Source: an uncultured Treponema sp.
Lineage (GTDB): Bacteria; Spirochaetota; Spirochaetia; Treponematales; Treponemataceae
Direction: 5' to 3'
Length of the DNA: 50,709 nt
Assembly: GCA_946540605.1 (NCBI GenBank)
Contig: CAMNIU010000131.1
Span: forward strand, 1 to 50,709
Shown: positions 1-50,709 of the stretch, one piece after another
Layout of the letters: the number at the start of each line of letters is the position of its first letter
Position numbering within the stretch: position 1 is the first letter of the stretch
The notes under the pieces: model-generated
Told to the model about the DNA's origin: nothing
Databases searched by the model: none
The model's input: the letters and a program-made list of their open reading frames with translations, nothing else
Position numbers and translations under genes: made by a program

Positions 1-264
1 CTGCATGATGAATGACCAGCGGCTTTCTTCCGGCACAAAGAAAACATTCTTCATTGTGTAGAATGACTGAACATCGATATATTTTTCTTTGCCTTCGTCT
101 TTTAGTTCCTGACGACGGGCATCGAATTTATCATTTACAAATTTTAAGAAGATGAGACTGAGTACAACGTGTTTATATTCTGCAGGTTCAACTGTTCCGC
201 GAAGCTTATCGCAAGCTCCCCAGAGAGCGTCTTCAAAGCTGACTTGTTTTTTTGCTTTTGCCAT
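1..264 (-). CDS. hsdM: Type I restriction-modification system DNA methyltransferase subunit, N-terminal part (truncated by window edge)
   Basis: Reverse-strand translation MAKAKKQVSFEDALWGACDKLRGTVEPAEYKHVVLSLIFLKFVNDKFDARRQEL... matches the HsdM N-terminal domain; frame open to position 1. Confidence 0.9.
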   Translation of the reverse strand, partial: MAKAKKQVSFEDALWGACDKLRGTVEPAEYKHVVLSLIFLKFVNDKFDARRQELKDEGKEKYIDVQSFYTMKNVFFVPEESRWSFIMQ

Positions 265-383
265 TTATATATGAAACTCCATACTTTTTATTCTATCATA
301 CAAAGGTGCCAAATAAAGGCACTGTAAATCTTGTTTATTAGTTTTATATATTATATCATATATTCTGATTTTTTTGGGCTTTT

Positions 384-1322
384 CTAAAACAAATCCAGCA
401 TAGAATCCAGATAGATTGCTTCGCGGACTTCAAGCTGGTGCTCGGGCTTAATCATGTAATAAAGAATGAACTCTAAAAGAATTGCTGAACCAAGCCCTCT
501 TCCTTCAATCTTAAAGTTAGAAAAGCCCATCGGGAGATAGGTTTTCTGGATGTCCTGAATGCTGATGAAGGCGGGATTTTTCATGGCTTTGGAGAACTTG
601 TAGCCGTCCTGGCCGTCTTTTCCGGTGCATTTGTGGTCGGGGATTTCTTCGCCGGCAGTGGCGAGGTTTTTGCGGCTTACGTTTTCGTAGCAGGCTTTCC
701 GGGAGTGACAATTGATGTCGCAGCATTCGTTGCAGAGGAATTCGATCTTGTCTTTTTGTGTCTGGGTGAGATTTACCAGCTTGTCAAAAGCTTTGTTCAG
801 GCGGAAGTCTGGGACTACGTATTTGAAATCAGGACAGTTTAGTTCAGCACGCAGGTCTTCAAAATCTGTGAGGACTTTTGTGGTTGAGGAAATCAGATAT
901 AGGTCTGGATATTTTGCTTTCAGATAAACAACTAACAAATCAGAATGAACAATCACCCCACTCGGATTTTTTGCGGTCTCAAAAAGCCGGCACAGTTCGT
1001 TGCATTTTTTATCTGGAAGGTGTTCTTCACGCAATAAGGAATTGCTGAAGGTCAATCTGGCAGATATTCCATATTCATCCATCAGCGCAAGAACATCACG
1101 AGCATCCGCCTTACCAAAACTAGTTCTTCCCCCGCCCCACAAACATCCCTCGGGTGCGCCGTAAATTGATGCAATATCACACCAGTTATAAAACCACTCG
1201 CGATGTTTCCGCCAAACAGGCAGAAACTCGCAATAGAATTCATAAAACTCAAAAAGCCCGGGAAGATGATAATGCGCTAAAGCCATGATGGTTCTTCGAT
1301 TATAGGCTACATCCCAAACCAC
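384..1322 (-). CDS. Hypothetical protein, peptidase U32-like, Cys-rich C-terminal part
   Basis: 312-aa ORF; CNECCDINCHSRKAC cluster and FKIEGRGL motif reminiscent of U32-family proteins; overlaps upstream gene by 16 bp. Confidence 0.6.
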   Translation of the reverse strand: MVWDVAYNRRTIMALAHYHLPGLFEFYEFYCEFLPVWRKHREWFYNWCDIASIYGAPEGCLWGGGRTSFGKADARDVLALMDEYGISARLTFSNSLLREEHLPDKKCNELCRLFETAKNPSGVIVHSDLLVVYLKAKYPDLYLISSTTKVLTDFEDLRAELNCPDFKYVVPDFRLNKAFDKLVNLTQTQKDKIEFLCNECCDINCHSRKACYENVSRKNLATAGEEIPDHKCTGKDGQDGYKFSKAMKNPAFISIQDIQKTYLPMGFSNFKIEGRGLGSAILLEFILYYMIKPEHQLEVREAIYLDSMLDLF

Positions 1323-2014
1323 TGTGCTGCGGTCTGGTCTGCTGTCTGCAGGAGAACAACAAGCGGATTCTGCAGGAAGTTTGAATAGTTAAAAGTCTCG
1401 CTGTCTGACAAATCAGAAAAGCCCATGTGGCGGCTTACAGCTTCAATCACCATGCGGTTGTTAATCATAGATGGTAGTATCTCAAGCATCATCAAAACTG
1501 ATTCGTTTCCGTGCCCCAGATTACGATTTTCATTTTTTGTTTTATAGAAAGGCTGTTTTACCCAGTTACCTGTAATGTCTTTTGTGTTTCGATATTCTAC
1601 GCCATAAAAGCCTGTCTTGCAGAAGTCGTGGCAAAGTGCGGCAACAAAAATGTCGTAAGCTCGCACTGTATATTTTTCTGCTTCTGGACTTGCAAAAAAG
1701 TTTTCAAGAAGCGGATGAGCAAATACAAGGCTCTGTTTTATTACCATAAGTGTATGAAGTGAAAGTCCGCCTTTGAAATTTCCATGGAATCTTGTTGAAG
1801 CCGGTGCTGTCCAGAAATCTGTACGGTCAAGCCAGTCTTTCATGCTTGCGGCTTCGGTTGCGTCTTTCATGATATAATCTATCATTTCTGTAATACAAGG
1901 TTTGATTGATTCCATTGCAAAGCCTGTACCACTCTGATTTGCTGCAAACTCATTAAAAATATCAAGCAGCTCATTTACTTCTGTGTATAAGTCTTGTCTT
2001 TCTGTCGTATTCAT
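1307..2014 (-). CDS. HD-domain phosphohydrolase-like protein
   Basis: 235-aa ORF with LHTLMV...ALCHDFCKTGFYG HD-type motif. Confidence 0.65.
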   Translation of the reverse strand: MNTTERQDLYTEVNELLDIFNEFAANQSGTGFAMESIKPCITEMIDYIMKDATEAASMKDWLDRTDFWTAPASTRFHGNFKGGLSLHTLMVIKQSLVFAHPLLENFFASPEAEKYTVRAYDIFVAALCHDFCKTGFYGVEYRNTKDITGNWVKQPFYKTKNENRNLGHGNESVLMMLEILPSMINNRMVIEAVSRHMGFSDLSDSETFNYSNFLQNPLVVLLQTADQTAAQWFGM

Positions 2015-2042
2015 TTTTTACCTCACTATTAATATATCACAA

Positions 2043-3521
2043 TCAATCTAAAATTGTAATTTCTACACGTCTATTTAATGCTTTTCCTTCTGCAGTATCA
2101 TTCGAAGTAATCGGCTTTTTTCCTCCGCTGCCCTTGCAGATAAAGCGTTCACTGCCTATTCCGCGTGCACTTAGAGCTGCAGCAATAGAATCAGCGCGCT
2201 CTTTTGAAAGTTTCATTTCACCAGCTTCGAAACCAGTGCTTGCAGTATGACCTTCAATCAAAAACTGCGCCACATCAGCAAGTTTTAAGATTTCTGCAAT
2301 CTGATCCAGTCGTTTTTCTTCACCCGGAAGCAATTCAGAACTGTCTGCCTTAAACTGAAGGTTCTGAATTGTCAGGCGGATTCCGGCTTCTGTGTTATCT
2401 ACAGAAATAGGTGCTGCAGATTTTGATGATTTTGCCTGATGTTCTTCAATCTGTTTTTTCAATTTTTCAGTTTTTGCGTTAGTGTCTTTAGATGAAGTTT
2501 TTCCTGAGTTTGAAGAGTTCTCTTCTTCTGAACTTTTCTTCTTTTTCTCAGGATTTCCTCCACTCACCCATTCGCTCGTGTTTACAGGCTCCCCGGAATT
2601 ATCGTTGTCAGCAGGGGCGTTTACCACAGGTCTCTGAAGAAGTTTTTCCGCTTCCTCATCATCCAGCAAATCCATTTTTTTAAGTGCCGCAATCAGCTTA
2701 CTTCTATCTATTGCCGGAGGATATTCAGTAAATAGAGATATTGTTCCTTTATATTGATATTTATTTCCATCCTTATAAATAAAAGTTTCATCGACATTGT
2801 CGCGAATTACAAGAGCAGCACCGGTGGCCTTACTCACAATGATTGTTGCTTTATGAGCCCCCTGAGCCGCAGACAATTCCTTGTCTCCACCCCAGTCAAC
2901 ATATATAGTAGTTCCACCTGTATTGTAGCGGGTGGCCCATTGCGCAGAAATCAGAAAAACCGGTTCACCATTATAAATATCATCACCAGTGTAAGTATAC
3001 TGAACGTAAATCGGCATTTTTGTGATAATACCTTTAGAAAGCGGGTCTACAGCCCTCATTGCCTTTGCTTCCCAGACATTACCCTTTTTGATTTTTTGAT
3101 TTGTAAATGCCGGAAAACTTCTAAAACTTGGATATCCATTATCAATAAGCATAGTAAGATTTCCATCACTATTAATAATAAAGGAAGATGGAATTGCTTC
3201 GTGGATTCCAAGAGCAACCTGAGCCATATTGCGGTTAGTATCCTGATCTACATAAAAATCGCCTTCATATACAAGGCCTTTGTCTGTCCATCCAGGAATT
3301 ATAAAAGCAGAAACAATTTTACTTTGTAAACCAACATAGCGGCCGTTTTTGTAGACACGCAAATCACTGCGTTCAGTAAATTTATAATTTCTGCTACCTC
3401 TGTAGGAAATTGTCTGAGTGTCATCCAAAAGTTCTCCAAGCGGATGATTTATAGCAGACTGCCCCGTTACAAAAAAAGCAAGACAAAGATTTACAAAAAG
3501 TGCTAAAACAATTTTTTTCAT
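2043..3521 (-). CDS. OmpA-family outer membrane protein
   Basis: C-terminal OmpA domain (FKADSSELLPGEEKRLDQIAEIL...IEGHTASTG...LSKERADSIAAAL...NRRVEI); signal peptide MKKIVLALFVNLCLAFFVTGQ supports start at 3521 rather than ORF start 3605, which lies in a repeat. Confidence 0.85.
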   Translation of the reverse strand: MKKIVLALFVNLCLAFFVTGQSAINHPLGELLDDTQTISYRGSRNYKFTERSDLRVYKNGRYVGLQSKIVSAFIIPGWTDKGLVYEGDFYVDQDTNRNMAQVALGIHEAIPSSFIINSDGNLTMLIDNGYPSFRSFPAFTNQKIKKGNVWEAKAMRAVDPLSKGIITKMPIYVQYTYTGDDIYNGEPVFLISAQWATRYNTGGTTIYVDWGGDKELSAAQGAHKATIIVSKATGAALVIRDNVDETFIYKDGNKYQYKGTISLFTEYPPAIDRSKLIAALKKMDLLDDEEAEKLLQRPVVNAPADNDNSGEPVNTSEWVSGGNPEKKKKSSEEENSSNSGKTSSKDTNAKTEKLKKQIEEHQAKSSKSAAPISVDNTEAGIRLTIQNLQFKADSSELLPGEEKRLDQIAEILKLADVAQFLIEGHTASTGFEAGEMKLSKERADSIAAALSARGIGSERFICKGSGGKKPITSNDTAEGKALNRRVEITILD

Positions 3522-3534
3522 AGTAAACAGCACC

Positions 3535-3675
3535 GTCATTCCGAACCTTCGCGGCATAGCTGCTCGGAGACTCGCTAAAAACAGTCCACTGGACTGTTTT
3601 TGCACTGCTACGCAGTGCCGCTCCCTATGTTTCGGAATCTCATAAACAGAGATGCTGAATCAAGTTCAGCATGAC
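3535..3675. repeat. Dispersed palindromic repeat copy (long type) plus short CTGAATCAAGTTCAG unit
   Basis: GTCATTCCGAACCTTCGC...AAAAACAGTCCACTGGACTGTTTTT...TTTCGGAATCTC; near-identical copy at 6083. Confidence 0.9.
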
Positions 3676-3681
3676 GATTTA

Positions 3682-4326
3682 TTATATTCCAAGATCCTCG
3701 CCAACAAGAATAACCTTAATTCGTCCATCCGGTTTACAGATTCTGGTTTCAACAAACTGAGCACAGATACTCTGAGGACTCAGGCAGTCACCGCACAAAC
3801 CGGTTTTTGCACAAGGAGTTGCATCGCAAAAGCGCATGGCATTTACCGGCGAAGTATAGTTACGAACCTTATCATAAGCAGCATCCATATCAGGAACAAT
3901 CTTATTCATGCCCGCAATAATCAAAATATTTTTAGGACCATAGCAGAGAGCTGCCACACGGTTTCCCTTTCCGTCAATATTAAAAAGCTCGCCATCTTCT
4001 GTAATGGCATTTGAACTCATAAGGAAGAAATCAGAATTCAAAGCCTTATGCATAAGTTCTTCGCGCTCTTCCGGAGTTTTTGCAGTATCGCGGTCAATCA
4101 GTTTGTAGCCTTTATCAGCAAGTACACTTTTAATACCCAGCTGATCTACAGTTGTAGTGCCACCCCATGACACACAAGCACCCGCCGGAATCAGTTCAAG
4201 CACTTTTGCTGCAACATCTTTACTATCAGAAATATAATAAGCCTCAAAGTGGCGTTTTTTAAGCGCCTCCACAACCTTAGGCCCCGCCAGATCATTTCGT
4301 TTTTTCAGTGGTTCTAACATTTTCAT
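3682..4326 (-). CDS. LUD-domain (LutC/YkgG-like) protein
   Basis: SWGGTTTVDQLGI, SSNAITEDGELFNIDGKGNRVAA, CAKTGLCGDCLSPQSIC motifs typical of LUD family. Confidence 0.85.
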   Translation of the reverse strand: MKMLEPLKKRNDLAGPKVVEALKKRHFEAYYISDSKDVAAKVLELIPAGACVSWGGTTTVDQLGIKSVLADKGYKLIDRDTAKTPEEREELMHKALNSDFFLMSSNAITEDGELFNIDGKGNRVAALCYGPKNILIIAGMNKIVPDMDAAYDKVRNYTSPVNAMRFCDATPCAKTGLCGDCLSPQSICAQFVETRICKPDGRIKVILVGEDLGI

Positions 4327-4416
4327 ACTTCCTCTTATAAAATATATATAAATATATTAACATAAGTAAGTAAGAAAGTCAGTTAATATGTAGATATTAA
4401 AAGATAAACTAAGAAG

Positions 4417-4615
4417 TTTTTTTTCACGCGAGCGGAAACAATCCAAATCTGCATTTGGGCGTTCGCGAGCGTAGCGAGTCGGATATCAAGTTGAAAATTG
4501 ATTTCAACTTGATAAACGGTTGTGTCAAGACTTTAAGCGTAGCGTGTCTTGACCAACCGTATACCACTTACGCCCAACCGCAGATTTGGAATTGTTGCAG
4601 CGGAAGTGAAAAAAA
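4417..4615. repeat. Roughly 200-nt nested inverted-repeat (cloverleaf-like) element
   Basis: Long imperfect outer stem (TTTTTTTCAC/GTGAAAAAAA, CCAAATCTGC/GCAGATTTGG, TTGGGCGT/ACGCCCAA) enclosing three hairpins. Confidence 0.8.
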
Positions 4616-4730
4616 TAAGATTTCGATATTTTTCCATTTTACATTGCATTTATTTATAATTTAGGGTACATTTACTTACTTACATTAAAATATTTACAGC
4701 GAATTCGCTGTTTCGTAGTGGAGAACGTTT

Positions 4731-6080
4731 ATGTCGGAAAAAGGCACAAATCAGTATTACATTACCAGACAGGATTCCACAGAATCTAATGCCCGTAGCT
4801 ACCCGCGAAAATTTCCATTCGCAATTGCTAAAGCCAAAGGCTCATGGGTTGAGGACGTAGAAGGAAACAAATATCTGGATTTTTTGTGTGGTGCGGGAAC
4901 TTTAGCACTTGGCCACAATGATGACGAAGTAAACAAGGCAATGGTAGATTTGATTCAGTCAAATGCGCCGTTACACACCCTTGATTTAACCACCCCTGTA
5001 AAAGATGAATTCGTTGAAACGATACTTCGCCATCTTCCTTCTGAATTAGGAAATAATGCGAAAATTCAATTCTGCTCACCATCTGGAACGGATGCAACAG
5101 ACGCTGCAATTAAGCTCTGTAAAACTGCAACCGGCCGTTCAGCCGTAATCTCCTTTGCCGGTGGTTACCACGGAATGGGCCAGGGCCCTCTTGCTTGCAT
5201 GGGAAATCTTCATGCAAAGTCAACTGTAAACGGCCTTATGCCGGATGTTCACAGCTTCCCTTACCCTTATGCTTACCGCGATCCATTTGGACTTGGTGGA
5301 GAGGCCGGAGTAAAGGCTGCCTGCAATTTCTTTGAGCGCACTTTGAAAGACCCTGAAAGTGGAATTACAAAGCCAGCTTGTGTAATTCTTGAACCAATTC
5401 AGGGTGAAGGCGGAGTTATTCCTGCCCCTGTAGAGTTCTTGCAGACTGTTCGCCGTGTAACTAAAGAACTGGATATTCCTCTTATTGTAGATGAAATTCA
5501 GTGCGGTATGGGACGCAGCGGTAAGCTTTTTGCTTTTGAATATGCAGATATCGTACCAGATGTACTTTTGCTTTCTAAGGCAATCGGCGGCTCACAGCCA
5601 ATGGCCGTTGTAGTTTATAAAAAAGAACTCGATAAGTGGACTGCAGGCGCACATGCTGGTACCTTCCGAGGAAATCAGCTTGCAATGAAGGCCGGAACAA
5701 TTACTTTGAACCGTGTTTCTCAGCCTGATTTCTTAGCTGATGTAGTTCGCAAGGGAGACAAAATCCGCGAACACCTTCGCGAACTTCAGAAGAAAGTAAG
5801 CATCATCGGCGATATCCGCGGTAAAGGCCTTATGGTTGGTACCGAGTTTGTAGATCCGAAAGGAACTACAGATTGTATCGGAAGTCTCCCAGCCTCTGGT
5901 GAAATTGCCGCTGCTGTTCAAAAGCTCTGCTTTGAAAATGGACTTATCGTAGAAAAAGGCGGCCGCAACGGCGCAGTTATGCGCTGTCTTTGTGCCCTCA
6001 ATATCACAGATGAAGATCTTTCTAAAGCCTGGAAGATTTTTGAAAAGTGTGTAATTGAGATTGATAAGAAATATAAATGA
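4731..6080 (+). CDS. dat: Diaminobutyrate--2-oxoglutarate aminotransferase (class III aminotransferase)
   Basis: 449 aa; GTLALGHND, CSPSGTDATDAAIKL, EPIQGEGGVIPAP, VDEIQCGMGRSGKLFAFE motifs; next to a DABA-decarboxylase-like gene. Confidence 0.85.
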   Translation: MSEKGTNQYYITRQDSTESNARSYPRKFPFAIAKAKGSWVEDVEGNKYLDFLCGAGTLALGHNDDEVNKAMVDLIQSNAPLHTLDLTTPVKDEFVETILRHLPSELGNNAKIQFCSPSGTDATDAAIKLCKTATGRSAVISFAGGYHGMGQGPLACMGNLHAKSTVNGLMPDVHSFPYPYAYRDPFGLGGEAGVKAACNFFERTLKDPESGITKPACVILEPIQGEGGVIPAPVEFLQTVRRVTKELDIPLIVDEIQCGMGRSGKLFAFEYADIVPDVLLLSKAIGGSQPMAVVVYKKELDKWTAGAHAGTFRGNQLAMKAGTITLNRVSQPDFLADVVRKGDKIREHLRELQKKVSIIGDIRGKGLMVGTEFVDPKGTTDCIGSLPASGEIAAAVQKLCFENGLIVEKGGRNGAVMRCLCALNITDEDLSKAWKIFEKCVIEIDKKYK

Positions 6081-6082
6081 TT

Positions 6083-6330
6083 GTCATGCTGAACCTTCGC
6101 AGCATAGCTGCTCGGAGACTCGCTAAAAACAGTCCACTGGACTGTTTTTGCCCTGTTACGCAGTGCCGCTCCCTATGTTTCAGCATCTCATGAATAGATC
6201 CCGAACCAAGTTCGGGATGACAGTATAGAATCATTGCAGGAATGAATTGCTTCGGCTTTCAGCCTCGCAATGACGAGATAATAATAAACAAATAAACGTC
6301 ATTGCGAGCGTAGCGAAGCAATCCATATAC
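6083..6330. repeat. Repeat island: long-type repeat, CCCGAACCAAGTTCGGG unit and two GTCATTGCGAG...GCAATCC units
   Basis: Direct sequence similarity to 3535-3640, 7837-7906 and 29190-29249. Confidence 0.9.
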
Positions 6331-6364
6331 TCGTGATGACGATTTTATTTTAAAGGGAAATACC

Positions 6365-7837
6365 ATGGAAGAACTCTTTCTGACCTGCGAAAAATCAAAT
6401 AAAAAGACCTATAAAAAACTCATTAAGCAAACCGCAGCCGCAATTACCGACGCCTTTGTAAACGAATCTGCCTACTCCGGCCCAACTCCAGAAGAACTGA
6501 AAAAAATCGTTGCACAGGATTCAATTCTTCCAGAGCATGGACTTGGCTGGGATAAGGTTTTTCAGCTGACAAAAGAAAAGGTTCTTCCGAATTTACTCCG
6601 CACTCCTTCAACAGAGTATATGCCACACCTTCACGGCCCGTCGCTTTTGGAAACAATTTCTTCCGAGCTGATTATTTCTACTTTTAATCAGTCAATGGAC
6701 AGCTGGGATCAGTCTCCTGTTGCAACAGAAATTGAAGTAGAAACAATCCGCCACCTCTGCAAACTCTATGGTTACGACGACACAAAAGCTGATGGGGTTT
6801 TTACAAGCGGAGGCAGCCAGTCCAATCAGACCGCAATTATTCTTGCCCGTGACTGGTATTGTAATGAGATACTTAAATACGATGTCAAAAAATTTGGACT
6901 AGATGAGAAATGTTCGAAGCTCAGAATGTACACAAGTGAGGTTTCCCATTTTTCTATGGAAAAATCTGCTCATATTCTTGGACTCGGATACAAATCAGTA
7001 GTAAAAGTGCCGGTAGACAGCAAAAAGCGGATGGATGTAAATGCACTCCGCTCTCTTATAGAAGCTGACCTTAAAGCCGGAAATATACCATTCCTTATTG
7101 TAGGAACAGTTGGTACAACAGATTTTGGAAGCATTGATCCGCTCGCAGAACTCAGCAAGCTTGCACGGGAACATAACATGTGGCTCCACGCAGATGCTGC
7201 ATATGGTTCAGGCGTTATCATGAGTGAAAAATATCGCAGCCGTGTTTCTGACCTTGCCCTCTGTGATTCAATAACTGTTGACTTTCACAAGATGTTCCTT
7301 ATGCCAATTTCCTGCTCCGCAGTTCTCTTAAAGGACGGCAGTACATTTGACGCTCTCACAATCCATGCAGATTACCTTAACCGCGAAGAAGATGAAGAAG
7401 ACGGCTACACTAACCTTGTAGATAAATCACTTCAGACAACCCGTCGTTTTGATGCCCTTAAAGTGTGGATGAGCTTTCAGACACGCGGAAAAGATGGCTG
7501 GAGTAAGCTGATTGAAACAAGCATGGAAAACGCTCAGTATTTTTACAGCCAGCTCAAAGCAGATGAAAACTTCATGGTTGTTACAGAACCGGAAATTAGT
7601 TCAGTTGTATTCAGATATTGTGGAAACGGAAACGGCACAACGACACTTAATGGTGAACAACTCGATGAAATAAATAAAAAAGTTCGCCGCACATTAATTC
7701 ATCAATATGGTACAATTATTGGTCAGACTGTAAGCGATGGTCGAGTGTGCTTAAAGTTTACACTTTTAAATCCACGTATTACTCACAAAAAACTTGATGA
7801 ATTGAAAGATTTGATTAAGAAACTTGCAAGAAATTAA
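6365..7837 (+). CDS. ddc: Pyridoxal-dependent decarboxylase, probable L-2,4-diaminobutyrate decarboxylase
   Basis: 490 aa; GVFTSGGSQSNQTA, HADAAYGSG, DSITVDFHKMFLMP motifs of group II PLP decarboxylases; adjacent to dat. Confidence 0.85.
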   Translation: MEELFLTCEKSNKKTYKKLIKQTAAAITDAFVNESAYSGPTPEELKKIVAQDSILPEHGLGWDKVFQLTKEKVLPNLLRTPSTEYMPHLHGPSLLETISSELIISTFNQSMDSWDQSPVATEIEVETIRHLCKLYGYDDTKADGVFTSGGSQSNQTAIILARDWYCNEILKYDVKKFGLDEKCSKLRMYTSEVSHFSMEKSAHILGLGYKSVVKVPVDSKKRMDVNALRSLIEADLKAGNIPFLIVGTVGTTDFGSIDPLAELSKLAREHNMWLHADAAYGSGVIMSEKYRSRVSDLALCDSITVDFHKMFLMPISCSAVLLKDGSTFDALTIHADYLNREEDEEDGYTNLVDKSLQTTRRFDALKVWMSFQTRGKDGWSKLIETSMENAQYFYSQLKADENFMVVTEPEISSVVFRYCGNGNGTTTLNGEQLDEINKKVRRTLIHQYGTIIGQTVSDGRVCLKFTLLNPRITHKKLDELKDLIKKLARN

Positions 7838-7906
7838 CGTCATTGCGAGCATAAAATGCGAAGCAATCTATGATTTGGATTGCTTCGGCTGGGCCTCGCA
7901 ATGACG
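7837..7906. repeat. Dispersed CGTCATTGCGAG...GAAGCAATC / GATTGCTTC...CTCGCAATGACG inverted repeat
   Basis: Two inverted units after ddc; same family as 6250-6325 and 50578-50641. Confidence 0.88.
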
Positions 7907-7916
7907 ATGTCGACAT

Positions 7917-9917
7917 TTATTTCTTTATTTTTCTTACAGGAATAATCGTAAAGTTAATACTCTTTTCTGTTTCACGGCCTGGTTCAATATTTACATCCCA
8001 GAATATAGAAGCAGTATGTGTAATTGCAACTGGTGCAATTTTATTTCCATCAAAACCAGGTCTATTATATTTTATAGGATTATAACAGAAACTGCATTTT
8101 TCATTAGGTTCAAAAACAAAAGAAACTCCGTTAGGCTGATTAGAAACGCGAACAACCTGTACGTTATTTAGTTTTCCTTTTTTATTTAATGCTTCTGTTG
8201 ATTTTGAAAAATCAAAATTGAATACATCACCATTATCAAGTGTTTCAATATTTATGCCTGATTTGGAGTTTAAAGTAAATGAAACATCGGAAATATTTGA
8301 TTCAACAGCAAATTTTGCTTTAAGAGGTTTTTCACTTTCATTACGGATAATGTACTGAACATACATTCCAGTTGAATTGATTACATATTTTTTGCGGAGA
8401 TAAATTGTCTGTCCGGTTGGTTTCCATACAGCTCTTGCACACAACTGAACTTCATGATGTTTTGAGATATATTTTAATTGTGAATACTGAATTCTGGAGA
8501 AAACACCATCCCCGGCTGGTTCACCACGAATATATAATTCAAGCTGATTTTCTGTAAAAAGATGATCAATAAAGAATCCTCTTTCATAATTATCATCATG
8601 TCCATCAAATTCAAATTTACGTTTTAAATTGTCTGCATAATTACAGTAATCTTTAATAATATCTAATTCTGGAACACTACCACCTGCAAGAGAAATATAG
8701 GCAAAATACTGTTCCATGCGGCAAACATATTCATCAATACCATCATTGTCATAATCATAACAGGTAACTGATTCTTCAAATTTACCGTCGCCTCTAAGCA
8801 TTTTTTCTGCTTCATTTAAATATTTATATGCCTGCTGACGATAGGTGGCATTAAACTGAGGTTCGTTTGCTGTACATAAAAGAGTCATTCCATTTTGAGC
8901 CTGCCAGAGTTTTTCACGGGCAGTCTTCTTTCTCATTTTGTCAGTTTTACATTGATTTACGAGAAGACTCAGATACATCATTCGGTTATACAGCTTTTTA
9001 CTTTCATTGAAGGTATTTAGAAAATCAAAAACATTTACCTGATATTTATTTGTCTTTTCTGTACTGCTGATTGAAGTAATTTTTGAAACTTCATCACTAA
9101 TTCCAATCGGAATATAAGATGGAATTTTAATTTTTACTCCGGCTGTTCTATAGTTATTTAAGGTTGTTAGTTTTACTCTTCCTGAATCGTTGGCCTGAAT
9201 ATATTTTCCAAGCTGTTCAAACCATTTTGCTTCGTTTAATTTTGAAACCATTTCTGGTGTGAGTGAAATAGCAATGATTCTGTCGGCATCGAGCTGAAGA
9301 TGATTATCCTTTTTTTCAACTTTTAAAACTGCTTTTTCAATGTTATAGATAAACTCATCTGGAAGCATCTGTTCATCTGGAAGTAAATCATTATAATACG
9401 GAAATATATCCACATTCTTTCCAAGATCACTCATAAAAATTGGAAGGAATGATCTTTTGCTTTCTGGAATAATTGAACTGTTTAAAATTACATATTCAAT
9501 TCCACAAGTATGAATGTTATTTACAAGAGAAGAATCCCAGCAATCCTGAAAGAGTGTCATACCTCTTGGACGTTTTCCAAAGGTAGCCCGAATTTCAGAA
9601 GTTAAAAGATCTATTTGTCCATTTCTGTCAGCAGAATTTAAAAGCGGAAGAAGCGGATCATTATAACCACCACCAAGAATTTCTACCTGTTTGCGGTCTG
9701 TAAGTTCACGAAGAATTGTAATAAGTTCATTTTTTCTTTTCTTAAAGAATTGAATTTGTGGACCGGAAAAGGCAAATGACATTGGGAATGAAGGATGTGA
9801 ATAAAGATATTTTAATACTGGCTTATAAATGGTCTGAAAGCTCTTTTCAAGAACTTCTGTGCTTTCTGTAAAAACAGGCACTGACTTTACAATGAAGCTG
9901 ACGTATATTGACCCCAT
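7917..9917 (-). CDS. GH57-like protein with DUF1926-like C-terminal domain (possible catalytically inactive homologue)
   Basis: 666 aa; FAFSGPQIQFF, EILGGGYNDPLLPLLNSADRNGQI, RPRGMTLFQDCWDSSLV resemble GH57 4-alpha-glucanotransferases; C-terminal all-beta region resembles DUF1926. Confidence 0.65.
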   Translation of the reverse strand: MGSIYVSFIVKSVPVFTESTEVLEKSFQTIYKPVLKYLYSHPSFPMSFAFSGPQIQFFKKRKNELITILRELTDRKQVEILGGGYNDPLLPLLNSADRNGQIDLLTSEIRATFGKRPRGMTLFQDCWDSSLVNNIHTCGIEYVILNSSIIPESKRSFLPIFMSDLGKNVDIFPYYNDLLPDEQMLPDEFIYNIEKAVLKVEKKDNHLQLDADRIIAISLTPEMVSKLNEAKWFEQLGKYIQANDSGRVKLTTLNNYRTAGVKIKIPSYIPIGISDEVSKITSISSTEKTNKYQVNVFDFLNTFNESKKLYNRMMYLSLLVNQCKTDKMRKKTAREKLWQAQNGMTLLCTANEPQFNATYRQQAYKYLNEAEKMLRGDGKFEESVTCYDYDNDGIDEYVCRMEQYFAYISLAGGSVPELDIIKDYCNYADNLKRKFEFDGHDDNYERGFFIDHLFTENQLELYIRGEPAGDGVFSRIQYSQLKYISKHHEVQLCARAVWKPTGQTIYLRKKYVINSTGMYVQYIIRNESEKPLKAKFAVESNISDVSFTLNSKSGINIETLDNGDVFNFDFSKSTEALNKKGKLNNVQVVRVSNQPNGVSFVFEPNEKCSFCYNPIKYNRPGFDGNKIAPVAITHTASIFWDVNIEPGRETEKSINFTIIPVRKIKK

Positions 9918-10028
9918 TATCCTTTATACGGCATCCCACCAAAAGCCGATATTCACTCCTTTTCTTAAATTATTATATTAAAAATAATACCCTTCCCCAA
10001 AGGTATTTCTCTCCGAAGAACAATAAAA

Positions 10029-10634
10029 TTATCTAAATCGTTTTATTATTCTATAACAATATTCCCATATTTTAAAGTCTTTTTTATCATTCCAGGTAAC
10101 ATTTTCTTCAACTTTCAGCTTTGTACATGAAGTCATATCAGAAGAATCATTATTGCAAACAACCATTTTTTTTGTGTCTTTTGGAATCAGTTTGATTATA
10201 TGCTGAGGACATACAAGAACACATTTCCCACAACCACAACAATTGCTTGTTACAACAGCTGTCATATTCTTTATTACTATTGCTTCCTGAGGACAGATTT
10301 TTGTGCAGTCACCAAGACCAAGACATGCAAAGTGACAATCAAGTGCTGAACCATATACAGTTTTTGCCATTACACAGGTATACTCACTGTTATACATAGA
10401 ACGTTCAAGACTACACTCTTTGTTGCAGGAGCACATAACATAAGCTTTTTCTGCAGAAGGACTATATTTTTTTTCTTCAGGTAAAATAACAGGAGAAAGA
10501 GATAGCGGAACAAGTGGGTCTTCCTTTTTCTTATCTTCCTTGTTAATTGATGGAATAAAAATATAAAGTGTAAAAAAAGCGAGAAGAATTAAAAGCAGAA
10601 TAAAAATTACAAATAGAATGATTTTCAGAATCAT
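10029..10634 (-). CDS. rnfB: Rnf-like electron transport complex subunit B (ferredoxin-like)
   Basis: N-terminal TM helix; CLGLGDCTKICPQEAIVI and CCGCGKCVLVCPQHII; last gene in an rnfCDGEAB order. Confidence 0.8.
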   Translation of the reverse strand: MILKIILFVIFILLLILLAFFTLYIFIPSINKEDKKKEDPLVPLSLSPVILPEEKKYSPSAEKAYVMCSCNKECSLERSMYNSEYTCVMAKTVYGSALDCHFACLGLGDCTKICPQEAIVIKNMTAVVTSNCCGCGKCVLVCPQHIIKLIPKDTKKMVVCNNDSSDMTSCTKLKVEENVTWNDKKDFKIWEYCYRIIKRFR

Positions 10635-11194
10635 TGAATTGCCCCCGGATTAAGCCATGCAATATCCCAAACTGAAAGCAGAAGAATTAGAACTGCTAAA
10701 AAGATAAAGTAGAGACTGTAATATTTTTCATCAAGAAGTCTTCCATTGCTGCATACTCGTCTTCTAAAAGTAAGACTGAATGGTATGATTATCAGCATGG
10801 AAATGAGTCCACTCATGCTTATAAAAAGTGTAAAAAGTAGAGAGGAACTTTCTTCGATTGAAAGTAAAATCAAAAGGTAAGAAACTGCAAATTCAGATGT
10901 TGTATGTCCGGTTGTAAGGCGTACAATTCCTCCAAGGAAGGTGCTTATACAAGCATAAACAATAAAGCATACAAGAGGATATAATTCTGTTATTGTAAGT
11001 GGAACCAAAAGATAATATGTTATAAGCCAGGAAATTACAGCTGATGAAACAATAGATATTGCTCCCTTAATGTAATAAATCGGCTCGTTGAATTTTACAA
11101 TTCCAATTTCTGCAATTTTATTCAGACCGATTCCGTAAATAAGTACGACAGAAGAAAAAATTGAATAATATAAGAATGTGTACAAATAAATCAT
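10631..11194 (-). CDS. rnfA: Rnf-like subunit A (integral membrane)
   Basis: 187-aa multi-TM protein in the RnfA position of the operon; 4-bp overlap with rnfB. Confidence 0.6.
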   Translation of the reverse strand: MIYLYTFLYYSIFSSVVLIYGIGLNKIAEIGIVKFNEPIYYIKGAISIVSSAVISWLITYYLLVPLTITELYPLVCFIVYACISTFLGGIVRLTTGHTTSEFAVSYLLILLSIEESSSLLFTLFISMSGLISMLIIIPFSLTFRRRVCSNGRLLDEKYYSLYFIFLAVLILLLSVWDIAWLNPGAIQ

Positions 11195-11195
11195 T

Positions 11196-11807
11196 TTATT
11201 CTCCCCTGCCTGATATAATTCTTGCCTTATTTCGAATGAACATAAATAAATAAATTACAAGGCCTGTAAGAACGAGTGCTCCGGAAATTGAAGCAAAGAA
11301 CGTAAATATTCCTACCTTGTCTGGATTAAGAATTACCTTTTCAAAAATTCTATGATTCTTTCCAAAGAAAGTAAAAGTTCCATAACCTGCAATATCACGG
11401 AAAAGGAAGAATAAAAGAATCATCAATGAAAAAATAAGTGTACTGAAAAGGTTTGACTTTAAGCGTACTGGAAGAGGCTCTTCAAAATCTGTAAAAAGAG
11501 TATGTGTCAGGAATACAGAAACTGGCGGCAGATAAAGCAAAAATCCAAGGTTTAAGGCAATTTCTGTGTATGTAAGAACCAGAATCTGACGGTATAAAAG
11601 TGTAATTGAAATCATAAACAACATTACAAAATAGGTTCTGATTTCATTAAATTTCAACTTAGATACAAGAGAATTTACGAGAATTCCAAGTACTTCAAGA
11701 ATAAAAAGTTCAAGAATTAAAGTAAAGCCTAAAACAAAACGGCCTGGAGTAGGAATTGTGAGCGCCAGAAAAGACGCAATATACATAAAAGATTTTTTCT
11801 GTTTCAT
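11196..11807 (-). CDS. rnfE: Rnf-like subunit E (integral membrane)
   Basis: 203-aa multi-TM protein with FRDIAGYGTFTFFG resembling RnfE C-terminal signature; operon position. Confidence 0.6.
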   Translation of the reverse strand: MKQKKSFMYIASFLALTIPTPGRFVLGFTLILELFILEVLGILVNSLVSKLKFNEIRTYFVMLFMISITLLYRQILVLTYTEIALNLGFLLYLPPVSVFLTHTLFTDFEEPLPVRLKSNLFSTLIFSLMILLFFLFRDIAGYGTFTFFGKNHRIFEKVILNPDKVGIFTFFASISGALVLTGLVIYLFMFIRNKARIISGRGE

Positions 11808-11819
11808 AACTGCACTTCC

Positions 11820-12278
11820 CTATTTTAGCATTTCTACAATGCGTTGGCTCCAATATTCTACACGGCGACCTGTATAAGAGTTTTTAAGCTGAACGGCAAC
11901 TCTTCCGTGTAAAGATGAATATCCTTTAAAATCAATTTTTCCATCATTCTGTACAATGAACACACCGCAGTGAGGACCATAAAATGTCTGAATACGAATG
12001 ATTATGGCCTTACCTGTTTCACCACTTTTTTTATTTCGTGCATCATAACATGCAGCGCCTGCAGAAAGTGGATTTGTTATTCTTACTGACTTTCCAATTT
12101 CCCAGGTATCTGGCTCAGATTCTGCAAGTGTATATTCCACTGCAGCCTTAAGATTTTTGTCCCAGGATTTTTGAGAGACCTTGATTACATATATAAGAAT
12201 ACCAAAAACTGCAGCGGCAATTACAACAAAAATTGCATAATTTATAAAGAAATTTTTATAGGAAATTTCCTGTTTCAT
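11820..12278 (-). CDS. rnfG: Rnf-like subunit G (FMN-binding-domain homologue)
   Basis: 152 aa with N-terminal TM; GPHCGVFIVQNDGKIDFKGYSS...NSYTGRRVEYWSQRIVEML, similar in layout to RnfG; operon position. Confidence 0.6.
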   Translation of the reverse strand: MKQEISYKNFFINYAIFVVIAAAVFGILIYVIKVSQKSWDKNLKAAVEYTLAESEPDTWEIGKSVRITNPLSAGAACYDARNKKSGETGKAIIIRIQTFYGPHCGVFIVQNDGKIDFKGYSSLHGRVAVQLKNSYTGRRVEYWSQRIVEMLK

Positions 12279-13372
12279 TTTTCGGCCTCCTGTTCTGCTG
12301 TAATTTTAGCCGAATATTTTGTAATAACTTTTCCTGTTATCAGTTCGTTATGTCTTTCTTCAAAGACACGGATAACCATACTTATTATATTTGAAAGCAA
12401 AACTGTATATACCATTCCTACAGGAGAAGTTCCACAGCCAATAATCAAAAAAGCTGTAAAGCCTGAAAGAACTCCTAATAAAATTTTTCCTTGTACTGTT
12501 ACTGGAATTGTACCATACCATTGAATTAAGAAAACACAGCAGAAAAGGACTCCGCTTGTGAGCAAGGCAAGAATTATATCACCTTGATTAAAGTTACCGC
12601 CAAAAAGAAACGGTACAAAGAGACGTACAAGTGTAGCATATACAAATAAAAATATTGATGGAATAATCAATGAAAAAGCATTATCAGAAAAAATTATGAT
12701 AGATGAAATTATTGTCAACAAATTAAATCTGAAGGCCGGGATTATAGAATGTGAATCCCAAAAAAGTGAAATAAACCCTTCTGGAATAGTTATCTTGAAA
12801 AAATCAAAAATATATTTATTCAAAAAGGAAGTTATAGAACTGTCAAAACTATAGATAGGAAAAGTACCGTTTTCCAAAAGATATACCGAAGTATTTCTAA
12901 GACTTAAAAGTCCGCTCGAAACTTCAAAGTTAGGAAAATAATTTCTACCAACAAACCATGCAATAATAACTGCAATAGTAGCCGTATTCAGCCAGTTGTT
13001 TATTCCTTTAAATACAATACAACGCGAAACAACTATTGTAGAGAAAGAAATGACAAAAGCTGTAAATGGTGGAAATTGTTCAGGTAAAAGTAGCCCTACT
13101 AAAAGTCCCTGAATTGCAATATTCATTATATTGAATAAAGGTTCTTTAGAGATAAAATAGTTTACAGCAGATGCAGCAAGCGCACCTAAAAGTGTTGCTA
13201 GAATAACTATAAGTGCACTGTAACTTTTTGTTACGCCGAGCATAATAATCTGCAGTGAAAGCAGAATTATAAAGCGGATAGAAACAGAGGAAATTGACGG
13301 AATATTATAAACAAAAGGCTTAACAGATATACGGCCAGATTTTAATTTTTTTTCTTTAGATGAATTACTCAT
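12275..13372 (-). CDS. rnfD: Rnf-like subunit D (integral membrane)
   Basis: 365-aa multi-TM protein with IQGLLVGLLLPEQFPPF resembling the NqrB/RnfD family; between rnfC and rnfG. Confidence 0.7.
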   Translation of the reverse strand: MSNSSKEKKLKSGRISVKPFVYNIPSISSVSIRFIILLSLQIIMLGVTKSYSALIVILATLLGALAASAVNYFISKEPLFNIMNIAIQGLLVGLLLPEQFPPFTAFVISFSTIVVSRCIVFKGINNWLNTATIAVIIAWFVGRNYFPNFEVSSGLLSLRNTSVYLLENGTFPIYSFDSSITSFLNKYIFDFFKITIPEGFISLFWDSHSIIPAFRFNLLTIISSIIIFSDNAFSLIIPSIFLFVYATLVRLFVPFLFGGNFNQGDIILALLTSGVLFCCVFLIQWYGTIPVTVQGKILLGVLSGFTAFLIIGCGTSPVGMVYTVLLSNIISMVIRVFEERHNELITGKVITKYSAKITAEQEAEK

Positions 13373-13381
13373 AACTGTCTC

Positions 13382-14692
13382 CTATTCCTCCGTTATTTTA
13401 TTTTTTAGAACTTTAATAGTTTGACAAAGCGGTAATCTTGCCGGACAAACTGTATTACATAAACCGCATTCGATACAAGCCAGAGATGAAGCTGTAAATC
13501 TTTCATTCAAAAGCTTATAGTTTACAGTATGATTGTAAAGAATATCTGGAGAAAGCTTTACAGGACAGGCGAATCTACAGTTACCGCAATTGATGCAGGA
13601 ATAAACCTGTTCATCTGTCCTTCTCTTTTTTGAAAGAAATTCAACAGATTTAACATATTTAGTAATTGGAATATCAAGACTCTGAACAGAAATACCACAA
13701 AGCATTCCGTTTATGATTATATGAGCAGGATCTTTTACAAATCCTCCGAGGTGAGAAACCAGTTCACGCAATGTAATTCCAATTTTGACTTCAAGAAGAC
13801 AAGATGCATTAAGACAATCACCTGAAAAATGAACAAATCTGTCTACAGAAGGAATTGAAAGCCCCGCTGCTTTATAAACTTCATAGGCGGTAGAAGCATC
13901 AACAAATAAATCACTCTTAGAAATGCAGAATACGCAGGTACGTTTAAGAGGTCCTCGAACAAAGGCAGAAACAATCTCTCTTGGAGTTCCGCATGGATAA
14001 CGGCGGATATTCATTTCCAACGCTTTTATATCTTTATATTCTTCATTTTTAAATATTTCTTTATCTGCAAATTTCTGATCTATAGCAAAAACAATACCTT
14101 TTGCATTAATAGCCTTTGCAAGGATTCTGGCTCCTTTTACAAGCTGATCAAAATAAAATTTACTTATAAGTGAATCTGTAACTCTATAAGGGTCTTCATC
14201 AAAAAGTCTTACAATAATATTTTCTGGCTTTCTTTTAGCCTCAAGCATTTTTTCAATCTGAAGTCCAAGATTCTCTGGAATAGAAGTTTTAAAGGTATTT
14301 AAAACACCAAGCTCTTTTAACTTAGAAGGAATTTCAGCGCCAATTAAAGTTGATGCAGTTTTTTCTGAATGCTTTTTACCGAGGAATGAAAAAGCTCCTC
14401 CAAATCTGATTTTTACGCAAAATTCCTGTCTGCCATCTGGAGCTACAATCGGTTCAATTGCTGTTACTGTTCCTGGAACTGAGGAATGAATATATGTTTT
14501 TTTACCAGGAGTAAGTTCTGTTTCTGCAATAACATCACCTTCGTGAACAATATCTCCAACTTTTACAAGAGGTTTGTAATTACTGCCTGCTTCCTGTGAT
14601 AGTGGAATAGATACAAAACGAGGTAAAAAATCTTTTTGAGAATCTTTATAATCTTTAATAACAGACGAAACTATCGGGTTATTTGAATTCAT
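13382..14692 (-). CDS. rnfC: Rnf-like subunit C
   Basis: 436 aa; biotinyl/lipoyl-like N-terminus (VKVGDIVHEGDVIAE...SSVPGTVTAIEPI), CINCGNCRFACP and CIECGLCNTVCP ferredoxin motifs. Confidence 0.85.
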   Translation of the reverse strand: MNSNNPIVSSVIKDYKDSQKDFLPRFVSIPLSQEAGSNYKPLVKVGDIVHEGDVIAETELTPGKKTYIHSSVPGTVTAIEPIVAPDGRQEFCVKIRFGGAFSFLGKKHSEKTASTLIGAEIPSKLKELGVLNTFKTSIPENLGLQIEKMLEAKRKPENIIVRLFDEDPYRVTDSLISKFYFDQLVKGARILAKAINAKGIVFAIDQKFADKEIFKNEEYKDIKALEMNIRRYPCGTPREIVSAFVRGPLKRTCVFCISKSDLFVDASTAYEVYKAAGLSIPSVDRFVHFSGDCLNASCLLEVKIGITLRELVSHLGGFVKDPAHIIINGMLCGISVQSLDIPITKYVKSVEFLSKKRRTDEQVYSCINCGNCRFACPVKLSPDILYNHTVNYKLLNERFTASSLACIECGLCNTVCPARLPLCQTIKVLKNKITEE

Positions 14693-16077
14693 TTATTAAT
14701 ACCTTTTCTTATAATAATGGAAATATAGATAAAAAGTAATATAAAAACGCAAATAAACATCATAATTATGCCAAATAAATTTATATGGCTTGAAGTTAAT
14801 GCAGAATATCCGGCTGTAAAATCTTCTCCTTCTGATTTCATAACTTTTTCAACTGAATTAAATTTTAAGGAATCTATTCCATCAAAAGCTTCGCGGCGGA
14901 AACTGTCATCATAATGCATAGTTTGAATATGAGGCGTAATGATTCCACTATCTGGATTTTCTGTAAAGGTCTGGAACTCAACAGATTCTTTATTATCCAA
15001 CGACTGTTCATTGAGTGATTTATAAGGAGCAGTACGAACATTCCAGTTCCAGCGATAAAACTCTTCAAGTTGTGGAAGATTATCATTTTGAATTGATGAT
15101 GAGGATGGGAGTAGAAGTTTTGAACCTCGTGATTTTACAGAATCTGTTGAAGTTAAAAAGAATAATGCAATAACCAGTAAAGCTGCTGCAGTTGAAACTC
15201 CAAGAGTAACAGAGGCTTTTCCTGCAAATATAGAAATACTTTTTGCAGGACGAATAAATACCGGAACAAAAGGTCTTTTAGTACGAATATATTTTTCTAA
15301 TTCATAAATGCTTAATAATGCAGCTCCAGTACCGCAAGCAGAAACAATGAACCAGAATCCGGAAGCAATTGATCCGGCAAAAGAACAAACAATGGAAACT
15401 CCAAGCATTGCAGGAACAAAGCGACGGCTTATAAGCCAGCTTACTGCTCCCCTCCTTTTCCATACATTAGCTGCAAACAATAAACATAAAAGTACAAGGC
15501 AGGTAGCCGTAGCAACAGGATAAAAAGGATTACTGAATAAATATACCAGCGGAATCACAGCACCGCACGCAAAAACGATTTTATTTTTTACAAATAATAA
15601 TAACATTGCTGTAAGCAATACACAAATCAGAGGCAAAAGCCATGGATAAGATGCAGAAGTGTCAGTAACGCAGGGAATACCATAACTTTCAATTAATTGA
15701 ACGGCATCTCCAAGTTTTGACTTATATTCAGACGGAATATAATAAAGTCTATAAGCAGATGCTTTATCAAAAAAGAATGCTTTTCGCTTTGTTGTATATT
15801 CGTAATCTTTAGAGCCATAGTTCAGACGAAGCATGGAAATTTCAATTGAATTTTCATTTAAGGAAACAGGAAGAAACTGACCGGAAAGATACACCGCATC
15901 CTGAATTTCACATTTTGTCAGAGCTGTTAATATTTTTGAATCTTCAGAATCTGCTGGTACATAGAGAACATTATACTCTTTCCAAAGCTGTCCGGATGGT
16001 ACTGAGCGAAAAGAAATTAATAGAATAAGTGAAATAAGAAAAACAAACGGTGAAATAAACTTTGTATACTTATTCAT
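14689..16077 (-). CDS. Conserved-type membrane protein of unknown function, first gene of the Rnf-like operon
   Basis: 462 aa, N-terminal TM, central multi-TM block and C-terminal TM; stop overlaps rnfC start by 4 bp. Confidence 0.7.
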   Translation of the reverse strand: MNKYTKFISPFVFLISLILLISFRSVPSGQLWKEYNVLYVPADSEDSKILTALTKCEIQDAVYLSGQFLPVSLNENSIEISMLRLNYGSKDYEYTTKRKAFFFDKASAYRLYYIPSEYKSKLGDAVQLIESYGIPCVTDTSASYPWLLPLICVLLTAMLLLFVKNKIVFACGAVIPLVYLFSNPFYPVATATCLVLLCLLFAANVWKRRGAVSWLISRRFVPAMLGVSIVCSFAGSIASGFWFIVSACGTGAALLSIYELEKYIRTKRPFVPVFIRPAKSISIFAGKASVTLGVSTAAALLVIALFFLTSTDSVKSRGSKLLLPSSSSIQNDNLPQLEEFYRWNWNVRTAPYKSLNEQSLDNKESVEFQTFTENPDSGIITPHIQTMHYDDSFRREAFDGIDSLKFNSVEKVMKSEGEDFTAGYSALTSSHINLFGIIMMFICVFILLFIYISIIIRKGINK

Positions 16078-16083
16078 GGCGAA

Positions 16084-16617
16084 TTACTTCAAAAGAGAAA
16101 AAGAAAGCCCTACAAAAAAGCCTAACAGACAACCGCACAAAACTTCCATAGGTGTGTGTCCATCAACTTCTTTAAGAGGTTTATAACTTTCTATAATTCC
16201 CTTTTCCTTAAGGTCGTTTCCAATTTCGTTAATTTTTCTTGCCTGAATTCCGCTTGAACGTCTTACTCCAAAAGCATCACGAATAACAACAAGAAAAAAG
16301 CAGAGGGCAAAAATAAATAAATCAGAATGAAGTCCGTGACGGAAAGCAATTGTAACACAAAGTGATGTTACGAGAGCAGAATGGCTGGAAGGCATGCCTC
16401 CGGTGCGCCATAACATTACTTCAAATAATTCACCAAGAGAATGAATTTTACCATAAATAAGTTTTATTGCACATTTTATAAATTGAGCTCCGAGCCAGCT
16501 GAATATACATGCAAGAAGAATCGGATTATGTAAGAAAAGAATGAATTGCTCTATAAAATTTTCAGTTGGTGACATATAATTCCAAATAAAAAAATATACA
16601 TATATAGTATCACTCAT
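16084..16617 (-). CDS. Divergent PAP2 family (DUF212) membrane protein
   Basis: RTGGMPSSHSALVTSL...RDAFGVRRSSGIQARKINEI...GHTPMEVLCGCLLG motifs. Confidence 0.85.
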   Translation of the reverse strand: MSDTIYVYFFIWNYMSPTENFIEQFILFLHNPILLACIFSWLGAQFIKCAIKLIYGKIHSLGELFEVMLWRTGGMPSSHSALVTSLCVTIAFRHGLHSDLFIFALCFFLVVIRDAFGVRRSSGIQARKINEIGNDLKEKGIIESYKPLKEVDGHTPMEVLCGCLLGFFVGLSFSLLK

Positions 16618-16668
16618 AAGTGAAATTTACTAGTAGATTTTTTTAAAAATGCATATACTTTAATTAAG

Positions 16669-17667
16669 ATGGAATTTAAAGATTTTACAGCAGGAAAAGA
16701 TGACTCAGACCGCCGCCTTGACCGGGTTTTAAGAATATTTCTGAGTAACAAAGGATTACCAGAAATATATAAACTTCTTAGAAAAGGGCTTATAAAACTA
16801 AATCACAAAAAAGCAAAACCCGAAACGCACATTGTAGAAGGAGATATAATTTCCATAGCCGCTTTTCTTTTTGATGATGATAAAACTGAGGATTTAGAAA
16901 AATCTGAAAAAACAAAACCGGAGGCATCAACTTCAACAAAGCTGAAAATTGTATTTGAAAATGAACATCTTTTAATTATTGATAAACCATATGATAGAAC
17001 CGTTCATGGAAAAACTGATGGACTTTATAAAGACGTGATTGATTATTTGAATAACAAAACAGATTCTATAAAAAATACATCCCTTTCTTTTAAGCCAGGC
17101 CCTTTACATCGCCTTGACCGTCGGACCACCGGCCTTTTAGCTTTCTCAAAAAGCCTCGAAGGTGCCCGCTGGTTTACTCAGGGAATAAAAAATCACACAA
17201 TACACAAAAATTATTATGGGCTTGTTCAGGGAAAACTTTCTCAAAAAGAAGAATGGAAAGATTTTATTATCGACAATGGTGAAAATGAAGACGGATTTTA
17301 TACTGTAGAAGCAAAAGCAGCTTCAGAAAATAATGATTCTTCCTTAATGTGCGAAACTAATGTAACCCCAATTGCATGGGGATCAGCAAATGGAAAAGCC
17401 TACACTCTCGTTGAATATGAAATCAAAACAGGACGTAAGCACCAGATTCGTAGTCAAAGTGCCTTGCACAAACATCCTCTTGCAGGAGATACAGCCTATG
17501 GTGCAGCACGACTGGTCGATTCTTCAAAAAGAGAATTTTATCTGCAGGCTTATTGCCTAAGTTTTCCAGAAAATCCGCTTGGCCTACCTCCACAGATAAA
17601 AATAAGGCTTTCTTCTGATTTTATTGAACAATTACAATGTTGTGGTATTAAAAATTCTGGTTTATAA
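16669..17667 (+). CDS. RluA-family pseudouridine synthase with S4-like N-terminus
   Basis: HRLDRRTTGLLAFSK, TGRKHQIRSQSALHKHPLAGDTAYG. Confidence 0.9.
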   Translation: MEFKDFTAGKDDSDRRLDRVLRIFLSNKGLPEIYKLLRKGLIKLNHKKAKPETHIVEGDIISIAAFLFDDDKTEDLEKSEKTKPEASTSTKLKIVFENEHLLIIDKPYDRTVHGKTDGLYKDVIDYLNNKTDSIKNTSLSFKPGPLHRLDRRTTGLLAFSKSLEGARWFTQGIKNHTIHKNYYGLVQGKLSQKEEWKDFIIDNGENEDGFYTVEAKAASENNDSSLMCETNVTPIAWGSANGKAYTLVEYEIKTGRKHQIRSQSALHKHPLAGDTAYGAARLVDSSKREFYLQAYCLSFPENPLGLPPQIKIRLSSDFIEQLQCCGIKNSGL

Positions 17668-17677
17668 TATAAGTGGT

Positions 17678-18586
17678 ATGGGAAAAAAACTTTCGGACAT
17701 CTTAGAAATTTTCGATATATTCAAACATATTCAGGTTTACGCACTTGTGGGAGAAAGCGGAACCGGTAAATCATTCCGTTCAAAACTTCTTGCAGAACAA
17801 TACGGAATTCATGCAATTATAGACGATGGGCTTTTAATCCAGGATGATAAAATTGTTGCAGGCCGTTCTGCAAAACGCGAAAAAACTTATATGGGTGCTG
17901 TTCGCGCTGCCCTTTTCGATGATAAAGAACACCGAGATTCTGTTGCCCGCGTTCTCCGAAAAACTCATATCAAAAAAATCCTCCTGCTTGGAACTTCAGA
18001 AAAAATGGTAAGTAAAATTGCCATGCGTCTTCAGTTACCACAGCCACAAAAAATCATACATATTGAAGACATAGCCTCACAGGAAGATATAGAAAAAGCT
18101 ATAAAATCCCGTCAGGTTGAAGGTAAACATGTAATTCCAGTTCCATCAATTGAAGTAAAAAAGAATTACTCACAGATTTTTTCTACTTCAATGCATGACT
18201 TTTTTAATAAAAACAAATTATTCAAAAAGACAGGAAAAAATCTAACCGGAAAGATGATTGAAAAATCAATTGTTCAGCCGGAATTTTCAAAGAAAGGCCG
18301 TATAGAAATTTCAGAAGCAGCCCTTACCCAAATGGTTATGCACTGTGTAAGTGAATGCGACCCAGAGGTAAAAATCAAAAAAATTTCAATTAAGACTGAT
18401 AACCGCGGATATCGTCTTATTGTAACTATCGATGTGCCTTTTGGAACTCAGCTTACCGGCAAGGTTCATAAACTTCAGCAATATATCATTGATAAAATTG
18501 AATCCTTTACAGGCATTCTTATTGAGGAAGTAAGTATTATAATTGATAAAATATCAAAGCCTGCCAGTATGACGGGAAGAACCTGA
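17678..18586 (+). CDS. P-loop ATPase with C-terminal Asp23/Gls24-like domain
   Basis: Walker A GESGTGKS; C-terminal ISEAALTQMVMHCVSECDPEVKIKKISIKTDNRGYRLIVTIDVPFG...KLQQYIIDKIESFTGILIEEVSIII resembles Asp23; start moved from 17624 to 17678 to limit overlap with upstream gene. Confidence 0.65.
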   Translation: MGKKLSDILEIFDIFKHIQVYALVGESGTGKSFRSKLLAEQYGIHAIIDDGLLIQDDKIVAGRSAKREKTYMGAVRAALFDDKEHRDSVARVLRKTHIKKILLLGTSEKMVSKIAMRLQLPQPQKIIHIEDIASQEDIEKAIKSRQVEGKHVIPVPSIEVKKNYSQIFSTSMHDFFNKNKLFKKTGKNLTGKMIEKSIVQPEFSKKGRIEISEAALTQMVMHCVSECDPEVKIKKISIKTDNRGYRLIVTIDVPFGTQLTGKVHKLQQYIIDKIESFTGILIEEVSIIIDKISKPASMTGRT

Positions 18587-19720
18587 TTTTGAATTTCCGC
18601 TCTTTTTAGGCTGTGTCTGTGGCAAAGCATTTTTCTGTGCTGCAGGTTTTGAACCTGTTGAACGTGATTTTACTCCAAGGTCATTCAATGCAGTTTTTAC
18701 AGCATATTCAAGTTCTTTGCGAACAGGATTCATAGGAAGTACAAAATTTCTGCATTCAGCCCAGGTTTTTGCATATAATTCAGTATAAGAGTATTTTTCT
18801 TTTGTTTCTTTTTCCCAGTCTGTAAGGGTTGCGGCAAAATCCTTAATAAGATAGAAAAGTTTTTTACCCATTCGTGCATCTGGTTCATTTTTATTTAATT
18901 CACCAAGTTTACGAATGCTTTCCATATATTTACTTTCAAAATCACGATTATCATAAATCAATGAAGTTGCAGCAGGCTGAAGATATATGAACAAATCTGT
19001 ATCAAGAGCTTCCTGAACAATTTCATAGGCACTGCAGTTATTAATAATTTTCAAAAGTTCTTCTGTAAGTCTTGATGGTGAAACCTGTGATAACATTCCT
19101 GCAGAATTTCTGATTTTATGTCTTAAAGAATGAGGCATTCTTGCATGTGTTGTTGCAGAATATTTTATGGCGCGAAGCATTCTTACAGGATCTTCAACAA
19201 AAATTCTGTCTAAAGGAATTACAGGTCGCAGAATATGCTTTTTGATATCACGCATTCCGCCAACATAATCAATTACCTGTTGCTGAAGCGGATCATAATA
19301 AAGTGCATTCATTGTAAAATCGCGGCGCAATACATCTTCTTCGATTGTACCAAAATCATTACCAACAGATCCTTCTGCATTGGAACGGAAAGTACTTACT
19401 TCAAAAATTTTAGTTCCAAATACAACATGAACCAGACGGAAACGTCGGCCTATAATGCGAGAATTTCTGAATATTCTTTTTATCTTAGATGGTGTGGCAT
19501 CGGTGACAATATCAAAATCTTTTGGTTTATTTCCAACTATCAAATCTCTTACTGCACCACCAACAATGTAGGCTGTAAAACCTGCATCGCGAAGTCTGTT
19601 AATAATTTGTAGTGCATCAGGATCAATGTTCTTGTTTGATATCAGGTGTTCCGCTTGCGTATAAATGACGGCCTTTTTTACTGGACGTCCTTGACCATCG
19701 GTACCATATCTAATTAACAC
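18554..19720 (-). CDS. pcnB: Poly(A) polymerase / CCA tRNA nucleotidyltransferase family
   Basis: AYIVGGAVRDLIVGNKPKDFDIVTDATP...RDFTMNALYYDP...RMLRAIKYSA. Confidence 0.9.
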   Translation of the reverse strand: MLIRYGTDGQGRPVKKAVIYTQAEHLISNKNIDPDALQIINRLRDAGFTAYIVGGAVRDLIVGNKPKDFDIVTDATPSKIKRIFRNSRIIGRRFRLVHVVFGTKIFEVSTFRSNAEGSVGNDFGTIEEDVLRRDFTMNALYYDPLQQQVIDYVGGMRDIKKHILRPVIPLDRIFVEDPVRMLRAIKYSATTHARMPHSLRHKIRNSAGMLSQVSPSRLTEELLKIINNCSAYEIVQEALDTDLFIYLQPAATSLIYDNRDFESKYMESIRKLGELNKNEPDARMGKKLFYLIKDFAATLTDWEKETKEKYSYTELYAKTWAECRNFVLPMNPVRKELEYAVKTALNDLGVKSRSTGSKPAAQKNALPQTQPKKSGNSKSGSSRHTGRL

Positions 19721-19784
19721 GATTATTGATATTATTGTGATTTTTTATTAATAGTCAAGTATATCGAAATAAGTGTGTTATTTA

Positions 19785-19876
19785 CTTTTGAAATTGCTTC
19801 CGCGCGAAAAAAGACCATAGCCAACGGGGATGATGTTGTCTATGGTCTTTTTTTGCTGCTTCAGCAATTTCAAAAG
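19785..19876. repeat. Nested inverted-repeat element
   Basis: CTTTTGAAATTGCT/AGCAATTTCAAAAG outer (14 bp, perfect) and AAAAAAGACCATAG/CTATGGTCTTTTTT inner (14 bp, perfect). Confidence 0.85.
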
Positions 19877-20018
19877 AAAAATCAAAGAGATCTTTTATAT
19901 ACTAAAAATCAATAATATCAATATCGAAAACAAGCGGAGAAAAAGGGGTCTTGTTAAATCGTCTACATTCTCCCCCGAAAAAACTCTGTGCGCTCCTTAG
20001 CTCTGTGAGGAATTTTAG

Positions 20019-20963
20019 TTATATTTTATCAACCCAAGCAATAATATCATTTTCTACAGTTTCTTTGTCGTTTTCGTTTAGAATTTCATGACGGTCGCCT
20101 GGGTATTCTTTGAAATCAATTTTCATTCCGTTTGACTTGTAAATCTCTATCAGCTTTTTGATTGAGGCACCGTAAGAACCTACAGGGTCTTCACTTCCCC
20201 AGATAAAGAATACCGGAAGATTTGATGGAATCTTTTTTATGTTTTTGTTTTTATGAATCTTATTCAAACCTTCTGTCATGCTGCAGAAAAAGGATGTCGT
20301 AAGAGGAAATCCACACCAGTTATCCATCTGATACATATCTACATTAAGTTCATTTGCAGAAAGCCAGTCGTTTTTTGTTCTTGGATTAGGGATACGGGCA
20401 TTATAGCTTCCAAAGGAAAGTTTATCCAAAAGCGGAACAATCGAATTTTTTCCAGCAAAAAAAGCAATAAGATGTGCAAAAAATGAACCAAATGCAATAA
20501 GAACCGGACGTGGACCCGCCGTACCACAAAGAATACAGGCATCAATTTCTGACCCAAACTCTTCAATGAATCCCTGAGAAACAAAAGAACCAAAGGAATG
20601 GCCCATAAGAATTGTCTTTTTTTCAGGAAAATCATTTTTAAGATTATCTATTACTGCTTTAAGATCAAGTACAGCACGGTCAAAACCTTTTTTAGCTGCA
20701 AGTTTTCCAAAAATACCTGTTCCATTTTTTTCTGCATTTTCTGCAGAACGACCGTGTCCGCGCATATCATAGGCATTTAAAACCCAGCCATTTTCCGCAA
20801 GCACAGAACCAAAACGGTCATAACGTAAACTATGTTCTGCAAGCCCATGATGTAACTGTATTACACCTTTTATTTCTTCATCTGTATCTGGCTGCCAGCG
20901 GTTTACACTTAACTCATAACCGTCGTCCATTTTCAACATAAAACTTTTCATATTCATATACAA
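20019..20963 (-). CDS. Alpha/beta hydrolase (lysophospholipase/monoacylglycerol lipase-like)
   Basis: GVIQLHHGLAEHSLRYDRF, DMRGHGRS, LMGHSFGSFVSQGF, GDRHEILNE. Confidence 0.85.
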   Translation of the reverse strand: MYMNMKSFMLKMDDGYELSVNRWQPDTDEEIKGVIQLHHGLAEHSLRYDRFGSVLAENGWVLNAYDMRGHGRSAENAEKNGTGIFGKLAAKKGFDRAVLDLKAVIDNLKNDFPEKKTILMGHSFGSFVSQGFIEEFGSEIDACILCGTAGPRPVLIAFGSFFAHLIAFFAGKNSIVPLLDKLSFGSYNARIPNPRTKNDWLSANELNVDMYQMDNWCGFPLTTSFFCSMTEGLNKIHKNKNIKKIPSNLPVFFIWGSEDPVGSYGASIKKLIEIYKSNGMKIDFKEYPGDRHEILNENDKETVENDIIAWVDKI

Positions 20964-21012
20964 TCTCCTGACAATTTATAAACTTTCCAGTTCTATCATT
21001 CGCAATCTCCTG

Positions 21013-21060
21013 TTGAAAATGCCCTCGGCCAACTGGGATGATGTTGTCCTCGGTCATTTC
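21013..21060. repeat. Second element sharing the CCAAC(N)GGGATGATGTTGTC core with 19820-19840
   Basis: GAAAATGCCCTCGGCCAACTGGGATGATGTTGTCCTCGGTCATTTC. Confidence 0.7.
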
Positions 21061-21126
21061 CCACTCCGATGGTGAATGTAAATTAATAACTTGAAGTTAT
21101 TATTGTATTAATGTTAAAATTACTTT

Positions 21127-22347
21127 ATGTACATTATAACAGATAAAATGGTTTTCGGGGGAAAATCTTTAGGAAAAATTGATGGAAAAAACGTATTTGT
21201 TCCCTACACTATTCCCGGCGAAAAAATTGAAATAGAAATTACAGAACAGAATAAAGATTATGATAATGCAGAAATTATAAAAATTCTTGAACCGTCTGAA
21301 CATCGTGTTGAACCAAAATGCCGTTATTATGGAAAATGCGGTGGTTGTAATATGATGCACATTGATTCAACCTATCAGAAAGAACTTCGAAAACAGATGC
21401 TTACAGATATTTTTCGCCAGAATGGAATCGATATTTCAAATAAGACACAAATAATTGATGGCCCTGATTTTAATTATAGAGCCCGTTTTCAGTTAAACAA
21501 TGGCGGATTATCACAAAGAAAATCAAATATTGTAATTCCAGTAGAAGAATGTCTATGTGCAGAAAATGCAGTAAATAACTATCTGAAAAGCACAGCAGAA
21601 AAATCTGAAAATCGACCAAAAGGAAGATGTCACCTGTTTGGAAGTGCTTTTTGTAATGAAGATTTTAAAATTGCAGTAGAAGAAAACAAGAATGAAAATT
21701 ATAAAAAAATACAAGGAGTAAAAGGCGATAAGGCAAAAAAACTGAAAATAAAAGAAAACAAATACTTTTCTGGAACTGTGTCATCTCCAGAAAATACTAT
21801 GACAGTTACACTGGGTGGTCATAAGCTTTCTTTTGATGTAAGAGGATTTTTTCAGTCAAATCTTTTTGTATTTGAAAAAGTCTGCCGTCTTATTACAGAA
21901 CTTCTTCCTGGTGGTAAAAACATTCTGGATATGTATGCCGGCTGTGGCTCAATTTCTAGTTTTTTGACAGAAAAATATGAAAACGTAGTTCTTGTAGAAC
22001 ACAATAGAGATGCACTTGTTTTTGCAGAACAGAATATGGCAGAAACTAAACATATCAGTTATGGTTTGAGCGGTGCTAACTTTGTTAAAAACTGTGCAAA
22101 TACACTTCCCTCTTTTGATGCCTGTACTATAGATCCTCCTAGAAGCGGAATGGAAAAAGAAGTCCGCCAGTGGTTAGCTGACTCTCAAATTCCTTTGATT
22201 ATTTCTCTTTCTTGTGATCCTACAACTCATGCCCGTGACTGTGCTGCATTAATCAAAGCTGGTTATCAAATTAAGAAAATGTATCTTCTGGATTTTTATC
22301 CGAATACCAGCCATATAGAAAGTCTTTCACTTCTTGAACGGATATAA
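21127..22347 (+). CDS. Class I SAM-dependent RNA (uracil-5-)methyltransferase, TrmA/RlmD family
   Basis: CRYYGKCGGCNMMHI Fe-S cluster motif; ILDMYAGCGSIS; IDPPRSGM; SLSCDPTTHARD. Confidence 0.9.
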   Translation: MYIITDKMVFGGKSLGKIDGKNVFVPYTIPGEKIEIEITEQNKDYDNAEIIKILEPSEHRVEPKCRYYGKCGGCNMMHIDSTYQKELRKQMLTDIFRQNGIDISNKTQIIDGPDFNYRARFQLNNGGLSQRKSNIVIPVEECLCAENAVNNYLKSTAEKSENRPKGRCHLFGSAFCNEDFKIAVEENKNENYKKIQGVKGDKAKKLKIKENKYFSGTVSSPENTMTVTLGGHKLSFDVRGFFQSNLFVFEKVCRLITELLPGGKNILDMYAGCGSISSFLTEKYENVVLVEHNRDALVFAEQNMAETKHISYGLSGANFVKNCANTLPSFDACTIDPPRSGMEKEVRQWLADSQIPLIISLSCDPTTHARDCAALIKAGYQIKKMYLLDFYPNTSHIESLSLLERI

Positions 22348-22352
22348 CAAAA

Positions 22353-24113
22353 ATGATGAATAATAAAGTTATTAAAAAGTTTATATTTTTTATTTTTATT
22401 TCTATATGTCTTATTACACAGTTTTTTGCACAGGATGCAGGGCTTGAAATACTTTCAAATTATAATACCAGCTGGAGTTCAGTTTTGCCCGGCACCGCAC
22501 TTTGCGAACCGGAAGTTACTTCTTATGGTTTTTGTCTTGTAACTGATGCAAGAAATATTATGGGGTATTCTTCAACAGGAAAACTCTTATGGGAAAAAAA
22601 CATTGGAAGGGTTAGGAATGTCAGCCTTACTACAATGCGTGGTGATTTTATTCTTTTTCATGACGAAAACTCAAATATTTTAAGGCTATTTAATCCTAGT
22701 GGAAATGAATTATGGTCTAAGGCACTTGATTTTAAGCCGTTTTCAAAACCTTTTGCAGGTCGTGACGGACGCTTTTTTATTCATGGAGAAAACAAAGTTT
22801 ATTGCTATGGAATAAACGGTTCTATTCGATGGCAACTCCAGACATCAGCACAAAAAAATCTTCCGATTCAAGAATTACCTGATGGTTCAATTGTTGTTTT
22901 TCTGGCTGATGAAGGCGGTAAAACTAAAGGTTTAAGAATCTCTCCATTCGGGGAAAAATTAGAAGATATCACCTTTGCCGGTAGTGTTAGAAATTGTTTT
23001 ACCTGCAGCGAAGGTATTTTATTAATCTTTACAGATTATAGCGCAGGACTTTTTTCTCTAACTGATGGACTTACAAAAAGCCGATGGGTAACATCTGTAC
23101 AAGCTGGAAATCCTTTGTTTATTGTTAATAAAGATAAAACTGATTTCCGATTGTTGTCACTTTCTCAAAATGACGTAACAGTTTATAAATTGAATGTGCA
23201 GGATGGAACAGAACTTTCAAGCTGTAAGCTTAACGGGATTAATGGACTTAATTTATTAAAATTAGATTTTTCTGCTTCGGGTCTTTTTTTAGCTGATTCA
23301 AACAAAGCTGTTTTAGTAGATGAAAACTACAAGGAATTGTGGTCTGCAAAAATGCCTGTTAATATCCGCAATAAGACTATAAATCAGATTATTTATTCAA
23401 ATGATAATTATCTTATCTTCTGTGATAAAAACTGGACTATGAATGCCTACCTTACAAGCCAGACAACTAATAAAACTGTATTAAAAAATATACAGTCTGA
23501 TTATTCATATTTTGCCCCACTGGATTTAACTGAATTCAATTATTTTACCCAGAGCGGATTTTTTTCCAATTTAATAAATCCGGAACGTGAAAAAGAAATA
23601 TTTGAAGGTAACTTTGGAATAAAAGAACAGGAATGGCTTACTCAAACGCTTTCGGTTGCACGCCTATATTACATGGATTCCACGTCATCAAACTTTGGAG
23701 TTCATACAGAAAAATCCGTTTTCCAAACAGACTCAGCCGGCTTCGAATCAATACTGGTGCAGTTAGCCTTACTTTGTACTGATAATACACAGTCGGCGTG
23801 CGCTGACATACTTTCAAAGAGCAACAATAAAACATATTGCCGCGCCCTACTAACAAATCTTACAGGCTACGATCCCGACGGAAAACTTCTTACAGCCATA
23901 GAACGTCATGCAGAACTTGCAGGAAACAAAGATTCGGCATACTGTAATATTATCTGCGATGCAGTTTATTCGATTTGCAAATTTATGGGCCGTCCAGCCT
24001 ACAATAAACACGGAAAAGATATAATCAAGCGCTTTATGGGAGCCGGATACAGTTCTAATACAAGAACTTATGCACGTGATACACTAAAAAAAATAATATC
24101 TCTCGAGTTATAA
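22353..24113 (+). CDS. PQQ-like/beta-propeller exported protein
   Basis: Signal peptide plus repeated blade-like segments (STGKLLWEKNIG, SGNELWSKAL, INGSIRWQLQ, YKELWSAKMP). Confidence 0.7.
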   Translation: MMNNKVIKKFIFFIFISICLITQFFAQDAGLEILSNYNTSWSSVLPGTALCEPEVTSYGFCLVTDARNIMGYSSTGKLLWEKNIGRVRNVSLTTMRGDFILFHDENSNILRLFNPSGNELWSKALDFKPFSKPFAGRDGRFFIHGENKVYCYGINGSIRWQLQTSAQKNLPIQELPDGSIVVFLADEGGKTKGLRISPFGEKLEDITFAGSVRNCFTCSEGILLIFTDYSAGLFSLTDGLTKSRWVTSVQAGNPLFIVNKDKTDFRLLSLSQNDVTVYKLNVQDGTELSSCKLNGINGLNLLKLDFSASGLFLADSNKAVLVDENYKELWSAKMPVNIRNKTINQIIYSNDNYLIFCDKNWTMNAYLTSQTTNKTVLKNIQSDYSYFAPLDLTEFNYFTQSGFFSNLINPEREKEIFEGNFGIKEQEWLTQTLSVARLYYMDSTSSNFGVHTEKSVFQTDSAGFESILVQLALLCTDNTQSACADILSKSNNKTYCRALLTNLTGYDPDGKLLTAIERHAELAGNKDSAYCNIICDAVYSICKFMGRPAYNKHGKDIIKRFMGAGYSSNTRTYARDTLKKIISLEL

Positions 24114-24184
24114 TTTATTGGCCTTTTCTTTAATACTGTGTTAAAATTATTTAATAAATTTCAGTAAATTTACAGGTGGCAAGT

Positions 24185-25804
24185 ATGAAAAAATCTTTAC
24201 TTCTTTTAGCTTTATCACTTTTACTTTCAGCAGGACTTTTTGCCCTCGAAGTAAATCAGCCTGAACTTACATCTACAGGCGATCAGACAATCGAATTTAT
24301 TAACTATACAGGACCTCACAAGGTAATTGATTCCATATCAGCAATCAAAGGTATTGGTAGCGGACTTGGAAATCAAATTGCCAGTAATCCAGAAAAGGCA
24401 ACCTCAACAAATAAAAACAGCAAATATTGGGTTGTTCATGCCATTGATGAAAATGAAACTGGCAAACTTGATGCAGATATACTTTACATCGGTTCAAATG
24501 CCACTGTAGATCATATTACAAACCTTCGAAGAATCATTTCTGCATATCTTGTTTCAGCTTATGGCTATAGTGAAAAAGATGCAGATACAATTTCAGTATT
24601 TATTACTGTTTACAATGCCGTATACCGCGGAAAATTAGATACCTTTAAATCAAAATACAAGAATGTAGTTATTCAGAATCTTACTTCAGAAAACTGTGGT
24701 CTTTCTGTTACATATAAAGACTGGCCTGGGAAATCAGAAATCGTAATTCCTCTTTATGATGTTAAAAATGGCGGACTTTCAACTGTTGATACTTCAGTTA
24801 TCAGCGATTCTTCTGTTGTAAAATCCATGAAAGAAGATGATGACAAGAATGTTGAAAGCCGTAAGGAAATGGTAGACATCAAGGAACGCGAAGCTGACGA
24901 AGCAAGCACAAAGGCTCAGGAAGCACAGAAAAAAGCTGTAACAGAACAGAAGAAACTCGACGAAGAAAAGAAAAAAACTGAAGAAACAAAGAAAGAAGCC
25001 GAAGAGGCTAAGAAAACTGCTGAAGAAAAACAGAAGGTAGCAGAAGAAAATCCTGATGACAAACAGGCACAAAAAGAAGCTGAAGAAGCTAAAAAGGAAG
25101 CCGAAGAGAAACAGCAGGCAGCTGAAGAACAACAGCAGAAACAGGAAGAGCAGCAGGCCAAGACTGAAGAAGCTAAACAGGAAGCAAAAGAACAGCAGGC
25201 CCGTGCTGATAAAAAAGAAACTGAAGCACAGACAGAACGCAAGGAAATAGCAAAAGACCAGGCTGAAGTTCAGAAGAAAGAAGCTCAGCAGGCTCTTATG
25301 ACTACAGAGTTTGGTATCATTCTTTCTGATGAAGCAAACATGCTTTCACGTCTTGTAAAGTTCAATATTCAGAATGGTGAAGTTGTAAAGAACTCCCCTG
25401 TTGCACAGATTCGTAACCGAACTGTTTATAAAGAAGGCGACGGTTTTATTGCAATTGCAGGTGAAAACTCAGGAAACGGTTCTGTAAAACTTGTAACAAT
25501 TTCTCCTGACACACTTGAAATCTCTGCAGAAAGCGATAATCAGATTGCAGAAGATTCAGTTCTCGTTCAAGACGGAAAAGAATACTACTGTGTAACTGAA
25601 GAAAACGGAAGCTTCTATCTTGCCAAATTTGGTGGAGATCTTAGTCTTAAATTAAAGTCTCAGATTCAGGTAAAATCTGGAACTCCAGTAACAGTAACAG
25701 ACGGTGGAATTGTAGTAACAGACTCAAATGGCCGCCTCCGCTTACTAGATAAGAAAGATCTTTCTGTAAAAACAAGTGGAAACAGTGCTGCTGATGCAAA
25801 ATAG
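24185..25804 (+). CDS. P83/100-like exported coiled-coil protein
   Basis: Signal peptide MKKSLLLLALSLLLSAGLFALE; long K/E/A/Q coiled coil; C-terminal beta-rich domain; overall layout resembles spirochaetal P83/100 antigens. Confidence 0.75.
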   Translation: MKKSLLLLALSLLLSAGLFALEVNQPELTSTGDQTIEFINYTGPHKVIDSISAIKGIGSGLGNQIASNPEKATSTNKNSKYWVVHAIDENETGKLDADILYIGSNATVDHITNLRRIISAYLVSAYGYSEKDADTISVFITVYNAVYRGKLDTFKSKYKNVVIQNLTSENCGLSVTYKDWPGKSEIVIPLYDVKNGGLSTVDTSVISDSSVVKSMKEDDDKNVESRKEMVDIKEREADEASTKAQEAQKKAVTEQKKLDEEKKKTEETKKEAEEAKKTAEEKQKVAEENPDDKQAQKEAEEAKKEAEEKQQAAEEQQQKQEEQQAKTEEAKQEAKEQQARADKKETEAQTERKEIAKDQAEVQKKEAQQALMTTEFGIILSDEANMLSRLVKFNIQNGEVVKNSPVAQIRNRTVYKEGDGFIAIAGENSGNGSVKLVTISPDTLEISAESDNQIAEDSVLVQDGKEYYCVTEENGSFYLAKFGGDLSLKLKSQIQVKSGTPVTVTDGGIVVTDSNGRLRLLDKKDLSVKTSGNSAADAK

Positions 25805-25850
25805 TAAATAAGTGTGAGTCGGCTCGCCGGCTCGCCTCTGTGCCATTTTT

Positions 25851-25900
25851 TCGATAATCCTAAACCGACCCTTGCGGCTCGGTTTTTAACGGATTTTCGA
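25851..25900. terminator. Nested hairpin between convergent genes (P83/100-like and dnaB), likely bidirectional terminator
   Basis: TCGATAATCC/GGATTTTCGA outer arms and AAACCGA/TCGGTTT inner arms. Confidence 0.55.
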
Positions 25901-25902
25901 TT

Positions 25903-27222
25903 TTAGGCATCCTCTGCTTTATTTTCAAATTTGCTATATGCGGGCAGAAACATGATTTCAATATCACCAGTGGCACCGTTTCGCTGCTTAGCAAGAATAA
26001 TCTTAGCATCTTGAGCAACGACTTCATCTTTTAAACGGTCACGATGTAAGAACATTACAACATCGGCATCCTGTTCAATCGAACCTGAACCTCGCAACTG
26101 TGCAAGGTTTGGTTCCTGCCCTTCTGCATCTCGCGCAACCTGACAAAGCGCAACAATTGGTATATTAAGTTCACGGGCCAGAGCTTTGAGAGATTTTGAA
26201 ATTAAAGATACCTGTTCAAAAACTGGTGCTGTCGGATCTTCTGTGGAAATAAGACCAATATAGTCTATAAAAATAATTTTTACTCCCTGATTTTTTACCA
26301 TACGGCGGGCAACAGCTCTCAGGTCTATGAGCTTCATATTAGGAGTATCAACAGTATACAAAGGAGCTTCAAACCAGCGTCCTGCTGCATCCTGAATCTT
26401 CTTAACATCATCAACCTTGAGCATACCGGAACGAATCTTCTGCATTGGGACACGAGCTTCCTGTGCTAAAAGACGCATACCAATTGATTCATAAGGCATT
26501 TCAAGTGAGAAAAATCCGCATGGAATGCGTCGTTCACAGGCAATATTCTGAATGATTGAAAGTGCCAGAGCTGTTTTACCAATAGAAGGTCGGGCACCGA
26601 TAATGATAAGTTCTGAATTCTGGAAACCAGAGGTGTAAGTATCCAGTTTTGCAAAACCGGTAGGTACACCTGTAAACTGGTTTTTGCTCTTATAGCGAGC
26701 TTCAATCAGTTCAATTTCTTTGAACATAATATCTTTTGCAGAATAAACCTGTGTAGTTTCATTGTGTTCTGCAAGGGCAAAAATTTTCTGTTCTGCTTCA
26801 TCAAGAAGTGACTTACTTTCCTTTTGTAAATTAAAAGAAGACGCTTTAAGTTCAGATGAAATATGTATTAAATCGCGGCGGCTGGCACGATCAAGTACCA
26901 TTTTCGCGTAATAGTCAATATTAGCTGCTGAAGGAACTGTATCTGTTAAAGAAGCTATATAAGCTGCTCCCCCAGCCTGTTCAAGTTTATTTTCAACGGT
27001 AAGTTCATTAATCAGGGAAATAGTATCGCCGGTTGCATTTTTAGAAAACAACTTCTGCATTGCTTCATAAATAACCTGATTTTGCAGAGAATAAAAACGG
27101 TCTGGACGTAAAATTGAAACTACCTCAGACATTGCGCCCCAATTCAACAGTAGGGCTCCAAGTACAGCCTGTTCAGCTTCTATGTTATGTGGTGGAACTT
27201 TATCATTTAATGTTACATCCAT
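25903..27222 (-). CDS. dnaB: Replicative DNA helicase DnaB
   Basis: PPHNIEAEQAVLGALLL; GARPSIGKTALALS; LRGSGSIEQDADVVMFLHRD. Confidence 0.96.
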   Translation of the reverse strand: MDVTLNDKVPPHNIEAEQAVLGALLLNWGAMSEVVSILRPDRFYSLQNQVIYEAMQKLFSKNATGDTISLINELTVENKLEQAGGAAYIASLTDTVPSAANIDYYAKMVLDRASRRDLIHISSELKASSFNLQKESKSLLDEAEQKIFALAEHNETTQVYSAKDIMFKEIELIEARYKSKNQFTGVPTGFAKLDTYTSGFQNSELIIIGARPSIGKTALALSIIQNIACERRIPCGFFSLEMPYESIGMRLLAQEARVPMQKIRSGMLKVDDVKKIQDAAGRWFEAPLYTVDTPNMKLIDLRAVARRMVKNQGVKIIFIDYIGLISTEDPTAPVFEQVSLISKSLKALARELNIPIVALCQVARDAEGQEPNLAQLRGSGSIEQDADVVMFLHRDRLKDEVVAQDAKIILAKQRNGATGDIEIMFLPAYSKFENKAEDA

Positions 27223-27240
27223 TTTTTTACTCCCAAAAGT

Positions 27241-27266
27241 GTCATCCCGAACTTAATTCGAGATAA
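27241..27266. repeat. Degenerate GTCATCCCGAAC...GAGAT repeat unit
   Basis: GTCATCCCGAACTTAATTCGAGAT. Confidence 0.65.
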
Positions 27267-27300
27267 AAAAAGTCGGTATACATATTGTAATACCGACTCT
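27264..27300 (-). terminator. Rho-independent terminator downstream of rplI
   Basis: On minus strand AGTCGGTA...TACCGACT followed by T-tract. Confidence 0.75.
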
Positions 27301-27327
27301 TGATTATTTAAAGAAAAATACTAAGAA

Positions 27328-27852
27328 CTACTCAGCTTTTTCTTCAGCAGCAGGTTCTGCTTTCTTTTCAGCTTTCTTTGTTTCAGCTGGAGCATTTCCT
27401 TCTACTGTCTGTGCCTTTACAGAAACGTGTACTTCTGCAGTCTGTGCTTCATAAAGTTTGATTGTTGCCTTGAAATTACCAACAGATTTGATTGTAGAAC
27501 CAGGGATTTCGATTCTCTTGCGTTCAATTTCAAATCCGAGTTTTGCAAGTGCTTCTGCAACAACGTTAGCTGTAACAGCAGCGTAAAGTTTTCCGTTTGC
27601 TGCAGCTGGCATTGAAAGTTCAACAGCTGTTGTTTCGAGTTTTTCCTTGAGGCTTGCAGAATCCTTTCTCTTCTGCTCTTTACGAGCTTCAATTTCAGCT
27701 TTGCGGCCTTCGAAAATTGCTACTGTAGCTTCATTGTAAGGTACAGCAAGATTACGTGGAAGAAGGAAGTTGCGTGCATAACCATTAGCAACGTTCTTTA
27801 CATCGCCTTCTTCACCAAGTGATTTAACATCTACGTTAAGAATTACTTTCAT
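27328..27852 (-). CDS. rplI: 50S ribosomal protein L9
   Basis: MKVILNVDVKSLGEEGDVKNVANGYARNFLLPRNLAV. Confidence 0.96.
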   Translation of the reverse strand: MKVILNVDVKSLGEEGDVKNVANGYARNFLLPRNLAVPYNEATVAIFEGRKAEIEARKEQKRKDSASLKEKLETTAVELSMPAAANGKLYAAVTANVVAEALAKLGFEIERKRIEIPGSTIKSVGNFKATIKLYEAQTAEVHVSVKAQTVEGNAPAETKKAEKKAEPAAEEKAE

Positions 27853-27920
27853 TTCAAGCTCCTGTTTATTTTTTACACACTGCTCGGAGTATGAGCAGGT
27901 GCATTTAATTAGATTTTAGA

Positions 27921-28247
27921 CTAGTCAGCAACGTATGGCAAAAGACAGATTGAGCGTGCGCGCTTAATAGCTTTTGCAACTTCACGCTGATGCTTTGCAC
28001 AAGTACCTGTGATGCGGCGTGGAAGAATCTTACCACGTTCTGTCATATAGCGGCGGAGTGCATCTGCATCCTTGTAATCAATCTTTGCTTTGTTAGCGCA
28101 GAAGCGGCAAACCTTCTTGCGGAAGTATGTCTTACCTTTAGCGCGTCCGTCACGATCTTCTTCGCGACCTTCTGAAGCTGTTGTATCAGCCATTGCAGCT
28201 TCCTGTGTCTGTTTTTCTTCCATTTCCTGTGTATTTTCTTCAGACAT
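27921..28247 (-). CDS. rpsR: 30S ribosomal protein S18 with acidic N-terminal extension
   Basis: [65 protein letters not shown]. Confidence 0.96.
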
Positions 28248-28271
28248 AATTATTACCTCTCAATTAGTCAA

Positions 28272-28766
28272 TTAGAATGGGATATCTTCCGGGAAATCAC
28301 TTCCAGTATCACCATATGGTTCAGATGAATAGCCACCGCCGAATCCGTTGTTCTGACCTGCATTATTAGCCGGCTGGAATCTTGGAGCACCCCCTGCCAT
28401 CTGATTTCCAGACTGGCTGTTATCTCCACGTCCGCCGAGCAATTGTACCTGATCAGCAACAATTGTTATTCTGCTCTGCTTCTGTCCATCTTTTTCCCAT
28501 CGGTCCTGTTTAAGGTGTCCTTCAACACAAATCTGTTTTCCCTTAGTAAGATATGGTTTTAAGTTCTCTGCGGTTTTTCCCCAGATTGTAATATTGAAGT
28601 AATTAACTTCTTCAATCCACTGGTCACCGTTCTTCTTGCTTCGGTTGACAGCGATGCTCACATTTGCTCTGGCCTGTCCGTTTCCAACATAACCGAAACT
28701 TCTTTCATCAGAACCAAGGTCCTGTGTGAGACGGCCAATAAGAACTACATGATTTAAGTCTGTCAT
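28272..28766 (-). CDS. ssb: Single-stranded DNA-binding protein
   Basis: MTDLNHVVLIGRLTQDLGSDERS; OB-fold; acidic tail SDFPEDIPF. Confidence 0.96.
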   Translation of the reverse strand: MTDLNHVVLIGRLTQDLGSDERSFGYVGNGQARANVSIAVNRSKKNGDQWIEEVNYFNITIWGKTAENLKPYLTKGKQICVEGHLKQDRWEKDGQKQSRITIVADQVQLLGGRGDNSQSGNQMAGGAPRFQPANNAGQNNGFGGGYSSEPYGDTGSDFPEDIPF

Positions 28767-28799
28767 TCAAAGCTCCTTACCGCATTTTGCGGCTATTTT

Positions 28800-29093
28800 T
28801 TACTTAGATTCTTTTTCGTCAAGTCTTACGAACTGATACTTCAAAAGATTCATGTTAATCTTGAAATCTTTGTCAATTTCAGTGATTTTAGAAGGATTAA
28901 GCTTCATAGTATAAAGAACAAAACGTCCCTTCTTCTGTTTCTGGATCTGGTAAGTAAGGTCACGGTCACCGAATGGTTTTTCTTCTGTGATTTCAGCACC
29001 GAATTTTGCAAGAGTGCTTTTTACGTCATCAGCACCTTTCTTTGACTTTTCCTCATCAAGAGGGTAAATAGTCATAAGTTCATACTTTTTCAT
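28800..29093 (-). CDS. rpsF: 30S ribosomal protein S6
   Basis: MKKYELMTIYPLDEEKSKKG...KQKKGRFVLYTMKLNPSKITEIDKDFKINMNLLKYQFVRLDE; Met at 29093 preferred, preceded by an AAGGAG ribosome-binding site. Confidence 0.94.
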   Translation of the reverse strand: MKKYELMTIYPLDEEKSKKGADDVKSTLAKFGAEITEEKPFGDRDLTYQIQKQKKGRFVLYTMKLNPSKITEIDKDFKINMNLLKYQFVRLDEKESK

Positions 29094-29189
29094 AAGTATC
29101 TCCTTAAAAAAATATCTCTGCAAAAAGCAGAGTTTTCAGGAGGCAGTGATACAAACTGATATCAACGATTTCAATCTGTAAAAGAGAGT

Positions 29190-29249
29190 GTCATCCCGAA
29201 CTCGTTTCGGGATCTATAAAGAAGATGCTGAATCAAGTTCAGCATGACA
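29190..29249. repeat. Dispersed repeat pair in leader of rpsF operon
   Basis: GTCATCCCGAACTCGTTTCGGGATCT...AGATGCTGAATCAAGTTCAGCATGAC. Confidence 0.9.
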
Positions 29250-29310
29250 ACTTTCTTCCTCCTTATGGATAAAGAGAATCATATTTCAGATTCCCAAGGG
29301 GTGTTCTAGT

Positions 29311-29339
29311 AATATATCAAAAATACGTATCTCAGTCAA
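29311..29339 (-). promoter_or_regulatory. Sigma70-type promoter for the rpsF operon
   Basis: On minus strand TTGACT (29334-29339), 17-bp spacer, TATATT (29311-29316). Confidence 0.65.
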
Positions 29340-29431
29340 TTCTCAATGAACTTACAATCAATTAGTTCTATATTATTAGCTCTATAATATCAATGCTTGC
29401 TGAATTATTGGTATTGATTTATAATTCTTAT

Positions 29432-30760
29432 ATGTTATTTAAGCATTCGTTACAAATTATATTTGTAACATCTTTAATTACCCTTCCTCTCACAGCTTCT
29501 GTTAAACAGAAAAATGAATCTTCAATTGATTTTGATTTTTCATATACAACTCAGATTAATGATAATCAGAACAATATTTATGAAGTAAAGCGTTCTAAAG
29601 ACAATACAGATGAAACCGAAAAGAAATTGTCAAAACGTCAGAAAGAACTGATGAAAAAACGCGAAAAAGCACTTGCAGAAATTGAAGCCAGAAAAGCTGA
29701 AGCAGAAAGACTCGAACAGGAAGCACTTGAAGAACAGGCTCGTCTGGAAAAAGAAGCACAAGAAGCGAAAGAAAAAGCTGAACGAGAAGAATTGGAAGCA
29801 AAAGAAAAAGCTGAAAAAGAAGCTTTAGAAGCAAAGGCACAGGAAGAATTAGAAGCAAAAAAACTTGAAGAGCAGAAACTTTTAGAAGAAAAAGAAGCAG
29901 AAGAGAAACGTCGCAAAGAAGAGGAACTTGCTGCTGCAGAAGCTCAAAAGGCAGCTGAATTAGCCGCTGCTGAAGCACAAAAAAAAGAACAGGAAATGCT
30001 TCAGGCACAGATTGAAAAAGAACTCGAAAAACAAAAATCAGCATCAGAAAAAAACAAAAAAGAATACCTCAGTGACTATATGGTTTATGACGTAGAAAGC
30101 ATAAATGATTCTGAGGACAATGAAATTTTATATCAGATAATACCAAATCCTGATGAACGTGATGCTTCTGGAAAAACTCTTTTAATGAGAGCTGCAAAAG
30201 AAGGAAATGAATGGGAACTAAAACAACTTTTGGATTCTCATGCCAATGTAAATCTAAAAGATTCAGATGGATGGACTGCTCTTATGTATGCAGTTCGCTA
30301 CAGCGGTAGTCTTGAATGTGTAGAAAAACTTCTTGAAGCTGGGGCTGATGTTACTGAAAAAAATACATATGGATTTTCAGCCCTGGTTCTTGCCGCTTCT
30401 TATAATGGAAATCCGCAGATACTTAGCAAACTTCTGGAAAATTACAAAGCAAGCGACAAAGAAGTTTTGAAAGCCCTTGTATTCCTTCTTACAGAACAGA
30501 ATATTTCTGAGCGTCAGCAGCTTTCAAAACTTCAGATATTTATGGATAAGGCTGTACCGCTGAATATTCTGTTCGAAGGTAAAACCCCTCTTATGTATGC
30601 GGCTCAATATGGAAATTCAACAAAAATTCTTCAGGTGCTCTTAGATAATCAGTCTTCTGTAACAATGCGTTCTACAGAAGGCAAAACAGCATTTGACTAT
30701 GCAACAAAAAATAATAATCTTGCTCATAATGAAACATACTGGGCATTAAACAAAAAATAG
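29432..30760 (+). CDS. Ankyrin-repeat protein with long charged coiled coil
   Basis: Signal-like N-terminus; K/E/A coiled coil; DASGKTLLMRAAKEGN, DSDGWTALMYAVRYSG, NTYGFSALVLAASYNG, GKTPLMYAAQYGN ankyrin units. Confidence 0.85.
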   Translation: MLFKHSLQIIFVTSLITLPLTASVKQKNESSIDFDFSYTTQINDNQNNIYEVKRSKDNTDETEKKLSKRQKELMKKREKALAEIEARKAEAERLEQEALEEQARLEKEAQEAKEKAEREELEAKEKAEKEALEAKAQEELEAKKLEEQKLLEEKEAEEKRRKEEELAAAEAQKAAELAAAEAQKKEQEMLQAQIEKELEKQKSASEKNKKEYLSDYMVYDVESINDSEDNEILYQIIPNPDERDASGKTLLMRAAKEGNEWELKQLLDSHANVNLKDSDGWTALMYAVRYSGSLECVEKLLEAGADVTEKNTYGFSALVLAASYNGNPQILSKLLENYKASDKEVLKALVFLLTEQNISERQQLSKLQIFMDKAVPLNILFEGKTPLMYAAQYGNSTKILQVLLDNQSSVTMRSTEGKTAFDYATKNNNLAHNETYWALNKK

Positions 30761-30767
30761 GTACAAC

Positions 30768-31313
30768 ATGAGAATCACTGGTGGAAAATTAAAAGGAAGA
30801 ATTATAAAATGCCCTGATGGTGTTATACGCCCGGCAATGGATAGAATGCGTGAATCTGTTTTTTCAATTATTGGAGATTTAAACGGAAAATCATGGCTGG
30901 ATCTTTTTTCTGGTTCAGGAACTATTGCAATTGAAGCAGTTTCTCGAGGTTCTAAAGATGTAGAGCTTTGTGAAAAAGATAAAATAAAAGTAGGAACAGT
31001 TTTGGAGAATGTTTCTGTTACTGAAAAAGATTGTGGCGTAAAAATTAAGTGTCACTTTATGCCGGTTGAATATTTTATCAAGCGCTGTAAAAGATCTTTT
31101 GATTTTATTTTTTTTGATCCACCCTTCCCTTATAAATTTCATGAACAGCTGGTTCTTCAGTGCGATCAGAATAAAATGCTCAATGAAACTGGAACAATTT
31201 TAGTACACCGTCCAGCAGAACATTTTATGCCGGATACAATCGGAAATCTTACAAGAACAGATCAAAGAATTTATGGACGCTCAATTGTAGATTTTTATAC
31301 GTACAAAAAATAG
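30768..31313 (+). CDS. rsmD: 16S rRNA (guanine(966)-N(2))-methyltransferase
   Basis: MRITGGKLKGRIIKCP...RPAMDRMRESVFSII...LDLFSGSGTIAIEAVSRG...FDFIFFDPPF. Confidence 0.93.
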   Translation: MRITGGKLKGRIIKCPDGVIRPAMDRMRESVFSIIGDLNGKSWLDLFSGSGTIAIEAVSRGSKDVELCEKDKIKVGTVLENVSVTEKDCGVKIKCHFMPVEYFIKRCKRSFDFIFFDPPFPYKFHEQLVLQCDQNKMLNETGTILVHRPAEHFMPDTIGNLTRTDQRIYGRSIVDFYTYKK

Positions 31314-31375
31314 ATTTGATATATAACAAATTGTTAGGATGATTTCCTTAATTTTTGTTTTTTTTAATTCTTTTT

Positions 31376-31403
31376 TTGACTTTTATAAATAATATGATAT
31401 AAT
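31376..31403 (+). promoter_or_regulatory. Sigma70-type promoter
   Basis: TTGACT (31376-31381), 16-bp spacer, TATAAT (31398-31403), upstream of 31425 ORF. Confidence 0.65.
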
Positions 31404-31424
31404 TTATACATAAATTTTGAAATT

Positions 31425-31781
31425 ATGATTGATAGAAAAAGTTTAGAAAAAAAATTCACTGACGCAGTTCAAGAGCAGAAAATACCAGACGGCTTTATAA
31501 AAGTCACTGACAGTCCTGTAAATGGCCTTAGTTCAGAACAGAAAGTAATTCTAAACAGAAAAGCTAATATCATGTTCAATAATGGTAATATCGAAGATGC
31601 CAGAAGAATCTATATAACTACAGGTTATTCTGACGGTCTAACCCGAGTTGGTGATTACTACATGAACAAGAATCAAGGTCTAAAAGCCCTAAAAGCTTAC
31701 TATCTAGCACATAATAAACGAGATGCTGAGCCAATATATGAAAATCTGGCGAAGGTAATCTCAACACTGCTCAACGATTGA
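31425..31781 (+). CDS. Small TPR-like hypothetical protein
   Basis: 118-aa ORF directly after a good promoter; helical ARRIYITTGYSDGLTRVGDYYMNKNQGLKALKAYYLA; abuts TPR gene. Confidence 0.75.
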   Translation: MIDRKSLEKKFTDAVQEQKIPDGFIKVTDSPVNGLSSEQKVILNRKANIMFNNGNIEDARRIYITTGYSDGLTRVGDYYMNKNQGLKALKAYYLAHNKRDAEPIYENLAKVISTLLND

Positions 31782-31807
31782 CAGTAAAAAAACGAATGGA
31801 GTTTAAA

Positions 31808-32974
31808 ATGGAGAAATTCAATCAGACAGAGGATATCTTGATGCCAGAGAGTTTTGCACCATCCCCTCTTACAGAAAACAAGCCTGATGAAATCACAAAT
31901 AAAATTTCTGATCTTTCTAAAAAAGGATATCAGCTTATAAAAGAAAATGATATTGCTGGAGCAAAACAGGCATTCAATGAGATTCTTCAGATTGAGGAAA
32001 ACAATAACTACGCTCTTGTCGGTCTTGGAGACACAGAAAGAAAATTAAATCATTTCAATGATGCAATTAATTACTACAAAAAATGTCTTGAATATTATCC
32101 TGCAAACAATTATGCGCTTTTTGGTCTTGCAGACTGTTATAAAGCTCTTAATCAGTTTGCTAAGGCAATTGACATCTGGCAGCAGTACCTTGTTCACGAT
32201 GATAAAAACATCACTGTAATTACACGCGTTGCAGATGCTTACCGCAAAATCCATGACTTTAGAAAATCAAAAGATTTGTATCTTAAAGTTCTGGAAATGG
32301 AAAAAGACAATGCTTATGCACTCATTGGTCTTGGTCATTTGAATTACGACTTTAAGGAATATAAAGAAGCCCTTTATTACTGGACTCGTATTTACGAATT
32401 AAACAGTAAGGAAACTGTTGATATTCGTGTTCTCACTGCAATTGGTAACTGTCACAGAAAGCTCAAGACTTTTGAAGAAGGTACAAAATATTTTGAAATG
32501 GCTCTCGAAAGAGAACCTGCAAACTTTTATGCACTCTTTGGTCTTGCTGACTGTTATCGTGGAATGAACCAGCAGTTTAAGTCTGTTTTCTACTGGAATA
32601 AAATTCTTGAAATCGATCCTAAAAATAAGGTAATTCTTACTCGTGCAGGTGATGCTTACCGTACAACAGGAAATTATGCAGAAGCAAAGAATTACTATAA
32701 TAAGGCTCTGGAAATTGACTTTGACATTTATGCGGCAATTGGATTAGCCCTTATCTGCAAAGGTGAAGGCAATAATGAAGAAGCCGCAAAGCGTTTTGAA
32801 AACTTGATTAAAAACGATCCACGCAATGGACGACTTTATGTTGATCTTGCAGAATGTTATATTGCAATGAACCGCAAACAGGATGCAATAAAACTTCTTA
32901 GCGATTACATGAAGATGGACAGCAGAAACTCTGCTGTTCGTAATACTCTTGATAAACTCCAGAGAAACCAATAA
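31808..32974 (+). CDS. Tetratricopeptide repeat protein
   Basis: Repeated NNYALVGLGD / NNYALFGLADCY / NAYALIGLGH / NFYALFGLADCY units. Confidence 0.9.
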   Translation: MEKFNQTEDILMPESFAPSPLTENKPDEITNKISDLSKKGYQLIKENDIAGAKQAFNEILQIEENNNYALVGLGDTERKLNHFNDAINYYKKCLEYYPANNYALFGLADCYKALNQFAKAIDIWQQYLVHDDKNITVITRVADAYRKIHDFRKSKDLYLKVLEMEKDNAYALIGLGHLNYDFKEYKEALYYWTRIYELNSKETVDIRVLTAIGNCHRKLKTFEEGTKYFEMALEREPANFYALFGLADCYRGMNQQFKSVFYWNKILEIDPKNKVILTRAGDAYRTTGNYAEAKNYYNKALEIDFDIYAAIGLALICKGEGNNEEAAKRFENLIKNDPRNGRLYVDLAECYIAMNRKQDAIKLLSDYMKMDSRNSAVRNTLDKLQRNQ

Positions 32975-32984
32975 GATTCATTTT

Positions 32985-34004
32985 ATGAATCAGATAGTTT
33001 TAACAGGATTACTCCCCGCAGAAATTTGCGAGCAGCTTGAATTGCCACAAAAATTCCGGGGAGTTCAAATTTTTAAATGGATTGGAAATGGTGTAACTGA
33101 TTTTGATGTCATGACCAATCTAAGTGCTGAGCTTAGAACTTCATTAAAAGAAAAAGCCCTTCTCCGCTCCTCAAAAATAAGTAATGTATTAAAAGATCCT
33201 GACGGAACTATAAAATTGCAGATTACTTTGCATGATGGCAATGCAGTAGAAACAGTTTTACTAACTGACCGTGAAGGTCGTAAAACTGCCTGTGTTTCCT
33301 GTCAGGCTGGCTGTGCAATGAAATGTGCCTTCTGTCAGACAGGAACATTAGGTTTAGCTCGTAATCTTGAAGCAGCAGAAATTGTAGAAGAATTCTTATA
33401 TCTCGAAAGCATTGCAGGAAAACTAGACAACATTGTATTTATGGGTATGGGAGAACCTATGCAGAATCTTGGTGCTATCAGACGGGCCATAGAAATATTA
33501 TGTCATAAAGATGGACGAGCTCTTTCTTCTAAACGAATCACCCTCTCAACCTGTGGAATTGTAAAAGGTATTTATGACCTTGCAGACAACGGTCCTTCAA
33601 TAAGGCTTGCGGTTTCACTAACAACTGCAAACGAAGAACTACGTAAAGAGCTTATGCCCGTAGCTAAGGGAGATGCAAATTCATTGGATGAACTTCGCAA
33701 AGCCATAGATTATTATGCTCAAAAATCAGGAAAACGAGTAACCCTGGAAGCAGCTTTACTTCATGATAAAAATACTGATGAAGAAAGTGCAAATAATATG
33801 ATCAATTTTGCAAAAGGAATTGACGTTAATATCAATCTTATCCCATGGAATCCTGTATCAAGTCTTCCTTTTGAAGAACCATCAAAAAATGAAGTTACAA
33901 GATTTGTTACAAAACTTGAGAAAGCCGGATTAAATGTAACTTTAAGAACCAGACGCGGAAGAAAAATCGGAGGCGCCTGTGGTCAGCTTGGAAAAAGAAT
34001 TTGA
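32985..34004 (+). CDS. rlmN: 23S rRNA (adenine(2503)-C(2))-methyltransferase
   Basis: CVSCQAGCAMKCAFCQTGTLGLARNL; NIVFMGMGEPMQNL; ITLSTCGIV; Met at 32985 preferred. Confidence 0.94.
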   Translation: MNQIVLTGLLPAEICEQLELPQKFRGVQIFKWIGNGVTDFDVMTNLSAELRTSLKEKALLRSSKISNVLKDPDGTIKLQITLHDGNAVETVLLTDREGRKTACVSCQAGCAMKCAFCQTGTLGLARNLEAAEIVEEFLYLESIAGKLDNIVFMGMGEPMQNLGAIRRAIEILCHKDGRALSSKRITLSTCGIVKGIYDLADNGPSIRLAVSLTTANEELRKELMPVAKGDANSLDELRKAIDYYAQKSGKRVTLEAALLHDKNTDEESANNMINFAKGIDVNINLIPWNPVSSLPFEEPSKNEVTRFVTKLEKAGLNVTLRTRRGRKIGGACGQLGKRI

Positions 34005-34028
34005 CAAATCTTTTATCTATGATATGAT
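34001..34028 (+). promoter_or_regulatory. Promoter of the GH36 operon
   Basis: TTGACA (34001-34006), 16-bp spacer, TATGAT (34023-34028); -35 overlaps the rlmN stop codon. Confidence 0.6.
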
Positions 34029-34058
34029 AGTATCAAGCTGATAGTAATACTATCAGCT
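34025..34058. promoter_or_regulatory. Candidate operator: 11-bp palindrome plus 23-bp perfect palindrome at the promoter
   Basis: TGATAGTATCA (34025-34035) and AGCTGATAGTAATACTATCAGCT (34036-34058). Confidence 0.7.
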
Positions 34059-34094
34059 ACATTTAGTACTTCATATCAGATAAAGGATAAGTCA

Positions 34095-35744
34095 ATGAAA
34101 ACATATACAGTTCATCGAGACTATATTGCACGTGAAAATTCCATAATTGATATTATACACCTTGATGATTTTGTAGATGCTCAAAAATTCCGTGTAGACA
34201 ATGCCTGTATTAATAATGGAGGCTGGCAAAGCTGGAATCCTTGTACAGAGACGTTCCCTGGAAAAAAACAGCTCCCACTCACCTGTTTTGGAATTAAACA
34301 ATGGAATTCTTATCTAGTTTTTCCAGAAACAAAATACAAATCTTCTAAAAATATTATTCTAGGCCAATTTATTTCCTATCTCAGATGGAATGATTTTTAT
34401 CTGTTTTTTGTCTCTGTGGGAAATGTTACCGGTACTCTCCCACCTGTTCAGTTCATTTTTAATCGTAAAGAAAACACCGTAAGTATTGAAATCTGCGATA
34501 AAGGAAACGAATGGAAAACCGGTGATGTAACAGGAAGAATTGAAATCTTCACAGCTGACTCGTATTTTGAAGCCCGCGAAAAATTATTATCCATTTTTGG
34601 AAATCAACATTTTGATTCTATTTCTCATCTTGGTAATAATCCGGGTGGCTGGGAAAGCTGGTATAATCACTATGCAAATATCAATCAGGAACTTGTAACC
34701 GAAGATCTGAATAAACTCGTCACTACAGAAAACATAATAAGTAAAGGTAATTACAGTTCACGAATTTTTCAAATTGATGATGGATGGGAACAAGCTCTTG
34801 GTGACTGGCAGATTCGTAAAGACCGTTTTAAGGATGGATTTACAGAAATAACTTCAAAAATTGAAAATGAAAATTATATTCCAGGTCTTTGGATTGCACC
34901 ATTTATAATTGATTCAAGAAGTGAAACTGCAGCAGCCCATCCAGACTGGCTTTTACGTGATGAATACGGAAATCTTGTATCAGCCGGATATAACCCGCTT
35001 TGGGGAAAAGACGGAACCTTTTACTGTCTTGATTTAAGCCGCGATGAGGTAATTTCTCATCTTGATAAGATCATTGATACAGCAATTAACGAATGGGGCT
35101 TCAGATATCTTAAACTGGACTTTTTGTATGCAGGAATGCTCTATGGAAATTATCACCAGAAAACTGCTTCTTATAAAATTTATTCAAGAGCAATAAAAAC
35201 TCTTACGGCTCGTAAAACAAACAAGCTTGGAAAACCTGTAGCATATCTTGGCTGTGGAGTACCTTTTGAACTTTCCTTTAAGTATCTTCCTCTTTCAAGA
35301 ATTGGCTGCGACACTTATGAAAAATGGACTAATCCATTGTTAAGATTAATTCATTGGAATGGAAGAAACGAAGCATGGCTTAATGTAAAAGATACACTTG
35401 GACATGCAATGTGGGATGGAATAATTTTTAAGAATGATCCTGATGTGGTATTTATCCGCAAAGATAACTGTACTCTTACGGATGAACAGAAATATTTAAT
35501 AGCAGGGGTTGGAGAATTGTTCGGAAGTCAGTTTATGTATTCAGATGATCCGGGAAAAGCAGGAGAATCAGAAAAATACATGACAGAAAAAATTCTTTCC
35601 TTTGCAAACAAATATAAAAATGAAGAATTTGGAATAACCCAGATTTCAGAAAACTTTTATGAAATCTATTCAAAATCTGGAAAATATAAAGGCAGCATTG
35701 ATATGGGAAAAAATCCTATGCTAAAAATTGATGAGGTAGAATAA
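34095..35744 (+). CDS. GH36-type alpha-galactosidase
   Basis: FQIDDGWEQALGDWQ; GLWIAPFI; HPDWLLRDEYGN; CLDLSRDEV; LKLDFLYAG. Confidence 0.85.
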   Translation: MKTYTVHRDYIARENSIIDIIHLDDFVDAQKFRVDNACINNGGWQSWNPCTETFPGKKQLPLTCFGIKQWNSYLVFPETKYKSSKNIILGQFISYLRWNDFYLFFVSVGNVTGTLPPVQFIFNRKENTVSIEICDKGNEWKTGDVTGRIEIFTADSYFEAREKLLSIFGNQHFDSISHLGNNPGGWESWYNHYANINQELVTEDLNKLVTTENIISKGNYSSRIFQIDDGWEQALGDWQIRKDRFKDGFTEITSKIENENYIPGLWIAPFIIDSRSETAAAHPDWLLRDEYGNLVSAGYNPLWGKDGTFYCLDLSRDEVISHLDKIIDTAINEWGFRYLKLDFLYAGMLYGNYHQKTASYKIYSRAIKTLTARKTNKLGKPVAYLGCGVPFELSFKYLPLSRIGCDTYEKWTNPLLRLIHWNGRNEAWLNVKDTLGHAMWDGIIFKNDPDVVFIRKDNCTLTDEQKYLIAGVGELFGSQFMYSDDPGKAGESEKYMTEKILSFANKYKNEEFGITQISENFYEIYSKSGKYKGSIDMGKNPMLKIDEVE

Positions 35745-35745
35745 C

Positions 35746-37236
35746 ATGGAAATCTTTGGAAATGAAATAAAAAATAGTGCTTATAATAAAGCTGTAAAAA
35801 CGCAGAAAAAATTTATTCGTAAATTTGGTGATGACAGAAATACAGAATATCATCTTGAATTAAAGGATAATGATGTTTTAACACCACCATTTGGTTGTAA
35901 AACAATAGTTACAAATCAAAATGCAGCAAGCGATACTTTTGCAGAAAATCTTCCACAGAAACCTATGATTATTGGAAACATTCGAATGGGCTTCGGTCAT
36001 TATCGAATTTCAATGGCTATGGCAAGTGCAGCAAACGCCCTTGGTTACACTCCCCTTTGGATGGATTTAAATTCTTTCCCTGAAACTACCTGTACAAAAA
36101 TCATTTCATATCAGAATAATTTATATTCTATGGGAAGCCGTCTTTCGCAAAAATTTTCTCTTTTCAACAAACTTTTCTGGGAACCAATGAATTATGAAGG
36201 TTTTAAGAAACTTTCATATAATGCAGGAGATCAGCTTACGGCAGAACTTATGACACCGCTTTTCCGAGAAATCCCAAAAGAAACTCCCTTTATAGCAACC
36301 CATGTTTGGCCGAGTCAGGCAGCAATTCATGCCGGAATGAAGAATGTTGTAAATGCAATTCCAGATAACTGGCCAATGGCCTTACATCTTAGCGAAGGAG
36401 CAATTCATACTGTACAAACCTTTAATTCATATTGGGGTTATAGAATGCTCACAGGTTTTGAGGATGGAAAACTTCTGAATCCTATGGGAGATGGAGATCT
36501 TATATGGATAGGACATTATATTGACCATGAACTTGTAAGTAATATTGAAACAGATTGCGCGAACAGAATTACACGAACAAAAGAAGGAAAGCCAATTCGA
36601 TTCCTGTTTACAATTGGTGGAGCTGGAGCCCAGGGCGAATTCTTTGCCTCAATAATCAAAACTCTTATTCCTTATGTAAAAAAGGATAAGGCATGTATAT
36701 ATCTCAATTGTGGAGATTATGAAAATGTATGGAAAATGCTTCAGAAAATGATTCCAGAATTAGCTGATGGGTCTCTTCCTGTAACTACTCATTTTAATGA
36801 CTGGGATTCTGAACTCAATTTTGCAAACAGTGCAATCGAAGGTCTTGAAACTGAAAGCGGTTCTGGTATTCATGCCTTCTGTAATAAAGATATTTTTGGT
36901 GCCGTATATATCACAAATCTTTTAATGCGTGCAAGTGATGTGCTCATAACAAAACCAAGTGAACTTGCATTCTATCCTGTCCCTAAATTATTTATTAGGA
37001 GAATTGGGGGACACGAAATGTGGGGAGCTATTCATTCAGCAGAACTTGGAGATGGAACTCATGAATGTGAATCACCAGAATATGCAAGTGCAATGGTAAA
37101 AATGCTGATTGAACAACCAAGTCTTATCGAAGGAATGTGTAATAATATAATGGCACAGAAAAAAATCGGAACATACGATGGCGCCTATAAAGCAGTAAAA
37201 ATTGCCGCAGGAGAAATCCACGGTCGAAATTTATAA
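35746..37236 (+). CDS. GT-B-fold glycosyltransferase-like protein (MurG/GT28-like) of unknown specificity
   Basis: 496 aa; NIRMGFGHYRISMAMASAANALGYTPLWMDL N-terminus and FTIGGAGAQGEF...MRASDVLITKPSELAFYPVP C-terminus resemble GT28-like enzymes. Confidence 0.55.
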   Translation: MEIFGNEIKNSAYNKAVKTQKKFIRKFGDDRNTEYHLELKDNDVLTPPFGCKTIVTNQNAASDTFAENLPQKPMIIGNIRMGFGHYRISMAMASAANALGYTPLWMDLNSFPETTCTKIISYQNNLYSMGSRLSQKFSLFNKLFWEPMNYEGFKKLSYNAGDQLTAELMTPLFREIPKETPFIATHVWPSQAAIHAGMKNVVNAIPDNWPMALHLSEGAIHTVQTFNSYWGYRMLTGFEDGKLLNPMGDGDLIWIGHYIDHELVSNIETDCANRITRTKEGKPIRFLFTIGGAGAQGEFFASIIKTLIPYVKKDKACIYLNCGDYENVWKMLQKMIPELADGSLPVTTHFNDWDSELNFANSAIEGLETESGSGIHAFCNKDIFGAVYITNLLMRASDVLITKPSELAFYPVPKLFIRRIGGHEMWGAIHSAELGDGTHECESPEYASAMVKMLIEQPSLIEGMCNNIMAQKKIGTYDGAYKAVKIAAGEIHGRNL

Positions 37237-37259
37237 TAATTTAAAAATCAGGAGGAAAA

Positions 37260-37922
37260 ATGACAGCACAGGAAAAACTAGCTGAAGAACGAGATGGCCA
37301 GAAAAATGCCCGTATTGAACGCATACTTCTGTCAGCGTTTTCTCTTTTTTCACACAACGGTTTTGATGCAATTGCAATGACAGATATTGCAAAAGATGCT
37401 GAAATTGGGGTTGCTTCACTCTACCGATATTTTGCAACAAAAGATGAAATTGCCATAAGAACCGCAATGTGGGCATGGGAAAATCAGAAAAAAATGATTA
37501 TGCCCATTCTTGATGATTCAGGCTATTACAATAAAAAGGGTTTAGATCAACTTGCAGAAATCTTTGAACTTTTCTGCAAATTATATCAGTCAGTACCTGA
37601 TTTTTTTCGCTATATTTATTTTTTTGACGCTTATATTGTTTGTCAAAAAATAGAGCCGGAACGATTACTACCATACCAGCAGGTTATTGAAACTGTTCAA
37701 AAGATAATTAGTGATGCCATTCATAAAGGCGTAGAAGATGGGTCTATTTCACAAGAATATAAAGGCAACGAAAAACAACTTTACTATTCATTAATGCATA
37801 CCTTTTTTTCTGCTACTCAAAAACTCAGTCTTAGTGCAAAAATGCTAAGAATGGATGAAATGAATAATGATATTCAACAACTCAAACTATTGAGTAAAAT
37901 TTTGATTGGAGGATTAAAATGA
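37260..37922 (+). CDS. TetR/AcrR family transcriptional regulator
   Basis: RIERILLSAFSLFSHNGFDAIAMTDIAKDAEIGVASLYRYFATKDEI HTH. Confidence 0.9.
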   Translation: MTAQEKLAEERDGQKNARIERILLSAFSLFSHNGFDAIAMTDIAKDAEIGVASLYRYFATKDEIAIRTAMWAWENQKKMIMPILDDSGYYNKKGLDQLAEIFELFCKLYQSVPDFFRYIYFFDAYIVCQKIEPERLLPYQQVIETVQKIISDAIHKGVEDGSISQEYKGNEKQLYYSLMHTFFSATQKLSLSAKMLRMDEMNNDIQQLKLLSKILIGGLK

Positions 37923-39346
37923 AAAACCTTACAAAAGGGAAAATGTGGTGTTATGCCATTGGACAGCTGGGCTGGTCAATTATCAGCGGACTTATTGGTT
38001 CCTGGCTTGTATATTTTTATCAACCTAATCAGGAAGCGATTAATGAAGGAATGATTTCCCTGATTCCTCAGGGACGTGTCGTTCTTGGAATCCTTACTTT
38101 AATTGGTCTTGTAACTGCTCTTGGACGCGTTTTTGATGCTGTTACAGACCCTCTTGTTGGTAACTGGTCTGATAACTGCAAACATAAACTTGGTCGCCGT
38201 ATTCCATTTATGCGCTGGGCAGCAATACCTCTTGGTTTAGTTTTCATTCTTGTTTTCTGTGCACCAATTCATGGAGTAAGTTCTATTAATACAGTTTGGC
38301 TTTTTGTAACAGTACTCGCCTACTATTTCCTTATCACATGTTATTGTACACCGTATACATCTCTTCTTGCAGAGCTTCCTCATAATCAGGATGAAAAACT
38401 TAAGCTTTCAATGTGTATCTCTCTTACATTCATCGTAGGTACATGTATTGGTTATACAGCTCCTATGATTTGGGGAGCATTAATTGGTGGTGGAATGGAA
38501 AGAATTCCAGCAATGCGTATTACATTTGCAATTCTTTCCATTATTGCAACAATCTTTATGCTTGTTCCTGCTTTTGGAATTAACGAAAAAGATTATTGTG
38601 AAGCAACACCTTCTAATTCAAACATGATGTCTTCACTCGCAAAGACTTTTAAGAATAAAGATTTCAGGATCTTTGTTGGTCAGGACATTATTTATTTCTT
38701 TGGACTTGCAATGTTCCAGACTGGACTTCCATTCTTTGTAACAAGTCTTCTTCAGCTCCCAGAAAGCATGACTACAATCATGTTCGGTGGACTTACACTT
38801 CTCTCTCTTGCTTACTATCCATTTGTAACAAAAATGGCAGCAAAATGGGGAAAGAAAAAACTTTTGATAGCAGCCTTTATTGGATTTGTTCTAACATTTG
38901 GTTTTACAGCTTTATCAGGAGAAAAACTTGGCTTTATTCCAGTTGCTGCTCAAGCTGTAATTATTGTTGTTCTCGGTTCATTCCCTCAAGCAATTTTCGG
39001 AATTATTCCTCAGACAATTGTTGCAGATATTGCTTTGGAAGATGAAGTTGTAACTGGTGAATCTCGAAGCGGAATGTTCTATGCAGCTCGTACCTTCGCA
39101 ATGAAACTCGGACAGTCTCTTGCTATGCTTATGTTTACTTCACTGGCAACTATTGGTATTTCAGAATCTGAATTCATTAAAGCAGCATCTGAAGCAAAAG
39201 AAACAGCTGCAGGTTCTCCATTAGGATATCGTATTGTTGCTCTTGTTGCATCTGTATGCTGTATTATTGGTGGTCTTATTATGGCATTCTTTAATGAAAA
39301 GAAGGTCATGGAAACTATCGCAAAAGTTGAAAATGGTGTAGAATGA
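37919..39346 (+). CDS. GPH-family sugar:cation symporter (MFS)
   Basis: GRVFDAVTDPLVGNWSDNCKHKLGRRIPFMRWAAIPLG; 12-TM-type hydrophobicity. Confidence 0.9.
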   Translation: MKNLTKGKMWCYAIGQLGWSIISGLIGSWLVYFYQPNQEAINEGMISLIPQGRVVLGILTLIGLVTALGRVFDAVTDPLVGNWSDNCKHKLGRRIPFMRWAAIPLGLVFILVFCAPIHGVSSINTVWLFVTVLAYYFLITCYCTPYTSLLAELPHNQDEKLKLSMCISLTFIVGTCIGYTAPMIWGALIGGGMERIPAMRITFAILSIIATIFMLVPAFGINEKDYCEATPSNSNMMSSLAKTFKNKDFRIFVGQDIIYFFGLAMFQTGLPFFVTSLLQLPESMTTIMFGGLTLLSLAYYPFVTKMAAKWGKKKLLIAAFIGFVLTFGFTALSGEKLGFIPVAAQAVIIVVLGSFPQAIFGIIPQTIVADIALEDEVVTGESRSGMFYAARTFAMKLGQSLAMLMFTSLATIGISESEFIKAASEAKETAAGSPLGYRIVALVASVCCIIGGLIMAFFNEKKVMETIAKVENGVE

Positions 39347-39363
39347 TAATATAGGATATTAAT

Positions 39364-40092
39364 ATGAAATCAAAATTGTTTTATGGGATTTTAGTACTTT
39401 TTAGTTTGATGTTTGTTTCTTGTGCATCTTTGCCTTCAGTTAATATAGGTAAGAAAGGAAACAAAAAGACTTCTTTTTCCTATAAAACAATTGAGATTTC
39501 AGAAAAGCTAGATTACCTTGATACAGAAATTAAATATCCTGAGTTTGAAAAATATCCAGAACTCAATAAAAAAATTTCAAATACTATTATGAGTAACTGG
39601 AAAAGTTTCAAATCTTATTCCAAAAATGAATGGACTTCTATTGTTGAATTAAATAATCGCGGAAAATCAAAACTTCCAGTTTTTGAATATCTTGTAAATT
39701 ATGAAGTTAGCGGAACCAGCGATATTGTAAGTGTTCTTTTAAGCACCTATATTTTTAATGGAGGAGCTCACGGTAATACGAACCTTTCAGCTTTTAATTA
39801 TCAGATTTCTACAGGAAAATTTATAAATATTCTGACAGCTTCTGAAATGTCATACAATGAAATATCATCAATCTGTCGTAATACACTTTATAAAAAACTG
39901 ATAGAAAATGATAAAACCGGAATGCCACCTTCTGAACAGGATGCTTTACGCGAAATGATTAATACAGGAGCTTTTCCACAAGCAGGAAATTTCGAAATAT
40001 TTACCGTAGATGATGAACATTTATTTGTATATTTTGAACCGTATTCAGTAGCCCCCTACTCATATGGAATACAAAAAATACAGGTTAAATAA
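39364..40092 (+). CDS. Lipoprotein with DUF4163/DUF3298-like domains
   Basis: Lipobox-like LMFVSCASLP; YIFNGGAHGNTNLSAFNYQISTGKFINI typical of DUF3298. Confidence 0.75.
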   Translation: MKSKLFYGILVLFSLMFVSCASLPSVNIGKKGNKKTSFSYKTIEISEKLDYLDTEIKYPEFEKYPELNKKISNTIMSNWKSFKSYSKNEWTSIVELNNRGKSKLPVFEYLVNYEVSGTSDIVSVLLSTYIFNGGAHGNTNLSAFNYQISTGKFINILTASEMSYNEISSICRNTLYKKLIENDKTGMPPSEQDALREMINTGAFPQAGNFEIFTVDDEHLFVYFEPYSVAPYSYGIQKIQVK

Positions 40093-40105
40093 ATATTTCA
40101 GTTTG

Positions 40106-40176
40106 AAATTGCCTATGCACAGCAATTTTTCATTGAATAAAACTCTACAATTCTAGAATTTTACTCAATGATTTTT
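40106..40176 (+). terminator. Tandem hairpins followed by T-tract
   Basis: AAATTGC...GCAATTT and TCATTGA...TCAATGA followed by TTTTTT. Confidence 0.5.
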
Positions 40177-40185
40177 TAATTCATA

Positions 40186-40214
40186 TTGATAAAAAGAATT
40201 ATTTTCTTTATATT
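40186..40214 (+). promoter_or_regulatory. Sigma70-type promoter
   Basis: TTGATA (40186-40191), 17-bp spacer, TATATT (40209-40214). Confidence 0.5.
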
Positions 40215-40266
40215 GAATTAAGTTTCAAGCAAGAGAGTCTATAACGATTTATTATGAGGTTTTAAA

Positions 40267-40470
40267 ATGCAGAAAAAAATATATGTAGTTGGTATGTTTG
40301 ATGATGGAACCGCAGGAAAAGTTCAAGCCGCAGTTTCAGCAGTGGCTGGTGTTACTAATTGCGTAGCTAACTGTGAAAAATCTCAGGTTCTTGTTGATTA
40401 TGATGATGCAGGTGCAGAGGCTGCAATTAATGATGCAATTTCTGGTTGCGGTGTAGACGTAATCGGCTAA
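40267..40470 (+). CDS. HMA-like small protein lacking the CxxC motif
   Basis: 67 aa; MQKKIYVVGMFDDGTAGKVQAAVSAVAGVTNCVANCEKSQVLVDYDD has heavy-metal-associated domain layout. Confidence 0.65.
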   Translation: MQKKIYVVGMFDDGTAGKVQAAVSAVAGVTNCVANCEKSQVLVDYDDAGAEAAINDAISGCGVDVIG

Positions 40471-40476
40471 TTATTT

Positions 40477-41424
40477 ATGATAAAACTTACAATTCTGGAT
40501 GGTCATGCAGTAAATCCTGGTGACCTTCCCTGGTCTTTTCTTGACGGCTTAGTTGAATACAAAGTATATGAACGTACTGCTCCTGAGCAGGTAATTGAAC
40601 GCATTGGTAATGCCGATGCTATTTTTCTTAATAAAATTCAGATAACAAAAGAAATTTTTGATGCCTGTCCTAACTTAAAATATATTGGTGTTCTTGCAAC
40701 TGGTTATAATGTTATTGATTTAGAATCAGCGAAAAAACACGGAGTTACAGTAACAAATATTCCAGCATATTCCACAGATTCTGTTGCTCAGCATGTATTT
40801 GCCTTTATTCTGTATTTTACAAATCAAGTTGCACAGCACAGTGCCTCAGTAATGTCAGGCGACTGGGTAAAATGCCGTGATTTTTGTTTCTGGAATGGTA
40901 GTCTTTCTGAACTTTCTGGAAAAACTCTTGGTATTTTTGGTTATGGTAATATAGGAAAAAAAGTTTCTGAAATTGCAAAAGCCTTTGGAATGAAACTTAT
41001 TTGTTGTACAAGAACTCCAAAAGAAGGAATGCCGGAAGCTGTTAGTTTTGATGAATTATTAAAACGTTCAGATTTTGTAACACTTCATGCACCTCTTACA
41101 GAACAAACTAAAAATATAATAAACAAACAAAGCCTTTCTCTAATGAAAAGAACTGCTTATCTTATAAATACAGCCCGTGGTGGCTTTGTAGTTGAACAGG
41201 ATTTAGCCGATTGTCTTAATAATGGGGGAATTGCAGGTTATGCTGCGGATGTTCTTTTGCATGAACCTATGGCTGAAAATTGTCCTTTGTTGAATGCAAA
41301 AAATTGTGTAATAACGCCGCATATTGCTTGGGCTCCACGCGAAACCCGAAAAAGACTTCAGGGAATTGCTGAAGAAAATCTGAAGTCCTGGCTGTCGGGA
41401 AATCCTATTAATGTGGTAAATTAA
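40477..41424 (+). CDS. D-2-hydroxyacid dehydrogenase (glycerate dehydrogenase-like)
   Basis: GKTLGIFGYGNIGKKVSEIAKAFGM; INTARGGFVVEQDLADCL; ITPHIAWAPRETRKRL. Confidence 0.9.
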   Translation: MIKLTILDGHAVNPGDLPWSFLDGLVEYKVYERTAPEQVIERIGNADAIFLNKIQITKEIFDACPNLKYIGVLATGYNVIDLESAKKHGVTVTNIPAYSTDSVAQHVFAFILYFTNQVAQHSASVMSGDWVKCRDFCFWNGSLSELSGKTLGIFGYGNIGKKVSEIAKAFGMKLICCTRTPKEGMPEAVSFDELLKRSDFVTLHAPLTEQTKNIINKQSLSLMKRTAYLINTARGGFVVEQDLADCLNNGGIAGYAADVLLHEPMAENCPLLNAKNCVITPHIAWAPRETRKRLQGIAEENLKSWLSGNPINVVN

Positions 41425-41432
41425 ATGTCAAA

Positions 41433-41522
41433 TTGAAAAAATGCTCCCGCAGAAAAATGACTCGCTTCGCTGGGAGAAGATGACGCTCCGCGAGGTCCTT
41501 TTTCTGCTCCGCATTTTTTCAA
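41433..41522. repeat. Nested inverted-repeat element between convergent genes
   Basis: TTGAAAAAATGC/GCATTTTTTCAA outer, GCAGAAAAA/TTTTTCTGC middle, CTCGC/GCGAG inner. Confidence 0.75.
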
Positions 41523-41538
41523 AAAACACGTAATTACA

Positions 41539-42681
41539 TTAATCACTAATATCAACGTCAAACTGGACTTGGACGTCGTAATCCGGGAAAGCATCCTTTA
41601 CATCCTGCACTACGTGATTGAACATTTCCTTCATACTAAGAGAATCAAAAGAAACAATAATATCGAATCTCATAACCTTTGTTTTTTCATCAACAAAGAA
41701 ACCGTGCATCTGGAGAATTTCTTTATGCTCCATAACAATTTTGCTAACTCTATCACGGATCTGAGCAGCAGAATTTTCTTTTGTATTTACGGAATAAATA
41801 CCAATTGCACTCATAGCAACGCCATGTTTTAAATAAACTTCGTTAGCAATTTTTCTGGACATTGAATCAATTTTATCTGCAGACCAGGTATCAGGTACTT
41901 CAATATGTGCAGAACCAACGTGCTTATCAGGTCCATAATTATTCAATACTAAATCATATGCACCAAGAATTTCTTTATCGCAAGAAACAATTGTTCTTTT
42001 TATATCCTTAGAAAGATGAGAATCAATACGTTCTCCAAGAATTTTACTTATAGTTTCATGTAGAGTTTCAACTCCGGCTTTTACGATTGCAAAAGAAATA
42101 AGTACACCAAGCCAAGCCTCAAGAGAAATATGCCATATAAGAAATACAACAGCTGCAAGAATGGTTGAAGCTGATATAATCGAATCCATTAAGGCATCTT
42201 GACCACTAGCAATAAGAGAATCTGAATTTACCTTTTTACCACTTGCTTTAACAAAAAGGCCTAGAAATATTTTTACAACAACAGCTACACTAATAATCAC
42301 AATAGAAGTTGCATTATAATCTGGGGTAACAGGATTTATGATTTTTTTTACAGATTCTATACAGGCAGTAAAACCAGCATATAGAATGATTACTGCAATT
42401 ACAAGAGCGGTAAGATATTCTGCCCGACCATGTCCGAAAGGATGTTTTTTATCTGCAGGTTTTCCGGCAAGTTTTGTACCTACAATTGTAATTACAGAAG
42501 AAAGTGCATCACTAAGGTTGTTTACAGAGTCCATAATGATGGCGATAGAGTTTGTGAAGAAACCAACTGCAGCTTTAAATGCTGAAAGAAATATATTTGC
42601 TGCAATGCCAATAATACTTGTTCTTACAATTATGCTTTCACGATTACTTTCTTTCATATAAATTCCTTTAATGTAATTCAC
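41539..42681 (-). CDS. Cation diffusion facilitator family transporter
   Basis: IIMDSVNNLSDALSSVITIVGTKLAGKPADKKHPFGHGRAEYLTAL; start may be internal Met at 42657. Confidence 0.92.
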   Translation of the reverse strand: MNYIKGIYMKESNRESIIVRTSIIGIAANIFLSAFKAAVGFFTNSIAIIMDSVNNLSDALSSVITIVGTKLAGKPADKKHPFGHGRAEYLTALVIAVIILYAGFTACIESVKKIINPVTPDYNATSIVIISVAVVVKIFLGLFVKASGKKVNSDSLIASGQDALMDSIISASTILAAVVFLIWHISLEAWLGVLISFAIVKAGVETLHETISKILGERIDSHLSKDIKRTIVSCDKEILGAYDLVLNNYGPDKHVGSAHIEVPDTWSADKIDSMSRKIANEVYLKHGVAMSAIGIYSVNTKENSAAQIRDRVSKIVMEHKEILQMHGFFVDEKTKVMRFDIIVSFDSLSMKEMFNHVVQDVKDAFPDYDVQVQFDVDISD

Positions 42682-42693
42682 CTGTTACATTAT

Positions 42694-42770
42694 TGTCATT
42701 GCCGGACTTGATCCGGCAATCTATAAATCACTGTACTATAAAGATTGTCGGGTCAAGCCCGACAATGACA
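42694..42770. repeat. Dispersed repeat pair with GCCGG/TCGGG stems
   Basis: GTCATTGCCGGACTTGATCCGGCAATCT...AGATTGTCGGGTCAAGCCCGACAATGAC. Confidence 0.9.
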
Positions 42771-42791
42771 AATGAATTAATCTATATATTA

Positions 42792-44780
42792 CTACTTTCG
42801 TAGAAAAACAGGAATAGCCTCGAGCGGAGCATCAACTGTAACAGTCTGTCCACCTTCATATACTTTTCCGTCATGGATATTTTCCCACTTACCGGCAGGT
42901 AGATATACATCACGTTTGAAAGTCTGCGGTGTCATAACTGGTGCTACAAGATATTCTGAACCGAACATGTACTGGTCTTTGAGGTTCCAGCACTTTTCGT
43001 CTTCAGGGAATTCATAGAACATAGTACGCAAAGCAGGGCTTCCGTTTTCACTAGCCTCTTTCATAACCTTAACAACATAAGGCTTGATTTTCTCGCGCAG
43101 CTTAATCTGCTCTTCCATGATTTTCTGAGGACCTTCGCCGTAGCTCCAGATTTCGTTGTCGCGGCCGGTAAAAAGATGTCCTCCACCATAACCGCGCTGT
43201 GGATCTTTATCGAGTAATGGAATATCGTGAGGATCACGGTCACCATGCAGACGCAGAATCGGAGTAAATACAGCCCATTCAAACCAGCGGATAAGCAGTT
43301 CTTTGAACTCTTCTGTGCGGACATCACCATACATAAAGCCGCCGATATCAGTTGTCCACCATGGAATACCGGCGATACCCATGTTCAAACCTTCGCAAAC
43401 AGAAGTTCTGAAACATTCCCAGGTAGACTGAACGTCCCCATTCCATATAATCTGATTATATTTCTGGCTTCCAACCCAGGCACAGCGTTCAAGATTTACA
43501 ATACTCTTCTGTCCCATTTTTTTCTGGCCTTCATAGAAGGCACGGCTGTACATCTGAGGGTAAATATTCGCAACCTGAAGACCAGGACCAGCCTGATATC
43601 TATAGTTACCAAAATCATAAACATTCAAATCAGGCTCAGAGTTATCAAGCCAGAACATATCAATTCCGTAATCAGCATAATTCTTTTTACAGATATTCCA
43701 CAGGTATTCACGGGCTTCCGGATTTGTAGCATCAATTGCAAGACAGTCGCCCTGCCAGTCAAAGCTCTGGTTAGAACCACGGTCTGCACGAATCAAATAG
43801 CCCTTCTCCTGCATTTCGTAGAAGTGAGTAGATTTTTTATCTACGTTAGGCCAGACGCTTACCATTACTTTTGTACCCATAGAATGAAGCTCATCACACA
43901 TTGCCTTTGGATCAGGCCAGTATTCCTTATCAAAAAACCAGTCGCCCTGACGAGGCCAGTGGAAGAAGTCAATTACAATTACATCAAGATGAATGCCCAT
44001 TTCTTTATAACGGCGTGCAACTGTAAGCACCTCTTCCTGGGTACGATAGCGGAGTTTACACTGCCAGAAACCAAGATAATCTTCTGTCAAGGCTGGAGCA
44101 CGTCCAACAGCTGCAGTATATTTTTCTACGATTTCTGCAGGTGTATCACCGGCTGTAATCCAGTAATCCATTTCCTTTGTACTTTCTGCATGCCATTCAG
44201 TAATATTCTTTCCAAAAGTTACCTTACCAACTGCCGGATTATTCCAAAGAAATCCGTAACCAAGATTTGATAAAGCAAATGGAATAGAAACCTGGCTGTT
44301 GCGCTGTGCAAGTTCAAGTGTACAGTCCTTCATATCAAGATATGGAGTCGGATACTGGCCCATACCAAAAAGTTTTTCATCATCATTAGGATTAAAGCGG
44401 ACTGTAAGAGAATAGTCTCCACCTATGATTCCCTGGAATTGACGGCTGATAATTTTTGTACAGCAGCTTTCTTTTGTAGCAGTAGGATCATACTGACGGT
44501 AATATTCCTGAAGAATCAGTTTATCATTTTTATAGAATGAAATTACGCCGTTGAAATTCAGACGAGCTTCCAGAATTCCATTTGTAATAGAAGCTCCATT
44601 TTCTGATACAATGATTTTTGCTGTGCCGTGATTAATTTTTTCTGTAAGTGCAACATCCCGGTCAATAAATGCACTTTCAAGTGTTGAGCGAACACGGAAA
44701 GAATCTTTTCCCCATGGCTCAATCATTAAGGTTTCGTTACCTTTTTTGAATACTAAAGAATTTTTTGCTTCGTAAAACAT
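42792..44780 (-). CDS. Glycoside hydrolase family 31 (alpha-xylosidase/alpha-glucosidase-like)
   Basis: VIVIDFFHWPRQGDWFFD; DMFWLDNSEPDLN; NGDVQSTWECFR; GIAGIPWWTTDIGGF; RLHGDRDPHDIP. Confidence 0.9.
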   Translation of the reverse strand: MFYEAKNSLVFKKGNETLMIEPWGKDSFRVRSTLESAFIDRDVALTEKINHGTAKIIVSENGASITNGILEARLNFNGVISFYKNDKLILQEYYRQYDPTATKESCCTKIISRQFQGIIGGDYSLTVRFNPNDDEKLFGMGQYPTPYLDMKDCTLELAQRNSQVSIPFALSNLGYGFLWNNPAVGKVTFGKNITEWHAESTKEMDYWITAGDTPAEIVEKYTAAVGRAPALTEDYLGFWQCKLRYRTQEEVLTVARRYKEMGIHLDVIVIDFFHWPRQGDWFFDKEYWPDPKAMCDELHSMGTKVMVSVWPNVDKKSTHFYEMQEKGYLIRADRGSNQSFDWQGDCLAIDATNPEAREYLWNICKKNYADYGIDMFWLDNSEPDLNVYDFGNYRYQAGPGLQVANIYPQMYSRAFYEGQKKMGQKSIVNLERCAWVGSQKYNQIIWNGDVQSTWECFRTSVCEGLNMGIAGIPWWTTDIGGFMYGDVRTEEFKELLIRWFEWAVFTPILRLHGDRDPHDIPLLDKDPQRGYGGGHLFTGRDNEIWSYGEGPQKIMEEQIKLREKIKPYVVKVMKEASENGSPALRTMFYEFPEDEKCWNLKDQYMFGSEYLVAPVMTPQTFKRDVYLPAGKWENIHDGKVYEGGQTVTVDAPLEAIPVFLRK

Positions 44781-44921
44781 TTTGAAGCCCTCCTGTATTT
44801 TTTAGTATAACATGATTTAAATTATTCTACTGTAAGAGAATTACAGTAAAATTGTAGTTTTCTCTAGGTGGTAAAGCTAAAAAATGCTTTCGCATTTTCT
44901 TAACGCTTTGCTATTTATCAC

Positions 44922-44940
44922 CGGCCGCCTACCGGGCGGC
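44922..44940 (-). terminator. GC-rich hairpin downstream of livF (followed by a second nested hairpin 44872-44921)
   Basis: GGCCGCC-loop-GGCGGCC; then GGTGATAAA...TTTACCACC enclosing AAAATGCGAAAGCATTTT. Confidence 0.5.
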
Positions 44941-44945
44941 CTTAC

Positions 44946-45656
44946 TCATTTCTTTTTTCCAAGGTAAGCTTCACGAACTGTTGGATTTTCAAGCACCTGT
45001 TTACCTGTTCCACTCAATACAATTTCACCGGTTTCAATAACATATGCTAAATCAGCAGTTTTAAGAGCCATGTTTGCATTCTGTTCAATAAGAAGCACGG
45101 TTACACCTGCATTATTGATTTCACGGATAATATCAAAAATCTGCTGTACAATAAGCGGAGCAAGTCCAAGCGAAGGTTCATCAAGCATAAGGATTTTAGG
45201 TTTACTCATAAGAGCACGTCCAACAGCAAGCATCTGCTGTTCACCACCACTCAAGGTTCCTGCATATTGCCAGGAACGTTCCTTCAAACGTGGGAACAAT
45301 TTAAATACCCATTCCAAATCTTTTTCAATTTCTTTTTTATCCTTACGAAGGTAAGCTCCGATTCTTAGATTTTCAAGAACTGAAAGATCCGTAAACACAT
45401 GTCTTCCTTCAGGACTAAGGGCTATACCTTCTGCACAGATTTTATTAATGGCAAGACCTGTAATATCTTTTCCATCCAGAAGAATTGAACCGCTTTCTGC
45501 CTTTACAAGTCCACTGATTGTGCGAAGTAAAGTTGATTTACCAGCACCATTGGCACCAATCAGAGTTACGATTTTACCATCAGGAACTTCAATGTTTATT
45601 CCGCGCAATGCTTTGATTCCGCCGTAAGATACATGTAAGTCTTTTATTTCAAGCAT
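44946..45656 (-). CDS. livF: Branched-chain amino acid ABC transporter ATP-binding protein LivF
   Basis: MLEIKDLHVSYGGIKALRGIN; GANGAGKSTLLRTISG; LSGGEQQMLAVGRALM. Confidence 0.93.
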   Translation of the reverse strand: MLEIKDLHVSYGGIKALRGINIEVPDGKIVTLIGANGAGKSTLLRTISGLVKAESGSILLDGKDITGLAINKICAEGIALSPEGRHVFTDLSVLENLRIGAYLRKDKKEIEKDLEWVFKLFPRLKERSWQYAGTLSGGEQQMLAVGRALMSKPKILMLDEPSLGLAPLIVQQIFDIIREINNAGVTVLLIEQNANMALKTADLAYVIETGEIVLSGTGKQVLENPTVREAYLGKKK

Positions 45657-46537
45657 TATTCGGTCTCCTCTTCTACAGCATATGGCTTATCTGAATAATC
45701 ACTGTCTTCTTCTGATTCACCAAGATAAGCAGTAATTACATCCGGATTATTCTGAACTTCATCTGGAGTTCCCTGAGCAATAAGTGCACCAAAATTTAAT
45801 ACATAAATTCTATCAGAGATATCCATAACAAGATCCATGTGATGTTCAATCATAAATACAGAAAGATGGAAATCTGTACGTATACGTCGGATAAAATCTG
45901 TAAGCTCTGCAGTTTCCTGAGGATTCATTCCGGCTGCAGGTTCATCAAGCAGCAGCAGTTTCGGATTTGTAGCCAGAGCACGGGCAATTTCAAGACGGCG
46001 CTGAAGTCCATAAGGAAGTGAAGTACAAAGTTCATCCTTAACATCATAAAGACCAAGAATCTTTAAAAGTTCAGCTGTTTCCTCTCTCTGTTTTTTTTCT
46101 TCTTTCCAGTTGAGGCGGAAGGTTGCGGAAAATACATTTGATGTACGGCGAAGATGCTTTGCAATCAGGACGTTATCAAAAACTGTTTGACTCTTCCATA
46201 ATCGAATATTCTGAAAGGTTCGAGCAATTCCAAGCTTTGTAATTTTATCTGGAGTTGGCTCAAGATGGCCCTTAAATACTGTTTTATCTTTTCCCGCGTA
46301 TAATTTTTTCATTTTTCTGCGCGGATGATTTTCTACAATTTTATTTCCGTTGAACCAGACAGCTCCGTTTGTAGGCGCATAAACTCCGGTTACAACATTA
46401 AATGCAGTTGTCTTACCTGCTCCGTTAGGGCCGATAAGGGAAACAATTTCTCCTTCATTTACTTCAAGAGAAAGATTATCAACGGCAACTACACCGCCGA
46501 ACTGCATTGTTATATTTTCCATTTTCAAAATGTTCAT
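45656..46537 (-). CDS. livG: Branched-chain amino acid ABC transporter ATP-binding protein LivG
   Basis: MNILKMENITMQFGGVVAVDNLS; GPNGAGKTTAFNVVTG; LLLDEPAAGMNPQE; ORF extends to 46576 only through a repeat (MLKQVQHD). Confidence 0.93.
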   Translation of the reverse strand: MNILKMENITMQFGGVVAVDNLSLEVNEGEIVSLIGPNGAGKTTAFNVVTGVYAPTNGAVWFNGNKIVENHPRRKMKKLYAGKDKTVFKGHLEPTPDKITKLGIARTFQNIRLWKSQTVFDNVLIAKHLRRTSNVFSATFRLNWKEEKKQREETAELLKILGLYDVKDELCTSLPYGLQRRLEIARALATNPKLLLLDEPAAGMNPQETAELTDFIRRIRTDFHLSVFMIEHHMDLVMDISDRIYVLNFGALIAQGTPDEVQNNPDVITAYLGESEEDSDYSDKPYAVEEETE

Positions 46538-46551
46538 AGAATTTCCTGATA

Positions 46552-46621
46552 TGTCATGCTGAACTTGTTTCAGCATCTATTTATTATCTGATTCGGATCC
46601 CGAAACAAGTTCGGGATGACA
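46552..46621. repeat. Dispersed repeat pair overlapping the livM 3' end
   Basis: GTCATGCTGAACTTGTTTCAGCATCT...GATCCCGAAACAAGTTCGGGATGAC. Confidence 0.9.
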
Positions 46622-47677
46622 CTTTTTCTTTAATTTATTAAAGAATCCCACTATTCCCTTAATTGAGAATTCCTTATCACCCATAATTCCTTTCTGGTAG
46701 AAAAGTACGATACACATAATTACAACTGAGAATACAACTTTTCTGAATCCAGGTCGCAGAATCTGAATTGATGTAAAGTTCAGGTTTGCATTATCCAGGA
46801 AACGGAGCCACCATTCAGAACAGGCGATAAACAGGAACGAAGAAATACAGCTTCCCGTAACAGAACCAATTCCACCAATTACGACAATCAAAAGAATTTC
46901 GTAAGTCATTGCTGACTTAAACTGGCTTGCCTGAATCGTTGTCTGGAACATTGCAAGTAAAGCTCCAGAAATTCCTGCAAAGAAAGAACTGATGGTAAAT
47001 GCAAGCTGTTTATGATGTGCAAGATTAATTCCCATTGCTTCAGCCGCAACTTCATCATCGCGGATAGCTTTAAATGCACGTCCATAAGTTGAATTAATAA
47101 GAAGAACAATTAAAGCTATACAGATTCCGCTGATTGCAAAATAAAAAGTTGTAGATTTAAATACCGGATACTTTCGCAGAAGATTTGAACCGTTTGTGAT
47201 TACGCCAAGTTTATCCCACTGGAAAATTGCTCTTAAAATTTCCGCAAAACCAAGAGTAGCAATTGCCAGATAATCTGATTTAAGATGTAAAACAGGAAGT
47301 CCTATCAAATATGCAAAGAATGCAGCTACAAGACCGGCTAAAATCATTGCTATAATAACTGGAAGCGTAAAATGAATTATACCTCCATTAAAATACTGAT
47401 ATACCTGTGCGCGGGCTTCAAGTGGGATTGTAAAAATTGCATATGTATATGCACCCAAAAGCATAAATCCGGCTTGTCCCAGACTGAAAAGTCCTGTAAA
47501 GCCGTTAAGAAGATTCATACTTACAGCAACAAGTGCATAAATAGCACCTTTTTTTAATACAGTAAATAAAATTGAAGTTGGTCTGATTGTATGCTCAAGA
47601 ACTGTAAGAACAATAAAAAGCAAAGCAATCAAGCCAAATCCAATTATTAAATCTTTTTTCTTATTTATATTTTCCAT
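46577..47677 (-). CDS. livM: Branched-chain amino acid ABC transporter permease LivM
   Basis: MNLLNGFTGLFSLGQAGFMLLGAYTYA; IKSDYLAIATLGFAEI-like; C-terminal CHPELVSGSESDNK encoded by a dispersed repeat. Confidence 0.93.
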   Translation of the reverse strand: MENINKKKDLIIGFGLIALLFIVLTVLEHTIRPTSILFTVLKKGAIYALVAVSMNLLNGFTGLFSLGQAGFMLLGAYTYAIFTIPLEARAQVYQYFNGGIIHFTLPVIIAMILAGLVAAFFAYLIGLPVLHLKSDYLAIATLGFAEILRAIFQWDKLGVITNGSNLLRKYPVFKSTTFYFAISGICIALIVLLINSTYGRAFKAIRDDEVAAEAMGINLAHHKQLAFTISSFFAGISGALLAMFQTTIQASQFKSAMTYEILLIVVIGGIGSVTGSCISSFLFIACSEWWLRFLDNANLNFTSIQILRPGFRKVVFSVVIMCIVLFYQKGIMGDKEFSIKGIVGFFNKLKKKCHPELVSGSESDNK

Positions 47678-47691
47678 AATTAATACCTGAA

Positions 47692-48579
47692 TTAAACCTT
47701 ATCTGTCTGCTTTTCACCAAAAATACCAGTTGGCATAAACATCAAAACACAAATCAAAAGAACAAAAGTAAAGGCATCACTAAAAGTTGTCCAGCCAAGT
47801 CCTTTAATAATGTTTTCACAAATACCAATTAAGAAAGCTCCAATTACAGCACCCGGAATAGAACCAATTCCTCCAAATACGGCAGCAACAAAGGCTTTAA
47901 GTCCAGGCATGCCGCCAACAGTAGGTGTAACACCCGGATAGTTTGAGAAAAATAGAATTGAACCAACAGCAGCAAGGAAGGAACCTATAATAAAAGTCAT
48001 TGAAATTACAGAGTCAATTTTGATTCCCATAAGCTGTGCAGTTTCAAAATCTTTAGAAACGGCTCTCATAGCCATTCCTATTTTTGTATATTTGATTAAC
48101 AGAACAAGTGCCACAACCAGAACTATTGTAAGGAAAGGAGTAATCACAGTTACACGTTTTGTGATTGCGCCAAAGATAGTTATGGAATCACTGATCCAAG
48201 GAATTTTCGGATAATTTTTTAAGAGTCCGCCTGTAATATAAAGAGCAAGATTCTGAATAAGATATGACATTCCAATTGCGGAAATCATAATAGACATACG
48301 AGGAGCAGTTCTTAAAGGTTTATAAGCAATTCGTTCAAGTGCAAATCCAAGCAGAACTGTCAATATTATTGTAAAAGGAATAGAAATCCAAAGCGGCAAA
48401 ACGGTATAAGAATAAATCATAATAAGACCCGCTGCCATAAATACATCACCATGTGCAAAATTGATAAGTCTTAAAATACCGTAGACCATAGTATAACCTA
48501 TGGCAATGAGTGCATACTGACCACCAGTAGAAATTCCTGCCAGAAGATAAGGCAGATTAGCCTGAAAAAAGTTCATCAA
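47692..48579 (-). CDS. livH: Branched-chain amino acid ABC transporter permease LivH
   Basis: YALIAIGYTMVYGILRLINFAHGDVFMAAG. Confidence 0.93.
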   Translation of the reverse strand: MMNFFQANLPYLLAGISTGGQYALIAIGYTMVYGILRLINFAHGDVFMAAGLIMIYSYTVLPLWISIPFTIILTVLLGFALERIAYKPLRTAPRMSIMISAIGMSYLIQNLALYITGGLLKNYPKIPWISDSITIFGAITKRVTVITPFLTIVLVVALVLLIKYTKIGMAMRAVSKDFETAQLMGIKIDSVISMTFIIGSFLAAVGSILFFSNYPGVTPTVGGMPGLKAFVAAVFGGIGSIPGAVIGAFLIGICENIIKGLGWTTFSDAFTFVLLICVLMFMPTGIFGEKQTDKV

Positions 48580-48603
48580 CGTTTCCTGATATTTAAATTA
48601 AAG

Positions 48604-48680
48604 TGTCATCCCAAATTGCTTGTCATGCTGAACTTGTTTCAGCATCTACTAAAAGATCCCGAAACAAGTTCGGGATGACA
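48604..48680. repeat. Dispersed repeat cluster between livJ and livH
   Basis: GTCATCCCAAATTGCTTGTCATGCTGAACTTGTTTCAGCATCT...GATCCCGAAACAAGTTCGGGATGAC. Confidence 0.9.
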
Positions 48681-48685
48681 GTTTG

Positions 48686-49858
48686 TTAGTTTACTTTCTG
48701 AATAGCAATGAAGTCCCACTTTCCAGTAGTATTGTTTACCTTCTTAATGTAAGCAACATCGCGTTCTGCATCACCATTTTTATCAAATGCGATTGAACCA
48801 GATACACCATTGTATTTTACAGATGGAAGAGCCTTCATTACATCAGCTGATTTTGTACTGCCGGCAGCTTTAAGAGCTTCAAGAGCTGTATAATAAGCAT
48901 CGAATCCCATTGCTGAAACTGCTGCGATTTCATCATCACCACCGTTGTTAGTTTTTGCAGTAGAATTTGTATTGAGGTAATTTCTAAATCCGTCTACAAA
49001 TTTTACAACATTTGCATCATCACTACCTTCAACAAAGAAGGTTGTTACATATACATCAATATTAGTTCCTTTTGCTGCTGCAAGAACAACGTTAGAATCC
49101 CATGTATCACCGGCAAGAATTGGAATAGAAAGTCCCTGTGTATTAGCCTGTTCAATAATTAAAGCAGCAGCTTCAATTGATACAGGTGAGAAAAATACAT
49201 CAGCCTTATTATTCTTAGCATTTGCAACATAAGCAGCAAAGTCAGAAGTACCATCCGGGAAAGTTTCAAAAATTACTTCAATACCGAGTTTTTTACAACC
49301 TTCAATAAAGTAATTACAAAGACCTACAGAATAGTCATCGCCAAGTTTAGCAAGTGCATATGCTTTCTTTGCACCAAACTTATCTTTTGCAAGATTAGCA
49401 TGAACTGAGCCCTGGAATGGATCAAGGAAGCAGATACGGAAATAATGATTATTTCCAAGAGTAACCTGAGGATTTGTACAAGTTACACCAATTGCAGGAA
49501 CTTCAGCAGATGCAAAAGTATCGCTTGCAGCAATTGAAACACCTGAACCATAAGAACCAAGTACTACAGATACACCTTTACTAACAAGTTCAGAAGCAGC
49601 AGTTACAGCCTTATCATTAGAAGATTCATTATCTACGATTTCAAGCTGAACCTTATACTCTTTTCCACCAATTTCAACAGTAGGTGTAATGGAATTAGCA
49701 TACTGAATTCCAAGAGTTTCCTGTTTACCACCTGCACCATTATCACCAGAAGCTGGTTCGTAAACACCAATTTTAACTACGTCTTTTTTCTCTCCTCCAC
49801 AGCTGATAAGAGCGAAAGCCATCATTGCAGAAGCAATAAGAAGTAAAACCTTTTTCAT
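48686..49858 (-). CDS. livJ: Branched-chain amino acid ABC transporter substrate-binding lipoprotein
   Basis: MKKVLLLIASAMMAFALISCGGEKKDVVKIGVYEPASGDNGAGGKQETLGIQYA; lipobox; Met at 49858. Confidence 0.92.
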   Translation of the reverse strand: MKKVLLLIASAMMAFALISCGGEKKDVVKIGVYEPASGDNGAGGKQETLGIQYANSITPTVEIGGKEYKVQLEIVDNESSNDKAVTAASELVSKGVSVVLGSYGSGVSIAASDTFASAEVPAIGVTCTNPQVTLGNNHYFRICFLDPFQGSVHANLAKDKFGAKKAYALAKLGDDYSVGLCNYFIEGCKKLGIEVIFETFPDGTSDFAAYVANAKNNKADVFFSPVSIEAAALIIEQANTQGLSIPILAGDTWDSNVVLAAAKGTNIDVYVTTFFVEGSDDANVVKFVDGFRNYLNTNSTAKTNNGGDDEIAAVSAMGFDAYYTALEALKAAGSTKSADVMKALPSVKYNGVSGSIAFDKNGDAERDVAYIKKVNNTTGKWDFIAIQKVN

Positions 49859-50074
49859 AATATCCCCTTTTTCTATTAAATTTATAGATAAATAATTATA
49901 CCACAAAAATGCCGGATTAGTAAGATTTTTGTATTTTATAAACACAAATTATCTAAAAAATAATAATCAAAACACTATCTTTTTGCAGATTTTAGTGTTA
50001 TATTTAAAGAAAGTGTATTTTTACACATATCATCAAGGCTATACGCCCAAAAAAAACATTGGAGAACTATTAAA

Positions 50075-50578
50075 ATGAAGACATTCGCTGGTCCTGTTCT
50101 TTTCCTTGATAGGTCAGATATTAACACTGACGAAATCATTGCTGCAAATTATCTTGCAGAACTTCCTAAACAGGAACTCACCTCCCATCTTTTTGAAAAT
50201 CTAAAGATTGATGGATTCAATCCTAAGACTGACATTGCCGGCAAAAAAGTAATTATTACAAAAGAAAACTTTGGCTGCGGTTCAGAAAGCGAACATGCCC
50301 CATGGGCACTTGAAGTAAACGGAATTAATACCGTAGTTGCTCCAACCTTTGCAAAAGCTTTCAGAAAAGATATGTTTGCAAATAACCTTATGGCAATTGA
50401 AATTGATAGAAAATCACTTGCAGATATGTTCCGCACTTTTAGTGATAAAGATACCGAATGTAAAGTTGTATTGAATGATGATGGTACAGCAAAGGTAAAA
50501 CTGATTGCAGGAAGCCTTTCAAAAAGTTATCAGTTTAATGTGGATGATGCACAGAAGGCCTTGTTTGCTAAGGACTAA
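50075..50578 (+). CDS. leuD: 3-isopropylmalate dehydratase small subunit family
   Basis: FLDRSDINTDEIIAANYL; ITKENFGCGSESEHAPWAL. Confidence 0.88.
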   Translation: MKTFAGPVLFLDRSDINTDEIIAANYLAELPKQELTSHLFENLKIDGFNPKTDIAGKKVIITKENFGCGSESEHAPWALEVNGINTVVAPTFAKAFRKDMFANNLMAIEIDRKSLADMFRTFSDKDTECKVVLNDDGTAKVKLIAGSLSKSYQFNVDDAQKALFAKD

Positions 50579-50641
50579 TAGATTGCCACGTCGCTGGCGC
50601 TCCTCGCAATGACGTCATTGCGAGCCGAAGGCAAAGCAATC
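50578..50641. repeat. Dispersed GATTGCCACGTCGC...CTCGCAATGACGTCATTGCGAGCC...GCAATCC repeat
   Basis: Same family as 7837-7906. Confidence 0.85.
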
Positions 50642-50644
50642 CAA

Positions 50645-50675
50645 AAAAAGGCTGCCCGAAAGGACAGCCTTTTTC
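50645..50675 (+). terminator. Rho-independent terminator downstream of leuD
   Basis: AAAAAGGCTGCCCGAAAGGACAGCCTTTTT. Confidence 0.8.
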
Positions 50676-50709
50676 ATTTATCGAAGTTTATGCCTTATTT
50701 ACAAGCTTC

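Follow-up and report, generated by a model that had tools for sequence, protein, structure and literature searches.

An Rnf-like operon of Treponema stripped of cofactor sites and possibly co-opted for a non-redox role

Rnf is commonly regarded as a defined redox pump. The Rsx complex of E. coli (RsxABCDGE) is an Rnf that serves a purpose other than energy conservation; it keeps its cofactor sites, unlike the complex described here. The locus studied here has the gene order of an rnf operon and lacks most of the redox sites. We analyzed the operon in a window of 50,709 nucleotides (the whole stretch of Treponema DNA examined), and scored losses of cofactor sites over 80 loci, the window's locus among them. 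The roles of the canonical Rnf cofactors were taken from PMC12174285 and PMC9588780.

A seven-gene operon related to rnf

The initial annotation had described minus-strand genes in CDGEAB order with overlapping or nearly overlapping ends. All six reading frames are indeed intact, with 4-bp overlaps at D/G and A/B and gaps of at most 13 bp elsewhere. The first gene, however, is not rnfC but a further gene, X, which shares 4 bp with rnfC. The operon is intact in the window and reads X-C-D-G-E-A-B on the minus strand. The features are as follows.

16084..16617, minus strand: DUF212/divergent PAP2 family protein, a syntenic neighbor (PF02681, 3.9e-40)
14689..16077, minus strand: X, a 462-aa membrane protein and first gene of the operon, conserved together with it in 78 of 80 loci (no Pfam/NCBIfam match)
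13382..14692, minus strand: RnfC-like protein, 436 aa, with two [4Fe-4S] motifs, CINCGNCRFACP and CIECGLCNTVCP (TIGR01945, 197 bits; 7zc6_C, E 4.6e-46)
12275..13372, minus strand: RnfD-like protein, 365 aa (PF03116, 101 bits)
11820..12278, minus strand: RnfG-like protein, 152 aa, a TM helix and a β domain, no flavinylation motif (hhalign; AlphaFold fold)
11196..11807, minus strand: RnfE-like protein, 203 aa, zero cysteines (family profiles)
10631..11194, minus strand: RnfA-like protein, 187 aa, lacking Cys at the [2Fe-2S] positions (family profiles)
10029..10634, minus strand: RnfB-like protein, 201 aa, a TM helix and one 4Fe-4S dicluster (gene present in 56 of 80 loci)
7917..9917, minus strand: GH57-type 4-alpha-glucanotransferase, a syntenic neighbor (PF03065, 6e-22)

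The DUF212/divergent PAP2 gene adjoins X in Borreliaceae, too.

Gene order, subunit sizes, and topology are those of Rnf (RnfABCDGE; PDB 7zc6, 9eri, and 8ahx), and the C, D, E, A, and B subunits are homologous to their Rnf counterparts. In the profile searches that had been proposed for each subunit, RnfC and RnfD were recognized by Pfam/NCBIfam, and RnfG, RnfE, and RnfA gave no convincing family match there. Family profiles revealed the homology of RnfA and RnfE to canonical RnfA/RnfE (E of about 1e-22 and 1e-29). RnfG gave a weak match by sequence (hhalign E 0.005). When the AlphaFold model of RnfG (pLDDT 91.5) was compared with 350,542 PDB chains, RnfG chains ranked first, second, and fourth, with E values of 0.06 to 0.18, a ranking that is only suggestive of homology. 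Six subunits homologous to those of Rnf thus lie in a single operon, RnfG being a suggestive member only. In the window's genome, the C158 pair alone scored above the gathering cut-off of PF02508 (RnfA/RnfE); RnfA and RnfE of the operon did not reach it.

X has an N-terminal TM, a domain of ~110 aa, a TM bundle, a second soluble domain, and a C-terminal TM, and its AlphaFold model has a pLDDT of 89.8. A PDB search with X gave neither a sequence match nor a fold match at E<1e-3. Weak fold matches to SecDF/RND (E 6e-3, TM 0.25) were not accepted as homology. X was also ruled out as a redox partner, as it has no conserved Cys or His and no such PDB match.

Cofactor sites of the subunits

L122 was excluded from the conservation counts because it matched poorly and neither X nor G was found there. 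RnfC has barrel-sandwich, Rossmann-like, and SLBB domains and, like canonical RnfC, two [4Fe-4S] motifs. All eight of its Fe-S cysteines are kept at 80 of 80 loci, and the ferredoxin motifs first noticed in RnfC and RnfB are present in the window. The GGAGFP-type FMN motif and ECEPY, which had been reported missing from the window's RnfC, are lost across the 80 loci, and the FMN/NADH site is gone. In the window, NTFKTSIP and DEDPY stand at the GGAGFP and ECEP positions. The pocket is modified from ECEP to DxDP and retains the YP.G segment, and the residues NTF and DxDP are newly fixed in the lineage.

RnfD has lost the flavinylation Thr and GSIGET. GxGET is replaced by PAFR(Y/F)N, which is fixed in the lineage together with N185, P197, and G199. 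The D..(S/T)GAT-type motif (DAISSAT/DAISGAT in the canonical copies) occurs in 0/80 RnfD and 0/80 RnfG proteins, and a search of all seven proteins at the 80 loci found no flavinylation motif. The reported lack of an SGAT-type site in RnfD therefore holds throughout. For RnfG, the missing motif was borne out, but the TGRR read at the SGAT site is not conserved and falls in a C-terminal segment that varies among loci. Together, the alignments and the motif search rule out that the motifs are present but shifted.

The membrane [2Fe-2S] site is lost as well. In RnfA, both C25 and C113 are absent from every locus (0/80 each), in agreement with the first description. In RnfE, which has no cysteine at all in the window, C26 occurs elsewhere at 17/80 loci (basal lineages only) and C109 at 1/80. 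The 80-locus alignments of RnfA and RnfE contain no conserved Cys column. In RnfB, the Cys at the RnfC interface and the dicluster of FdII remain; it lacks the C-terminal FdIII and, as first described, the N-terminal FdI (the PF04060 shuttle domain), so that the combination of shuttle domain and polyferredoxin expected of Rnf is not found. Groups without the gene include the T. denticola-like one and that of T. pallidum.

Unlike Rnf, the complex therefore lacks the FMN site of RnfC, the covalent flavin sites of D and G, and the A/E [2Fe-2S] site; its RnfB is truncated or absent, and it has an extra subunit. The membrane core of Na+-NQR belongs to the same family. However, that core retains its flavins and [2Fe-2S] and is accompanied by NqrF, whereas here the core cofactors are lost. 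NqrA is a cofactor-free relative of RnfC and a precedent for an RnfC without redox groups (PMC12174285).

The locus across Spirochaetia

The locus is syntenic throughout the class Spirochaetia. Families f14, f56, f57, and f58 have X together with a fully canonical Rnf at this place, and f2, f3, f4, f5, and f55 are intermediates. PF02508 is still above its gathering cut-off, at 25 to 93 bits, in several intermediate families. The backbone of the RnfC tree is unresolved, so the tree does not fix the number of independent losses.

The window's genome also carries a second, canonical Rnf, which the initial annotation had suggested looking for, and in most treponemes a canonical Rnf accompanies the stripped complex. 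Canonical RnfA/E are missing in 7 of the 22 relatives checked, T. pallidum included, and the stripped operon is kept there. T. pallidum still has ApbE, and its version of the complex is without X. The initial annotation had overlooked the second Rnf and X, and also that the locus is conserved throughout the class and that an ancestral form with all cofactors occupies it in some families.

All 36 of 36 Borreliaceae genomes keep a descendant that consists of X, an RnfC::RnfD fusion, and an RnfA-like protein. The fusion matches the RnfC and RnfD profiles (E 2e-42 and 4e-9), and no Fe-S motif was found in the fusions examined. Neither PF02508 nor ApbE was found in the two Borreliaceae genomes searched. 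In Borreliaceae genome G382, the X match at L161 proved spurious, and the real locus is L197. At L186 and L192, X alone was found, and C/D/E/A are absent from the stretch covered.

What the stripped complex may do

We infer from these patterns of loss and retention that this Rnf-derived complex has probably lost electron transfer through the membrane and was co-opted with X for a role outside redox chemistry, which may be the movement of ions. Its ancestor would have been an Rnf operon that gained the extra membrane subunit X, and some families still hold a fully equipped Rnf. The treponeme lineage would have lost the RnfC FMN (the NAD site), the RnfD/RnfG flavins, the RnfA/E [2Fe-2S] site, and the RnfB shuttle domain, and the same losses apparently took place in parallel in other lineages. 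Treponemataceae would have a cytoplasmic Fe-S stub (RnfC, usually with RnfB) on a redox-silent membrane module, and in Borreliaceae this stub would be gone as well. The RnfD/RnfA(E) body would most likely move ions or solutes or control such movement, and the Fe-S domain would be a dispensable regulatory or structural piece. Treponemes do retain RnfG, the electron shuttle, without its flavin motif, a counterpoint to this reading.

In most stripped lineages, T. pallidum and Borrelia among them, the RnfD residues of the proposed Na+ site are retained, Asn124 as Asn and Asp248 as Asp/Glu. In the window, the Asn124 equivalent is present and the Asp248 equivalent is Trp; of the 55 members of the window's clade, 45 have this Trp. 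Because of this Trp, an ion role is tentative in that clade. The chances seem evenly balanced for the wider proposal that a redox pump became, in steps and in several lineages, a cofactor-free membrane machine (X with RnfC/D/A) that persists in much of Spirochaetia, Borrelia and (without X) T. pallidum included, and that puts the former ion path or conformational switch to a use other than redox. The Rnf body outlasts its cofactors in an entire bacterial class, and present-day intermediates occupy a single syntenic locus, so that what the Rnf/NQR fold does with and without redox can be told apart.

The idea of a repurposed Rnf-like complex, first put forward with a different electron path or a non-redox assembly as options, is supported. 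We favor the non-redox option because the membrane subunits and X have no alternative conserved redox residues and Borreliaceae keep the complex with no Fe-S motif in the fusions examined. The invariant RnfC cysteines of Treponemataceae nevertheless hint that some function in redox or iron sensing persists there. A shortened cytoplasmic path, from RnfB through the two RnfC clusters to a soluble acceptor with the membrane part as a mere anchor, would fit these cysteines and an RnfB that retains its RnfC-facing half after its RnfA/E shuttle domain has gone. However, it is unlikely, since RnfB is missing from whole groups, Borreliaceae lost every cluster and retained the complex, and X, D, A, and E, conserved just as strongly, would have no role.

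It is more doubtful still that the same subunits continue redox-driven ion translocation through other new cofactor sites or non-covalent flavins, which may sit at new sites. The modified RnfC pocket would be consistent with this, as would the ApbE of T. pallidum, where a noncanonical RNF has been proposed as a flavin-based flavodoxin:NAD+ pump (PMC7512555, PMC11717252). Against it stand the lack of any conserved Cys column in RnfA and RnfE, the seven proteins devoid of flavinylation motifs, the replacement of GxGET in RnfD, and the missing RnfB of T. pallidum. No Rnf-like operon other than the ortholog of the window's operon was found in T. pallidum. That ortholog lacks the sites required for flavodoxin:NAD+ electron transfer as far as these are known, which weakens the case for the proposed pump and bears on the energetics of T. 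pallidum.

That the operon is what remains of a duplicated Rnf operon in the course of decay, as the lost motifs and the coexisting canonical Rnf might suggest, has a negligible chance of being right and is refuted by the selection test. All seven genes are under purifying selection (dN/dS 0.035 to 0.097), and the divergent RnfD is found in 146/146 Treponemataceae genomes; both results exclude a pseudogene and uphold the early argument from intact frames. The frames are intact in essentially all loci, the new residues are fixed, and the complex is kept in the reduced genomes of T. pallidum and Borreliaceae.

The bacteria of syphilis and Lyme disease have thus kept this complex after loss of its electron-carrying parts. 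A literature search found nothing on TP0148-TP0152 or BB0072. The Borrelia descendants are apparently BB0071-BB0073, and the operon gives a first family context for these uncharacterized, universally retained genes. Among the B. burgdorferi transposon mutants that were not recovered from larval ticks was one in bb0071 (PMC6516651).

The operon and the canonical electron path

The operon consists of seven genes:
10029-14692, minus strand: rnfC, rnfD, rnfG, rnfE, rnfA, and rnfB, with intact reading frames
14689-16077, minus strand: X, a membrane-protein gene not in known Rnf, overlapping rnfC by 4 bp

RnfC and RnfD scored 197 bits against TIGR01945 and 101 bits against PF03116, respectively. RnfG, RnfE, and RnfA had no convincing Pfam or NCBIfam family match. 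RnfG is recognizable mainly through structure: when its model was compared with PDB chains, ranks 1, 2, and 4 went to RnfG, with nonsignificant E-values. RnfC aligned over its full length with RnfC of the solved C. tetanomorphum complex (E = 4.6e-46). Both Fe-S motifs are retained and the FMN motif is substituted, which bears out the initial annotation of an RnfC that kept its ferredoxin motifs and lacks the GGAGFPTxxK segment. The same annotation correctly described RnfB as lacking the FdI domain (PF04060).

In canonical Rnf, electrons from ferredoxin enter RnfB and travel by way of the RnfA/E [2Fe-2S] cluster, the RnfG FMN, the two RnfD flavins (FMN and riboflavin), the clusters of RnfC, and finally its FMN to NAD+ (PMC12174285, PMC9588780). 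Of these sites, the stripped complex retains only the clusters of RnfC and the portion of RnfB that faces RnfC. The missing FdI is the RnfB domain that would deliver electrons to RnfA/E, and its loss fits the loss of the RnfA/E membrane cluster.

Canonical Rnf, ApbE, and conservation of the stripped operon

A second, canonical Rnf, which had been suggested as a point to check, does exist in this genome. Contig C158 carries a full rnfCDGEAB with GMGGASFP, ECEPY, DAISSAT, DAISGAT, and all membrane cysteines, and an ApbE was also found. Therefore, the redox function is covered elsewhere in the organism. Among canonical operons of other treponemes, two (L124 and L131) have rnfG ORFs of about 374 to 387 aa with two RnfG matches each; three more (L127, L128, and L130) belong to this long class as judged by ORF length, and two of the long copies have two SGAT motifs. 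This suggests that RnfG is duplicated in tandem in these operons and can be flavinylated at two sites.

Seven of 22 Treponemataceae genomes tested had no PF02508 match, yet the divergent operon was kept. One of them (G021), which fits T. pallidum, encodes an ApbE identical across the 340 residues of PDB 4ifu, the T. pallidum flavin-trafficking protein. ApbE is retained there without canonical Rnf, and the Rnf-like operon has no flavinylation motif, so the ApbE target must be another protein. Three treponemes (G053, G098, and G013) had neither a canonical RnfA/E match nor an ApbE match and kept the stripped operon.

Divergent RnfD was found in all 146 Treponemataceae genomes searched, the weakest few matches of which could be canonical RnfD of incomplete genomes. 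The gene order X-C-D-G-E-A-(B) was maintained across 80 loci, with RnfB present in 56; in this comparison, neither X nor B was found at the T. pallidum locus. GH57 and DUF212 genes flank the operon in the loci examined in detail. The dN/dS values between the window and a relative (G107) were 0.035 to 0.097, indicating strong purifying selection on all seven genes, and the earlier argument against simple decay held. Cofactor-site losses are uniform over the loci, while novel residues went to fixation.

Probable function and the proposed RnfD ion site

The complex is a member of the Rnf lineage, yet it is not Rnf by function-defining features. It had been annotated as a repurposed Rnf-like complex, either ferredoxin linked with a different electron path or non-redox. 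The lineage stands, and of the two options a non-redox role fits best and is moderately probable. The leading mechanism, held tentatively, would be ion or solute movement.

Asn124, Glu185, and Asp248 of C. tetanomorphum RnfD were named as ion-path residues (PMC9588780) and align with N122, E191, and D252 of the C158 RnfD. The Asn124 equivalent is retained in 12 of 12 Borreliaceae, 53 of 55 members of the window's clade, and 20 of 25 basal treponemes. The Asp248 equivalent remains D or E in all 12 Borreliaceae, 24 of the 25 basal treponemes (including T. pallidum), and the other stripped families, and is Trp in 45 of the 55 clade members. The Glu185 equivalent is absent from all treponemes and Borreliaceae compared. 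On these alignments, part of the proposed Na+ path survives flavin loss in most lineages, and the window's clade retains only Asn124. This partial survival supports the proposal of ion movement and also limits it.

For T. pallidum, a flavodoxin:NAD+ pump in the form of a noncanonical RNF has been proposed (PMC7512555, PMC11717252). The sole Rnf-like operon found in its genome is of the stripped type, without RnfB, and we predict from its sequence that it would not be such a pump. The stripped complex, X, and the Borrelia descendant were described in no paper found by our literature search.

Borreliaceae descendant and origin in Spirochaetia

A single-copy RnfC::RnfD fusion was present in all 36 Borreliaceae genomes tested, Borrelia and Borreliella included. 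It sits between X and an RnfA-like gene in the two loci read; in one (L165), DUF212 precedes X and prfB follows the RnfA-like gene. The RnfC part, whose profile match extends to residue 340 (E = 2e-42), ends ahead of the Fe-S domain, and the C-terminal half matched divergent RnfD in a profile comparison (E = 3.8e-9, 333 columns). The CxxCxxCxxxC motif was found in none of the fusions examined. Borrelia is known for its independence from iron. From gene order, these genes are presumably BB0070-BB0073. One of the transposon mutants that could not be recovered from larval ticks carried its insertion in bb0071 (PMC6516651); a bottleneck effect may account for this.

Profile searches with X recovered the locus throughout the class Spirochaetia, and among the matches listed, all those outside the window's order belong to this class. 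In four families (f14, f56, f57, and f58), X is followed by an Rnf with largely intact cofactor motifs; in f14, GH57 follows Rnf and the flanking genes are identical in kind to the window's. An f9 member (L187) also retains the RnfC FMN motif and RnfE cysteines. Families f4 and f2 have lost the RnfC FMN site and mostly retain the membrane cysteines, and in f3, f5, f7, and f16 the membrane path has largely disappeared. G442 and G401, two genomes that retain the motifs at their X-linked locus, gave just two PF02508 matches each, whereas f2/f4 genomes with degenerate X-linked copies gave six, which amounts to additional Rnf sets. These counts are consistent with degeneration of the X-linked Rnf after duplication relaxed constraint. 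In the RnfC tree, unlinked canonical RnfC forms one clade (100/100) separate from X-linked RnfC, on a poorly supported backbone.

Many non-Treponemataceae spirochetes, represented by 11 genomes, had six PF02508 matches, equivalent to three Rnf/Nqr-type loci in one genome. In one of the 11 (G422, family f55), the RnfC of locus L180 groups near canonical forms, yet neither the FMN motif nor the membrane cysteines remain; this locus is possibly an independent, younger instance of the same stripping.
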